64,000 nucleotides of DNA from contig NZ_PRDB01000020.1 in the NCBI RefSeq assembly GCF_002925905.1, positions 1 through 64,000 of the forward strand, given 5' to 3'. This DNA is from Klebsiella michiganensis (lineage in GTDB: Bacteria > Pseudomonadota > Gammaproteobacteria > Enterobacterales > Enterobacteriaceae). The notes beneath the pieces are model-generated. The model did no database searches. It was not told the origin of the DNA and saw only the letters and a list, made by a program, of their open reading frames with translations. The translations under genes and the position numbers were made by a program. Of this stretch, positions 1-64,000 are shown in pieces. Each line of letters starts with the position of its first letter. The stretch's first letter is position 1.

Positions 1-351
1 CAGCCCCAGCGCATCAAATAGCGCCAGCGGATCCTGCGCCAGCAGCTCAGCGGCGCTTTTGCCTTCTATGGCGGTCAACAGCACCGCCAGCATGCCGCGC
101 ACGATGCGGCCTTCGCTATCGCCGAAGAAATGCAGCTTGCCCTCGGCGTCAACAACGTGCCCCAGCCAGACGCGGTTTTCACAACCGGCAATCTCTTTGG
201 CTCGCGCTTTCAGGTCGTCCGGCAGCGCGGGAAGCTGCTTACCCAGTAAAATCAGCTGGCGGTATTTATCTTCCCACTGGCTGAGCGGGGTAAAGGTCTG
301 CCGTAGAGATGCCTCGGTGATGCGGGTACCAAAAGGGTGAGAAGTCGTCAT
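1..351 (-). CDS. csdE: Cysteine desulfuration protein CsdE, C-terminus cut by window edge
   Basis: Sulfur acceptor of the SufE/CsdE family. It takes persulfide sulfur from CsdA and passes it on, with CsdL/TcdA (not in this window) a known partner. The frame is open from ATG at 351 to base 1, giving 117 residues of an expected ~147. The acceptor cysteine is visible near residue 57 in the family motif AGCENRVW. The start overlaps the csdA stop by one base (TAATG on the minus strand), so the two genes are translationally coupled. The missing part is outside the window, not deleted. Confidence 0.95.
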
Positions 352-1556
352 TAATCCACCAGTATTTCCAGAGCGCGGTCCACGGCGTGCACCAGCGCGT
401 AAACATCGTCTTGCGTGTTATAAGGCGCGAAGGAGGCCCGTAGCGTGCCGCTGACGCCAAGCGCCGCCAGCAGCGGCTGGGCGCAGTGCTGACCGGCGCG
501 CAGCGCGATCCCCGACTCCGCCAGCAGCGTCACCATATCGCTATGGTGAACGCCGTCAAAATCAAACGCCAGCAGGCTGGCGTCCTGGCAGCGGAAGGAG
601 CGGAAGCCCGGACGTTTCGCCAGCTCGTCCTCCGCCAGCGTCGCCAGGCCGCGGCTCCAGTTTTCCGCCTGCGCGATGTCCGTCTCCTCCAGCCACTCCA
701 GCGCCGCGCTCAGGCCGATCACCCCGGCGATATTGGGCGTTCCCGCCTCGAAGCGCCAGGGGGCGGGCTGGGTTTTGAAGCCATCGAAGGTGACTTCGGT
801 AATCATTTTTCCGCCGCCGAGCCACGGCGACATCTCCGCCAGCCGTTCGCTTTTGCCATACAGCGCGCCGATGCCGGTCGGCCCGTAGAGCTTATGGCCT
901 GAAAAAGCATAAAAGTCGATATCCAGCGCCTGGACGTCCGCCGGGAAATGTACCGCTCCCTGCGCGCCGTCGACCATCACCACCATCCCGGCAGCGCGGG
1001 CCTGGCGTATTGCCAGCGTCAGATCCGGACAGCCGCCGGTGACGTTGGACATCTGGCCAATCGCCAGCACCCGGCTGCGCGGCGTGATAAGCGCGCCAAG
1101 CGCCGCCACGTCCGGCAGGCGGTTGCCCGCCAGCGGCAGCTTCACCACCCGCGCGCCGGTTTGCCCGGCAACCATTAACCACGGCACCAGGTTGGCGTGA
1201 TGCTCTGCTTCGCTGACGATAATCTCATCGCCGGGTTTCAGGCGCGGGCGCACGTAGCTCTGCGCCACCATATTAATGGCTTCGGTGGTGCCGCGCGTCC
1301 AGACGATATCCTGGCCGGAAGGGGCGTTGAGCAGCGTTGCCACCCGTTCGCGCGCGTTTTCATAGCGTTCGGTTAGCTGACGGGCGGTGGCGAACTGGCT
1401 GCGGTGGACGTTACCGGCGCTAAGGCGATAGAACTGGTCGCTGGCCTCAATGACCGCCAGCGGTTTGAGGGTTGTCGCGGCGCTATCAAGATAGACGCCG
1501 GCGTCGGCCAGCGCCGGGAACTGGGCGCGAAATTGGACGGGGTTGAATGCGTTCAT
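351..1556 (-). CDS. csdA: Cysteine desulfurase CsdA
   Basis: PLP-dependent desulfurase that converts L-cysteine to L-alanine and an enzyme persulfide, which it hands to CsdE. The chosen ATG at 1556 gives 401 residues, the E. coli length; the open frame runs further upstream to 1997, but that extension crosses ygdI and has no family similarity. The PLP lysine lies in [10 protein letters not shown] near residue 222 and the catalytic cysteine in RAGQHCA near residue 358, the pattern of the SufS-like class II desulfurases. csdE follows directly. Confidence 0.97.
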
Positions 1557-1748
1557 GAGATTCCTCGTATCGATATCAGGATCGTCGCGCAAATCGGCGG
1601 GTGATACAAGGTTTCTGCTAACGACTGGAATTTTCTGAATATGACTTCGGGTGGGTAAAAGATAGTTATGCTGAATAGTGTTGGGTTTGCGTTTTAACCT
1701 GGTACAGAACGAATCATAAACAGTATAAATAGTCGAAAGGAGAGAAAG

Positions 1749-1979
1749 ATGAAAATGAATAAGACTGCCGCAATTATTTCTGCCTGTGTGCTGACCTTTG
1801 GCCTGAGCGCCTGCTCCTCCAACTACGTGATGCATACCAACGATGGGCGCACCATCGTGACCGACGGCAAACCGCAAACGGATAATGATACTGGCATGAT
1901 TTCGTACAAAGATGCCTGGGGTAACAAGCAGCAGATTAACCGTTCTGACGTAAAACAGCTGGGCGAGCTGGATAAGTGA
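1749..1979 (+). CDS. ygdI: Small lipoprotein YgdI (YgdI/YgdR family)
   Basis: A 76-residue envelope lipoprotein of unknown function. The N-terminus is a lipoprotein signal peptide ending in LSAC, with the lipidated cysteine near residue 22, followed by a small beta-rich domain ([24 protein letters not shown]). AGGAG at 1738-1742 supports the ATG at 1749; a second ATG at 1755 is also possible and would give a form closer to the E. coli N-terminus. It is divergent from csdA and convergent with gcvB, whose terminator begins within 20 bases of the stop. Confidence 0.93.
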
Positions 1980-1995
1980 TTTCGGTATAGCAGGC

Positions 1996-2020
1996 AAAAA
2001 AAAGCACCGCGCAGTGCGGT
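1996..2020 (-). terminator. gcvB rho-independent terminator
   Basis: Minus-strand stem AGCACCGC / GCGGTGCT with a short loop, followed by eight T residues (A run at 1996-2003 on the plus strand). Confidence 0.85.
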
Positions 2021-2203
2021 GCTACATTAAATCACTATGGACAGACAGGGTAAATGTACAGGAAGTGAAAAGGGGTAGCTGAGCTACCATGGTCCGCAAA
2101 CCCGGACCAATTGCAAACACAACAACACAACATCACAACCGTAAGCCAAAAGCTTGTTGGAACACGCATTCCAAAAAAAGCTCTTCGTTCCGGCTCAGGA
2201 AGT
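1996..2203 (-). ncRNA. gcvB: GcvB small RNA
   Basis: Hfq-dependent sRNA that represses many amino-acid and peptide transporter mRNAs. Recognised by its 5' end ACTTCCTGAGCC (starting at 2203), the G/U-rich R1 seed region complementary to about 2106-2139 (TGTTGTGTTGTTGTG), and the 3' end CATAGTGATTTAATGTAGCA that runs into a GC hairpin plus T tract (1996-2020). Length is about 208 nt, as in E. coli. It lies in the conserved position between ygdI and gcvA, divergent from gcvA, its known activator when glycine is abundant. Confidence 0.96.
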
Positions 2204-2238
2204 GCCGCCACTATAGGTATTTGCTGGTAGAAGCTCAA
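2204..2238 (-). promoter_or_regulatory. gcvB sigma-70 promoter
   Basis: On the minus strand, -35 TTGAGC (2238-2233), a 17-base spacer and -10 TATAGT (2215-2210) place the start at 2203, exactly the conserved GcvB 5' end. GcvA is expected to bind just upstream, in the 130 bases shared with the gcvA promoter. Confidence 0.8.
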
Positions 2239-2332
2239 CGGACAAATTATAATAGCTCAGATAAAAAAAACTAATAGGTTAACTATTGTTTCCCGTTTGT
2301 TAAATTGCCTTAACATCTAAGCCAGAATAACT

Positions 2333-3250
2333 ATGTCCAAGCGTTTGCCACCTCTGAATGCATTACGTGTTTTTGATGCAGCCGCCCGCCATCTTAGCTT
2401 CACTCGCGCCGCCGATGAGCTTTTTGTGACGCAGGCCGCAGTCAGCCACCAAATCAAGTCCCTGGAGGATTTCCTCGGCCTCAAGCTGTTCCGTCGACGC
2501 AATCGTTCTCTTCTTTTGACGGAGGAGGGGCAGAGCTATTTTCAGGATATCAAAGAGATTTTTTCGCAGCTCACCGAAGCGACCCGCAAGCTCCAGGCCC
2601 GAAGCGCAAAAGGGGCCTTAACCGTCAGTATGCTCCCCAGTTTTGCCATTCAGTGGCTGGTGCCAAGGCTCACAAGCTTTAACTCAGCTTATCCGGGAAT
2701 CGACGTCAGGATCCAGGCCGTGGACCGTCAGGAGGATAAGCTGGCCGACGATGTCGACGTGGCGATTTTTTACGGCCGCGGCAACTGGCCGGGGCTGCGG
2801 GTGGAAAAGCTGTACGCCGAATATCTGCTCCCGGTGTGCTCACCGCTGTTGCTCACCGGCGATAAAGCGTTGAAAACGCCTGCCGATCTGGCGCAACATA
2901 CCCTGTTGCACGATGCTTCCCGCCGCGACTGGCAAACTTATACCCGCCAGTTAGGTCTAAACCATATTAATGTTCAACAGGGACCGATATTTAGCCACAG
3001 CGCAATGGTGCTGCAGGCGGCAATCCATGGACAGGGGGTCGCGCTGGCCAACAATGTGATGGCGCAGTCCGAGATTGAGGCGGGCCGTTTGGTCTGCCCG
3101 TTTAATGATGTTCTGGTCAGTAAGAATGCGTTTTATCTCGTTTGTCATGACAGTCAGGCAGAACTGGGTAAAATAGCCGCCTTCCGCCAGTGGATTCTGG
3201 CAAAAGCGGCTAATGAACAAGAAAAATTTCGCTTTCGTTATGAACAATAA
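2333..3250 (+). CDS. gcvA: LysR-type glycine cleavage regulator GcvA
   Basis: 305-residue LysR regulator that activates gcvTHP and gcvB in response to glycine and represses gcvTHP when purines are abundant. The N-terminal winged HTH spans about residues 7-66 (RAADELFVTQAAVSHQIKSL) and the remainder is the LysR effector-binding domain. Length and N-terminus match the E. coli protein. It is divergent from gcvB and is followed after 19 bases by ygdD and rlmM on the same strand, so the three may share transcripts. Confidence 0.97.
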   Translation: MSKRLPPLNALRVFDAAARHLSFTRAADELFVTQAAVSHQIKSLEDFLGLKLFRRRNRSLLLTEEGQSYFQDIKEIFSQLTEATRKLQARSAKGALTVSMLPSFAIQWLVPRLTSFNSAYPGIDVRIQAVDRQEDKLADDVDVAIFYGRGNWPGLRVEKLYAEYLLPVCSPLLLTGDKALKTPADLAQHTLLHDASRRDWQTYTRQLGLNHINVQQGPIFSHSAMVLQAAIHGQGVALANNVMAQSEIEAGRLVCPFNDVLVSKNAFYLVCHDSQAELGKIAAFRQWILAKAANEQEKFRFRYEQ

Positions 3251-3269
3251 ATCATCGTAGGGTAAACAC

Positions 3270-3665
3270 ATGACCAGCCGTTTTATGCTGATTTTCGCCG
3301 CGATAAGCGGTTTTATCTTTGTGGCTTTGGGCGCTTTTGGCGCGCACGTTTTGAGTAAAACGATGGGCGTTGCGGAAATGGGCTGGATCCACACCGGCCT
3401 GCAGTATCAGGCATTCCATACGCTGGCTATTTTTGGCCTGGCGGTGGCGATGCAGCGCCGCATCAGCATCTGGTTTTACTGGAGCAGCGTCTTTATGGCG
3501 CTCGGTACCGTTCTTTTTAGCGGCAGCCTCTACTGTCTGGCGCTCTCGCATTTACGCCTGTGGGCGTTCGTTACGCCGGTTGGAGGCGTCTGCTTCCTTG
3601 CCGGTTGGATATTAATGTTAATTGGTGCAATTCGTCTGAAACGTAAGGGCGTTGTTCATGAATAA
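3270..3665 (+). CDS. ygdD: DUF423 inner-membrane protein YgdD
   Basis: 131-residue membrane protein of the DUF423 family with about four predicted hydrophobic segments and no catalytic motif. The first helix contains the family pattern [10 protein letters not shown] near residue 22. Function unknown. Its end overlaps the start of rlmM by 8 bases, suggesting translational coupling. Confidence 0.93.
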
Positions 3666-4758
3666 AGTTGTCCTCTATTGTCGCCCTGGGTTTGAGAAAG
3701 AGTGCGCAGCAGAAATTACCGATAAGGCCTCGCGCCTTGAGGTGTTTGGTTTTGCCCGGGTCAAAGACGACTCCGGCTATGTGATTTTTGAGTGCTACCA
3801 GGCCGAAGATGGCGAAAAGCTGGTGCGCGAACTGCCGTTCAGCTCGCTGGTGTTTGCCCGCCAGATGTTTGTGGTTGGCGAACTGCTGCGCGACCTGCCG
3901 CCGGAAGACCGGATTTCCCCGATCGTCGGTATGCTGCAGGGCGTGGTGGAGAAGGGCGGCGAGCTGCGCGTTGAAGTGGCCGATACCAACGAAAGCAAAG
4001 AGCTGATGAAGTTCTGCCGCAAGTTTACGGTACCGCTGCGCGCGGCGCTGCGCGAAGCGGGCGTGCTGACCAACTATGAAACGCCAAAGCGTCCGGTGGT
4101 CCACGTGTTCTTTATCGCCCCCGGCTGCTGCTATACCGGTTACTCGTTGTCTAACAACAACTCGCCGTTCTATATGGGCATTCCGCGCCTCAAGTTCCCG
4201 TCCGATGCGCCGAGCCGTTCGACCCTTAAGCTGGAGGAGGCGTTTCACGTCTTTATTCCGGCGGATGAGTGGGACGAGCGTCTGGCGAACGGTATGTACG
4301 CGGTGGATCTCGGCGCCTGTCCCGGCGGCTGGACCTATCAGCTGGTGAAACGCAATATGTGGGTCTCCTCGGTGGATAACGGTCCGATGGCGCAAAGCCT
4401 GATGGATACCGGCCAGGTGACCTGGCTGCGTGAAGATGGCTTCAAGTATCGCCCGACGCGCAACAACATTTCGTGGATGGTGTGCGATATGGTGGAGAAA
4501 CCGGCGAAAGTGGCGGCGCTGATGGCCCAGTGGCTGGTGAACGGCTGGTGCCGGGAAACCATCTTTAACCTGAAGCTGCCGATGAAAAAACGCTACGAAG
4601 AGCTGTCGCGCAACCTGGCCTATATTCAGGAACAGCTGGACGAGCACGGCATCAACGCGCAAATCCAGGCGCGCCAGCTGTATCACGATCGCGAAGAGGT
4701 GACGGTTCACGTTCGCCGCCTGTGGGCTGCCGTCGGCGGTCGCCGCGACGAACGCTAG
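3658..4758 (+). CDS. rlmM: 23S rRNA 2'-O-ribose C2498 methyltransferase RlmM
   Basis: SAM-dependent methyltransferase that 2'-O-methylates C2498 of 23S rRNA. The ATG at 3658 yields 366 residues, the E. coli length; a TTG two codons upstream is rejected. An N-terminal THUMP-like substrate region precedes a Rossmann domain with the SAM motif [14 protein letters not shown] near residue 223. Convergent with fucR; a REP-like hairpin lies between. Confidence 0.96.
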
Positions 4759-4767
4759 TTTGATCTG

Positions 4768-4806
4768 TAGGCCGGATAGGGTGTTAAGCCGCTATCCGGC
4801 GCTGCC
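4768..4806. repeat. REP-like palindrome between rlmM and fucR
   Basis: GCCGGATAG (4771-4779) pairs perfectly with CTATCCGGC (4792-4800), within the enterobacterial REP context GTAGGCCGGATA. It lies between the two convergent stops and may act as a bidirectional transcript end. Confidence 0.75.
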
Positions 4807-4813
4807 ATAGCCG

Positions 4814-5524
4814 TTACGACTGCGACACGTCCGAAACAATATGCGTCACATCATCCAGATGGCCGATCCGCGCCTCCCCTGAACGATTAAATTTGCTCTT
4901 ATCAATCAACAATAACGATTGCGACGCTCGCTTAAGCAGCAGCGATTTGAACTCGGCGTTCACCGTATTTGAGTCCCAGAGCGCGCCGTCGCTGTCGATG
5001 CCCTCGCAGGAAAAAATGAACAGGTCGATCTCCAGCGCTTTGAGCTGTGAGATAAGCGACGCGCTGACGTAGCAGCCGTATTTTCGCTGGAGCGTACCGC
5101 CGGAGCAGGTAAGCTGAATGTTCTCTCGCTTGCTGAGCTCCTGGCAAATCGGCTGGCTGTTGGTAAAGACGTGAAGGTCGATATCCGGCAGCTGGCGGGC
5201 CAGATACCAGCAGGTGGAACTGGCATCAAGGGCGATAACCATCCCCTCTTCTATCCACGCAAGCGCCTCGCGGGCGATGTCCGCTTTGTGCGCGTAGTGG
5301 CTTTTCAGACGGATATGAAAAGGGTCGCCGCTGTCACGGCTTTGCCGGTGAATGACTTTTGCCCGACCGTGGTTACGCAGCACTTTCCCCTGGGACTGGA
5401 GCTCGCTGAGATCGCGGCGAATGGTTTCTCTGCTGACGTTAAGCTGTAGCGATAAGGCTTCGGTGGTCAGGCTGTTATGGTTAATGAGCAGGTCTAGTAT
5501 CGCTTGCTGTCGTGCCGCTTTCAT
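4814..5524 (-). CDS. fucR: DeoR-family L-fucose operon activator FucR
   Basis: Activates the fuc regulon; L-fuculose-1-phosphate is the accepted inducer. The ATG at 5524 (MKAARQQAILDLL) gives 236 residues and matches the known N-terminus; a GTG three codons upstream is less likely. The DeoR HTH is at residues ~18-40 (LTTEALSLQLNVSRETIRRD) and the C-terminal DeoRC sugar-phosphate sensor fills the rest. The protein is a few residues shorter than E. coli FucR at its C-terminus. Last gene of fucPIKUR, 57 bases after fucU, with a hairpin in the gap. Confidence 0.95.
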   Translation of the reverse strand: MKAARQQAILDLLINHNSLTTEALSLQLNVSRETIRRDLSELQSQGKVLRNHGRAKVIHRQSRDSGDPFHIRLKSHYAHKADIAREALAWIEEGMVIALDASSTCWYLARQLPDIDLHVFTNSQPICQELSKRENIQLTCSGGTLQRKYGCYVSASLISQLKALEIDLFIFSCEGIDSDGALWDSNTVNAEFKSLLLKRASQSLLLIDKSKFNRSGEARIGHLDDVTHIVSDVSQS

Positions 5525-5546
5525 TTTTCTCACCCTGGCGTTCGCT

Positions 5547-5571
5547 GAGCGCCCGCATCAGACGGGCGCTC
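5547..5571 (-). terminator. Hairpin between fucU and fucR
   Basis: Perfect 9-bp stem, GAGCGCCCG (5547-5555) with CGGGCGCTC (5563-5571), loop of 7 bases and no T tract. More likely an mRNA-stabilising or attenuating hairpin that lowers fucR expression than a full terminator. Confidence 0.5.
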
Positions 5572-5581
5572 CGGCATGAGA

Positions 5582-6004
5582 TTACGGCGTTACTCCTTTT
5601 TTTAAAAGAATATTCCCGTACTTAGCGCGCTCACCTGTGATAACGATCGCAAAGGCTTTTTGCGCCCGCTCGTAGAAAGCAAAGCGGTCGATGCGGGCGA
5701 TCTCCGGGCAGGGCGCGGGGCCGGAAAGCGCCTCGCGATAGCGCGTTTCTACCTGAGGGTCGAGGGCGTCGCCTTCCACGGCGGCCATCATCACCAGCGG
5801 CGGAGCGTAGCTGTCTAACTCAAACAGCGGAATAATCGCCTGCAGCAGGTCGCTCACCCGCAGGCCGTCGGCGCGAATGACCTGTGGCCCCATGCTGTGG
5901 GCCGGGAAGTGGGCATCGGAAAAAATAATCTCATCGCCATGCCCCATTTCCGCCAGCACTTTGAGGAGGTCCGGGGAAATCAACGGGGAAATCGTTTTTA
6001 GCAT
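5582..6004 (-). CDS. fucU: L-fucose mutarotase FucU
   Basis: Interconverts alpha- and beta-L-fucose (RbsD/FucU fold), supplying the anomer used by FucI. The ATG at 6004 ([26 protein letters not shown]) gives 140 residues, the E. coli length; the longer open frame begins inside fucK. The family signature [15 protein letters not shown], with its catalytic histidine, is intact near residues 21-35. One base separates it from the fucK stop. Confidence 0.95.
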
Positions 6005-6005
6005 C

Positions 6006-7424
6006 TCATACTCCCTCAATCAGTTCGGGTTCGGTTTGCGGGTAAAAGTAACGATACCGGTAGCTCACCTGCGCTCTGGCCTGCTCCGGGCTGCTGAATT
6101 CACCGACGCCATACCAGCCAAACATGGCGGCGCCGGCGACGGTGGTTTCGGCGTCATCGAGTACTTTAATGGGGATCTCCAGCCTGTTGGCTTTGATCTG
6201 ATTCCACAGCGCGTTGCGGCTGCCGCCGCCGACCAGCAGCAGCTCGCGGGCTTTGAAGTGGCCGATTTGCTGCAGCGTTTGCAGATTGTGCGCTAGCTGT
6301 TCGGCTAATCCTTCCAGCGCGGCGAGGTAGAAATGACCGCGGGTGGTATTCAGCGTTATGCCCTGCCAGCCTGCGGTTGGGCTGGATAGCAGGTCGCACT
6401 GCATCTTCACCTTCTGAGCGCCGCGGGGGAGGGCCCGGGCCTCTTCAATCAACGTTTGCCACGGCGTCTCAGGCGTCCACAGCAGCTGGCGTATCCATTC
6501 CAGCACGCCGGAGGCCAGCCACTGCATGCCGGGGTTATAGCGTCCCGGCTGACAATCCTGCTCGCAGGTGGAGCCCGCATAGTGGCTGAGCAGCGACGTG
6601 TCTACCTGGGCGCTGCGCACCATCAGAATTTCCCAGGTGCCGGACGACAGCACCGGTTCATCCTGCTCCGCGCCCGCGCCAAACAGCGCGAACTGGGTGT
6701 CGTGCCCGGCGGAGATAACCGGAATGCCGACGGCTAAACCCAGCATTTTCGCGGCATCGCTCCGCAGCGTGCCAATCTGCTGGCCCGCTTCAACGAGCCG
6801 GGGAAACAGGCGGCGCGGCAGCCCCGTGGCCTGCAGAATCTGCGCGCTGAAATCCCGCTGGTGGATATCCAGCATCTGGCTGGTGCCCGCCATGGTGATA
6901 TCGGTCGTGAATTCCCCGGTCAGACGCTGGTTGAGAAGCGAGGAGATGAACAGCCAGGCGTGGGCTTGCTCCAGCAGCTGCGGGTGGTTCTCTTTCAGCC
7001 ATATCAGCTTATACAGGGTGTTGAAACCAAATGCGCCGACGCCGGAGATCTGCTGGAGCTGCTGCGCGGGCATAAAGCGGCCGATATTGTCCATCACCGA
7101 CGCGGTACGCGGACATTTCCAGCTGATGACCGGATAGAGCAGCTTGCCCTGTTCATCCACCAGCGCGCCGTCGACGCCGAAGGTGGTGACCGTGATGCCG
7201 CGAACCGTGCAGGATGAGAGCGGGTCGGCAATTTGCCGACAGCATTCGGCGAAGCGTTGCAGGATCGCCTCCAGCGACCACTGGTGCCAGGCGCTGTTCT
7301 CCACGGCGATATCGCTGGCGTTGGCCGTTGCGGCGCGGGCGATAATGTTCCCCTGGCGGTCAACGGCAATCGCCCGTACGTTAGTGGCGCCGCAGTCGAG
7401 GACCAGGATGACTTCATTCTTCAT
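6006..7424 (-). CDS. fucK: L-fuculokinase FucK
   Basis: FGGY-family kinase that phosphorylates L-fuculose to L-fuculose-1-phosphate. The ATG at 7424 is preceded by a GGGAGAG ribosome site and gives 472 residues; the frame extends upstream only into a repeat. The N-terminal phosphate loop [14 protein letters not shown] and the C-terminal [15 protein letters not shown] motif are intact. Lies 102 bases after fucI with a REP pair in the gap, and 1 base before fucU. Confidence 0.96.
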
Positions 7425-7437
7425 AATCTCTCCCGAG

Positions 7438-7522
7438 ACGTTGCCGGATGGCGGCGTAAACGCCTTATCCGGCCTGCGGGACGGTATCATCCGTAGGCCG
7501 GATAAGCGCAGCGCCATCAGGC
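7438..7522. repeat. BIME/REP pair between fucI and fucK
   Basis: Two facing REP units: TGCCGGATGGCGGCGTAAAC...TTATCCGGCCTG, then GTAGGCCGGATAAGCG...GCCATCAGGC. REP pairs within an operon commonly stabilise the upstream mRNA, here the fucPI part. Confidence 0.85.
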
Positions 7523-7526
7523 ATTT

Positions 7527-9302
7527 TTAACGTTTATACAGCGGGCCGTAGTTCTGGCAGGCGCGGTAATCCTGGCCTTCGCTATCCATCCCGTGCGCAG
7601 ACCAGCTGGAGGGGCGGTAGATTTTCGCCTCTTCTACGTTATGCATGCACACCGGGATCCGCAGCATCGACGCCAGGGTGATAAAGTCGGCGCCAACGTG
7701 GCCGATGGTCAGCACGCCGTGGTTAGCGCCCCAGTTCGCCATCACCGAGTAGACGTCGGAGAACGGGCCTTTACCGGTCAGGCGCGGCGCAAACCAGGTG
7801 GTGGGCCAGGTGGAGTTGGTGCGGGCATCCAGCTGGTCATGCATCGCTTTCGGTAGCTCTACGCTCCAGCCTTCGGCAATCTGCAGTACCGGGCCGAGGC
7901 CTTTGATGATATTTACGCGGGTCATGGTGAACGGTACGCCGCCTTCGGTCAGGAAGCGGGAGGAGAAGCCGCCACCGCGGAAATATTCATGAATCGCCGG
8001 GCACCATTCGGTGGCCGCGAGGCAGGCGTCGGCCTCCTGCTGGCTGATTTCCCAGTGCGGCTTCATGGTTGGCTTGCCTTCCGCATCGAGCTGTTTGCAG
8101 GCGCCGTCCAGCGCCGCTGAACCGGAGTTGATCAAGTGGATAATGCCGTGTTCCGCCAGTCCGGTGAGCGGTTGGCCGGTGACGCGTTTAACCGCGTCCG
8201 GCGACCAGTAGGTGCGCACGTCGGCAAACACCTGGGCGGTGCCGGTCAGCTGGTGGCCCATCAGCATCGCCACGCCGTTGAGGCTGTCGTTTTCCGTGGC
8301 GACGACGAAGGGTTCGCGTACGCCGTTCCAGTCGAACGAGCTATTGAGCAGCGCCTCGGCGGTATCGCCGTTAGGGTATTGATCGGTCCAGTGGCGCTGG
8401 CCCTGGAAGCCCGCAGCGATGGCGTTGTAGCCCAGCGACTCTTCGACCAGCCCTTTTTCCGCCAGCTTCTTGTTGCCCTGCATCATGTCGCGGATGCACA
8501 TCGCCATCAGCAGGCTCTCTTTCAGCACCGCGCGGTTCTGTTCGGCGTTGCGCTTATACTGCTGCGCGTTCTGGTCTTCGCCGTAGCGGAAGTTTTTATC
8601 CGCCCACGCCAGCGCCATTTCCAGCTCGCTTTCATCATAGATTTTCTGGTCGATGCGGCGGCGCAGCTCGGTCATGTCCACCGCCTGCACTTTCATACCG
8701 AGCCAGGACTCGAAGAAGTTGTGATCGACGATAGAACCGGCGATCCCCATCGACACGCCGCCGACGGAAAGATAGCTTTTGCCCTTCATGCTGGCCACCG
8801 CTAAGCCGGCGCGGGCAAAGCGCAGCAGTTTTTCTTCGACATCCGGCGGAATGGAGGTGTCGTCGGCGTCCTGCACGTCGTGACCATAAATGGAGAACGC
8901 CGGAATACCCTTCTGACAGTGGGCCGCCAGCGCTGCCGCGAGGTAAACCGCGCCGGGGCGCTCGGTGCCGTTAAAGCCCCAGATGGCTTTTGGCCGCAGC
9001 GGGTCCATATCGATAGTTTCGCTGCCGTAGCACCAGCACGGAGTCACGGTAATGGTGACGCCGACGTTCTGGCTGCTGAATTTCTCCTCGCAGGCGGCGG
9101 ATTCCGCCATGCCCGCAATGCAGCTGTCGGCGATGACGCACTCAATCTGCGCGCCGCAGGCGTGACGCAGTTTTTCCACGATCAGCGCGGCGGTGGCTTT
9201 CGCCATATTCATGGTTTGCTCTTCCAGCGACTCGCGCACCCCCATGCGGCGTCCATCAATCACCGGGCGGATGCCAATTTTCGGTAAGCTGATTTTTTTC
9301 AT
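7527..9302 (-). CDS. fucI: L-fucose isomerase FucI
   Basis: Mn2+-dependent ketol isomerase converting L-fucose to L-fuculose (also D-arabinose to D-ribulose). 591 residues from the ATG at 9302, identical in length to E. coli FucI, with no gaps or frame breaks. N-terminal sequence [21 protein letters not shown] and the segment [17 protein letters not shown] are characteristic. Follows fucP by 31 bases. Confidence 0.97.
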
Positions 9303-9333
9303 TCCAGATTCCTCACGTTATTCGGATAAATGT

Positions 9334-10644
9334 TTAGTTAGCTGCCGTTTGCGAACGGAAACGGGCAAAGATGAAGATGACGGCAAAGCACAGCGCCGGG
9401 ACCAGCTCCGCGGTGGGGATGTTGCCGGCTGCGTCGCTGACAAAGCCCATCACCGGGGTGACAATCCCGCCGCCAATAATGGTCATGACGATAAAAGAGG
9501 AGCCGTATTTGGTGTCCTGCCCCAGGTTTTTGATGCCCAGCGAGAAGATGGTCGGATACTGAATCGACATAAAGGCGCTGCACAGCGTCAGGGCCAGCAG
9601 ACCCACGTGGCCGCCGGTGAAAGCGGAAATCAGGCACAGGATCATCGAGAGCAGGGCATAGGCTGCCAGCACTTTATGCGGCGCAAAGCGGCTGATGAGC
9701 CAGGTACCGGAGAAGCGGCCGATAAAAAAGCACACCATCGTGCCGGTCAGATAGTTGGCGGCGAAACCGGGCGTCATGCCGGGGATCTCTTCGATAGCGT
9801 AGCGAATCAGATAGCTCCAGCAGGCGGTTTGCGCGCCGACGTAGCAGAACTGCGCCAGCACCGCCCAGCGCCAGTGGCGAACGCGGACCAGGCGAGCAAG
9901 GGAAGCGGAGAAGGAACTCTGGTTGGCGTCACTATGGTCGTCGCTCTGCAGGGCCGGGAATTTGGTCAACATAATCAACAGAGCGACCAGTAAGACAACC
10001 GCGACGATGATCATATACGGGGTTTGCACCGAGAGCACCAGGCTGTGTTTATAGGCGCTAAGCTGCTCCGGAGCCATTTTATCGAGCACATCCTGCGATT
10101 GATGCGGCACATTAGACAAAATGAGACTTTGCCCAAAAACCACCGCAATAATGGCGCCAAACGAGTTAAACGTTTGGGCAAGATTAAGCCGGAAGTGACC
10201 TCCGCTTTCTGGACCTAAGACGGTAACAAACGGGTTTGCCGCGGTTTCTAAACACCCTAAGCCTGCAGCAATAATAAACAGGCCAATCAGGAATAAGGTG
10301 TAATTCATAACTTCAGCGGCGGGCCAGAATAGCGCGGCGCCAAAAGCATATAAGAACAGTCCGGTAATAATGCCGGCTTTATAACTTAACTTTTTCATCA
10401 AAATTCCGGCCGGAATGGGAATGACGAAATAGCCGAAATAAAAGGCGGATTGAATCAGTCCAGCCTGGAAGTTGGTTAAGGTAAAGGCTTGTTGAAATTG
10501 TGGTAATAAAATATCGTTGAGATTATTTGCGACCGCCCAAAGAAAAAACAGCGAGCACAGCAGGGCGAAGGGAATAATGTAGCGCTTGCTTTGCCCTGTC
10601 TCTACCGCACGAAAACTCTGCGTTTGTATTGTTGTGTTTCCCAT
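9334..10644 (-). CDS. fucP: L-fucose:H+ symporter FucP
   Basis: Major-facilitator proton symporter for L-fucose, 436 residues with 12 predicted transmembrane segments. The first segment (FALLCSLFFLWAVANNLNDI) carries the acidic residue expected near the proton pathway (Asp46 in E. coli). First gene of fucPIKUR, transcribed from the 560-base region shared with fucA. Confidence 0.96.
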   Translation of the reverse strand: MGNTTIQTQSFRAVETGQSKRYIIPFALLCSLFFLWAVANNLNDILLPQFQQAFTLTNFQAGLIQSAFYFGYFVIPIPAGILMKKLSYKAGIITGLFLYAFGAALFWPAAEVMNYTLFLIGLFIIAAGLGCLETAANPFVTVLGPESGGHFRLNLAQTFNSFGAIIAVVFGQSLILSNVPHQSQDVLDKMAPEQLSAYKHSLVLSVQTPYMIIVAVVLLVALLIMLTKFPALQSDDHSDANQSSFSASLARLVRVRHWRWAVLAQFCYVGAQTACWSYLIRYAIEEIPGMTPGFAANYLTGTMVCFFIGRFSGTWLISRFAPHKVLAAYALLSMILCLISAFTGGHVGLLALTLCSAFMSIQYPTIFSLGIKNLGQDTKYGSSFIVMTIIGGGIVTPVMGFVSDAAGNIPTAELVPALCFAVIFIFARFRSQTAAN

Positions 10645-10836
10645 AGCATCCTCATTGGTTCAGAAGCGTGTTCAGCAGCCGGCTTATGCCCACCAGACCG
10701 CAAAAATCAGGCGAGCTCTTGTGACGACATCAACAGTGAAATAAACATCACGGAGTGAACTCATGAATTCATTTTCAAATTAAAAAAGCCTTTTAATATG
10801 ATAGCGGTCACACTTCGTATCCACTCGGTGGTTTTA

Positions 10837-10852
10837 TGTGATTATCATCACT
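10837..10852. promoter_or_regulatory. CRP-like site, fucP side
   Basis: TGTGATTATCATCACT: a perfect left half TGTGA, six bases, and TCACT (4 of 5 of the right half). About 190 bases upstream of the fucP start. CRP control of fuc is established in E. coli; use of this exact site is inferred. Confidence 0.6.
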
Positions 10853-10935
10853 TTAATAATCAGAAAAACATGACCGTTTGAGAAAGTTAATTGTAAAACC
10901 CACAGGCTCGATGACCGATTTATTTTATTATGTGG

Positions 10936-11006
10936 AAAACGGGCAGTTGTTAAAACTATCAGTAAAATGCCCGTTTTTAAATCTATTAGTAAGAACGGGC
11001 ATTTTT
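10936..11006. promoter_or_regulatory. Three alternating ACGGGCA/TGCCCGT motifs, candidate FucR operators or alternative hairpins
   Basis: AAAACGGGCA (10936-10945), TGCCCGTTTT (10968-10977) and AACGGGCATTTTT (10994-11006). The middle copy can pair with either flank, so two hairpins exclude each other; the second ends in a T run on the fucA side. Centres are about 27-29 bp apart, near three helical turns, as expected for a multi-site operator. FucR is the obvious candidate; binding is inferred. Confidence 0.45.
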
Positions 11007-11049
11007 CAGAAAGCAAAAATCAATGAACGGTTGTTTTTATACTGAAATA

Positions 11050-11065
11050 AGTGAGAGGAATCACA
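11050..11065. promoter_or_regulatory. CRP-like site, fucA side
   Basis: AGTGAGAGGAATCACA: half sites AGTGA (4 of 5) and TCACA (5 of 5) with the standard 6-base spacing. It lies about 140 bases upstream of the fucA start codon. Confidence 0.6.
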
Positions 11066-11204
11066 GAACCGGCGGATGTAAATTCCTTTCTGCTTATTCG
11101 GGATGATGATGGTGAGTAATTATTTGAGCTATTCAACAGCGTCGGAGCGTCATCTCCGGCGAGCCGTCTGTTGTCGCATTGCGCATCATAAAGAGAGGTA
11201 AAGA

Positions 11205-11852
11205 ATGGAACGAAATAGACTGGCCCGGCAGATTATTGATACCTGCCTGGAAATGACCCGCCTGGGGTTAAATCAGGGAACCGCCGGTAACGTGAGCGTG
11301 CGTTATCAAGGGGGGATGCTGATCACGCCAACGGGTATTCCTTACGAAAAGCTGACGGAAGCGCACATTGTGTATATCGATGCCGAAGGTCAGCATGAAC
11401 AGGGCAAACTGCCGTCCAGCGAGTGGCGTTTTCATATGGCGGCTTATCAGACGCGGCCTGATGCTCACGCGGTGGTACATAATCATGCGGTTCACTCTAC
11501 GGCGGTGTCGATCCTCAATCGTCCCATTCCCGCCATTCACTATATGATTGCGGCGGCGGGCGGTAACTCTATCCCCTGTGCGCCCTACGCCACGTTTGGT
11601 ACCCGCGAGCTGTCTGAGCATGTGGCCGTGGCGCTGAAAAACCGCAAAGCTACGCTGCTGCAGCACCATGGCCTGATCGCTTGTGAAGAGAATCTGGAGA
11701 AGGCCCTGTGGCTGGCGCATGAAGTTGAGGTGCTGGCGCAGCTTTATCTCAGCACTCTGGCCATCACCGACCCGGTGCCGGTTCTTGGCGACGAGGCCAT
11801 TGCTATCGTGCTGGAGAAATTCAAAACCTACGGATTGCGTATCGAAGAGTGA
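11205..11852 (+). CDS. fucA: L-fuculose-1-phosphate aldolase FucA
   Basis: Zn2+ class II aldolase splitting L-fuculose-1-phosphate to dihydroxyacetone phosphate and L-lactaldehyde. 215 residues, the E. coli length. Visible active-site elements: the acid/base glutamate in LPSSEWRFH (about residue 73), zinc histidines in VVHNHAVH (about 92-94) and QHHGLI (about 155). Ribosome site GAGAGG precedes the ATG. Divergent from fucP. In E. coli fucO follows; here only repeats follow before xni. Confidence 0.97.
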   Translation: MERNRLARQIIDTCLEMTRLGLNQGTAGNVSVRYQGGMLITPTGIPYEKLTEAHIVYIDAEGQHEQGKLPSSEWRFHMAAYQTRPDAHAVVHNHAVHSTAVSILNRPIPAIHYMIAAAGGNSIPCAPYATFGTRELSEHVAVALKNRKATLLQHHGLIACEENLEKALWLAHEVEVLAQLYLSTLAITDPVPVLGDEAIAIVLEKFKTYGLRIEE

Positions 11853-11887
11853 TGCCGTAAGCGAAGGCTTCTGCCGGCTGCGGTTGG

Positions 11888-12298
11888 GTAGCCTGGACAG
11901 ATGCGCAGCATCGCCGGCGGGAAATTCAGCGACTCTGCGCGCTGCTCCCGGGGGCGGCGCAGGACGCGCCTTGCCCGGGCTACAGGTATTCAGCCGTCTG
12001 CGGTAGCCCGGGTAAGGCGTAAGCCGCGACCCGGGGAATGCGCTCACCGTCTGCGATCCGGTAGCCCGGACAGATGCGCAGCATCGCCTCCGGGGAAATG
12101 GTGCCACGCTGCGCTCTGCTCCCGGGGGCGGCGCAGGACGCGCCTTGCCCGGGCTACAGGTATTCAGCCGTCTGCGGTAGCCCGGGTAAGGCATAAGCCG
12201 CGACCCGGGGAATGCGCTCACCGTCTGCGGGCCGGTAGCCCGGACAGATGCGCAGCATCGCCTCCGGGAAGCCGCGCGCACCGCGGCCCGGCGCTACC
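11888..12298. repeat. Tandem ~173-bp GC-rich palindromic repeat (two full units and a partial)
   Basis: Units begin GTAGCCtGGACAGATGCGCA at 11888, 12061 and 12235, i.e. periods of 173 and 174 bp; the third unit ends where xni begins. Each full unit contains facing palindromes (GTAGCCCGGGTAAGGC...GCCGCGACCCGGG; GCCTTGCCCGGGCTAC). Related elements sit at 19522-19619 and 23924-23952, so this is a dispersed family. The stretch fills the place where fucO stands in E. coli and holds no credible gene. Confidence 0.85.
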
Positions 12299-13049
12299 GG
12301 GCCAGCCGCAGCTGCTGCAGGTTGCCGTCCAGCTGTAAATCGGTTTGCAGGCGCGCGATGTCCCGGCAGGTGAAGGCCATCTCTTTCTGTTCTTCCAGCT
12401 TCTTGCGCCACTTCTCCGGCACGTCCGCCAGCCGCGCGTAGATCCCTTCCAGATTCTGAAAATCGGTTAACAGCTGGGCGGCGCTTTTCGGCCCAATGCC
12501 CGCCACGCCGGGAACCTTTGAGCTGCTGATGCCCGCCAGCCCCCAGTAGTCAGGCAGCTGTTCTGGCGTCACGCCAAACTCTTTGGCGATAAACGGCGCA
12601 TCAAGCCAGCGCTTCTGAAAATAGTCGCGGATGCGGATCGTTGGCGACAGCAGCTGGCAGTAGCCTTTGTCGGTTGAAACGATGGTTGCCTGATGGCCGG
12701 CCTGCGCCACTTTGACCGCCAGGGTCGCGGCAAGATCGTCGGCTTCGCTGCCGCTGAGCGCCCAGCAGCGAAACCCGCGCTGCTCAAACGCCGCCCGCAG
12801 CGCCGGCATTTCCGCTTCGAGGGTCTCCGGCATCGGCGCGCGCCCGGCTTTATAATCGGGCAGACGCTGATGTCGCCAGCCGTGGCCGCGGTCTTCATCA
12901 TCAAATACCGCCACCACGTGGGTTGGCTGGCTATGGACCACCAGCTGTTCAAGCGCATGCAGGCAGGTGTCGACGCAGGGTGACCCCTGCACCGCGTGGA
13001 TGCGGCGAATCAGATTAAGTGCGTCGACGATTAACAGATGAACGGCCAC
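12294..13049 (-). CDS. xni: Flap endonuclease Xni (ExoIX-type)
   Basis: FEN-family nuclease acting on 5' flap structures, related to the 5' nuclease domain of DNA polymerase I. The start is GTG at 13049, preceded by GAGGATATTC, giving [16 protein letters not shown] and 251 residues as in E. coli; longer in-frame starts have no homology. Metal-site and helix-3-turn-helix elements are visible: [15 protein letters not shown], and [20 protein letters not shown]. The stop abuts the upstream repeat block. Confidence 0.95.
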
Positions 13050-13158
13050 GAATATCCTCATAAATAGGCTCTTATTGCAGTGCCTTTCAGGGTAACATCG
13101 CCGCGCGGATGAGGCTATTGGCGCCAGGGAAATCAGGAAGATGACTCGCAGTTTCCGG

Positions 13159-15102
13159 CTAATCAACGTGCATCAGCAGGCCGAGATCGCTATTGGTGGC
13201 TTCGCCGTACCAGACCGCCTCGCGCACCGAAACCGGTTTGTGGATAAGCCCCAGGGCGTAAAAGCGATCGGCGATACTTTGTTGGGCGCGAATCACGTTG
13301 AGATCCATCGGCCGCGGACGATGGCTGCGGCGCGATAAGGCGCGCGTCAGAGAGGCGGCGTTAAGCCCCAGCTCGGCGGAGAGCAGTCCGGCGGCTTGCT
13401 CCCGGTGCTGGTCAATAAACTGGCCGGTCTGCGCCAGCTCGGCTAACAGGCGCTGCATGATATCGCTATTGCGGCTGGCGTAGTCGCGGCGCGACAGGTA
13501 GAACTGGTGGTTATTGACGCGCCCCTCGCCGCTGGCAACAACCCGTAATTCGCCGCTATATTCCGCGTCGCTGAGCAGCGGATCCCACATCATCCAGGCG
13601 TCCACCGCCAGGTAATCGCTGGCGGTCAGCGGATATTTCGGCGGAATATAGACCACTTTGACGTCGTTTAATGCCAGCCCGGCCTCTTCCAGGATATGCA
13701 GCAGCAGCCAGTGCACGTTAGAGCCCTTATTCAGCGCTATACGCTTGCCGCGCAGGTCGGCAATGGTGCGAATGTCGCTGTGCTGCGGGACGACCATCGC
13801 CACGCTTTGCGGAGCGGGCGGTTCCCAGGCGACGTAGACCAGCTCGCCGTTACTCGCCTGAGCGAAAACCGGCGGCGCTTCGCCGGTGGTGCCAAAATCG
13901 ATCTCATCGCAGGCGAGAGCGTGCAGCAGCTGCGGCCCGGCGGGGAATTCGCTCCACAGCACGCTGACGCCGCGGCTGGCAAAGGCTTGCTCGAGACTTT
14001 GCCGCGCTTTCAGGATGCCAAGATTGCCGAAGCGCTGGAAGCCGATGCGCAGTTCCCGGTCGCGAGAGACGCTGTTGACCGCCGGGCCGAAGAGAGGCTC
14101 CTGACGGCGGCGGCTTTTAATGATGCCAAAATTGGCCAGCTGCGTGCGCAGCGTGTGGCGGCTAATACCGAGCAGCGCCGCGGCCTGGCTTTGATTATCG
14201 TCACTGTGGGCCATCGCGCCGCGTATCAACGCCCCGGTGACCCTCTCCCACAGCGGCTCGCCCGGCAGGGAAAGCTGACGACGAATAAAATCGTCGAGCT
14301 CATTATCGCCCGCCGCCGAGGGCTCATTGTTCAGCGTCGTCAGCCGCAGCTGGGCGGGGCCGATCTCCTCTTCTTTACTCAGCAATACCGCGTTATGCAG
14401 GGTGTTTTCCAGCTCGCGAATATTGCCCGGCCAGGGGTACTCCATCAGCCTTGCCAGCGTCTCCGGGGCCAGACGACGAGCCGGGCGGCCCAGGCGGCGG
14501 GCGTAGAGCGAGAGAAAATGGTCCGCCAGTACGGGAATATCCTGGCGACGCTGGCGCAGCGGCGGCAGCGGGACGAGGGCGATATTCAGGCGATAGTAGA
14601 GGTCTTCGCGGAAACGACGCTCGCGGATGGCCTGCATCAGGTCCACGTGGGTGGCGGCGATCACCCGCACGTCCACCTTAATGGCCTTGCGCGAGCCGAC
14701 GCGGGTGATTTCGCGCTCCTGCAGAACGCGCAGCAGTTTGACCTGAAGCGGCAGGCTAAGCTCGCCGATTTCATCGAGCAGCAGGGTGCCGCCCTCCGCC
14801 GCCTCGAACCAGCCGGGATGGCCTTGTACCGCGCCGGTAAACGCCCCTTTTTCATGGCCGAACAGCTCCGCTTCCGCCAGGCTTTCGCTGAGCGCGCCGC
14901 AGTTGACGGCCAGAAACGGCCGGTGGCGGCGCGGGCTATGGTGATGCAGGTAGCGGGCGACGACCTCCTTACCGGTGCCGGTTTCGCCGACAATCAGCAC
15001 GGTCGCCTCGGTGGGGGCCAGTTTATCCAGCAGGCTCTGAAACGCTTTTGACGCCGGGTCGATCAGCGCGGGCGTAGAGGATGGAAATTCAGGATTCAGC
15101 AT
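13159..15102 (-). CDS. Sigma-54 activator fused to an SsuA-like substrate-binding domain
   Basis: 647 residues, start ATG at 15102 after GGAGGT. Order of domains: an AAA+ sigma-54 activator almost at the N-terminus (Walker A GETGTGKE 39-46, GAFTGA 86-91, Walker B LLLDE 107-111), a Fis-type HTH near 285-325 ([17 protein letters not shown]), then from about 350 to the end a complete NMT1/SsuA-like periplasmic-binding-protein fold without a signal peptide. That domain resembles the separate binding protein at 19629-20570 (shared [15 protein letters not shown] blocks). There is no receiver or GAF domain, so the C-terminal domain is the likely effector sensor, probably for a sulfonate or other organosulfur compound. 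Divergent from the monooxygenase gene it probably activates. Ligand unknown. Confidence 0.88.
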
Positions 15103-15175
15103 GGTGACCTCCGGTATTTGATGCCCTGAAGTTATCCTGTGCCGGGGACGGAAACCAGAGGGCTAACTCGCCGGT

Positions 15176-15225
15176 CTGTTGCAAATGCCGCAGTCCGGAC
15201 GCATTGGCTGCGGCATTTGCAACAG
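15176..15225. promoter_or_regulatory. Perfect 18-bp inverted repeat, candidate upstream activator site
   Basis: CTGTTGCAAATGCCGCAG (15176-15193) and CTGCGGCATTTGCAACAG (15208-15225) are exact reverse complements separated by 14 bases. It lies about 60-110 bases upstream of the -24 element at 15287 and between the activator gene and its presumed target, where enhancer-binding proteins usually bind. No T tract, so not a terminator. Binding by the 13159-15102 product is inferred. Confidence 0.75.
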
Positions 15226-15286
15226 CGGCGTAAGGTTCGGTTTTTTGTAACTCACTGAATTTATACTGTTAATTTTTTATTCACCA

Positions 15287-15303
15287 TTGGCACGATTATC
15301 GCT
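15287..15303 (+). promoter_or_regulatory. Sigma-54 (-24/-12) promoter
   Basis: TTGGCACGATTATCGCT: the GG and GC dinucleotides are exactly 10 bases apart as required, and TTGGCAC fits the -24 element fully. The -12 element is TCGC instead of TTGC. The start would fall near 15314, about 60 bases before the monooxygenase ATG. Confidence 0.7.
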
Positions 15304-15372
15304 AACACTCATATAACCAAATTAAAACAACTCTTCGATAAATATCGGATATGGTTATATAGGAAATGGATA

Positions 15373-16545
15373 ATGACGCAAAAAACCGACGATAAAATCA
15401 ACGTGTTCTGGTTTCTGCCCACCCACGGCGATGGCCGCTACCTGGGCACCTCGGAGGGCGGACGCCCGGTTGATTTGCCTTACCTGCAGCAGGTGGCGCT
15501 GGCGGCCGATAGCCTCGGCTACTACGGCGTGCTGATCCCAACGGGGAAAAGCTGCGAAGACTCCTGGCTGGTGGCCTCGGCGCTGGCGCCGTTGACCCGC
15601 CGCCTGCGCTATCTGGTGGCCGTTCGTCCGGGCCTGCAGCCGCCGACGCTGGCGGCGAGGATGGCGACGACGCTCGACCGCCTGTCGGGCGGTCGGCTGC
15701 TGATTAACGTGGTGACCGGCGGCGATCCGGTGGAGAACAAAGGCGACGGTATTTTCCTCAGCCACGGCGAACGCTATCAGGTCACCCGCGAATTTCTCGA
15801 CGTCTACTCGCGCCTGCTGAAAGGTGAAAAGGTGGATTATCACGGCGAGCATATCCACGTGGAAGGCGCGGAAGTGCTGTTTCCGCCGGTACAGGAAAAC
15901 GGCCCGCCGCTGTTTTTTGGCGGCTCCTCTGAGGAAGCCATCGACGTCGCCGCCGATCAAATCGATACCTACCTGACCTGGGGGGAGCCGCCGGCGCTGG
16001 TGGCCGAAAAGCTGGCGATAGTGCGCGAGCGCGCCGCCGCCCGGGGCCGCACGTTGCACTACGGGATTCGTCTGCATGTGATTGTTCGCGAAACCGAAGA
16101 GGAGGCGTGGGCCGCCGCCGATCGGCTGATTTCACACCTTGATGACGAAACTATCGCCCAGGCGCAGAAAATTTTTGCCCGTATGGACTCCACCGGCCAG
16201 GCGCGAATGAGTTCGCTGCATAAAGGATCGCGCGACAATCTGCGTATTGCGCCGAACCTGTGGGCGGGCGTGGGGCTGGTGCGCGGCGGGGCCGGGACGG
16301 CGCTGGTCGGCAATCCGCAGCAGGTGGCAGAACGCATTCGTGAATATCAGGCGCTCGGTATCACCAACTTTATCTTCTCCGGCTACCCGCATCTGGAAGA
16401 AGCCCATCGTTTCGCTGACCTGGTCATGCCGCTATTGCCGCTGGCAGGCCACGATCAGCCGAAGGCGCGTAGCGTCAATACCGGCCCGTTTGGCGAAACC
16501 ATCGGCGGCGATAAGCGTCCGGTGAAACAGGTCAGCGCAAGCTGA
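15373..16545 (+). CDS. SsuD-like FMNH2-dependent alkanesulfonate monooxygenase
   Basis: 390-residue bacterial-luciferase-like (LLM) flavin monooxygenase, very close in sequence to SsuD along its length ([72 protein letters not shown]). SsuD cleaves alkanesulfonates to aldehyde plus sulfite using FMNH2 and O2. No SsuE reductase or SsuBC transporter genes accompany it, so those must come from elsewhere. It has its own -24/-12 promoter. Substrate range may differ from SsuD, so no symbol is given. Confidence 0.88.
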
Positions 16546-16586
16546 GGAGGCGCGTATGTTACACCGATTTGTGAAGGCGGTGGGCT

Positions 16587-17984
16587 ATGCAAACTGAACC
16601 GCACGTGGTGATTGTCGGCGGCGGATTTAGCGGTGCGGCGGTGGCTATTCATCTCCTGCGCCTGGCGCCGGTTGGCGTGCGGGTCACGCTGCTGGAGCCG
16701 CGCGAGGTGCCCGGCGCGGGCGTGGCCTACTCCACGACCGAACCGAGCCATCGGATTAACGTTCCTGCCGCGCGGATGCAGCTTGCCGGTGAAGAGGAGG
16801 GCGCGTTCGATCGCTGGTACCGCAGCCAGCCCGCCTTTGCGGATGACCCGCATGCTCTGCTGGCAGACGGCGCGGTCTATCCGCAGCGCGGTCAGTTTGG
16901 CCGCTATGTCGCCCAGCGTTTCGCCGAGGAGGCGCGCGCCAGCGGCGGGCGGCTGACGCATCTGCGCGAGCAGGCGCTGAGCGTTAATCATGGTGAAGTT
17001 GTCACCGACGGCGGGCGTCGGCTGCAGGCCGATCTGCTGGTGCTGGCCATCAGCCATCCGCCGCCCTCGCTGCCGTCGCTGGCGACGCCGTTCGCAACGC
17101 ATCCGGCGCTCATCGCTAACCCCTGGCGAGCGGGTGTGCTGGCAACTATCGCCCCGGAAGCGAGCGTCGCGGTCATGGGCACCGGCCTGACGATGGCGGA
17201 CACCGTCGCGACCCTGACGCGTCTGGGCCATCGGGGGCCGATCGCGGCATTTTCACGCCGCGGGCTGCTGTCCCGCAGCAACCTCAGCGGCAGTAGTGAA
17301 CCCTGGCCTGGCGAATACGATCGCGGAACGCTGCGCCAGCGGCTGCGGCAAATCCGTCTGGATATCGAGCGCGCGGCGGAGCAGGGACAGGCCTGGCAGG
17401 TGGTGCTGGACGCGGTGCGTAATCAGGGGCAGAGCATCTGGCAGGGGCTGGCGGTGGCCGATCGCAAGCGCTTCCTGCGTCATTTGCGCAGCTACTGGGA
17501 CGTTCACCGCTACCGTATCGCTCCGCAGGTCGCCGGGGTCCTTGAGCAGCGCCAGCGCGACGGCAGCCTGCGGGTGCTGGCGGCCAGGCTGACGGCGCTG
17601 GAAGGCGACGCGCAAAAGCTGGCGCTAACCCTGGCTCCCCGGCGCGGTGAAACGCTGCGGGTGAGCGCTGACCACTTTATTTTAACCACCGGCCCGGCGC
17701 ACGGCGGGTTGACCGACAGCCAGCCGCTGCTGCGTCAGCTGAGCCAGCGTGGGCTGATTCGCGCCGATGCGTTCGGCCTTGGCCTGGACGTCGATCGCCG
17801 CTCGCGGGCGATTGGCCGGGAAGGGCGGATTACGCCCAATCTGCTGGTTTCCGGACCCGCCGCGCGGGCGTATTTCGGAGAATTAATGGGGCTGCCGCAG
17901 GTGGCCGACCATGCCGCCGCCGTGGCCGACGAAGCGCTGCGGACCCTGGGCGTCAAACAATCCGCCCGATGTCCGGCGTTCTGA
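16587..17984 (+). CDS. FAD/NAD(P)-binding oxidoreductase (YdhS-like)
   Basis: 465 residues beginning with an FAD Rossmann motif VVIVGGGFSGAAVAIHLL; a second dinucleotide site (VAVMGTGLTMADTVATL) lies near residue 195. This is the FAD-NAD(P)-binding family that includes YdhS. Reaction unknown. It sits 41 bases after the SsuD-like gene and 73 before a second flavin monooxygenase, so a redox role in organosulfur breakdown, possibly oxidation of a side-chain, is a reasonable inference but unproven. Confidence 0.8.
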   Translation: MQTEPHVVIVGGGFSGAAVAIHLLRLAPVGVRVTLLEPREVPGAGVAYSTTEPSHRINVPAARMQLAGEEEGAFDRWYRSQPAFADDPHALLADGAVYPQRGQFGRYVAQRFAEEARASGGRLTHLREQALSVNHGEVVTDGGRRLQADLLVLAISHPPPSLPSLATPFATHPALIANPWRAGVLATIAPEASVAVMGTGLTMADTVATLTRLGHRGPIAAFSRRGLLSRSNLSGSSEPWPGEYDRGTLRQRLRQIRLDIERAAEQGQAWQVVLDAVRNQGQSIWQGLAVADRKRFLRHLRSYWDVHRYRIAPQVAGVLEQRQRDGSLRVLAARLTALEGDAQKLALTLAPRRGETLRVSADHFILTTGPAHGGLTDSQPLLRQLSQRGLIRADAFGLGLDVDRRSRAIGREGRITPNLLVSGPAARAYFGELMGLPQVADHAAAVADEALRTLGVKQSARCPAF

Positions 17985-18057
17985 ACGCCTTTTATCCCCT
18001 GATTCCTTTAATGATTATGCGCGCGTCCCGACAGCGGGGCGCGCCGTGGAGAGTGCT

Positions 18058-19463
18058 ATGTTATCACAACGTGAAATTCGTCTGAACGCTTTTGATATGA
18101 ACTGCGTCGGCCATCAGTCGCCGGGGCTGTGGGCCCATCCGCGCGACCGCTCCTGGCAGTATAAAGACCTCGAGTATTGGGTCGACCTGGCGCGTCTGCT
18201 GGAGCGGGGCAAGTTTGACGGGCTATTTATCGCTGATGTGCTGGGAGTCTATGACGTGCTGAACGGCAACGGCGATGCGGCGATCCGCCAGGCGGCGCAG
18301 GTGCCGGTCAACGATCCGCTGGCGCTGATTACGCCGATGGCGCTGGTGACGGAGCATCTGGGATTCGGCCTGACCGCTTCGCTCTCTTTTGAGCATCCCT
18401 ATCCGTTCGCCCGCCGTCTTTCAACCCTCGACCATCTGACCAAGGGGCGAGTGGGCTGGAATATCGTGACCTCCTATCTTGAGGCGGGGCGCGTAATATT
18501 GGCCAGAAAGCGCAGACCGACCACGACGCCCGCTACGACTATGCCGATGAATATCTGGAGGTGGTCTATAAGCTGCTGGAGGGGAGCTGGGAGGATGGCG
18601 CGGTGCTGCGCGACAGGGAACGTAAGATCTTCAGCGATCCGCGAAAAATTCACCCGATTAACCATCAGGGGAACTTCTTCTCGGTGCCGGGGATCCACCT
18701 CTGCGAGCCGTCGCCGCAGCGTACGCCGGTACTCTATCAGGCGGGCGCCTCCAGCCGCGGCAAGCAGTTCGCCGCCGGCCACGCGGAGTGCGTATTTGTC
18801 GGCGCGCCGTCGAAAGTGCTGCTGAAAAAGACGGTGGCGGATATTCGCCGTCGCGCCGAGGAGGCCGGGCGCGATCCGCGCAGCATCCTGATCTTCAATA
18901 TGCAGACGGTCATCGTCGGCGAAACCGATCGTGAAGCTCAGGCTAAATGGCAGGAGTATAAACCGTACGTCAGCTACGAAGGGGCGCTGGCTCTGCTCTC
19001 CGGCTGGACCGGCATCGACCTTGGTCAGTATCAGCCGGATCAGGTGCTGGAGTATCTGCATACCAACGCGATTCAGTCGATGGTAGAGGCGTTTTCCACC
19101 GCCGATCCGAACAGCCAGTGGACCGTGCAGAAGCTGGCGGACTGGGCGGGGATCGGCGGCTTCGGGCCGCTGGTGGTCGGCAGCCCGCAGACGGTCGCCG
19201 ATGAGCTGCAGTCCTGGGTCGAAGAGACCGACGTCGATGGGTTTAACCTCGCCTATGCGGTGACCCACGAAACCTTCCGCGACGTGGTGGATTTGCTGGT
19301 TCCGGAGCTGCAAAAGCGCGGCGTGTTTAAGCAGGAGTATCGCGAGGGAACCCTGCGCGAGAAGCTGTTTGGCGCCGGCCCGCGGCTGGCTGCGCCGCAT
19401 CCGGGCGCAGGCTATCGCTACGGCGCGCAGGTCGCGGTCGGGAGTGAAGAGAAGGTGAGTTAA
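18058..19463 (+). pseudogene. NtaA/SnaA/DszA-family flavin monooxygenase, one frameshift
   Basis: LLM-class monooxygenase of the NtaA/SnaA/SoxA(DszA) group, which use FMNH2 to oxidise amines, sulfones or related compounds. The first frame runs from ATG 18058 (after GGAGAG) through GRVGWNIVTSYLEAG and then loses homology; the second frame resumes with NIGQKAQTDHD and continues to 19463. Restoring one G in the G run 18486-18489 gives one continuous protein of about 468 residues, normal for the family. Either a genuine recent 1-base deletion or a base-calling error. Third gene of the block after the flavoprotein. Confidence 0.85.
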
Positions 19464-19521
19464 TTTTGCCGGTCCCCCTCTCCCCGAAGGGTGAGGGGCT
19501 GAACTGTGGGGCGGGAGGTTT

Positions 19522-19619
19522 TTCCCGGAGGCGGCGCTTGACGCGCCTGTCCGGGCTACGGATCCACCGCCGTCTGCGGGCCGGTAGCCCGGGTAAGGCG
19601 CTTGCGCCGCGACCCGGGA
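19522..19619. repeat. GC-rich palindromic repeat, same family as 11888-12298
   Basis: Contains GGCGCTTGACGCGCC, GTCCGGGCTAC and GTAGCCCGGGTAAGGCGCTTGCGCCGCGACCCGGG. Lies between the convergent monooxygenase and binding-protein genes and may serve as their shared transcript end. Confidence 0.75.
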
Positions 19620-19628
19620 AGGGAAGAC

Positions 19629-20570
19629 TTACTGCTTATCCAGCGACCAGGTCGCGCTGCGAACATCGACTTTCACCGGCAGCAGGCCGATACGGGTGAA
19701 GGTATCCGCCAGCGCCTGCTGTTCGTTATAGACCGCAGGCGTCATACGCTCGGCACCATAAGGCAGACGCGCCAGCGTCTTCAGCCAGATAGCCTTATCC
19801 AGCCCGGTTGAGGTGGAGAGGATCCCGGCGGCATCCTCCTGATGACTGTTGGCCCATTCGCTCAGTTTACCCAGCTCATCCACCACCTGCTTTGCGGTAT
19901 CCGGATAGGTGTCGGCAAATTTGCGGCTGGCCAGGTAGAAGGTGTAGTGCGGCACCAGCCCTTCGGCATTGCCAATCTGTCGCGCTTTGGCGTTCGTTTC
20001 CACTTCGGCGAGGAACGGATCCCAGATAACCCAGGCGTCAATAGCGCCGCGCTGGAAGGCGGCGCGGGCGTCAGCAGGCGGCAGATAGACCGGCGTGATA
20101 TCTTTATAGCTCAGCCCGGCTTTCTCCAGCGCGGTCACCAGCAGGTAGTTTACGTCGGAGCCTTTATTGAGCCCCACGCGCTTGCCCTTAAGATCGGCCA
20201 CGCTCTTAATTGCCGAGTTTTCCGCCACCACGATGGCCTCGGTTTTTGGGTTCGCCGGGGAGTGGGCTAAATAGACCAGATCCGCCTGCGCCGCCTGGGC
20301 AAAGGCCGGCGGCGCATCGCCGGTGGCGGCGAGGTCGATGCTGCCGACGTTCAGCCCTTCCAGCATCTGCGGCCCGGCGGGAAATTCAATCCAGCGTACG
20401 GCGATACCCTGCTTTTTGAAGCTTTCATCGAGGGTGCCGCGATATTTAAGCAGCGCGAAGATATTGGCTTTCTGATAACCGATATTCACGGTCTCCGGCG
20501 CTTTCGCCAGCGCGGAAGCGGATAAGCCTGCCAGCAGTAGCAGCAGCGCCGGGCGGGATAATCTGAGCAT
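19629..20570 (-). CDS. SsuA-like sulfonate ABC transporter periplasmic binding protein
   Basis: 313 residues from the ATG at 20570 (after AAGGAG). A cleavable signal peptide (ALLLLLAGLSASALA) is followed by an NMT1/SsuA-type binding protein (VNIGYQKANIFALL, EFPAGPQMLEGL, LNKGSDVNYLL, IDAWVIWDPFL). The family binds aliphatic sulfonates, taurine or nitrate-like anions in the periplasm. No permease or ATPase gene adjoins it, so it would have to use an SsuBC- or TauBC-type transporter encoded elsewhere. Clearly homologous to the C-terminal domain of the sigma-54 regulator at 13159-15102. Confidence 0.88.
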   Translation of the reverse strand: MLRLSRPALLLLLAGLSASALAKAPETVNIGYQKANIFALLKYRGTLDESFKKQGIAVRWIEFPAGPQMLEGLNVGSIDLAATGDAPPAFAQAAQADLVYLAHSPANPKTEAIVVAENSAIKSVADLKGKRVGLNKGSDVNYLLVTALEKAGLSYKDITPVYLPPADARAAFQRGAIDAWVIWDPFLAEVETNAKARQIGNAEGLVPHYTFYLASRKFADTYPDTAKQVVDELGKLSEWANSHQEDAAGILSTSTGLDKAIWLKTLARLPYGAERMTPAVYNEQQALADTFTRIGLLPVKVDVRSATWSLDKQ

Positions 20571-20718
20571 GATTTGTTCTCCTTGAGCGGTTTTTCCGTA
20601 AGGTAACAAATCGTCTTTATAACTAATAAATAACTAAATTATCATTTATATAACATAAATGAAGGAGGAGGGCAGGGAAAAGAAGCCCGGCATGCCGCAG
20701 CATACCGGGAGGGGGGCG

Positions 20719-22086
20719 TTAATCGCAGGCGACAATCTTCATTGCCAGGCCGCCGCGCGAGGTTTCACGATATTTGGCGTTCATATCTTTGCCCGTTTCG
20801 TACATGGTCTCGATGACTTTATCGAGGCACACCCGCGGCTCGCTGGTGCGGCGCAGGGCCATACGTGCGGCGTTGACCGCTTTAACCGCCGCGATAGCGT
20901 TACGCTCGATGCAAGGCACCTGCACCTGGCCGGCAACCGGATCGCAGGTGAGACCGAGGTTGTGCTCCATACCAATTTCCGCCGCGATGCATACCTGACC
21001 TGGACTGCCGCCAAGCAGTTCAGCCAGACCGGCCGCCGCCATTGAACAGGCTACGCCGACTTCACCCTGGCAGCCCACCTCGGCGCCGGAAATCGAGGCG
21101 TTCATCTTATAGAGCGAGCCAATGGCGCTGGTGACCAGCATATAGCGCGCCAGCGAGTTGGCGTTCACTTTGCGGATGAACTTGTCGTAGTAGGCCAGCA
21201 CCGCAGGTACGATACCGCAGGCGCCGTTGGTCGGCGCGGTCACGACGCGCCCGCAGGCGGCGTTCTCTTCGTTAACCGCCAGGGCGAACATGTTAATCCA
21301 GTCAACGACCGCCATCGGGTCGCTGTTGGTGTTGTCCTGGCTTACCAGCATCCGGCGCAGCGCGGCGGCGCGACGCGGCACCCGCAGCTTGCCCGGCAGA
21401 ACCCCCTCGGTGGTGATGCCGCGCTCAATTCCGCTGCTCATCACTTCCCAGACCGCGGCAAAATGCTGCTCCAGCGCTTCTTTACTGTGCAGCGCCAGCT
21501 CGTTTTGCATCATCAGCCCGGAGAGCGATAGCCCGCTTTCGCGGCAGTGGCGCTGCAGATCGGCGGCGTTTTTATACGGATAAGGTACGGCGACCGGCGC
21601 CTCGCGGGTCACGCCGAAATGGTCTTCATCGACGATAAACCCGCCGCCGATGGAGTAATACGTCTGGCTGTAGAGAACCTTCTCGCCGCCGAGGGCGGTA
21701 ATACGCATGCCGTTTTCATGCCGCGACAGGTTGTCGGCGTGGAAATTCATGCACTGATCGACCGGGAACGCCACTTCCTGCTGGCCGTTTGCCAGCATCA
21801 GGCGGCCATGGGTGTTGACGTCCTGGATAAAGCCGGGAATCGCGTCGATGTCGACGGTATCCGGCAGGTTGCCCGCCAGGCCCATAATAATCGCGATATC
21901 GGTATGGTGGCCTTTTCCCGTCAGGGAAAGGGAGCCGTAGACATCGACGACGACTTTGGTTACCTCGGAAAGCAGCCCGCGCTCAATAAGATCGTCCGTG
22001 AATTGTTTGCCCGCTTTCATCGGTCCAACGGTGTGGGAGCTGGAAGGGCCAATGCCGATTTTAAAAATATCGAATACGCTGATCAT
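20719..22086 (-). CDS. sdaB: L-serine ammonia-lyase SdaB
   Basis: Iron-sulfur L-serine deaminase converting L-serine to pyruvate and ammonia; 455 residues, the E. coli length. Cysteines expected to hold the 4Fe-4S cluster are visible in [21 protein letters not shown] and near the C-terminus. Second gene of sdaCB, 50 bases after sdaC with a GC hairpin in the gap. In E. coli xni follows directly; here the organosulfur block lies between. Confidence 0.96.
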
Positions 22087-22108
22087 GATGCATCCAGTGC
22101 TGTCGGGA

Positions 22109-22128
22109 GCGCCGCCGTCAGGCGGCGC
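22109..22128 (-). terminator. GC hairpin between sdaC and sdaB
   Basis: Perfect 8-bp stem GCGCCGCC / GGCGGCGC with loop GTCA, no T tract. Likely tunes the sdaC:sdaB ratio rather than ending transcription completely. Confidence 0.45.
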
Positions 22129-22136
22129 GGGGGATA

Positions 22137-23426
22137 TTAACTAAACAGAGAGTAGAAAATCGCGGAGATAGCAATCAGGCCCATAATCACCACGAAAACG
22201 TTGCTGACGTGGCCGCTGTATTTACGCATCGCCGGGACTTTCTGAATCGCGTACATCGGCATCAGGAACAGAATCATCGCGATAATCGGGCCGCCCAGGG
22301 TTTCGATCATCCCGAGGATGCTGGGGTTCAGCGTCGCCACAATCCAGGTGGTGACCAGCATGAACAGGGCGGTGATTTTGTTCAGTTTATTGATTTCGAT
22401 GGACTTGCCTTTACCGCGCAGGGATTTAATCACCATGCCGTTAAAGCCTTCGCGAGCGCCCAGGTAGTGGCCAAGGAAGGATTTAGTGATGGCGATCATC
22501 GCAATGATCGGCGCCATCCAGGCGATGATCGGCGCGTTAAAGTGGTTCGCCAGGTAAGACAGAATCGAGATGTTCTGATCTTTCGCCGCCGCCAGATCCG
22601 CCGGGGAGAGGCTCAGTACGCAGCTGAAGACGAAGAACATGACGGTCAGCACCATCATGATGTGCGCGCGGGCCAGAATGCTGGAACATTTTTTCTCTGC
22701 GCCCTGGCCGTACTCTTCGCGTTTCGCGACGGCGAAGGAGGAGATGATCGGCGAGTGGTTAAAAGAAAACACCATCACCGGAATCGCCAGCCACAGGGTC
22801 ATCCACAGGCCGTTGCCGGTCGCGGTCGCGCTGCTCAGGGAGAGGGTTTCCAGCGCCGCGCCGTTCCACTGCGGAATCAGATAAAAGGCCAGAATCATCA
22901 GCGCGACCACGAACGGGAACACCAGCACGCTCATCGCTTTCACAATCATCTGCTCGCCGAAGCGCACGATGGTCATCATGCCGACAATCAGAATCAGGGA
23001 AAGAATGGCGCGAGGCGGCGGCGTTATGTGCAGCTGGTGCAGCATAAAGCTTTCCACGGTGTTGGTGATCGCCACGCTGTAGACCAGCAGAATCGGGTAG
23101 ATGGCGAAGAAGTAGAGCAGGGTAATCAGCTTACCTGCGCCAACGCCGAAATGCTCTTCGACCACTTCAGTGATGTCTTCGCCCGGATTCTTACCGGACA
23201 GCACGAAACGGGTCATCCCGCGGTGGGCGAAGAAGGTCATCGGGAAGGCCAGAATCGCCATGATGATCAGCGGGATCATGCCGCCGACGCCGGCGTTGAT
23301 CGGCAGAAACAGGACGCCCGCGCCGATAGCCGTGCCGTACAGGCCCAGCATCCACATGGTGTCCGTCTTACGCCAACCGCTACGGGTAGCATCCGAAACG
23401 ATGGTGCTGGTTTGAGTGGTTTCCAT
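22137..23426 (-). CDS. sdaC: Serine:H+ symporter SdaC
   Basis: 429-residue amino-acid permease of the HAAAP/STP family with about 11 predicted membrane helices; the first ([21 protein letters not shown]) carries the family signature. Imports L-serine for SdaB. The ATG at 23426 follows CAGGAGATACAG. Operon leader of sdaCB. Confidence 0.96.
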
Positions 23427-23564
23427 CTGTATCTCCTGGAGGAAGCAACAAAATCTATTGAATAAAAAAGACCAAATAATATGAAATTCGTTTGTTTACG
23501 GTTTTTTAGGCATTTTCTCCGTAACAATTGGTGCGGGAAGATACATTTATATGGTGAATGCATC

Positions 23565-23580
23565 AGTGATCGCGATCTCA
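23565..23580. promoter_or_regulatory. CRP-like site upstream of sdaC
   Basis: AGTGATCGCGATCTCA, both halves 4 of 5 to TGTGA and TCACA with 6-base spacing, about 140 bases before the sdaC start. CRP activation of sdaCB is known in E. coli. Confidence 0.5.
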
Positions 23581-23923
23581 AATGCAATAATCCACTTTAA
23601 ATGTAAGCAATTTTAGTCCAACAGCCTGTTTCTGGTGATCAGCCAGAGATTTGTGGCGCGGAGGCTATCATTTTCAGCATATGAGAGAATAGTGGCGCGA
23701 CGTAATAACGAGGTTTTTACTGTAAAAATGCGAAGTTCTCGACGTTTTTACGTTAAAAGGCGTTTTTCCTGGTGATATTTATTGCAGTTTTTGGAAACGC
23801 AAACGATTGGCTTTTGTAAAGGCGATGCTAAAAATTCATAAAAGGAATGATTTATCTGGAAAGCATACGGGCGAATGCAGAAGCGAAAAAGCGGAGAAAG
23901 AGTGCCGCCCGGGCGGGGAGAAA

Positions 23924-23952
23924 TAGCCCGGGGGCGTAAGCCGCCGCCCGGG
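23924..23952. repeat. Short GC palindrome, GTAGCCCGGG family
   Basis: TAGCCCGGGGGCGTAAGCCG followed by CCGCCCGGGA; same layout as the repeats near xni and at 19.5 kb. Confidence 0.65.
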
Positions 23953-23970
23953 AGAAGAGCAGAAGAGAAC

Positions 23971-25338
23971 TCAGGAACAGATTTCGTAGCAGGGGATGTA
24001 AGCGGTGCCGCCCGGCAGCTTCATACGATGCTGCGCCACAAAGCCCTGCAGCAGATCGTCCATGCGGCGCATCATTGCCGGGTCGCCGTGAATCTTATAC
24101 GGGCCGAATTTCTCGATAGCCTGGATACCCACCTCTTTAACGTTACCGGCGACGATACCGGAGAAGGCGCGGCGGAGATCCGCTGCCAGCACTTCCACCG
24201 GCTGGTCCGGATAGAGCTTAAGATTGGCCATATTCTCATGGGTCGGATCGAACGGCATCTGCAGGTCCGGCGCAATGCGCATCGACCAGTTGAAGCTGTA
24301 GGCGTCGCCGGTCTCGCGGCGATTCTCTTTCACCATCGGCATCGCTTTTTTCATCTGGCGGGCCACTTCCGCGGCGTCGTCAACGATAATGCGATAGTGA
24401 CGACGGGCGGCTTCACCCAGCGTATGGACGATAAACTCATCCAGCACGCGGAAATAATCGGCGCTCTCTTTTGGCCCGGTGAGAATCAGCGGCAGAACCT
24501 GCGACTTGTTCGACGGGTGCATCAAAATGCCCAGCAGATAGAGCAGCTCTTCCGCCGTGCCCACGCCGCCCGGGAAGATGATGATGCCGTGGGCGATGCG
24601 CACGAACGCCTCCAGGCGTTTTTCGATATCCGGCATGATGATCAGTTCGTTCACCAGCGGGTTCGGCGGCTCGGCGGCGATAATCGACGGCTCGGTCATA
24701 CCGATAAAGCGGCTGTCTCTGTAACGCTGCTGCGCGTGGCCGACGGCGGCGCCTTTCATCGGCGCTTCCATCGCGCCCGGTCCACAGCCGGTACAGATAT
24801 TCAGTTCGCGCAGGCCCAGCTGGGTGCCGACGCGGCGGGCGTACAGATATTCGTTTTCGTTAATCGAGTGGCCGCCCCAGCAGACAATCATGTTTGGCGC
24901 TTCGCCGACGTGCAGGGCGCGGGCGTTACGCAAAATGGAGAATACCAGGTTGGTGATATGCACCGAGCTTTCAAGATCGAGATTCGGGAAGCGAACGGTG
25001 TTGTGGATCTGGCCGTAGACGAACAGGATATCGCGCAGTACGGCAAACAGGTTGGCCTGCAGGGAACGGATAATACGCCCGTCAACGAAAGCGTCTTCCG
25101 GCGGGTTGATCAGTTCCAGCTTCACGCCGCGTTCGCGACGCAGCACGTTAATATCGAAGTTTTCAAAACGAGACAGAAGCTCCTTGCTGTTATCGGTCAG
25201 GCTCCCCGAGTTGAGCACAGCAAGCGAGCAGTTGCGAAAGAGTTGATACAGGTCACTGCTGGCGGTGCGTTTAAGCATATCCACTTCCAGCTGCGACAGC
25301 ATATCCATTGAACCAAGCGGGCTAACATGTGTAATCAA
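23971..25338 (-). CDS. ppnN: Nucleotide 5'-monophosphate nucleosidase PpnN
   Basis: Cleaves purine and pyrimidine 5'-monophosphates to base plus ribose-5-phosphate; a known (p)ppGpp-stimulated enzyme of the LOG family, of interest since relA is also in this window. 455 residues. The start is TTG at 25338 after AAGGAG, giving [14 protein letters not shown], as in the E. coli protein. The LOG motif [16 protein letters not shown] and a second conserved site [16 protein letters not shown] are intact. Confidence 0.95.
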
Positions 25339-25449
25339 GTGAACTCCTTACAGGACGATTATCGTCTTCCTGTGATTACAATAGCCCTGCTGATGGCGTT
25401 TTCACAACCTTGCGCGCGGGTTAACGCGCGCAAATTGTGAAAATGTTTA

Positions 25450-26295
25450 CTATTGACGGGCGAGGCGACCGGTGGCCGGCACAAAATCGGTATTGCTGCG
25501 CCACGGGTTGATATCAAGACCGCCTCGTCGCGTGTAGCGCGCATAAACGGAAAGGGCTTCCGGCTGGCAGAAACGCTGAATGTCATTGAAGATGCGCTCT
25601 ACGCACTGCTCGTGGAACTCGTTGTGGTGGCGGAATGACACCAGATAGCGCAGCAGCTTTTCGCGATCGATTTTCGCCCCGCGATACTGGATTTGCACCG
25701 ACCCCCAGTCTGGCTGGTGGGTAATCAGGCAGTTGGATTTCAGCAGATGGCTGACCAGGGTCTCTTCGACCACTTTGCCGGCCGCGGCATCCTGCAGGTA
25801 ATCGGCGCTGAACTGGTAATTATCGATTTCAATATCCTGATCGTCGATGCAGGTACCGTGCAGATGAGCGACCGGCTGGCCTTCGAGCTCATCGAGGCGA
25901 TACAGCGCTACCTTCACTTCTCCTTGCGCACAGGCGCTGAGATCGCGCGCCAGCGTCGCCTCGACCGCCTGCCAGTCGGCAAAGCGCGTCTGGTTGAAGC
26001 TGTTGAGATAGAGCTTAAAGCTTTTTGATTCCACCAGGTTTACGGTGGTATCGCTGAGCTCCACGTGGCCCACGGCGACCTGCGGCAGGCCTTTGGCGTT
26101 CAGCCAGGAGAGCTCATACAGCGTCCAGATATCGGCACCGTGAAACGGCAGGTTATCGGCGTGCAGATCCAGCGGGTCGCGGTTCAGGCTGCGCGGGACG
26201 CCCTGAAGCAGGCTTGCGTCGTAGGTATCGCGGTAATCGGTTGATTTTCCGAGCGTCAGGCCAGCCAGCGCCTGATGATTATCGTAAGAAGACAT
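25450..26295 (-). CDS. queF: NADPH-dependent preQ0 reductase QueF
   Basis: Reduces 7-cyano-7-deazaguanine (preQ0) to preQ1 for queuosine synthesis. 281 residues; long two-domain (YqcD-type) form. The catalytic cysteine is in [15 protein letters not shown] near residue 190 and the substrate glutamate in [13 protein letters not shown]. Divergent from syd over 69 bases. queE and queD of the same pathway lie at 47-48 kb. Confidence 0.96.
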
Positions 26296-26364
26296 GTTTC
26301 ACCATAGTTAAAGCGGTTACACTATATGCCAAGTGTATCCTGTCTAACGTGAAGAGAGAAACCG

Positions 26365-26922
26365 GTGGACCAGCAAACCGCAGAAGCGCTACAAGCATTT
26401 ACCCAACGTTATTGTGAGGCGTGGCAGCAGCAGCGCTCCAGCCTGCCGCGCAGCGAAGAGCTTTACGGTATCCCGTCGCCGTGCGTCAACGGCACGGATG
26501 ATGACGGCGTTTTCTGGCAGCCGCAGCCGTTTTCATTAGCACAAAATATTGACGCGGTTGAACGGGCGCTGGAGATTGTGGTACAACAACCGCTTCATGC
26601 TTATTATACCACTCAGTTTGCCGGTGATATGCAGGCGCGTTTTGCCGATGAAACTGCCGATGAAACCATGACGCTGCTGCAAACCTGGAGCCCGGATGAT
26701 TTCCAGCGGGTGCAGGAGAATCTGATTGGTCATCTGCTGGTGCAAAAGCGTTTGAAGCTGTCGCCCACGCTGTTTATCGCCACGCTGGACAGCGAACTGG
26801 AGGTCATTTCGGTCTGTAATATGAGCGGTGAAGTGATCAAAGAGACCCTCGGCACCCGAAAACGGACGACCCTTTCTCCCTCGCTTGCGAGTTTCCTTAA
26901 TTCCCTTAAGCCAGTTCTGTAA
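26365..26922 (+). CDS. syd: SecY-interacting protein Syd
   Basis: Cytosolic protein that binds SecY and is thought to check SecY-SecE assembly. 185 residues; the start is GTG at 26365. Conserved blocks [33 protein letters not shown] and the C-terminal [20 protein letters not shown] match the family. Followed by csrB, as in E. coli. Confidence 0.95.
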
Positions 26923-26941
26923 TCCACAGTACCCAAACTTT

Positions 26942-26959
26942 TGTGAGAGATCTCTTACA
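26942..26959. promoter_or_regulatory. UvrY/SirA-type inverted repeat upstream of csrB
   Basis: TGTGAGAGATCTCTTACA, an 18-bp near-perfect palindrome (one mismatched pair), about 175-190 bases upstream of the csrB 5' end. It matches the distal UvrY-binding palindrome known upstream of csrB in E. coli; a related half site (CTGTAAGAGATC) follows at 26964. BarA, the sensor for UvrY, is encoded at 34.9 kb. Confidence 0.7.
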
Positions 26960-27132
26960 AGACCTGTAAGAGATCGTCATCATTTAAGCCGATCCTTCAG
27001 GGGGCGTATTTTAAGAAATATAATATTTTTCAAGTGATTAATGATTTTCTCATTAAGGATACTGACGATTAATCTTAAGATATTGTCTTAACAAGGGTTG
27101 TAAGACAGGGCGGAATCAGGGATTCTATACAC

Positions 27133-27501
27133 ATCGACAGGGAGTTGATAAACGAAGTGAACATCAGGATGATGACGCTTCTGCAGGACCCGCCGGGATG
27201 GCGTTGCAAGGACAGGCTTCAGGATGAAGCACAGGATAACGCAGGATTGCGTAAAAGGACACCTCCAGGAAGGAGAACGAGAGCCGAGCGGGACGTTCGG
27301 TGGATCAGGAAGATCAGGACAGACTTAAGGATGAGTTATTTCGCATCGGGGTGGTGTGAAAGCAGGATGCAACTGTTTATGGATGAACATGGTCAGGAGA
27401 CCTCAGGAAAAGTTTTCAAGGACGAGCAGGGAGCACCAATGTAGCTGGATTGCTGCAAAACGAACCGGGAGCACTGTTTTATACAGTGCTCCCTTTTTTT
27501 A
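27133..27501 (+). ncRNA. csrB: CsrB regulatory RNA
   Basis: sRNA that sequesters the carbon-storage regulator CsrA. Recognised by position between syd and yqcC, about 369 nt length, 5' end TCGACAGGGAGT, and roughly two dozen GGA motifs, many as CAGGA or AAGGA in hairpin loops. It ends with a strong terminator hairpin and seven T residues. Two short open frames over this stretch are not genes. Expected to be activated by BarA/UvrY. Confidence 0.95.
27468..27501 (+). terminator. csrB rho-independent terminator
   Basis: GGGAGCACTGT / ACAGTGCTCCC stem with a short T/A loop, followed by TTTTTTT at 27494-27500. Confidence 0.9.
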
Positions 27502-27555
27502 TTTCTCGTCTGAATTTGCTATTCTGCGCCGGTTTTTAACTCACCGAGGTTTCCC

Positions 27556-27885
27556 ATGACTCTTGACCATCGCGTGCGCGAGCGCCTGCTCGCCATTGAA
27601 GCGCTGCTGCGCGAAACGGAACACTGGCAGGATAGTGCCCCCGATAGCCGCGCGTTTGCCAGCGAACAGCCGTTTTGCCTCGACACCATGGAGCCGCTTG
27701 AATGGCTGCAGTGGGTATTGATTCCGCGTATGCACCAGCTTCTGGAAAGCGGAACGCCGCTGCCGCAGAACTTCGCCGTTGCGCCCTATTATGAGATGGC
27801 TCTGGATAATGCTCACCCCGTGCGCGAGCGGGTGCTGGCCGAACTGGTCCTGCTGGATGCGCTGTTTGCCGGCGGCGAAGCCTGA
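27556..27885 (+). CDS. yqcC: DUF446 protein YqcC
   Basis: 109-residue cytosolic protein of the YqcC/DUF446 family, mainly helical, function unknown. The conserved core LDTMEPLEWLQWVLIPRMHQLLE is intact. Its TGA overlaps the truC ATG by one base, so the two are coupled, as in E. coli. Confidence 0.93.
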   Translation: MTLDHRVRERLLAIEALLRETEHWQDSAPDSRAFASEQPFCLDTMEPLEWLQWVLIPRMHQLLESGTPLPQNFAVAPYYEMALDNAHPVRERVLAELVLLDALFAGGEA

Positions 27886-28679
27886 TGCTGGAGATTTTAT
27901 ATCAGGACCAGTGGCTGGTCGCGGTGAACAAGCCATCGGGCTGGCTGGTGCACCGCAGCTGGCTGGATCGTGATGAAAAAGTGGTGGTGATGCAGACCGT
28001 GCGCGACCAGATAGGCCAGCACGTATTCACCGCCCATCGCCTCGACAGGCCGACGTCCGGCGTGCTGCTGATGGGGCTGTCGAGCGAAGCGGGAAGATTG
28101 CTGTCGCAGCAGTTCGAGCAGCATCAAATGCAGAAACGCTATCATGCGATCGCTCGCGGCTGGCTGAGCGACGAAGCGGTGCTTGATTACCCGCTGGTTG
28201 AGGAACTGGATAAAATCGCCGATAAGTTTGCCCGCGAAAATAAAGACCCGCAGCCGGCGGTGACGCATTATCGCGGCCTGGCGACGGTAGAGATGCCGGT
28301 GGCGACCGGCCGTTACCCCACGACCCGCTATAGCCTGGTGGAGCTTGAACCGAAAACCGGACGTAAACACCAGCTACGTCGCCATCTTGCCCATCTTCGC
28401 CATCCGATTATCGGCGATAGCAAACACGGCGATTTGCGGCAGAATCGCAGCGCGGCGGCGCACTTTGGCTGCGATCGGCTGATGCTGCACGCCAGCCAGC
28501 TCTCGTTAACGCATCCCTTTACCGGCGAACCGTTGGTTATTCGCGCCGGTCTTGACGACGTCTGGATGCGCGCGCTGTCGCAGTTTGGCTGGCGCGGCCT
28601 TCTCCCGCTAAATGAAAGGGTTGAGTTTGCCGACGACTGCGGTCAGGATGAAGAGATACAGGTCAATTCAGGGAGATAG
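27885..28679 (+). CDS. truC: tRNA pseudouridine(65) synthase TruC
   Basis: RluA-family enzyme making pseudouridine at position 65 of tRNA-Ile1 and tRNA-Asp. 264 residues; the catalytic aspartate is in [13 protein letters not shown] near residue 54, and KPSGWLVH and [17 protein letters not shown] are further family motifs. Ends two bases before yqcA, with the last codons supplying the ribosome site (GGGAGATAG). Confidence 0.95.
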
Positions 28680-28681
28680 TC

Positions 28682-29125
28682 ATGGCAGAAGTCGGAATTT
28701 TTGTCGGCACGATGTATGGAAATTCGCTCCTGGTCGCCGAAGAGGCGCAGGCTATTTTGAGCGGGCTGGGGCATCAGGCGAAAGTCTTTGAGGATCCCGA
28801 GGTCAAAGACTGGGAGTCGTATAGCGGTAGATATGTGCTGGTGGTGACATCGACCACCGGACAGGGCGATTTACCGGACAGTATCGTGCCCTTGTACGAA
28901 GGCATCAAAGATATGTATCAGCCGCATTTACGCTATGGGATTATCGCCCTGGGCGATAGCACCTACGCTAACTTCTGCGGCGGCGGCTTAAAGTTTGATG
29001 CGTTATTGCAGGAACAGGGCGGCACGCGCGTTGGCGAGATGCTGATGATTGACGCCAGCGAAGATCCGGAACCCGAAAGCGTCTCTAACCCATGGGTAAC
29101 GCAGTGGGCGTCGCTGCTCGATTAA
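28682..29125 (+). CDS. yqcA: Short-chain flavodoxin YqcA
   Basis: 147-residue flavodoxin of the MioC/YqcA type. The FMN phosphate loop ([13 protein letters not shown], residues ~9-21) and flavin-contact loops ([28 protein letters not shown]) are visible. Redox partner unknown. Last gene of yqcC-truC-yqcA; a terminator follows. Confidence 0.93.
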
Positions 29126-29132
29126 AAAGTTT

Positions 29133-29167
29133 CGCCCTCTCCCTACACTAGAGGGCGCTCCTTTTTT
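29133..29167 (+). terminator. Terminator after yqcA
   Basis: CGCCCTCT (29133-29140) pairs with AGAGGGCG (29150-29157), followed by CTCCTTTTTT. Confidence 0.8.
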
Positions 29168-29609
29168 ACTGATGTTCAATGCCAGAGCCAGATTAACGGT
29201 CAAAAAGATCGTACCAATTCTCCACGTGGCTGGCTTCGGGCATTTGCCTTAAAACCTGTGTAATGCCAGGGCCTTTACCGGGCTATTTCACGGGGTCAAG
29301 AGAGTTGATTCACACTCCTGCCTTTTGCACCGCCGTTTCCGCCTCTGAACGCGCGCGGTTTTTCATTTCCGTGAACCATCCCCCATCTCATTAGGCATAC
29401 GCCATAAATCACATTTACTCAGCCGGTGAAAGCTGTGTATTTGCACGGTGAGCCCGCCAGCCCCTCTTTTTATACTTTCCCTGCCAGTTCCCAATGCAGT
29501 GCCAGATATAACGAAAACAATGAAAAACACTAACACGTCATTCTGAGTACCCTACAGGTTGTGCTGTTCAGAATGAACGTAGCTAACGCTATGATTCAGG
29601 AGTGCAACA
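29168..29609. other. Leader region of gudP with 9-bp inverted repeat
   Basis: No gene is supported. TCATTCTGA (29538-29546) and TCAGAATGA (29568-29576) form a perfect inverted repeat with a 21-base spacer, 33 bases before the gudP ATG, so within the probable 5' leader or over the promoter. It could be an operator (CdaR controls gud genes in E. coli) or an RNA hairpin. The rest shows nothing recognisable. Confidence 0.5.
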
Positions 29610-30968
29610 ATGAGTTCATTAAGTCAGGCGGCGAGCGGCGCTGAAAAGCGCACCAATGCTCGCTACTGGATAGTGGTGATGCTGTTTATCGTCACATCCT
29701 TCAACTACGGCGACCGCGCCACCTTATCCATTGCCGGATCGGAGATGGCCAAAGATATTGGTCTTGACGCCGTTGGCATGGGGTACGTTTTCTCCGCGTT
29801 TTCATGGGCCTATGTGATCGGCCAAATCCCGGGCGGTTGGCTGCTTGACCGTTTCGGTTCAAAACGCGTCTACTTCTGGTCCATTTTTATCTGGTCCATG
29901 TTTACCCTGCTGCAGGGCTTCGTCGATATATTCAGCGGCTTCGGCATTATCGTCGCGCTGTTTACCCTGCGTTTCCTTGTCGGCCTGGCCGAAGCGCCAT
30001 CTTTCCCCGGAAACAGCCGTATCGTCGCGGCGTGGTTCCCGGCGCAGGAGAGGGGCACCGCGGTGGCTATCTTTAACTCCGCGCAATACTTTGCCACCGT
30101 TATTTTTGCGCCAATCATGGGTTGGCTGACCCATGAGGTGGGCTGGTCGCACGTGTTCTTCTTTATGGGCGGACTCGGGATTATCATCAGCTTTGTCTGG
30201 CTGAAGGTCATTCATGAACCCAACCAGCATCCGGGCGTGAACCAAAAAGAGCTCGATTACATCGCCGCTGGCGGCGCGCTGATCAACATGGATCAGGCGG
30301 CGGCCAAAGCCAAGGTGCCGTTTAGCGTAAAATGGGGGCAAATTAAGCAGCTGCTGGGCTCCCGCATGATGATTGGCGTCTATATCGGACAGTACTGCAT
30401 TAACGCTTTAACCTATTTCTTTATCACCTGGTTCCCGGTTTATCTGGTGCAGGCGCGCGGCATGTCCATTCTGAAAGCCGGTTTTGTCGCTTCGGTGCCG
30501 GCTATCTGCGGCTTCGCGGGCGGCGTGCTCGGCGGGATTATTTCCGACTGGCTGATGCGTCGTACCGGCTCGCTGAACATCGCGCGTAAAACGCCGATCG
30601 TGATGGGGATGCTGCTGTCGATGGTGATGGTGTTCTGTAACTACGTCAACGTGGAGTGGATGATCATCGGCTTTATGGCGCTGGCCTTCTTCGGTAAAGG
30701 CATCGGCGCGCTGGGCTGGGCGGTCATGGCGGATACGGCACCGAAAGAGATCAGCGGGCTGAGCGGCGGTCTGTTCAACATGTTCGGCAATATCTCCGGC
30801 ATCGTGACGCCGATTGCGATTGGCTACATCGTTGGCACCACCGGTTCGTTTAACGGCGCGCTGATTTATGTGGGCGTCCATGCGCTGGTGGCGGTGCTGA
30901 GCTATCTGGTTCTGGTCGGCGATATTAAGCGTATTGAACTGAAACCTGTGGCAGGACAATCATCATGA
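29610..30968 (+). CDS. gudP: D-glucarate/galactarate MFS permease GudP
   Basis: Anion:cation symporter-family MFS transporter, 452 residues, 12 predicted helices, importing D-glucarate and galactarate. The N-terminal segment [22 protein letters not shown] is typical of GudP/GarP. Preceded by CAGGAG. Its stop overlaps the start of gudX by 4 bases, so gudP-gudX-gudD is one operon. Confidence 0.94.
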
Positions 30969-32305
30969 CAACGCAATCGAGCCCCGTTATCACGGACATG
31001 AAGGTTATCCCGGTGGCCGGGCAGGACAGTATGCTGCTCAATATCGGCGGTGCCCATAACGCGTACTTTACCCGTAATATCGTGGTGCTGACCGACAGCG
31101 CCGGCAATACCGGCGTCGGCGAAGCGCCCGGCGGCGAGGTGATTTATCAGACGCTGGTGGAGGCGATCCCGATGGTTTTGGGGCAGGAAATCGCCCGCCT
31201 GAATAAAGTGGTTCAGCAGGTGCATAAAGGCAACCAGGCCGCGGATTTTGACACCTTTGGTAAAGGCGCCTGGACGTTCGAACTGCGGGTGAACGCGGTG
31301 GCGGCGCTGGAGGCTGCGCTGCTGGATCTGCTGGGCAAGGCGCTCAACGTGCCGGTTTGCGAACTGCTGGGGCCGGGCAAGCAGCGCGATGCGGTGACCG
31401 TGCTGGGCTACCTGTTCTACGTGGGCGATCGTACGAAGACCGATCTGCCCTATCTGGAAAGCACGCCGGGCAGCCACGCGTGGTATCGCCTGCGTCATCA
31501 GGAAGCGCTGAACAGCGAGGCGGTGGTGCGGCTGGCGGAAGCCGCGCAGGATCGCTACGGCTTTAAAGATTTCAAACTCAAGGGCGGCGTGCTGCCCGGC
31601 GAGCAGGAGATCGAAACCGCCCGCGCGCTGAAGAAGCGTTTCCCGGATGCGCGCATTACGGTCGACCCAAACGGCGCCTGGCTGCTGGATGAAGCCATCG
31701 CCCTGTGCAAAGGGCTGAACGATGTGCTGACCTACGCCGAAGACCCCTGCGGCGCCGAGCAGGGCTTTTCCGGCCGCGAAGTGATGGCGGAGTTTCGCCG
31801 CGCCACCGGTTTGCCGGTGGCAACTAACATGATCGCCACCAACTGGCGCGAAATGGGCCATGCGGTGATGCTGAACGCCGTGGATATTCCGCTGGCCGAT
31901 CCGCACTTCTGGACCCTGTCCGGCGCGGTGCGCGTGGCGCAGCTGTGCGATGACTGGGGCCTGACCTGGGGCTGTCATTCCAATAACCACTTTGATATTT
32001 CACTGGCCATGTTCACCCACGTCGGCGCGGCGGCGCCGGGTAACCCCACGGCCATTGATACCCACTGGATTTGGCAGGAGGGAGATTGCCGTCTGACCAA
32101 AAATCCGCTGGAGATTAAGCACGGAAAAATTGCTGTTCCGGACGCGCCAGGACTTGGCGTTGAGCTGGACTGGGAGCAGGTACAGAAAGCGCATGAGGCG
32201 TATAAAAAGCTGCCCGGCGGCGCGCGTAATGACGCAGGCCCAATGCAGTACCTGATCCCCGGATGGACTTTTGACCGTAAACGCCCCGTTTTCGGCCGTC
32301 ACTGA
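30965..32305 (+). CDS. gudX: Glucarate dehydratase-related protein GudX
   Basis: 446-residue enolase-superfamily paralogue of GudD. The catalytic lysine motif FKLKGG (about 207), metal-ligand segments DPNGAW and YAEDPCG, and the histidines in CHSNNHFDI and [10 protein letters not shown] are all kept, so it is not obviously inactive. In E. coli the equivalent protein has low glucarate dehydratase activity. The serine of GudD's SHSNNH is cysteine here. It overlaps gudP by 4 bases and precedes gudD by 19. Confidence 0.92.
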
Positions 32306-32324
32306 TTTGAATAAGGACTAAATT

Positions 32325-33665
32325 ATGAGCGCACAATTTTCGACCCCCGTTGTTTCTTCTATGCAGGTCATTCCGGTCGCGGGCCACGACAGCATGCTGA
32401 TGAACCTGAGCGGCGCGCACGCCCCGTTCTTCACGCGCAATATCGTGGTGATCAAAGATAATTCCGGCCATACCGGCGTCGGTGAAATCCCCGGCGGAGA
32501 GAAAATCCGCACTACCCTGGAGGACGCGATCCCGCTGGTGGTCGGTAAGACGCTGGGTGAATATAAAAACGTGCTGACCGCCGTGCGCAATACTTTCGCC
32601 GACCGCGACGCCGGTGGACGCGGTTTGCAGACCTTCGATCTGCGTACCACAATTCACGTAGTGACCGGGATCGAAGCGGCGATGCTTGACCTGCTGGGCC
32701 AGCATCTGGGCGTGAACGTGGCGTCTCTGCTGGGCGATGGCCAACAGCGCAGCGAAGTGGAAATGCTCGGCTACCTGTTCTTCGTCGGCAACCGTAAAGC
32801 CACGCCGCTGCCGTATCAGAGCCAGCCCGATGACAAATGCGACTGGTATCGCCTGCGTCATGATGAAGCGATGACCCCGGATGCGGTGGTGCGCCTGGCG
32901 GAAGCGGCGTATGAGAAATATGGCTTTAATGACTTTAAACTGAAAGGCGGCGTACTGGCCGGGGAAGAGGAAGCGGAGTCCATCGTTGCGCTGGCGAAGC
33001 GCTTCCCGCAGGCGCGCGTGACCCTCGATCCGAACGGCGCGTGGTCGCTGGATGAAGCGATCAAAATTGGCAAATACCTGAAAGGCTCTCTGGCCTATGC
33101 GGAAGATCCGTGCGGCGCAGAACAGGGCTTCTCCGGACGCGAAGTGATGGCGGAGTTCCGCCGCGCCACCGGCCTGCCGACGGCGACCAATATGATCGCG
33201 ACCGACTGGCGTCAGATGGGCCACACGCTGTCGCTGCAGTCCGTCGATATTCCGCTGGCGGATCCGCACTTCTGGACCATGCAGGGTTCCGTCCGCGTGG
33301 CGCAGATGTGCCACGAGTTTGGCCTGACCTGGGGCTCGCACTCTAACAACCACTTTGATATCTCGCTGGCGATGTTTACCCACGTGGCAGCGGCAGCGCC
33401 GGGTAAAATTACCGCCATCGACACCCACTGGATCTGGCAGGAGGGTAACCAGCGTCTGACCAAAGAGCCCTTTGAAATTAAAGGCGGGATGGTACAGGTA
33501 CCGGCGAAACCGGGTCTGGGCGTGGAGCTCGATATGGATCGGGTGATGAAAGCCCATGAGCTGTACCAGAAACACGGCCTGGGCGCGCGCGATGACGCGA
33601 TGGGCATGCAGTATTTGATCCCGAACTGGACGTTTGATAACAAGCGTCCATGCATGGTGCGCTAA
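32325..33665 (+). CDS. gudD: D-glucarate dehydratase GudD
   Basis: Mg2+-dependent enolase-superfamily enzyme dehydrating D-glucarate (and L-idarate) to 5-keto-4-deoxyglucarate. 446 residues as in E. coli. Active-site pieces: FKLKGG (Lys near 207), DPNGAW (Asp near 235), [15 protein letters not shown] (His near 339) and DTHWIWQEG. Followed by a terminator and then a glycerate kinase. Confidence 0.95.
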
Positions 33666-33671
33666 AGAAAT

Positions 33672-33695
33672 ACCGGTCCCTTCGGGGACCGGTTT
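33672..33695 (+). terminator. Hairpin after gudD
   Basis: ACCGGTCCC (33672-33680) pairs with GGGACCGGT (33685-33693), then TTTCC. The short T run suggests partial termination before the kinase gene. Confidence 0.6.
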
Positions 33696-33736
33696 CCTGC
33701 ACGGCGTCGGGTAATCGTTCATTTTAAGGACAGCAT

Positions 33737-34876
33737 ATGAAGATAGTGATCGCACCGGATTCATACAAGGAGAGCCTGAGTGCGCTGGATGTCGCAACCG
33801 CGATAGAACAAGGTTTTCGGGAAATTTACGCCGATGCGGAGTACGTCAAGCTGCCGGTTGCCGACGGTGGCGAAGGAACCGTTGAAGCCATGGTTGCCGC
33901 GACCCAGGGATGCCGGATTGCGGTCACCGTCACCGGTCCGCTCGGTGAACCCGTGGAGGCCTTCTATGGCCTGTCGGGCGACAGGCAGTGCGCGTTTATT
34001 GAAATGGCGGCGGCAAGCGGCCTGGAGAGCGTACCGCCGGCGCGGCGAAATCCTTTGCTGACCACTTCATGGGGGACCGGCGAGCTGATTCGCCATGCGC
34101 TGGATGCCGGAGTGAGGCAAATTATTATCGGCATCGGCGGCAGCGCGACGAACGACGGCGGAGCCGGGATGGTGCAGGCGCTGGGGGCGAAACTGCTGAC
34201 CAAAGATAACCAGCAGATTGCCGCCGGCGGACGCGCGCTGGAGAGCCTCGCGCGCATCGACGTTAGCGAACTTGATAAACGCCTGGCCGGCTGTCGTATT
34301 GACGTCGCTTGCGATGTTACCAACCCGCTGACGGGACCACAGGGTGCGACGGCGGTATTTGGGCCGCAGAAAGGGGCGACGGCGGAGATGATCCCCTGCC
34401 TTGACAACGCGCTGGCCCATTTTGCCGATATTATCCATCGCGATTTAGAACTTGATGTGCTGCATCTTGAAGGCGGCGGCGCGGCGGGGGGAATGGGCGC
34501 GGGCCTGTACGCCTTTTGCGGCGCAAAGCTGCGGCCGGGCATTGAGATTGTGACCGATGCGCTCCATCTTGCCGATATCGTGGCGGATGCGGACCTGGTG
34601 ATCACCGGCGAAGGGCGTATCGATAGCCAGACGGTTCACGGCAAAGTGCCGGTTGGCGTGGCGAGGGTGGCAAAACGCTACAACCTGCCGGTCATCGGCA
34701 TTGCCGGGAGCCTGACGGCTGACGTCGGCGTCGTGCATCAGCACGGCCTGGATGCGGTATTCAGCGTGATTTATTCCGTTTGCACCCTGGAGCAAGCACT
34801 GGAAAATGCCGCCGAAAACGTGCGTATGACGGCGAGAAACGTCGCCGCTGTGCTGAAAATGGGCCGGCTATTATAG
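33737..34876 (+). CDS. Glycerate 2-kinase (GarK/GlxK family)
   Basis: 379 residues, very similar to GarK: KIVIAPDSYKESLSA at the N-terminus, VADGGEGTVEAM, GGSATNDGGAGMVQALG, and C-terminal GEGRIDSQTVHGKVPVGVA. Phosphorylates D-glycerate to 2-phosphoglycerate. D-glycerate is the end product of glucarate and galactarate catabolism (via GarL and GarR, not here), so its place 71 bases after gudD fits. In E. coli K-12 garK is in a separate locus; whether this copy replaces or duplicates it cannot be told, so no symbol is given. Confidence 0.92.
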   Translation: MKIVIAPDSYKESLSALDVATAIEQGFREIYADAEYVKLPVADGGEGTVEAMVAATQGCRIAVTVTGPLGEPVEAFYGLSGDRQCAFIEMAAASGLESVPPARRNPLLTTSWGTGELIRHALDAGVRQIIIGIGGSATNDGGAGMVQALGAKLLTKDNQQIAAGGRALESLARIDVSELDKRLAGCRIDVACDVTNPLTGPQGATAVFGPQKGATAEMIPCLDNALAHFADIIHRDLELDVLHLEGGGAAGGMGAGLYAFCGAKLRPGIEIVTDALHLADIVADADLVITGEGRIDSQTVHGKVPVGVARVAKRYNLPVIGIAGSLTADVGVVHQHGLDAVFSVIYSVCTLEQALENAAENVRMTARNVAAVLKMGRLL

Positions 34877-34881
34877 GTTTT

Positions 34882-34916
34882 CCCCCGGTCGCGAAGCGCA
34901 GACCGGGGCTCGCGTT
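34882..34916. terminator. Hairpin between glycerate kinase and barA
   Basis: CCCCGGTC (34883-34890) pairs with GACCGGGG (34901-34908), followed by CTCGCGTTTT. Lies between convergent genes. Confidence 0.65.
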
Positions 34917-34925
34917 TTATATCCT

Positions 34926-37679
34926 CTAAATCCCCAACAGCTTACAGGCTTCGCGCGCGACGTTGTCCATTTCATCCAGCAGCTCCAGAAACTCCGGCTC
35001 CATCTCCTCGGCGGCGGTGCCCGCGCGTAGCTGGCTCTCAAGGGTGTGACACAGTTTTTTCAGCCGCGGCACGCCGCTATAGCTACAGCTGCCGTGAAGC
35101 TTATGAATAAGATCCAGCACGCCTTCCGGCTGTTCTCCCACCAGCTGTTCTTCTACCTTGTTACGCACCTCCGGCATAAAGGCGAGCAGCATCTGCAGCA
35201 TTTCCCGCGCCAGATCCGGTTTCATCGCCGCCTGACGCAGCGCCAGCTGCCAGTCGAGGGTGATGTCATGGTTAACGGGCGGCTCAACAGGCTCCGCGGC
35301 GACCTGCGGCGGTAGCGTCTTTCCCGGCTGGTAGCGCAGCAGCAGGCTGTAGAGCTTATCCTCCTCAATGGGTTTCGCCAGATAGTCGTTCATCCCCGCG
35401 CTGAGTAATTTCTCTCGCTGCCCTTCCAGGGCGTGGGCGGTCACGGCGATCACCGGCGTTTGCTGTTGATGAGGGAGCTGGTGAATCAGTTCGCAGGCGC
35501 GGATCCCATCCATCTCCGGCATCTGAATATCCATCAGAATCAGATCCTGCTGCGTTTCTCTGGCCCGCTCGACGGCGTGCTGGCCGCTGTCGCAGAGGAT
35601 AACGTGCTGGACTAAATCCTCAAGCAGGGCGCCGATAAGCTTGAGATTCGCCGGATTGTCATCAACGGCCATGACCGTCATCGGAAGCTTCTTACTATCG
35701 GAACGCGGCGGCAGAACCGTCGGCTGCGTCTGGCAGGAGGCCGTCAGCGCCGGCAGTAAGCGCGTTGAGGTCAGTGGCTTAAGCAAACAGGCGGCAATGC
35801 CGTCCTGGCGCAGCGTTTCGGCGCTGACCTGGGCGTGGCACGGCAGGGCCAGCACCAGATGATCGGCAAGCTTGCTGGCTCTTTCCAGCTTATCGCGATG
35901 CTGGCTCAGGTCGCGTATTGATACGGGAATGCCGGCCAGCAGGATATCGTAGTGAGCATCCGGTAGGGCGGTCATCGTCGGACTGTAAACCACCTCCAGC
36001 GGCGTTGTCGCCAGTAGCTCCATCGTACACTGCGCCGCCGCCGCGTTGGCCTCGATATAGGCCAGCTTTTTACCCGCCAGGCACTGGGTTGGCACGCTGT
36101 CGGGAACCGCGTTGGGGTTGAGGTCGAGGCTGATATGGAACCAGAACGTCGAGCCGCGATTAGGCTGGCTATGGAAGGAGATATCGCCGCCCATCTCTTT
36201 CACCAGCCGCTGGGTGATGACCAGCCCAAGTCCGGTTCCGCCGTGGCGACGGGAGATGCTGGCGTCGGCCTGGCGGAACGCCTGGAACAGACGCGACTGA
36301 TCGCGTTCAGGAATTCCGATACCGGTATCGTGGATCTGGACTTCGATTTGTACCCTTGAGTTGCTGATGGCGCGCTGTTCCACCAGCACGTCGATATTGC
36401 CGTGTTCGGTAAACTTGATGGCGTTGCCCATCAGGTTGGTAATAATTTGCTGCAGGCGCAGCGGGTCGCCAATGACGTTATCCGGCACATCGTTTTTGAT
36501 ATTCAGCGTCAGCTCCAGCCCCTTATCGTGCGCCGAGTGCGCCAGCAGCGTGACCACCTCGTCCAGCGAAGTGCGCAGCAGGAACGGAATACTCTCCAGA
36601 ATAAGCTTCCCGGTTTCGAGCTTAGAGAAGTCCAGAACATCGTTAATGATGGCCAGCAGATTATTCGCGGAACGCTCAATGGTCGTCAGGTGATCGCGCT
36701 GGGTGGTGTTTAAGTCGGTCTTCAGCGTCAGGCGGGTAAAGCCAATGACGCCGTTGAGCGGTGTGCGCAGTTCATGGGACATGTTGGCGAGGAATTCGGA
36801 TTTGATTCGCGCCGCTTCCTGCGCGCGTTTTTTCGCCAGATCCAGCTCGACGTTCTGGATTTCCATCTGTTCAAGCGTTTCCCGCAGATCCGATGTCGCC
36901 TGATCGACGTTATGCTGCATCTCTTCGTGGTAGGCCGCCAGCGACATGGCCATGGAGTTGATGCCGTTTTTCAGCATATCCAGCTCGCCGAGCATAAAGC
37001 CTTCGACGCGGCTATCAAGCTGGCCCCGGCGGATGCGGTCAACGGTGTTCACCATATTGCGGATCGGCCCGGTCACGTCGCGCATCAGACGCCAGCCGAA
37101 GATCAGCGCAATACCGATACAGAACAGCATCATCACGCTGGAGATAAAGATCTCTTTGTACTGCTGTAGCCGCACCGATTTGAGATCCATCTCAAGCGCC
37201 ACGTAGCCCAGCATATTGTCCGGCATCTTGGCATCGCTTCCCGGCGATTCATCCGGTGAATAGCTTTCCGAGATAATAGGGGTACGCAAAATCATCAAAT
37301 CGCCGTGGCGCACCACGCTCAGGCGGCGGGGAAAGGGTTCCCCTTTTGGCAGCTGAAGTTCGCCGGGATCGAGCTGAAAGTTAGAGGTGACAAACAGCCT
37401 GTTGTGCGAGTCGTAGATGGAAATGGCGCGCACAATATCGGAGTGGCGGCGGTGCAGCACGCTGATGAGCTGCCCGATTGACTCGCGGTTTTGCAAATTC
37501 ATGCCATATTCACTGGAGACCGCCAGCGGTTCGATAATACTGGCGCCGGCATCCTCCAGCTGGCGCTGTAGGTCGTTATAGCGGTGTGCGACGAAGAAAA
37601 TACTGAGCAGCAGACCGATCAGAACGGTAGGCGCCAGAATAAGAATCATCATGCGGGCACGAAGGCTGTAGTTGGTCAT
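34926..37679 (-). CDS. barA: Hybrid sensor histidine kinase BarA
   Basis: 917-residue tripartite sensor; phosphorylates UvrY, which activates csrB and csrC. Order: TM1 (~10-32), a periplasmic loop, TM2 (~175-195), HAMP, HisKA with the phospho-histidine in [21 protein letters not shown] (~300), HATPase ([18 protein letters not shown]), receiver ([26 protein letters not shown]), and C-terminal HPt ([17 protein letters not shown]). All phosphorelay residues are present. Divergent from rlmD. Confidence 0.97.
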
Positions 37680-37801
37680 GCGGTTCCATTATGGGAGAAT
37701 ATACACATCATCTTTCAGGCGGCTGGTGCGTTGTTACCCTGGCTCATCCTGACCGAACTCTTATTCAGAGTCAGTATATTTAATTGAGACAAATCTCTAC
37801 G

Positions 37802-39145
37802 ATGGCGCAATTCTACTCTGCAAAACGGCGTGTGACGACGCGCCAGATCATAACCGTTACAGTAAATGACCTTGACCCCTTCGGCCAGGGCGTTGCGCGT
37901 CATCAGGGTAAGGCGCTGTTTATCAGCGGTTTATTGCCACAGGAGCAGGCTAACGTTGTTGTGGTCGAAGATAAAAAACAGTACGCCCGCGCCCAGGTTA
38001 AACGCCGTCTTAGCGATAGCCCGCAGCGGCAGGCGCCGCGCTGCCCGCATTTTGGCATCTGCGGCGGGTGCCAGCAGCAGCACGCCAGCATTGAACTGCA
38101 GCAGCAGAGCAAACGCGCCGCGCTCGCGAGGCTGATGAAGCGCGAGGTTGATGACATTATAGCCGCTTCGCCGTGGGGCTATCGCCGCCGGGCGCGTCTG
38201 AGCTTGAATTATCAGCCAAAGTCCCAACAATTACAGATGGGCTTCCGCAAGGCTAACGCCAGCGAGATCGTCGATGTGGTGCGGTGCCCCGTTTTGGTGC
38301 CCACTCTTGGTGCGCTATTGCCCGCGGTACGTGAATGTCTTAGCGAATTGAAATCGGTGCGTCAGCTTGGCCACGTTGAGCTGGTGCAGGCGGATAACGG
38401 CCCGCTGATGGTATTGCGCCATACGGCGGCGCTTCCCGCGGCAGATAAAGAAAAGCTGGAACGTTTTTCGCAATCTCACGGTCTTTCCCTGTACCTCGCC
38501 CCGCAAAGCGAGATACTGGAACATATTCGCGGGGAAGCCCCCTGGTATACCTCGGACGGTCTACGCTTAGTGTTCAGTCCGCGCGATTTTATCCAGGTGA
38601 ACGATGGCGTAAACCAGCTGATGGTGCGCACGGCGCTGGAATGGCTGGATATCCAGCCTCAGGATCGGGTGCTGGACCTCTTTTGCGGCATGGGCAACTT
38701 TACCCTGCCGCTGGCGAAGCGTGCGGCGCAGGTGGTTGGCGTTGAAGGGGTTCCCGCGCTGGTGGCGAAGGGCCAGGAGAACGCGGCGTTGAACGGGTTG
38801 CATAATGTGACTTTCTTCCATGAGAACCTGGAAGAGGACGTCACCCGCCAGGCGTGGGCGAAGCACGGTTTTGATAAGGTCTTGCTCGACCCGGCGCGCG
38901 CCGGCGCGGCGGGCGTTATGTTACATATTATAAAATTAGCGCCGCGTCGGGTGGTGTATGTTTCATGTAACCCGGCGACCCTGGCGCGCGATAGCGACGT
39001 TTTATTGCAGGCGGGATATACCATTCAACGCCTGGCGATGCTCGATATGTTCCCGCATACCGGACATCTGGAATCAATGGTGTTGTTTGAGCACAAGAAT
39101 CATTCAAATCGCAGTGAAGCGGCATCCTCAGAAGCAGGTGACTGA
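37802..39145 (+). CDS. rlmD: 23S rRNA m5U1939 methyltransferase RlmD
   Basis: SAM-dependent, 4Fe-4S-containing enzyme methylating U1939 of 23S rRNA. The ATG at 37802 ([10 protein letters not shown]) is chosen by family match over an upstream one at 37784 and gives 447 residues, slightly longer than E. coli because of a C-terminal tail rich in S, E and A. TRAM domain first, cluster cysteines in [13 protein letters not shown] motif [14 protein letters not shown], and the nucleophile in [14 protein letters not shown]. relA follows. Confidence 0.96.
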
Positions 39146-39242
39146 GATAAAAGACGAACGCCAGCGTTGACGCGGTTTGAAGGATGAAGTGTAAAAGTTG
39201 AGGCTTGCCGACTTCGGCAGGCGGTCCCTTAAGGAGAGGACA

Positions 39243-41480
39243 ATGGTTGCGGTAAGAAGTGCACATTTAAATAAAGCTGGTGAATTTGACCCGAAGAAAT
39301 GGATCGCGAGTCTGGGAATTTCCAGCCAGCAGTCGTGTGAACGCTTAGCCGAAACCTGGGATTATTGTCGAGAGAAAACGCAGGGGCATCCGCAGGCCGA
39401 TCTCCTGCTATGGCGCGGCGTGGAGATGGTGGAAATTCTCTCCATGTTGAGCATGGATATCGATACGCTGCGCGCGGCGATGCTTTTCCCGCTGGCGGAC
39501 GGTAACGTCGTCAGCGAAGAGATCATGCAGGAGAGCGTCGGGAAATCGGTCGTCACCCTGATCCACGGCGTGCGGGACATGGCCGCGATACGCCAGCTTA
39601 AAGCCACCCATACGGATTCGGTCTCCTCTGAACAGGTGGACAACATTCGCCGCATGCTGCTGGCGATGGTCGATGACTTCCGCTGCGTGGTGATTAAAAT
39701 CGCCGAGCGCATCGCCCATCTGCGTGAAGTGAAAGATGCGCCGGAAGATGAGCGCGTACTGGCGGCAAAAGAGTGTACCAATATTTACGCGCCGCTGGCC
39801 AACCGCCTGGGGATCGGCCAGCTGAAGTGGGAGCTTGAAGATTACTGCTTCCGCTATCTGCATCCGGCGGAATATAAGCGAATCGCTAAGCTGTTACACG
39901 AGCGGCGCATCGATCGTGAACATTATATTGATGAATTCGTCAGCCATTTACGCACGGAAATGAAAACCGAGGGCGTCAAGGCTGAGGTCTACGGGCGTCC
40001 CAAGCATATCTACAGCATCTGGCGCAAAATGCAGAAAAAACATCTCGCCTTCGACGAGCTGTTTGACGTGCGGGCGGTGCGTATTGTCGCCGAGCGCCTG
40101 CAGGACTGCTATGCCGCGCTGGGGATCGTGCATACTCATTACCGCCATCTGCCGGATGAGTTCGATGATTACGTCGCCAATCCCAAGCCTAATGGCTACC
40201 AGTCAATTCATACCGTCGTGCTTGGCCCCGGCGGAAAAACCATTGAAATTCAGATCCGTACCCGCCAGATGCATGAAGATGCCGAGCTGGGCGTGGCCGC
40301 GCACTGGAAGTATAAAGAGGGCGCCAGCGCAGCGGCCAGCGGCGGGCGCGGCTATGAAGATCGCATTGCCTGGCTGCGTAAACTGATCGCCTGGCAGGAA
40401 GAGATGGCCGATTCCGGCGAGATGCTGGATGAGGTGCGTAGCCAGGTCTTTGATGACCGGGTTTATGTCTTTACGCCGAAGGGCGACGTGGTGGATTTGC
40501 CTTCGGGTTCGACGCCGCTCGATTTTGCTTACCATATACACAGCGATGTCGGCCACCGCTGCATCGGGGCGAAAATCGGCGGGCGTATTGTGCCGTTCAC
40601 CTATCAGCTGCAGATGGGCGACCAGATTGAAATCATCACCCAGAAGCAGCCCAACCCTAGCCGCGACTGGCTGAACCCGAACCTTGGCTACGTCACCACC
40701 AGCCGCGGGCGTTCCAAAATTCACGCCTGGTTCCGCAAGCAGGATCGCGACAAGAATATTCTTGCCGGGCGACAGATCCTTGATGATGAGCTCGAGCATC
40801 TCGGCATCAGCCTGAAGGACGCGGAAAAGCATCTGCTGCCGCGCTACAACTTTAACGAGCAGGACGAACTGCTGGCGGCGATTGGCGGGGGCGATATTCG
40901 CCTCAACCAGATGGTTAATTTCCTGCAGGCGCAGTTTAATAAACCCAGCGCGGCGGAGCAGGATGCGGCGGCGTTAAAGCAGCTGCAGCAGAAAACCCAC
41001 GCTCCGCAGAATCGCAGCAAAGACAATGGTCGCGTGGTGGTGGAGGGCGTCGGCAATCTGATGCACCACATTGCGCGCTGCTGCCAGCCGATTCCCGGCG
41101 ACGAGATCGTGGGCTTTATCACCCAGGGCCGCGGGATCTCGGTGCACCGCGCGGATTGCGATCAGCTCGCGGAGCTACAGTCTCATGCTCCCGAGCGCAT
41201 CGTTGACGCGGTGTGGGGAGAGAGCTACTCGGCGGGCTACTCGCTGGTGGTGCGCGTCCAGGCCAACGATCGTAGCGGCCTGCTGCGCGACATCACCACC
41301 ATTCTCGCCAATGAGAAGGTCAACGTGCTGGGCGTTGCCAGCCGCAGCGATACTAAACAGCAGATGGCGACGATCGATATGACCATTGAGATCTACAACC
41401 TGCAGGTGCTGGGGCGCGTACTGGCGAAGCTGAATCAGGTACCTGACGTCATCGACGCCCGTCGTCTGCACGGCGGATAA
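39243..41480 (+). CDS. relA: (p)ppGpp synthetase RelA
   Basis: Ribosome-associated synthetase of (p)ppGpp on amino-acid starvation. The ATG at 39243 follows AAGGAGAGGACA and gives 745 residues. An N-terminal degenerate HD domain without the HD pair precedes the synthetase domain (KHIYSIWRKMQKK; NPKPNGYQSIHTVV), TGS (VFTPKGDVVDLPSGSTPLDFAYHIH), a zinc-finger/helical region with paired cysteines (ARCCQP) and a C-terminal ACT domain. In E. coli mazEF follows; here mazG comes after 68 bases. Confidence 0.97.
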   Translation: MVAVRSAHLNKAGEFDPKKWIASLGISSQQSCERLAETWDYCREKTQGHPQADLLLWRGVEMVEILSMLSMDIDTLRAAMLFPLADGNVVSEEIMQESVGKSVVTLIHGVRDMAAIRQLKATHTDSVSSEQVDNIRRMLLAMVDDFRCVVIKIAERIAHLREVKDAPEDERVLAAKECTNIYAPLANRLGIGQLKWELEDYCFRYLHPAEYKRIAKLLHERRIDREHYIDEFVSHLRTEMKTEGVKAEVYGRPKHIYSIWRKMQKKHLAFDELFDVRAVRIVAERLQDCYAALGIVHTHYRHLPDEFDDYVANPKPNGYQSIHTVVLGPGGKTIEIQIRTRQMHEDAELGVAAHWKYKEGASAAASGGRGYEDRIAWLRKLIAWQEEMADSGEMLDEVRSQVFDDRVYVFTPKGDVVDLPSGSTPLDFAYHIHSDVGHRCIGAKIGGRIVPFTYQLQMGDQIEIITQKQPNPSRDWLNPNLGYVTTSRGRSKIHAWFRKQDRDKNILAGRQILDDELEHLGISLKDAEKHLLPRYNFNEQDELLAAIGGGDIRLNQMVNFLQAQFNKPSAAEQDAAALKQLQQKTHAPQNRSKDNGRVVVEGVGNLMHHIARCCQPIPGDEIVGFITQGRGISVHRADCDQLAELQSHAPERIVDAVWGESYSAGYSLVVRVQANDRSGLLRDITTILANEKVNVLGVASRSDTKQQMATIDMTIEIYNLQVLGRVLAKLNQVPDVIDARRLHGG

Positions 41481-41548
41481 ACTCCCACGCTTATGTCAGC
41501 CGGGTCAGGCGCTACCGCCACCCGGCATTTTTTTATCAGGACAGACTT

Positions 41549-42340
41549 ATGACTCAAATCGAACGCCTGCTCGGCATTATGCGGCGTCTGCGCGATCCGG
41601 AAAACGGCTGCCCGTGGGACAAAGAGCAGACCTTTGCCACCATCGCGCCGTATACCCTTGAAGAAACCTATGAAGTGCTCGACGCTATCGCCCGCGAAGA
41701 TTTTGACGATCTGCGCGGTGAGCTGGGCGACCTGTTGTTCCAGGTCGTCTTCTACGCTCAGATGGCGCAGGAAGAGGGGCGCTTTGATTTTAACGATATC
41801 TGCGCCGCCATCAGCGACAAGCTGGAGCGCCGTCATCCGCATATTTTCGGCGAGGCGAGCGCCGGTAGCAGCAGCGAAGTGCTGGCCCGCTGGGAACAGA
41901 TCAAAAGCGCTGAGCGAGCGGAAAAGTCCCAGCACTCCGCGCTGGACGACATCCCGCATAGCCTTCCGGCGCTGATGCGCGCGCATAAAATCCAGAAACG
42001 CTGCTCGGCGGTAGGCTTTGACTGGACCTCTCTGGGGCCGGTGCTGGATAAAGTGCACGAAGAAATAGATGAAGTGATGCACGAAGCGCAGCAGGCCGTG
42101 GTGGATGAAGCTAAACTGGAGGAGGAAGTGGGCGACCTGCTGTTTGCGACGGTCAATTTATCCCGCCATTTAGGGGTAAAAGCCGAAGTTGCGCTGCAAA
42201 AAGCCAACCTGAAGTTTGAGCGCAGGTTCCGCGAAGTTGAGCGGATTGTCGCCGCGCGCGGCCTGGAAATGACCGGCGTTGACCTCGATACCATGGAGCT
42301 GGTGTGGCAGGAAGTAAAACGCCAGGAAACTGATCTCTAA
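41549..42340 (+). CDS. mazG: Nucleoside triphosphate pyrophosphohydrolase MazG
   Basis: 263 residues, same length as E. coli; hydrolyses NTPs to NMP plus pyrophosphate. Two MazG repeats, with metal-binding acidic motifs EETYEVLDAI near residue 35 and EEIDEVMHEAQ near residue 172. Directly after relA, with no toxin-antitoxin genes between. Confidence 0.95.
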   Translation: MTQIERLLGIMRRLRDPENGCPWDKEQTFATIAPYTLEETYEVLDAIAREDFDDLRGELGDLLFQVVFYAQMAQEEGRFDFNDICAAISDKLERRHPHIFGEASAGSSSEVLARWEQIKSAERAEKSQHSALDDIPHSLPALMRAHKIQKRCSAVGFDWTSLGPVLDKVHEEIDEVMHEAQQAVVDEAKLEEEVGDLLFATVNLSRHLGVKAEVALQKANLKFERRFREVERIVAARGLEMTGVDLDTMELVWQEVKRQETDL

Positions 42341-42352
42341 AGAGTTTTCGTG

Positions 42353-42405
42353 ATCAAGCGCTATTTGTGTGATTTTTTAAATAACAAGCGCTTGATTTAC
42401 GTCAA
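42353..42405. promoter_or_regulatory. 10-bp inverted repeat with overlapping FNR-like box upstream of pyrG
   Basis: ATCAAGCGCT (42353-42362) and AGCGCTTGAT (42387-42396) are exact complements 24 bases apart. The right arm runs into TTGATTTACGTCAA (42392-42405), 9 of 10 to the FNR consensus TTGAT-N4-ATCAA. It could be the mazG transcript end, an operator, or both; no T tract follows. Confidence 0.35.
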
Positions 42406-42552
42406 AAACATTTCGCCAAAAGCGGCTATTTTCTCACTCCCTGCGTTTGTGTGGGCCTGATGAAAAGGAGGGATAATGAAAGTTTGTGGCGTCAGTCATG
42501 ATCGGGTATACTGCTTTCCCGTCCTGGTTATTCCATCGTCTTTTAAACCTAA

Positions 42553-45584
<3,032 letters not shown>

Positions 45585-45602
45585 GCCTGTCTTAATCTGA
45601 TA

Positions 45603-45635
45603 TGAAAAAGCCAGCCTTCGGGCTGGCTTTTTTTA
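45603..45635. terminator. Bidirectional terminator after eno
   Basis: AAAAAGCCAGCC-TTC-GGGCTGGCTTTTTTT; strong stem with A and T tracts on both sides, serving eno and the convergent SDR gene. Confidence 0.92.
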
Positions 45636-45650
45636 TACCTGCAAAAGCGG

Positions 45651-46760
45651 CTACTTAAAATCTACCGCCATTTGCTGCGGGATAGAAAGCCCGCGCGTGG
45701 TCTGTACGCAGCGGTCAATGTAATCGGTAAAGCGCGGCGGTTTTGGCATACCCATGCTGAGCAGCTTGTCGTTGCTGAATCGTACGTTAAGCGTGGCGAA
45801 GGCGCCGTATAGGCGCATGGCTTTTAGCATCAGCCGTTCGTTGCAGGGGCCAAAAATAGCCTTCAGCTCACGGCGCATTTTGACCAGCGTTTCATAGCTG
45901 ACCTGCGCGTATTTATCGCCGACCGGCGCCTGCTCGAGGGCGGAGGCCATCGCGTTATCGATATCCGCAAACCTTACGCTGTTTTCCTCTCCCGCGGAAA
46001 TATGCACCACCTCTCCGCGCGCCAGCGGGCTGGTAAGCAGCATCAGCAGCGCATCGGCGCAGTAATCGACGGGGATTACATCGATGCGGTCTTCCATCGA
46101 ACACATAAATTTTTGCAGCATCAGCCCCATGCTGAACACCCAGAAGATGCTGCTGGAGGGCTGACAGCCGTGATGAGTGTGGCCAACAACAATAGAGGGA
46201 CGGGCGATCGCCAGCGGTAGCGTTGGGCACTCCTGCCGCATGAGACGCTCAATTGTTGATTTAGAGTGGGTGTACTCGACCAGATGCTCGGCGCGTTCAC
46301 GAAACGCCGTGCTTTCCGCTACCAGCGAATCGGGGTCTGGCGAGCAGGACATCGCGGTGCCCACGTGCAGAAAGCGCTCAAGGCCGCCGACCTGAGCCAT
46401 CCGCCGGGCAAACTGCAGCGTGCCTTCGACGTTGACCTTCCAGATAAGCGGATTATTACCAAATGAGGCGACGGCGGCGCAGTTGAGCACGTGGGTAACC
46501 TGATTCAGGCGCGGGTCGTCGAGAAAGGGCTGCGGATTGGCCAGATCCCCCAGCAGAATGTTGCCGGGCGTCAGGGCCGTTAATCTCTCTTCGCTAATAT
46601 TGAATTTTCGCAGGTTTTCCTTTACCCGTTCTACGGCAGCTACACTATTATCTGCACGAACTAACAGTAATAGATTAGGCGCATTCTTTTTATTCAGAAT
46701 GCTTTCTAACACTGCTCCACCGAGAAAACCGGTCGCGCCAGTAATTAATAATGTATTCAT
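45651..46760 (-). CDS. Extended SDR / thioester-reductase-like oxidoreductase
   Basis: 369 residues with an N-terminal NAD(P) motif TGATGFLGGAVLESIL and the catalytic YxxxK in YTHSKSTIERLM near residue 163. The fold class is the extended SDR group that includes fatty-acyl reductases and carboxylic-acid-reductase terminal domains (NAD_binding_4). No synthetase or carrier domain is attached or nearby, so the substrate is unknown. It stands alone between eno and queE; the upstream region is long and AT-rich. Possibly horizontally acquired. Confidence 0.82.
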   Translation of the reverse strand: MNTLLITGATGFLGGAVLESILNKKNAPNLLLLVRADNSVAAVERVKENLRKFNISEERLTALTPGNILLGDLANPQPFLDDPRLNQVTHVLNCAAVASFGNNPLIWKVNVEGTLQFARRMAQVGGLERFLHVGTAMSCSPDPDSLVAESTAFRERAEHLVEYTHSKSTIERLMRQECPTLPLAIARPSIVVGHTHHGCQPSSSIFWVFSMGLMLQKFMCSMEDRIDVIPVDYCADALLMLLTSPLARGEVVHISAGEENSVRFADIDNAMASALEQAPVGDKYAQVSYETLVKMRRELKAIFGPCNERLMLKAMRLYGAFATLNVRFSNDKLLSMGMPKPPRFTDYIDRCVQTTRGLSIPQQMAVDFK

Positions 46761-47220
46761 GAATGCAGTCTCATTATGGTTGGTTGACTGGATTCTAGGC
46801 GCGGAAAATTAAACGGATATTAAATGGAAAATGAACATAAGGTGCGGTTTATTAAGGTTATTTTAAGATAATTTAGCGTCGTGGATCGAATTTGACCCTA
46901 AGCTATGACAATAAATTCATTATTTCGTGTATCCATTTGTACATCGTTGAAATTTATTATTTTTAAGTTTGTTATTTTATTTTTGGCTTTCAAAATTATA
47001 CATGTTTTGTTACACCAAAAATTTTAGCCGTGCCGCTTAATAGTCGCCTGATGATTATCAGGCTAATTAAATCAGCCGGTGCGGGATAATGGAATCGGCC
47101 AGCTGCCGGAGGTTTATCATTAAGGTTTAGGTTCTACCCACCACGCGGCGCAGCGCGGGACAAGATCTGCGCGGGCAAATCTGCGATAATGCGCGCTCAC
47201 AACCCTAAGCAGAGATGATT
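46761..47220. other. 460-bp AT-rich intergenic region
   Basis: Divergent promoter region for the SDR gene and queE. It holds a small perfect hairpin GCCTGAT-gatt-ATCAGGC at 47046-47063. No gene or known motif is supported; the AT content stands out against both flanks. Confidence 0.5.
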
Positions 47221-47892
47221 ATGCAGTACCCGATTAACGAGATGTTCCAGACCTTGCAAGGCGAAGGTTACTTCACCGGCGTTCCCGCCATTTTTATTCG
47301 TTTACAGGGATGCCCGGTTGGTTGCGCCTGGTGCGATACCAAACATACCTGGGATAAGCTTGCCGATCGGGAAGTGTCGCTGTTCAGCATTCTGGCAAAA
47401 ACCAAAGAGAGCGATAAATGGGGCCCGGCGAGCAGCGAAGATCTGCTGGCTATCATCGGGCGTCAGGGCTGGACGGCCCGCCACGTGGTCATTACCGGCG
47501 GCGAGCCCTGCATTCATGATTTAACGCCGTTAACCTCTTTACTGGAGCAAAACGGATTTAGCTGCCAGATTGAAACCAGCGGCACCCATGAAGTGCGCTG
47601 CACGCCGCATACCTGGGTGACGGTGTCGCCAAAGGTGAACATGCGCGGCGGCTATGACGTACTCTCTCAGGCGCTACAGCGGGCTGATGAAATTAAACAT
47701 CCGGTTGGACGCGTGCGCGATATCGAAGCGCTGGATGAGCTGCTGGCAACGCTGGCCGATGAAAAGCCGCGTATTATCGCGCTTCAGCCGATTAGCCAGA
47801 AAGATGACGCGACGCGCCTGTGCATCGAAACCTGTATCGCCCGCAACTGGCGCTTATCGATGCAGACGCACAAGTACCTCAATATCGCGTGA
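47221..47892 (+). CDS. queE: 7-carboxy-7-deazaguanine synthase QueE
   Basis: Radical-SAM enzyme converting 6-carboxytetrahydropterin to 7-carboxy-7-deazaguanine in queuosine synthesis. The ATG at 47221 (MQYPINEMFQTLQGEG) gives 223 residues, matching E. coli; an ATG two codons upstream is in frame. The cluster motif is CPVGCAWC near residues 31-38 and the SAM site VVITGGEPC. Convergent with queD. Confidence 0.96.
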   Translation: MQYPINEMFQTLQGEGYFTGVPAIFIRLQGCPVGCAWCDTKHTWDKLADREVSLFSILAKTKESDKWGPASSEDLLAIIGRQGWTARHVVITGGEPCIHDLTPLTSLLEQNGFSCQIETSGTHEVRCTPHTWVTVSPKVNMRGGYDVLSQALQRADEIKHPVGRVRDIEALDELLATLADEKPRIIALQPISQKDDATRLCIETCIARNWRLSMQTHKYLNIA

Positions 47893-47898
47893 TATAAA

Positions 47899-47932
47899 AA
47901 ACCCTGATAGCGCAGGGCTATCAGGGTCTTAT
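47899..47932. terminator. Bidirectional terminator between queE and queD
   Basis: CCCTGATAGC (47902-47911) pairs with GCTATCAGGG (47917-47926), with an A run on the left and TCTTATT on the right. Confidence 0.85.
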
Positions 47933-47948
47933 TCAGCTAAAGGCACTA

Positions 47949-48311
47949 TCACTCGCCGCGATAGACGCAGCCCGCGGTGCAGGTTTCTTTGATCATCACC
48001 GCGCTCAGCAGCGGTACCCGCGGTTTCATCTGCTCCCAGATCCATTTTGCCAGCACTTCGCTGGTCGGATTGGACAGCCCGGGAATATCGTTTAGGTAGT
48101 AATGGTCGAGGCGATCGTAGATGGGTTTAAACGCGGCCTTCAGCTCGGCAAAATCCATGATCCACCCGGTATGGGGATCGACTTCACCGGTAATCTCCAG
48201 GCGCACCATAAAAGAGTGGCCGTGCAGGCGACCGCACTTATGACCTTCCGGCACGTGCGGCAGGTGGTGAGCGGCTTCAAAGGTGAAATCTTTAAACAGC
48301 GTGGTGGACAT
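47949..48311 (-). CDS. queD: 6-carboxytetrahydropterin synthase QueD
   Basis: Converts 7,8-dihydroneopterin triphosphate to 6-carboxytetrahydropterin, the substrate of QueE. 120 residues. Zinc histidines are visible in [23 protein letters not shown], with the catalytic cysteine in KCGRLHGH; the C-terminal [13 protein letters not shown] is also characteristic. Gene lies between queE and cysJ as in relatives. Confidence 0.96.
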
Positions 48312-48741
48312 CTTTTCTTCTCAATATGGCAAAAAACCGCCGTAGGGTACCGGAAAGCACATTTTTTCGCATTAACTAAAACGGCCCTGAGCGGAAAATA
48401 GCCACATTCATCCAGCCTGTTCAAATTAATTGCCTATATTTCATGGGCTTATTTAATCGATTTTGTTGTTAATAACTATAACTAAAACAGGTTAGTCCAT
48501 TTGGTTATTTGTTATTTCCATCCTTTATTTAGTTGTTACTATTTGCACCGTTAACCTACTCACTCGTCATACTTCGAGCCGCATGTGCGTTGGCAATAAC
48601 TCGGCCCAGCCTTGGGCTTTGCCCTGATGGGCGCTGTGTCGCTGCCTGCAACTCGAATTATTTAGAGTAAATACATTATCTTCTGTTTATCACGCTGACA
48701 GGGCGTGAATCACAGCTTTGCTTACTGGAACATAACAACGC
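48312..48741. other. queD-cysJ intergenic region with ERIC-like palindromic element
   Basis: The first half is AT-rich and probably contains the queD promoter and CysB-binding sequence for cysJIH, though no site can be assigned with confidence. An ERIC-like element occupies 48568-48667. No gene is supported. Confidence 0.6.
48568..48667. repeat. ERIC-like palindromic repeat
   Basis: About 100 bp starting ATACTTCGAGCCGCATGTGC and ending CCTGCAACTCGAATTATTTA. Both ends match ERIC element termini, while the core (CGGCCCAGCCTTGGGCTTTG) differs from the canonical ERIC core. It lies 75 bases upstream of cysJ. Confidence 0.6.
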
Positions 48742-50541
48742 ATGACGACACAGGCCCCACCTTCCAATTTGCTACCGCTGAGTCCGGAGCAAATGGCGCG
48801 CCTTCAGGCGGCCACGACTGACTTCACGCCCACCCAGCTGGCCTGGGTTTCCGGCTATTTTTGGGGGGTGCTGAACCAGCAGCCCGGCGCGGCGGTTGTT
48901 GCGCCAGCCCAGGCGGCTGAAGTACCGTCCATTACCCTGATTTCGGCATCGCAAACCGGCAACGCCCGCCGCGTCGCTGAAGCGCTGCGCGACGATCTGC
49001 AGGCCGCGCAGCTGAACGTGAAGCTGGTCAACGCAGGCGACTATAAATTCAAACAAATTGCCTCCGAAAAGCTGCTGGTCGTGGTGACGTCAACGCAGGG
49101 GGAAGGTGAGCCGCCGGAAGAAGCCGTCGCGCTGCATAAATTCCTGTTTTCGAAGAAAGCGCCGAAGCTGACCGATACCGCATTTGCCGTGTTTGGCCTC
49201 GGCGATACCTCCTATGAATTCTTCTGCCAGTCCGGCAAAGATTTTGATAATAAGCTGGCCGAACTGGGCGGCGAACGCCTGCTCGACCGGGTTGATGCTG
49301 ATGTAGAGTATCAGGCCGCCGCCGCCGAATGGCGCGCTCGGGTGGTTGAGGCGCTGAAAGCGCGCGCCCCTGCCGCCGTCCCGTCTCAGCTGATTGCCAG
49401 CGGATCGGTGAACGAGATCCACACCAGCCCCTATACCAAAGAAGCGCCGCTGACCGCGACGCTGGCGGTGAATCAAAAAATTACCGGTCGCGATTCTGAA
49501 AAAGATGTGCGCCATATTGAAATCGACCTCGGCGACTCCGGCCTGCGCTATCAGCCGGGCGATGCGCTGGGCGTCTGGTACCAGAACGATCCGGCTCTGG
49601 TGAAAGAGCTGGTAGAGCTGCTGTGGCTGACGGGCGAGGAGCCGGTCACGGTTGACGGCAAAACGCTGCCGCTCGCCGAAGCGCTGGAGTGGCACTTTGA
49701 GCTGACGGTCAACACCGGTAACATCGTGGAAAATTATGCCACCTTAACCCGCAGCGAATCCCTGCTGCCGCTGGTGGGCGATAAGGCACAGCTCCAGCAT
49801 TACGCCGCGACCACGCCGATTGTCGATATGGTGCGTTTCTCCCCGGCGCAGCTGGATGCACAGGCGCTGGTCGACCTGCTGCGCCCGCTGACCCCGCGAC
49901 TGTACTCGATCGCTTCTTCGCAGGCGGAAGTGGAAAGCGAAGTCCACGTCACCGTTGGCGTGGTGCGTTATGACATCGAAGGCCGCGCCCGGGCCGGCGG
50001 CGCTTCCAGCTTCCTGGCTGACCGCGTCGAAGAAGATGGCGAAGTGCGCATCTTCATCGAGCATAACGATAACTTCCGTCTGCCTGCCAACCCGCAGACG
50101 CCGGTGATCATGATTGGCCCCGGCACCGGCATCGCGCCGTTCCGCGCTTTTATGCAGCAGCGCGCGGCGGAAGGCGCGGAAGGGAAGAACTGGCTGTTCT
50201 TCGGCAACCCGCACTTTACCGAAGATTTCCTTTATCAGGTGGAGTGGCAAAGCTACGTCAAAGAAGGCGTGCTGAGCCGCATCGACCTGGCCTGGTCCCG
50301 CGATCAACAACAAAAAGTCTACGTTCAGGACAAGCTGCGCGAGCAGGGGGCCGAACTGTGGCGCTGGATTAACGACGGCGCCCATATTTATGTCTGCGGC
50401 GATGCCAATCGTATGGCAAAAGACGTTGAGCAGACGTTGCTGGAAGTGATTGCCGAATACGGCGCGATGGACGCCGAAGCGGCGGACGAATTTTTAAGTG
50501 AGCTGCGCGTTGAGCGCCGTTATCAGCGAGATGTCTACTAA
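48742..50541 (+). CDS. cysJ: Sulfite reductase flavoprotein subunit CysJ
   Basis: 599-residue alpha subunit that passes electrons from NADPH through FAD and FMN to CysI. Flavodoxin domain (~60-200, [15 protein letters not shown]), FAD domain ([19 protein letters not shown]) and NADPH domain ([17 protein letters not shown]; terminal [10 protein letters not shown]). Its stop overlaps the cysI start (TAATG). Expected to be activated by CysB with N-acetylserine. Confidence 0.97.
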
Positions 50542-52253
50542 TGAGCGAAAAACATCCAGGCCCGCTGGTGGTCGAAGGTAAACTGACTGACGCCGAGCGC
50601 ATGAAGCTCGAAAGCAACTACCTGCGCGGCACCATTGCGGAAGATTTGAACGACGGCCTGACCGGCGGTTTTAAAGGCGATAACTTTCTGCTGATCCGTT
50701 TTCACGGTATGTACCAGCAGGATGACCGCGATATCCGCGCCGAGCGCGCGGCGCAGAAGCTGGAGCCGCGTCACGCAATGCTGCTGCGCTGCCGCCTGCC
50801 GGGCGGGGTGATCACCACCAAACAGTGGCAGGCGATCGATAAATTCGCCGCCGATAACACCATCTACGGCAGTATCCGTCTGACCAACCGTCAGACCTTC
50901 CAGTTCCACGGCATTCTGAAGAAGAACGTCAAGCCGGTGCACCAGATGCTGCATTCGGTCGGGCTGGACGCGTTGGCCACCGCCAACGATATGAACCGTA
51001 ACGTGCTGTGTACCTCTAACCCGTACGAGTCCCAGCTGCATACTGAAGCCTACGAATGGGCGAAGAAGATCTCCGAGCACCTGCTGCCGCGCACGCGCGC
51101 CTACGCCGAGATCTGGCTGGATCAGAAGAAAGTCGCCACCACCGATGAAGAGCCGATCCTCGGTCAGACCTATCTGCCGCGTAAGTTCAAAACGACCGTA
51201 GTGATCCCGCCGCAGAACGATATCGATCTGCACGCGAACGATATGAACTTCGTGGCCATCGCTGAAAACGGCAAGCTGGTCGGTTTCAACCTGCTGGTCG
51301 GCGGCGGTTTATCGATTGAGCACGGCAATAAGAAAACCTACGCCCGTACGGCGAGCGAGTTTGGCTATCTGCCGCTGGAGCACACTCTGGCGGTGGCGGA
51401 AGCGGTGGTCACGACCCAGCGCGACTGGGGTAACCGTACCGATCGTAAAAATGCGAAAACCAAATACACCCTCGAACGCGTTGGCGTTGAGACCTTTAAG
51501 GCGGAAGTGGAACGTCGGGCGGGCATCAAGTTTGAGCCGATCCGTCCGTACGAATTCACCGGCCGCGGCGATCGTATCGGCTGGGTGAAGGGTATCGACA
51601 ATAACTGGCATCTGACGCTGTTTATTGAAAATGGTCGTATCCTTGATTATCCGGGTCGTCCGCTGAAAACCGGCCTGCTGAAGATTGCGAAGATCCACAA
51701 AGGCGAATTCCGCATTACGGCGAACCAGAACCTGATTATTGCCAGCGTACCGGAAGATCAGAAGGCGAAGATCGAGAAGCTGGCCCGCGATCACGGCCTG
51801 ATGAACGCCGTCACGCCGCAGCGCGAAAACTCTATGGCCTGCGTGTCGTTCCCGACCTGCCCGCTGGCGATGGCGGAAGCCGAGCGTTTCCTCCCGTCGT
51901 TTATCGATAAAGTCGAGGCGGTGATGAGCAAACATGGCGTTGGCGACGAGCATATCGTTACCCGCGTTACCGGCTGCCCGAACGGCTGCGGCCGCGCGAT
52001 GCTGGCGGAAGTGGGGCTGGTCGGTAAAGCGCCGGGCCGCTATAACCTGCACCTTGGCGGCAACCGCAGCGGGACGCGTATTCCGCGTATGTATCGGGAA
52101 AATATTACCGAGTCGGAAATTCTCGATTCGATCGACGAACTGGTAGGGCGCTGGGCGAAAGAGCGTGAAGCGGGTGAAGGCTTCGGCGACTTTACGGTGC
52201 GTGCGGGCATCATTCGCCCGGTGCTCGACCCAGCCCGTGATTTCTGGGAATAA
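50541..52253 (+). CDS. cysI: Sulfite reductase hemoprotein subunit CysI
   Basis: 570-residue beta subunit reducing sulfite to sulfide with siroheme and a 4Fe-4S cluster. Cluster cysteines are in [13 protein letters not shown] (~434, 440) and [10 protein letters not shown] (~479, 483). Coupled to cysJ by a one-base overlap; a REP-like stretch separates it from cysH. Confidence 0.98.
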
Positions 52254-52257
52254 CATC

Positions 52258-52333
52258 CAGGTGCCCGGTGGCGAGCAGCGATCCGGGCCTGTGGGTTTTG
52301 TAGGCCGGGCAAATGCAGTACCGCCCGGCGAAA
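52258..52333. repeat. REP-like sequence between cysI and cysH
   Basis: GTAGGCCGGGCAAATGCAGTA followed by CCGCCCGGC forms a stem related to REP elements, inside the cysJIH operon. Confidence 0.5.
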
Positions 52334-52351
52334 CAGGCAAGCGAGGTTCTT

Positions 52352-53086
52352 ATGTCCGTACTCGATCTAAACGCGCTGAACGCATTACCGAAGGTCGATC
52401 GTGTTTTGCAGCTGGCGGAAACCAATAGCCAACTGGAAAAGCTGAGCGCGGAAGCGCGCGTCGCGTGGGCGCTGGAAAACCTGCCGGGCGAATATGTGCT
52501 CTCTTCGAGCTTTGGTATTCAGGCGGCGGTGAGCCTGCATCTGGTCAATCAGGTGCGCCCGGATATTCCGGTCATTCTGACCGATACCGGCTATCTGTTC
52601 CCGGAAACCTACCAGTTTATCGACGAGTTAACGGACAAACTCAATCTGAACCTGAAGATCTATCGGGCGAAGGAGAGCGCCGCCTGGCAGGAGGCGCGCT
52701 ACGGTAAGCTGTGGGAGCAGGGCGTTGAGGGTATTGAAAAGTACAATGATATTAACAAGGTCGAGCCGATGAACCGGGCGCTGGAAGAGCTGAATGCGCA
52801 AACCTGGTTTGCGGGCCTGCGCCGCGAGCAGTCCGGCAGCCGCGCCCACCTGCCGGTGCTGGCGATCCAGCGCGGCGTGTTTAAGGTGCTGCCGATCATC
52901 GACTGGGATAATCGTACCGTCTATCAGTATCTGCAAAAGCACGGCCTGAAGTATCACCCGCTGTGGGATCAGGGCTATTTGTCGGTGGGGGATACCCACA
53001 CCACCCGGAAATGGGAGCCGGGGATGGCGGAGGAAGAAACGCGCTTCTTTGGCCTGAAAAGAGAGTGCGGGCTGCACGAAGGCTAA
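52352..53086 (+). CDS. cysH: PAPS reductase CysH
   Basis: Thioredoxin- or glutaredoxin-dependent reduction of PAPS to sulfite and PAP. The ATG at 52352 ([17 protein letters not shown]) gives 244 residues, the E. coli length; the frame opens 13 codons earlier in repeat sequence. PP-loop-like [12 protein letters not shown] and the C-terminal catalytic KRECGLHEG are intact. Last gene of cysJIH. Confidence 0.97.
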
Positions 53087-53109
53087 TGTAGCCCTGTGGG
53101 ATTTCCACA

Positions 53110-53341
53110 ACATCCGGCTAAAACAGCAGAACCCTTTTTTGACCTGGTAAGCCATATTGGCGACGATTTTACAGTAAAAAGGGTATCTGCTATCTAATTC
53201 TTCCGGCTTCAGCACACTGTTGTCATGGTGAAGCCTGGCGCTATGGTTATCTACCAGAATATAACCGCTGACTTGTCGCCGGGCCTCGTCCTTGTCTGCG
53301 TGGAAGGCTGAAAGATGGGCTGCCGGGATTTGCCTCGATTT
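53110..53341 (-). pseudogene. Possible IS3-family transposase C-terminal remnant
   Basis: On the minus strand the frame is open from a stop at 53344 to the end of the intergenic region. It reads ...FHADKDEARRQVSGYI..., then N...R.HH.......LKPEEL, which resembles the end of IS3-type DDE transposases (EA...V..YI...N..R.H..L..LSP.EF). There is no start, no upstream catalytic domain and no terminal repeats, so at most a decayed tail. Confidence 0.3.
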
Positions 53342-53526
53342 TCAGCCTCCCGGCGTCATGGATTTTTCTGCAACTACAAATCTGCTTTGACAAAATCTCC
53401 ATCGATCATGAACTATTATTCCTGGTCTTTTAAACTATACCCATTAAGAATATAAGTGATTTATGTTTAATTACGATATTATCTCATAATTATCCGTTGT
53501 GATTGAGGTTCTCATTTGTACCTGGC

Positions 53527-53556
53527 TTGACACAGGCCACAAATTGTATTTATATT
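53527..53556 (+). promoter_or_regulatory. Sigma-70-like promoter of the accessory operon
   Basis: TTGACA (53527-53532), 18-base spacer, TATATT (53551-53556). Predicted start near 53563, leaving a leader of about 140 bases before the ATG at 53704. Confidence 0.6.
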
Positions 53557-53703
53557 TTTGAGTCAGGGCGAATGCAGAAAGAATATATTTCGGATTTTCT
53601 CTCATCATTCGAATACCACAATATTTTCTGAACGCCTCGATTTCCCCGTTTTTACTGGCTGTTGCTGGGGAGTTTTTTCTTAAATAAAGCGCAAGGTAGC
53701 GTC

Positions 53704-54546
53704 ATGTCATTAGAAAAGGAAATAGTACCTAAAGGTGATTATCATTCTTCCCTGGAAGTTATAATCGAAAATAGTTACGCCACAAGTACCGGTAAGCTCG
53801 TTGTCTACCTCGAAGGCGGTCATTTCAATCGGCAATTTGGCGCAGACGAGTTTGCGCTTAACACGCTATCTGATGCCGTTGCTTTCGGAAAAAAACTTAT
53901 CAGTAAATATCAAAAAAATATCAAACTCGTTTACGGTATTCTGGTAGACGATCTCGGGATTGCCTGTTCTGAAGATAGCTGTACTCTCCCTCAACTCGAA
54001 AAGATATCAGAACCGCAAACGGCTGGAGAACTTCCTGAGGAAATTGAATTTTTTATCCAAAAAAATACTCTCATCAAACGCGATAAATTAATGGTTTTTT
54101 CCGAGCGAACCAGTAAAAATCGGTCCATCGAAAGTATAAAAAAGAAACTCAAGGACAATACGGAAGGATTATTGATTACTGAAAATGTATCTCATACTGA
54201 AATAAAGTTATCAGTCCCTGATGTCATTCCTTTTGTCTTAGCAAGAAAAAATGGTGACGTTTTTACTGCTAAATGTCCAGCTATCATTTTCCAACACTAT
54301 AAAGATATACTTTTCAAACTGAAACAGCGATTTACAGAAGCCCGTGACTTTGTGATCATCGACTGGTCTGATTTTTCAGATCACAATAAGGTGGTACAAG
54401 GCCGCACCGCATTAACTGTTATGCAAAAACCGCAAAATCATAATCTCACCATCGCTAATATATTTTTTGGCGATGATGAAGGCCACATCGCTAAAATGGA
54501 ATACAGTGCCGTATCGTCTATAAAAGCAGACCCTATGGTTGTCTAA
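53704..54546 (+). CDS. Unknown 280-residue protein, first gene of the desulfurase operon
   Basis: Not recognised. The ATG at 53704 follows AAGG at 53691-53694; an in-frame start at 53662 is less likely. The protein looks soluble, with alternating beta and charged helical stretches, no signal peptide or membrane segment. Cysteines are few: two close together in IACSEDSC near residue 83 and one in FTAKCPAIIF near 195, a layout that could carry sulfur but proves nothing. Codons and base composition are AT-rich compared with the cys genes on both sides. It ends 18 bases before the desulfurase ATG, so the two are very likely co-transcribed. A substrate or sulfur-acceptor role is inference only. 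Confidence 0.8.
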   Translation: MSLEKEIVPKGDYHSSLEVIIENSYATSTGKLVVYLEGGHFNRQFGADEFALNTLSDAVAFGKKLISKYQKNIKLVYGILVDDLGIACSEDSCTLPQLEKISEPQTAGELPEEIEFFIQKNTLIKRDKLMVFSERTSKNRSIESIKKKLKDNTEGLLITENVSHTEIKLSVPDVIPFVLARKNGDVFTAKCPAIIFQHYKDILFKLKQRFTEARDFVIIDWSDFSDHNKVVQGRTALTVMQKPQNHNLTIANIFFGDDEGHIAKMEYSAVSSIKADPMVV

Positions 54547-54564
54547 CAGGAAGTGGATATAAAC

Positions 54565-55713
54565 ATGATTTATCTGGATAATAACGCAACAACCAACATG
54601 GCTCCTGAAGTCCGCGCTACTGTTATACACTGCTTTGACGAATACTTCGCCAATGCATCTTCTGTCAGTCATTATGAAGGGATCAGAGCGCAAAATTATT
54701 TAGAAGAGTGCAGGGCCATTGTGGCACAAATGATTGGGGCTAATGCGGAATTTATCACTTTCAATTCTGGTGCTTCTGAAGCAAATAACACGGTTATTCG
54801 AGCGGTGTCTGATTACTTCTTACACACCGGCAAGGTTCATATCATTACCAGTTCGATCGAGCACGAATGCCTGCTAAAAGTTTGTGAGTATGTCAGGCGA
54901 CACGGTGTCGACATTACTTTTCTGCCTGTCGATCGTCTGGGACGCGTCTCCATTGAGGCTCTAAAAGAGGCTATCCGTCCAGAAACTCGACTAATTTCTG
55001 TCATGGCAGCGAATAATGAAACTGGTGTTCTACAGCCTCTGGATCAAATTGGAATTATAGCGCGCCAGCACGGTATATTATTCCATAGCGACGCCGCCCA
55101 GCTCGTGGGGAAACTCCCCTTCTCGGTGACACAGTCCAGCCCTGATTTTGTCAGTTTTTCAGCTCATAAATTCTATGGCCCCAAAGGCGTCGGCGCACTC
55201 TACAGCTCACGGCCTGACATCCTTCGGCACTCGCCACTCATTCATGGAGGAGGTCAGGAGTCAGGCATCCGTAGCGGCACAGTGAATCTTCCGGCTATTG
55301 CTGGAATGGCAAAGGCTGCTGAGCTGTTTATCTCCTCATATCCGCAGCGCATTGCGTTTCAAAAAGAGATGAAGAGTTATTTTATCGATCTCCTCGAATC
55401 AATAATGCCGGACGTTGTGATAAATGGCTGTAGGACGCAAAGCCTGCCTAATACCGTGAACTTCTCTTTGCCTGGCATTAAGTCCAGTATGCTTCTGAAA
55501 AAACTCAAAATGAAAGTTGCGCTCAGTAGTGCCTCAGCCTGTCATTCAACGGAACAAAAACCCAGCCATGTTTTAAGCGCTATGGGGCTGGATGATGCCT
55601 TGCTTCAAGGGGCAATTCGCATGAGCTTTAGCCATATGACGGAGCGTGAAGAACTTAAAACAGCAGTGGAGTTGCTTGCCGGTACAGCACAGCGCCTGGG
55701 GGGGATTAAATGA
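54565..55713 (+). CDS. NifS/IscS-like cysteine desulfurase
   Basis: 382-residue class V aminotransferase. The ATG at 54565 (MIYLDNNATTNM) is chosen over GTG 54553, which lies inside the AGGAAG ribosome site. PLP-lysine in SFSAHKFYGPKGVGALY near residue 202, cofactor histidine in SSIEHECLL, aspartate in HSDAAQLVGKL, and an active-site cysteine in SSASACHSTEQKPSHVL near 325, the class I (NifS/IscS) layout. So it should release sulfur from cysteine as a persulfide. It is not next to iscU or nif genes; neighbours are an unknown protein and an exporter. Overlaps the transporter by 4 bases (ATGA). Confidence 0.9.
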   Translation: MIYLDNNATTNMAPEVRATVIHCFDEYFANASSVSHYEGIRAQNYLEECRAIVAQMIGANAEFITFNSGASEANNTVIRAVSDYFLHTGKVHIITSSIEHECLLKVCEYVRRHGVDITFLPVDRLGRVSIEALKEAIRPETRLISVMAANNETGVLQPLDQIGIIARQHGILFHSDAAQLVGKLPFSVTQSSPDFVSFSAHKFYGPKGVGALYSSRPDILRHSPLIHGGGQESGIRSGTVNLPAIAGMAKAAELFISSYPQRIAFQKEMKSYFIDLLESIMPDVVINGCRTQSLPNTVNFSLPGIKSSMLLKKLKMKVALSSASACHSTEQKPSHVLSAMGLDDALLQGAIRMSFSHMTEREELKTAVELLAGTAQRLGGIK

Positions 55714-56537
55714 AGCCCAGAGTGCCAAAACGCTGGGTTGCCGAGCTATTGCTGGCCGTTGTCGCGGCGGGTTGGGGGATTGGTTTTCCGGTTATGAAAA
55801 TGGTGGTCAATACCTATCCGGTAATGATGGTGTTAGGGCTACGCTTTCTGCTTTCGGCCTTCTTTTTGCTGCCGTTCAGCTTGAGAGGATTGGGAACATT
55901 ATCGCGACAAACATTGCTGTCTGGTCTACTACTGGGTCTGCTATTGGGAACTTCATTTGTGTTCCTTATTTATGGTCTTCAGTTAACAACGGCCTCAAAT
56001 ACCGGTTTTCTTGCGGGGCTCAGCGTCATTTGGGTGTTATTGCTCACGGGACCATTGATGGGGAAACGCCCCTCTTTTGACGCGATATTAGCGACATTGT
56101 TTGGTCTTGCGGGTTTATATCTGATGGCCGATATCCAGGGATGGCAGCTCCATCTGGGAGATGGGTTGGTCGTTATTGGATCGTTGTTCACCGCCATACA
56201 TATTATTGCGCTCGATCGTTTCTGCGCGCGTCATAATAATATGACACTAACGTTTTTACAGATCTCTACGATGGCCGTAATCTTTCTGGGACTACAGCAC
56301 ATCAGCGGAGGTGAGATTCTCCCTCGTAACTGGAGTAGCAAGCTTGTCATCGCGTTAGGGATAACGGCAGTCTTTTCTACTGTCATTGCTTTTTGGGTTC
56401 AGGCGCATTTCCAGCGGTATTCAACGCCAACGCGAGCCGTTCTGATTTACAATCTGGAGCCGGTGTTTTCCGCACTATTCGCACTCTGGTTATTGCATGA
56501 AACGTTTTCCGCCAATGTTATTTTCGGGGAGGATTGA
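55710..56537 (+). CDS. EamA-family (DMT) transporter, apparent frameshift near the end
   Basis: 275 residues as read, with 9-10 predicted membrane segments in two EamA repeats (LLLAVVAAGWGIGFPVMKM; AVLIYNLEPVFSALFALWLLHE). Members export small metabolites or amino acids. The frame stops early at GED. Adding one G to the run at 56526-56529 extends it with GLILIGMCLPGILKVFSKRS to a stop at 56624-56626, about 305 residues, the normal length. Coupled to the desulfurase by a 4-base overlap, suggesting export of a product of the operon. Substrate unknown. Confidence 0.85.
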   Translation: MKPRVPKRWVAELLLAVVAAGWGIGFPVMKMVVNTYPVMMVLGLRFLLSAFFLLPFSLRGLGTLSRQTLLSGLLLGLLLGTSFVFLIYGLQLTTASNTGFLAGLSVIWVLLLTGPLMGKRPSFDAILATLFGLAGLYLMADIQGWQLHLGDGLVVIGSLFTAIHIIALDRFCARHNNMTLTFLQISTMAVIFLGLQHISGGEILPRNWSSKLVIALGITAVFSTVIAFWVQAHFQRYSTPTRAVLIYNLEPVFSALFALWLLHETFSANVIFGED

Positions 56538-56878
56538 TTCTGATAGGGATGTGCCTTCCGGGTATTCTGAAGGTATTTTCGAAGCGCTCTAACGTAAATC
56601 CAACGGATCGGTTACGCGGATTGTAGCGGTGTGTTCAGACGGTGCTTGCGCCGTCCAGGCAACAGGACGGTGCCCAGCCAACGGTACAGGAAAACCCCTT
56701 TTCCCCGCAGGTTGACCAGCAAGCTGAATGACTTCTGGCAGTGGAGACGGTGAGAGACATACCGCCTGCTGATTGAGCGAGGATTGTTAAAAAAGCACTC
56801 CCGGAGAAGTGCTAGCGGTATTAAAAAATGAAAACGCATCATGGCGACAGTCCTTGTTGCCGGATTTTTATCGTTAGT

Positions 56879-57934
56879 CTATTTTGAGGCGGGTCTCTTC
56901 TCCGCCTTCGCCAGCTCTTTCACCAGCGGCAGCATCACTTTCATCACATCGCGTCCGCGATGCTCAATACGCCCCGGCAGCGCTTTATCAATATACTGTA
57001 GGTTATCCAGCTGTACGTCATGCCAGCTCGTGCCCTGCGGGAAGCTGCGTGATTTGCTCCGCTGCTGATAACCGTCTTTCTTACCTAATGACCAGTTGGT
57101 CGCTTCCACCGACAGTACCGGGATCCCGGCGCTATCAAAAACGCTGGCGTCGTTGCAGCAGCCGGTGCCTTTCGGGAAGTCCCGGTTCATCCCAGGATTG
57201 GTGAAGGCCGCGATGCCGTGGCTACGGGCGATAGCCAGCGCCCGGTCGCGGGTGAGCTTGCGCACCGATGCTGGCGTGCTGCGGCCGCTATTAAAGTACA
57301 GCTTATCGCCCACGACCAGGTTATCGAGATTAATCACCAGCAGGGTGTTTTTCTTTTCCGCGTCGCTCATGCGCTTAAGCAGATTCTGCGCACCCAGCCG
57401 GCCTTCTTCTTCACCGCTGGTGGCGACGAAGCGAATACCGTAACGGGTAGGAACGTTCTTTAACTGTTCAGCAAGTTCCAGCATGACGCCGAGACCCATC
57501 GCGTTGTCGTCTATCCCCTGCAGGGTCAGGCCGCCGAGGTTGTTTTCAACATCTTTATCGCTCTGCGGCGCGTAGGTATCCAGGTGCGCCATGATAATAA
57601 TCTGCTGGCGAGATTGGCCTTCATGAGCGGCGATCACCGTACTGCCGGTGGCGTTATGCCAGTTTTTACGCTGATTGCTATCGGTATAGACGTAACGGGT
57701 ATTGAAGCTGCGCACATCGCTCTGGTAGCCCATCTGGGCGAACTGCTGGCGGAGATAATCGGCCGACAGCATCTCGGCCGGCGTGCCGGTCATTCTTCCG
57801 GGATAAAAGGTGGCGATATGACGAGCCTGGGCATTGGCAGTTTCGCCCGGGGCGCTGAATGCCGGGGCGGCAGAGAAGACAAAACCTGCGCCCAACGCCA
57901 GGGGGAGCAGGCGACGGCACAATGCGGAAAACAT
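56879..57934 (-). CDS. iap: Alkaline phosphatase isozyme conversion aminopeptidase Iap
   Basis: 351-residue secreted zinc aminopeptidase (M28). A signal peptide (LLPLALGAGFVFSAAPAFSA) precedes the catalytic domain with metal-binding motifs MAHLDTYAP, GIDDNAMGLGVMLELA and SGEEEGRLGAQN. In E. coli it removes N-terminal arginine from alkaline phosphatase. Marks the right edge of the variable cysH-iap interval. Confidence 0.94.
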   Translation of the reverse strand: MFSALCRRLLPLALGAGFVFSAAPAFSAPGETANAQARHIATFYPGRMTGTPAEMLSADYLRQQFAQMGYQSDVRSFNTRYVYTDSNQRKNWHNATGSTVIAAHEGQSRQQIIIMAHLDTYAPQSDKDVENNLGGLTLQGIDDNAMGLGVMLELAEQLKNVPTRYGIRFVATSGEEEGRLGAQNLLKRMSDAEKKNTLLVINLDNLVVGDKLYFNSGRSTPASVRKLTRDRALAIARSHGIAAFTNPGMNRDFPKGTGCCNDASVFDSAGIPVLSVEATNWSLGKKDGYQQRSKSRSFPQGTSWHDVQLDNLQYIDKALPGRIEHRGRDVMKVMLPLVKELAKAEKRPASK

Positions 57935-58171
57935 AGGGGGTCCTTTAGCACTTAAAACAATTTCACCCGCGTAGTATGAAACTGTGACCGGGGTTAAACA
58001 ATTTCAATCGCTCTTAAATGGTGGAAAAACCGCGTGTTAAGCACTTTTTGATATTTGCTTTCCCAGGTCGTTATTCTTTTGAGTAACAACTCATTCCATT
58101 TCGTAATTTCATTTGCTCTAAACCGCACCCTATAGTCGCTCTATTGCTGATTGTAAGAGAGTTGTTGCGCA

Positions 58172-59587
58172 GTGAAATACTTGCCGATATTTGCCGAAGT
58201 GAAAGACAGACCCGTGCTGGTGATCGGCGGCGGCGAGATAGCCGCGCGTAAGATTACGTTTTTGCTGCGTGCTGAAGCGAAGGTGCAAATTGTCGCCGAA
58301 ACGTTGATACCGGAACTTGCCGAAAAGGTCGAGCGCGAGGAAATTCAGTGGCGGGCAACCGTATTCGAAGAGCAGCAGCTTGACGACGTATTCCTGGTGA
58401 TTGCCGCCACGGAAGATGACGAGCTGAACCAACGCGTTTATGTCGCGGCTAACGCGCGCTATCGGCTGGTCAACGTCGTGGATAATCAGGCGCTGTGCTC
58501 GTTTGTCTTTCCATCCATTGTCGATCGCTCTCCGCTGCTGGTGGCTATCTCTTCCAGCGGAAAAGCGCCGGTGCTGTCGCGGATTTTGCGCGAAAAAATC
58601 GAAGCGCTGCTGCCCACCAACCTGGGGCGGCTGGCTGAAACGGCGAGCTACTGGCGTCACCATATTAAAACCCATCTGAAAACCACCGCCGAACGCCGCC
58701 GCTTTTGGGAGCGCGTGTTTACCGGTCGCTTTGCCAGCCTGATGCTGGCGGGCAATAAAGATGAAGCGGAAAAAGCGCTGGAAGATGAACTTCGGCAGCC
58801 GGAAAAACGCCCTGGTGAAATTATTCTCGTCGGGGCAGGGCCAGGCGATGCCGGATTGCTGACCCTGCGCGGCCTGCAGGCCCTTCAGCAGGCGGACGTG
58901 GTGTTTTACGACAACCTGGTCACCCCGGAAGTACGTGAACTGGTGCGCCGGGACGCGGAGATAATCTGCGTCGGCAAAAGCGCCGCCGGCGTATCTGTAC
59001 CGCAGCAGGAGATCAACCGCCTGCTGCTGGAAGCGGCGAAAGCGGGCAAAACGGTGATTCGCCTGAAGGGCGGCGACCCGTTTATTTTTGGCCGCGGCGG
59101 TGAAGAGCTGCAGGCCGCAGCCGCAGCGGGCATTCCGTTTCAGGTCGTCCCGGGCGTCACGGCGGCGGCGGGCGTAACGGCTTATGCCGGTATTCCGCTG
59201 ACGCATCGTGATTATGCCCAGAGCGTAACCTTTATTACCGGGCACTTTGGCGCTGAAAATTCGCCGCTCGACTGGGCGCGGCTGGCGCAAAGCGGCCAGA
59301 CCCTGGCCATTTATATGGGTAGCCTGAAAGCGGCGGAAATCAGCGCTCAGCTGATCGCCAACGGCCGCGGAGGCGATACCCCGGTGGCGGTAATCTCGCG
59401 CGGCACTCGCGCCGATCAGCAAACGAAGACCGGCACATTACAACAGCTTGAAAACCTGGCGAAAGACGCCCCGATGCCCGCGCTGCTGGTGGTGGGTGAA
59501 GTGGTGCAATTACATCAACAGCTCGCCTGGTTTCAACACACCTCATCCTCAGACGCCTTCAAGGCTTCTGTAGTAAATCTGGCTTAA
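58172..59587 (+). CDS. cysG: Siroheme synthase CysG, copy in the cysDNC operon
   Basis: 471-residue trifunctional enzyme from uroporphyrinogen III to siroheme, the cofactor of CysI. Start GTG at 58172. N-terminal dehydrogenase/ferrochelatase domain ([19 protein letters not shown]) is followed by the SAM methyltransferase domain ([55 protein letters not shown]). In E. coli the only cysG is beside nirBD; here it precedes cysD by 9 bases, tying cofactor supply to sulfate assimilation. Whether a second copy exists elsewhere cannot be seen. Confidence 0.94.
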
Positions 59588-59596
59588 GGAACGGTT

Positions 59597-60505
59597 ATGG
59601 ACCAAAAACGACTTACTCACCTGCGGCAACTGGAGGCGGAAAGCATCCATATCATTCGTGAGGTGGCCGCCGAATTCTCTAACCCGGTGATGATGTACTC
59701 CATCGGCAAAGACTCCAGCGTGATGCTGCATCTGGCGCGTAAAGCGTTTTATCCAGGCACCCTGCCGTTCCCGCTGCTGCACGTCGATACCGGCTGGAAA
59801 TTCCGCGAAATGTACGAGTTCCGTGACCGTACCGCTAAAGCCTACGGCTGTGAGCTGCTGGTGCACAAAAACCCGGAAGGGGTGGCGATGGGGATTAACC
59901 CGTTCGTGCACGGCAGCGCCAAGCATACCGATATCATGAAAACCGAAGGCCTCAAGCAGGCGCTGAACAAATACGGCTTCGATGCCGCGTTCGGCGGCGC
60001 CCGTCGCGATGAAGAGAAATCCCGCGCTAAAGAGCGTATTTACTCCTTCCGCGACCGCTTCCACCGCTGGGATCCGAAAAACCAGCGCCCGGAGCTGTGG
60101 CACAACTATAACGGCCAGATTAACAAGGGCGAAAGTATCCGCGTGTTCCCGCTCTCCAACTGGACCGAGCTGGACATCTGGCAGTACATCTATCTGGAAA
60201 ATATTGAAATTGTTCCGCTGTACCTGGCGGCGGAGCGTCCGGTGCTGGAGCGCGACGGGATGCTGATGATGATCGATGACGATCGCATCAATTTACAGCC
60301 CGGCGAGATGATCAAAAAACAGATGGTACGCTTCCGCACCCTCGGCTGCTGGCCGCTGACCGGCGCGGTGGAGTCCAATGCGCAAACGCTGCCGGAGATC
60401 ATCGAAGAGATGCTGGTCTCGACCACCAGCGAACGACAGGGGCGCGTGATTGACCGCGACCAGGCAGGCTCCATGGAGCTGAAGAAACGTCAGGGTTATT
60501 TCTAA
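59597..60505 (+). CDS. cysD: Sulfate adenylyltransferase subunit CysD
   Basis: 302 residues, same as E. coli. Small catalytic subunit that with CysN forms APS from sulfate and ATP. PP-loop motif [15 protein letters not shown] near residue 38. Follows cysG by 9 bases and precedes cysN by 9. Confidence 0.98.
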
Positions 60506-60514
60506 GGAGCCGCC

Positions 60515-61942
60515 ATGAATACGACTATTGCACAACAAATTGCCAATGAAGGCGGCGTTGAAGCCTACCTGCATGCCCAGCAGCACAAAAGCCTGCTGCG
60601 CTTTTTGACCTGCGGCAGCGTCGACGACGGCAAAAGTACGCTGATTGGCCGCCTGCTGCACGATACCCGTCAGATTTACGAAGATCAGCTCTCTTCGCTG
60701 CATAACGACAGCAAACGTCACGGTACCCAGGGCGAAAAACTCGATCTGGCGCTGCTGGTGGACGGTCTGCAGGCCGAGCGTGAGCAGGGCATTACCATCG
60801 ACGTCGCCTACCGTTACTTCTCTACCGAGAAGCGCAAATTTATTATCGCCGACACCCCGGGACACGAACAGTATACCCGCAACATGGCGACCGGCGCGTC
60901 AACCTGCGACCTGGCGATCCTGCTGATCGACGCGCGCAAAGGCGTGCTCGATCAAACCCGTCGTCACAGCTTTATCTCCACGCTGCTGGGGATCAAACAC
61001 CTGGTGGTGGCGGTGAATAAAATGGACCTCGTCGATTTTAGCGAAGAGACCTTTAACACCATCCGTGAAGCGTATCTGACCTTTGCTGAACAGCTGCCAG
61101 GCGATCTCGACATTCGCTTTGTCCCGCTTTCCGCGCTTGAAGGGGACAACGTCGCCAGCCAGAGCGATAAAATGCCGTGGTACAGCGGCCCGACGCTGCT
61201 GGAAGTGCTGGAAACCGTTGAGATTCAGCGCGTGGTGGAAAGCCAGCCGCTGCGCTTCCCGGTGCAGTACGTCAACCGCCCGAACCTCGACTTCCGCGGA
61301 TTCTCCGGTACGGTTGCCGCCGGCCGCGTGAGCGTAGGACAGCGCCTGAAAGTGCTGCCGTCGGGGGTGGAATCCACCGTGGCGCGCATCGTCACCTTTG
61401 ACGGCGATCTGCCGGAAGCGGCGGCCGGGGAAGCTATCACTCTTGTGCTGAAGGATGAAATTGATATCAGCCGCGGTGACCTGCTGGTGGACGCGACGGT
61501 CTCTCTGCCTGCGGTACAAAGCGCCAGCGTTGATGTGGTATGGATGGCGGAGCAGGCCCTAACGCCTGGCCAGAGCTATGACATTAAAATCGCCGGTAAG
61601 AAAACCCGCGCCCGCGTGGATGGCGTACGCTACCAGGTTGATATTAACAACCTGACCCAGCGCGAAGTGGAATCGCTGCCGCTCAACGGCATTGGGCTGG
61701 TGGATCTGACTTTCGACGAGCCGCTGGTACTCGATAAATACCAGGATAACCCGGTCACCGGGGGCCTGATTTTTATCGATCGTTTGACCAACGTGACCGT
61801 TGGCGCAGGGATGGTACGCGAACCGAACGAGCAGGCTCAGGCAGGCGCTTCGCAATACAGCGCGTTTGAGCTTGAGCTGAACCAGCTTATTCGCAAGCAC
61901 TTCCCGCACTGGGACGCCCGCGACCTGCTGGGAGGCAAGTAA
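60515..61942 (+). CDS. cysN: Sulfate adenylyltransferase GTPase subunit CysN
   Basis: 475-residue EF-Tu-like GTPase driving APS synthesis by CysD. G1 [13 protein letters not shown]3 [12 protein letters not shown] and G4 NKMD are present. Its stop overlaps the cysC start (TAATG). Confidence 0.98.
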
Positions 61943-62547
61943 TGGCCCGACATGACGAAAACGTCGTCTGGCACGCACATCCTGTCACGCAGGCGCAGCG
62001 CGAGCAGCATCATGGCCATCGCGGCGTGGTGCTGTGGTTCACCGGGCTTTCGGGCTCGGGGAAATCCACCGTTGCCGGCGCGCTGGAAGAGGCGCTGCAT
62101 CGGCTCGGCGTGAGCACCTATTTACTGGATGGCGATAACGTGCGTCACGGCCTGTGCAGCGATCTTGGCTTCAGCGACGACGACCGCAAAGAAAACATTC
62201 GCCGGGTGGGTGAAGTGGCGAAGCTGATGGTGGATGCCGGGCTGGTAGTATTGACTGCGTTTATATCACCGCATCGCGCAGAGCGGCAGATGGTGCGCGA
62301 ACGTTTGGGCGAAGGGCGCTTTATTGAAGTCTTTGTCGATACGCCGCTGGCGATCTGCGAAGCGCGGGATCCGAAAGGGCTGTACAAGAAGGCACGGGCC
62401 GGGGAGCTGCGCAACTTTACCGGAATTGATTCAGTGTATGAATCCCCGGAGCGCGCCGAAATTCACCTCGACGGTGAACAATTGGTAACAAATTTGGTGC
62501 ACCAATTATTAGACCTGCTACGACAGAGCGATATTATCAGATCCTGA
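61942..62547 (+). CDS. cysC: APS kinase CysC
   Basis: 201 residues; phosphorylates APS to PAPS, the CysH substrate. Walker [17 protein letters not shown] near residue 36 and the family motif [20 protein letters not shown] are intact. Ends the cysG-cysDNC operon. Confidence 0.98.
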
Positions 62548-62600
62548 AACGGCAGCGGCATCATCACAGGATGCCGATCGCCAGGTCAACAGGATTCGAT

Positions 62601-62927
62601 ATGCGCAATACCCAGAACATCAGTATTATTCGTTCAGAACCGCCGCCGGCAGTCAGCGACGAGACCACCTGGTCTCTGTCGGGCGCTGCCGTTGGCTTTA
62701 TTTCATGGCTGCTGGCGCTGGGTATTCCCTTCCTGATCTATGGCAGTAACACGCTATTTGTCCTCCTCTACACCTGGCCGTTCTTCCTGGCATTAATGCC
62801 GGTTGCCGTCGTGGTTGGCATCGCGCTGCATTCGCTGATGGACGGCAAACTTCAGTACAGCGTCTGCGCGACGATTTTAACCGTCGGACTGATGTTCGGT
62901 CTGCTGTTCCTCTGGCTACTGGGGTAG
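62601..62927 (+). CDS. ygbE: DUF3561 inner-membrane protein YgbE
   Basis: 108 residues from the ATG at 62601 (after CAACAGGA), with about three hydrophobic segments (VGFISWLLALGIPFLIYG; YTWPFFLALMPVAVVVGIAL). Function unknown. Sits between cysC and ftsB as in E. coli. Confidence 0.92.
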   Translation: MRNTQNISIIRSEPPPAVSDETTWSLSGAAVGFISWLLALGIPFLIYGSNTLFVLLYTWPFFLALMPVAVVVGIALHSLMDGKLQYSVCATILTVGLMFGLLFLWLLG

Positions 62928-63067
62928 TCCTTTCTACGAATGAATCTAGCCTGGGTATCAACGGTAAAAATGTGGTACAGTCCCCGCGTTACGCGGCGTC
63001 GTCCGCGCGCCAGAGTAGAGAACTCGGGCGAGTTATGGGATGATGATGCCGTTTTTCAGGGGGCAGG

Positions 63068-63385
63068 ATGGGTAAACTAACGCTGCTGTTATTGGCTTTG
63101 CTGGTCTGGCTGCAGTACTCGCTATGGTTCGGCAAAAATGGTCTGCACGACTATAGCCGGGTTAACGACGATGTCTCCGCGCAGCAGGCAACGAACGCTA
63201 AATTAAAAGCACGCAACGATCAGCTGTTCGCCGAAATTGACGACCTCAACGGCGGTCAGGAAGCTATCGAAGAGCGCGCGCGCAATGAACTCAGTATGAC
63301 CCGCCCGGGCGAAACGTTTTATCGTCTGGTGCCGGATGCGTCAAAACGCAACCAGGCCGCGGGGCAACAGCAGAATAATCGATAA
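63068..63385 (+). CDS. ftsB: Cell-division protein FtsB
   Basis: 105-residue bitopic division protein; an N-terminal membrane helix ([18 protein letters not shown]) is followed by a periplasmic coiled coil ([19 protein letters not shown]) that pairs with FtsL and binds FtsQ. The tail is Q/N-rich. Followed by ispD after 19 bases. Confidence 0.96.
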
Positions 63386-63404
63386 ACAGGCCCAGGATTA
63401 CAAC

Positions 63405-64000
63405 ATGGCAGCCACTTTTCCGGGCGTTTGCGCCGTGGTGCCGGCAGCCGGTTTTGGCCGCCGCATGCAAACGGAATGCCCTAAACAATATCTCTCAATC
63501 GGTAACAAAACGATTCTCGAGCACGCGGTCGCCGCGCTGTTGGCAAACCCCCTTATACAGCGGGTGGTGATTGCCGTCAGCCCGGGCGACGTTCGCTTCA
63601 GCCAACTGCCGTTGGCGAACCACTCCCAAGTCACCGTCGTTGATGGCGGCACGGAACGCGCGGACTCCGTTCTCGCTGGCCTGAAGGTTCTTGGCGAAGC
63701 CGACTGGGTGCTGGTGCACGATGCCGCGCGCCCCTGCCTGCACCAGGACGATCTCAGCCGCCTGCTTCAGCTATGCCAAACCAGCCGTACGGGCGGCATT
63801 CTGGCCGCTCCGGTTCGCGACACGATGAAGCGCGCGGAGCCGGGCAGGGCTGCCATCGCCCATACCGTTGAACGTAACGATTTATGGCACGCGCTGACGC
63901 CGCAATTTTTCCCTCGCGAACTGCTTGTTGATTGCCTGACGCGGGCGCTTAATGAAGGGGCGACCATCACCGACGAAGCCTCGGCGCTGGAGTACTGCGG
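63405..64000 (+). CDS. ispD: 2-C-methyl-D-erythritol 4-phosphate cytidylyltransferase IspD, cut by window edge
   Basis: Third step of the non-mevalonate isoprenoid pathway (MEP + CTP to CDP-ME). 198 residues from ATG 63405 are present of about 236. The CTP-binding start [19 protein letters not shown] and the motif [11 protein letters not shown] are visible. The remainder lies beyond the window. Confidence 0.96.

Follow-up and report, generated by a model that had tools for sequence, protein, structure and literature searches.

A SfnR-type sigma-54 activator with a C-terminal SsuA-family domain as its probable ligand sensor in Klebsiella michiganensis and other Enterobacterales

SfnR, SfnR1 and SfnR2 of Pseudomonas activate dimethyl sulfone and methanesulfonate genes via sigma-54, acting on targets of the msu/sfn type. 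Activators of the NtrC, NorR and PrpR type combine an AAA+ domain bearing GAFTGA with a Fis helix-turn-helix (HTH) and sense N-terminally. Exported SsuA-family proteins catch sulfonates in the periplasm, and the binding-protein fold also serves as a cytoplasmic sensor in LysR, LacI and ModE-like HTH regulators. None of the latter is known to be a sigma-54 AAA+ activator that carries an SsuA-family domain after the HTH. Here, a regulator with this composition is described, and it is considered likely that an SfnR-type sigma-54 activator acquired an SsuA-family binding protein as its own ligand sensor for sulfonate and sulfone use. No published description of the fused regulator was found in the open-licence literature, among the matches listed.

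The window, a stretch of 64,000 nucleotides from Klebsiella michiganensis (contig NZ_PRDB01000020.1), encodes the regulator at 13159..15102 on the (-) strand, and the 647-aa protein was assigned from its open reading frame, profile matches and PDB relatives as a sigma-54 activator with a C-terminal SsuA-like domain. It is laid out as AAA+ (residues ~15-264), Fis HTH (~285-330), a variable linker and the SsuA-type domain (~345-640). Pfam matches were Sigma54_activat (17-175, E 5.2e-68), AAA_lid_14 (183-264), HTH_8 (292-320) and NMT1 (374-567), and the Walker motifs and GAF[TS]GA are conserved across the regulator family, as expected of a sigma-54 activator. The NCBIfam model SsuA_fam (TIGR01728) matched residues 352-631 (192.2 bits, cut-off 163.5); the narrower NF008588 scored 255.6 bits, below its cut-off of 299. 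Sequence matches of the domain in the PDB (3e4r/3ksj/3ksx, 1.8e-61; 2x26, 4.6e-60) extend over 283-285 residues, such that homology to SsuA of Xanthomonas citri and Escherichia coli runs along nearly the whole chain. The 2x26 entry is the E. coli sulfonate-binding protein, and the X. citri SsuA entries 3e4r, 3ksj and 3ksx bear the deposition title nitrate transport protein. Unlike SsuA, the regulator domain is fused to an activator, lacks a signal peptide, has Asn in place of Ser141, and falls in an NKGSN/D subgroup distinct from proteins of the QKGSS type. These searches bear out a sequence-only reading of the locus, which had proposed a sigma-54 activator (AAA+, Fis HTH) with a binding-protein fold that lacks a signal peptide and sits unusually at the C-terminus. 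Since AAA+ begins near residue 15, there is no N-terminal sensor; the SsuA-type domain is internal, without a signal peptide and placed after the DNA-binding domain, and would therefore work in the cytoplasm. The domain arrangement thus supports the SsuA-type domain as the sole, cytoplasmic sensor candidate of the regulator, one that follows the HTH, whereas regulators of the NtrC, NorR and PrpR type sense at the opposite end.

The fusion was found in 17/149 genomes of the family and 16/20 of the genus, its own genome included in each, and in 33 of the best 80 named loci of a longer match list, all 33 from Enterobacterales. The frame of L088 is broken, and L062 is cut by its contig. Some of L041-L056 and L058-L090 are identical genomes under two handles; in the ssu comparison, regulator-free genomes were chosen by hand. 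Conservation in many genomes rules out a read-through or misassembly artefact. In samples of the class (369; E up to 1e-60) and of the phylum (299; E up to 1e-40), with at most 5 or 6 candidates scored per genome, the fusion appeared only in the K. michiganensis genome and, in the phylum sample, also in G146, a member of the family; four of the longest open frames in the phylum sample have no AAA+ domain. One record outside Enterobacterales by name, the Pseudomonas silvicola plasmid CP093281, holds the cluster and pieces of the regulator, with most genes in broken frames. Its replicon type recurs in Pantoea records examined here, and its cluster may reflect mislabelling, contamination or transfer.

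Kinship of the activator half was examined in a tree of 52 rows (a quick tree, as are all trees reported here, with SH-aLRT as the sole support measure). The activator half shares a clade with six activators that lack a further domain (joint SH-aLRT 99, regulator clade 97), and this places it as sister to the Pseudomonas SfnR-type regulators. Two of the six belong to the Pseudomonas aeruginosa msuE-ssuD-acyl-CoA dehydrogenase locus and are labelled SfnR1 and SfnR2 from their position in that locus and from the literature (PMC8234197). Identity to the SfnR type is 49-53% over 322-329 residues, for the two Pseudomonas genes and the relative at L164. The Pseudomonas pair, being only 361 and 376 aa, has no room for a further domain, whereas the regulator described here adds a 300-aa SsuA-type domain after the HTH. 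It thus differs from SfnR, which has no sensor beyond AAA+ and HTH, its additional domain spanning residues 352-631.

Transcribed divergently from the regulator is an operon that begins with an SsuD-type FMNH2-dependent alkanesulfonate monooxygenase (15373..16545, (+); TIGR03565, 612 bits, cut-off 518), followed by an FAD/NAD(P)-binding flavoprotein (16587..17984, (+); PF13454) and an NtaA/DmoA-family flavin monooxygenase (18058..19463, (+)). The two flavin monooxygenases and flavoprotein anticipated by the sequence-only reading were all identified, with the qualification that the third gene is frameshifted near 18486-18489; this gene is unbroken in 12/12 Klebsiella/Raoultella loci examined (11 genomes, L059 being the same as L190). 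The separate exported SsuA-like protein that it had also named is encoded at 19629..20570 on the (-) strand (TIGR01728, 233 bits, cut-off 163.5). This protein has a likely signal peptide, as judged by eye, and Asp at the SsuA Ser141 position; its reading frame as listed starts at TTG 20609, with a probable ATG at 20570. A fuller block in K. pneumoniae and Pantoea adds a MetNIQ-like importer, an MFS carrier and an SfnB/DszC-like acyl-CoA dehydrogenase, all of which score below their family cut-offs, and gene content indicates that the block in the window is a reduced form of this version. In part of the genomes, sfnG lies within the cluster, and elsewhere it lies under the same kind of sites; in the K. 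michiganensis genome described here, a search with E up to 1e-100 found no sfnG. Given also the frameshifted enzyme and a block free of MetNIQ, MFS and acyl-CoA dehydrogenase genes, reduction or decay of the system is possible in this genome, which does contain rpoN.

The predicted sigma-54 promoter of the operon, TGGCACG-N4-TCGCT (GG-N10-GC), lies at 15288..15304 (+), its TGG starting 85 nt upstream of the ssuD-like ATG. Farther upstream are two predicted enhancer sites (UAS), the TGTTGCAAATGCCGCA dyad at 15176..15193 (UAS 1) and, 32 nt from it, UAS 2 at 15208..15225, the pair making up an inverted repeat whose arms are 18 nt long. Among regulator-ssuD intergenic regions, a sigma-54 site was present in 50/50 readable regions (52 loci less L062 and L066), or 43/43 nonredundant ones, against 2.2% in a shuffled control scored with a pattern one position stricter than that of the observed count. 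At least one UAS was found in all 43 nonredundant regions and two or more in 38/43, against a shuffled mean of 0.10. Similarly, in 6/6 Pantoea records the distant sfnG has both a sigma-54 site and one or more UAS (controls, 0/4), and a stricter dyad pattern (at most one mismatch) finds a site at 5/6 distant sfnG genes. The same Pantoea strains carry the regulator, in four of them on another plasmid than sfnG. The promoter in every readable region and the occurrence of sfnG in the cluster or under like sites uphold an organosulfur target of the sulfonate/sulfone class, as previously suggested, and gene neighborhood and sites would fit control of msu/sfn-type monooxygenase genes; for the K. michiganensis genome itself the sulfone part is weak, because of the missing sfnG match. 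A Variovorax locus has two UAS-like sites ~3.5 kb from its own sfnG, and a perfect TGTTGC-N4-GCAACA dyad precedes Pseudomonas msuE (0/2000 shuffles), the pattern having been generalised for Pseudomonas only after the msuE site had been seen. No perfect dyad was detected at L163, L164 or L235, where SfnR-type activators are present. Upstream of the exported gene, neither sigma-54 nor UAS sites were found in the window or in K. pneumoniae; at L040 this gene has two loose sigma-54 matches, which on visual inspection do not fit the stricter pattern, and at L044 one weak dyad. The promoter-ssuD interval also contains a leader inverted repeat, ATATAACCA...TGGTTATAT, at 15311..15360 (+) with invariant GTTATA columns; as an RNA element it was rejected, given a folding z-score of only -1.16 and no Rfam match.

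In the mechanism favored here, the activator would occupy the two enhancer sites of the divergent ssuD-like operon, which lie ~103 and ~71 nt upstream of its sigma-54 promoter, and likewise those of sfnG in genomes that have this gene at another location. The ligand would be a small organosulfur compound, imported or made in the cell, with C1 sulfonates, sulfinates and sulfones (e.g., methanesulfonate) as the most probable candidates. Its binding would close the two-lobed domain; closure would release or promote assembly of the AAA+ ring, and ATP hydrolysis by the ring would open the promoter.

Complexes of X. citri SsuA with HEPES, MES and MOPS have been described, with Q36, G68, G86, S141 and W185 as ligand residues and the Ser contacting the sulfonate (PMC3839906). 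Positions matching Q36, G68, G86 and W185 are kept in 33/33 regulator rows (the window plus 32 loci), and the Ser141 position is Asn in all 33, so that four of five ligand positions are retained and the ligand may be something other than a sulfonate. N[KR]GSN and WDP are conserved in all 19 aligned regulators, and a dN/dS of 0.05-0.13 for the SsuA-type domain denotes purifying selection; these patterns suggest an intact ligand cleft. They argue against a domain that is now a ligand-free scaffold, serving in oligomerisation or in contacts with the ssu transporter, a reading that appears very improbable even though interaction domains can derive from binding proteins and Ser141 is changed. The same sequence data, with cleft residues kept but Ser141 replaced by Asn, would also suit a sensor of opposite sign, in which a preferred or end-product sulfur compound (e.g., sulfite or sulfate) switches the activator off, and the existence of SfnR-type relatives without a further domain suggests that the AAA+ half may be active by default. 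However, free Asn-type binding proteins adjoin ssu uptake genes in 4/4 loci (Acinetobacter, Halopseudomonas, Hansschlegelia and Cupriavidus), suggesting an organosulfur nutrient as ligand, and a sensor that switches the activator off is regarded as unlikely.

How the activator came by its presumed sensor is a separate matter. The sequence-only reading traced the domain to the block's own exported protein on the strength of common motifs, a proof that fails since E. coli SsuA also carries EFPAGPQ, KGS and WDP, which thus mark family membership. Direct duplication, which is compatible with acquisition of an SsuA-family sensor, nonetheless has a chance only somewhat short of even. The exported gene comes directly after the regulator in several genomes (e.g., L045, L048 and L056), and a tree uniting regulator domains and exported proteins in one clade was not rejected and was the likelier of the two compared (p-AU 0.674, on 55 of 138 rows). 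On the other hand, the 138-row tree gives each group a clade of its own (SH-aLRT 100 for both); the regulator domain shares 40% identity with its exported neighbor versus 48-52% with free Cupriavidus binding proteins (among the matches listed), and it reads NKGSNVH where the exported protein has NKGSDVN. No activator gene was seen beside free binding proteins of other taxa in 47 loci (up to 10 kb per side, some shorter), and hence no unfused ancestral pair.

It seems reasonably probable that, in Enterobacterales, a sensorless starvation-type SfnR became ligand-gated by capturing an SsuA-type protein, now cytoplasmic and controlling the AAA+ ring, in a part order of AAA+, HTH and sensor that reverses the usual sensor, AAA+ and HTH. 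The domain-free SfnR relatives provide a natural control for the effect of the added domain. If true, such a capture would show how a sigma-54 activator can gain a sensor at its unusual, C-terminal end and how a transport binding protein can turn into a cytoplasmic sensor. It would also name a regulator, its sites and a predicted regulon (the ssuD operon and sfnG) for the use of sulfone and sulfonate sulfur in many enteric bacteria.

The 647-residue regulator (13159-15102, minus strand), proposed in the sequence-only reading to join a sigma-54 activator to a binding-protein sensor, does have this fused architecture: an AAA+ domain (residues 17-264) and an HTH (residues 292-320) are followed by an SsuA-family domain (residues 352-631) that exceeds the TIGR01728 cut-off (192.2 bits against 163.5) and whose closest solved chains are 3e4r and 2x26. 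No description of such a fusion was found among the open-licence papers listed in literature searches. Public annotation of its copies conflicts, with some named substrate-binding protein and others sigma-54 regulator (plasmid records H4, H12, and H13; locus L167, 8590-10491). Divergent from the regulator lie, in order, genes for an SsuD-type monooxygenase, an FAD/NAD(P)-binding flavoprotein, and an NtaA/DmoA-type monooxygenase, after which a convergent gene encodes an exported SsuA-like protein. The block is flanked in the window by xni and sdaB, and the genome that holds it is Klebsiella-type and 6.19 Mb in size.

Fused copies occur in 17 of 149 genomes sampled from the family and 16 of 20 from the genus, this genome included in both counts. 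Wider samples, with 369 genomes of the class and 299 of the phylum, showed no fusion outside the family. Among the best 80 named loci, which are top matches only and not a census of the fusion, 47 are unfused and 33 are fused (1 with a broken frame, 1 cut by its contig); all 33 belong to Enterobacterales, including Klebsiella, Raoultella, Pluralibacter, Kluyvera, Pantoea, Serratia, Erwinia, Lonsdalea, Hafnia, and others. The C-terminal 353 residues of the regulator matched 69 of 72,556 records in a plasmid collection (E up to 1e-100), by name 65 from Pantoea, 2 from Klebsiella, and 1 each from Chimaeribacter and Pseudomonas silvicola. CP093281 (locus L237), named P. silvicola, carries much of the cluster, its frames broken, on a plasmid of type rep_cluster_1232, which is also the replicon type of Pantoea plasmids in this comparison; the record may be mislabelled or contaminated, or may reflect plasmid transfer. 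Relative to three Klebsiella relatives, dN/dS was 0.05-0.13 for the SsuA-type domain, 0.06-0.09 for the AAA+ part, and 0.04-0.26 for the linker with the HTH.

By its activator half the fusion is a member of one well-known family, and by its sensor half of another. The AAA+ and HTH portions of the regulators group in a single clade with six activators lacking any additional domain (joint SH-aLRT 99). These six include both regulators of one Pseudomonas msuE-ssuD-acyl-CoA dehydrogenase locus, here named SfnR1 and SfnR2 from locus position and PMC8234197. The binding half sits in a subgroup marked by NKGSN or NKGSD in place of the QKGSS of canonical SsuA, and in the tree of binding domains the named copies nearest to that of this genome are from K. 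grimontii and K. oxytoca. Of the ligand positions of X. citri SsuA used for comparison (Q36, G68, G86, S141, and W185; PMC3839906), all but S141 are kept; this position carries Asn in all 33 regulator rows. Rows labelled exported carry Asp there in 25 of 26 cases, and the exception is L088, a broken regulator. Free Asn-type binding proteins adjoin ssu uptake genes in all four loci examined (Acinetobacter, Halopseudomonas, Hansschlegelia, and Cupriavidus). The earlier interpretation as a whole is partly supported. On its proposal that the sensor arose by duplication of the exported neighbor, regulator domains and exported neighbors form two separate clades in the tree, yet a joint clade was not rejected (p-AU 0.674), so local duplication may still be the origin.

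A predicted sigma-54 promoter (15288-15304, plus strand) recurs in 50 of 50 readable regulator-ssuD regions, and in all 43 of those left after a limit of less than 90% identity, mostly 85 nt before the ssuD start; it appeared in 2.2% of shuffled regions, under a slightly stricter pattern than that of the observed count. Dyads of type TGTTGCAAATGCNGCA, putative enhancer sites at 15176-15193 and 15208-15225 in the window, number at least one in 43 of 43 regions and at least two in 38 (shuffled average, 0.10). Their centers precede the promoter by about 103 and 71 nt and are 32 nt, or about three helical turns, apart. Nine more Klebsiella regions, two from genomes already counted, show this pair with matching distances (scores 13-16 of 18). 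The only exact matches to TGTTGCAWWTGCNNCA in this genome are the two block sites; with one mismatch there are 10 others, about equal to the 8 of a reversed control. The ssuD leader (15311-15360) also contains a conserved inverted repeat, ATATAACCA/TGGTTATAT, with invariant GTTATA columns; it may be a CysB/Cbl site. In K. pneumoniae and Pantoea a similar GGTTATA precedes the exported gene, and in E. coli one precedes ssuE.

Six Pantoea records carry sfnG apart from the regulator block, and in all six the gene has a sigma-54 site together with one or more dyads (two dyads in four); neither was found in four control regions before sfnG or msuE (two Phyllobacterium, Rhizobium, and Variovorax). 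A stricter dyad pattern was found in 5 of the 6 and in 0 of 3 controls. Regulator and sfnG share a plasmid in At-9b and a P. dispersa strain; the regulator sits on another plasmid in Lij88 and C9-1 (records paired by strain name) and in P. anthophila and P. agglomerans strains (paired by near accession and same source). A perfect TGTTGC-N4-GCAACA precedes Pseudomonas msuE. It was not found in three loci with SfnR-type activators (L163, L164, and L235), indicating that the dyad site is not universal among relatives; sigma-54-like sites are present in L163 and L235.

Under the mechanism judged most probable, a ligand that enters the cytoplasm or arises there would close the SsuA-type domain, and a ring of the SfnR-type activator at the enhancer pair would then open the sigma-54 promoter; the path from ligand to ring is presumptive. 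Counted against it are the Ser to Asn change, the lack of sfnG, a frameshifted target enzyme, and transport genes missing in this strain. The frameshift lies near 18486-18489 in the NtaA/DmoA-type monooxygenase gene (18058-19463). In all 12 Klebsiella and Raoultella loci compared (11 genomes), this gene matches in one piece without a break; the L237 copy breaks at about the same residue (144-146), and the break may therefore mark a sequencing weak spot. The gap at 19464-19628, whose GC-rich repeats resemble a 174-nt tandem (11919-12266) to which they are related, lacks three parts of the K. pneumoniae cluster: the MetNIQ-like importer, the MFS carrier, and the acyl-CoA dehydrogenase. K. grimontii lacks them too, as do four further Klebsiella genomes (L189, L191, L192, and L193).

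Dimethyl sulfone can be converted via methanesulfinate and methanesulfonate to sulfite by SfnG, MsuC, and MsuD, according to PMC8234197. Of 16 fetched genomes, 5 carry sfnG within the cluster, as do 8 of the 33 named loci; the two sets share some genomes, and the one copy scored reached 591 bits against TIGR04021 (cut-off 383). Three further functions are encoded in the fuller cluster, none of them reaching the family cut-offs: an SfnB/DszC-like dehydrogenase, an MFS carrier, and a MetNIQ-like importer. No sfnG match was found in this genome at E up to 1e-100, so a sulfone route would begin later or differ here. Its pepN-linked ssu operon is reduced to ssuE-ssuC-ssuB, without ssuA and ssuD (L202, 3385-5560), and pepN-linked ssuD is missing in 11 of the 19 regulator-bearing genomes with ssuC (of 22 searched), compared with 1 of 8 genomes that lack the regulator and were chosen by hand. 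In one genome without the regulator (G011), an Asp-type exported binding protein adjoins ssuB and ssuC (L028, L229), a hint that the exported protein serves SsuBC. Given the reduced operon, SsuBC may be served by the SsuD of the block and probably also by the block's SsuA-like protein.
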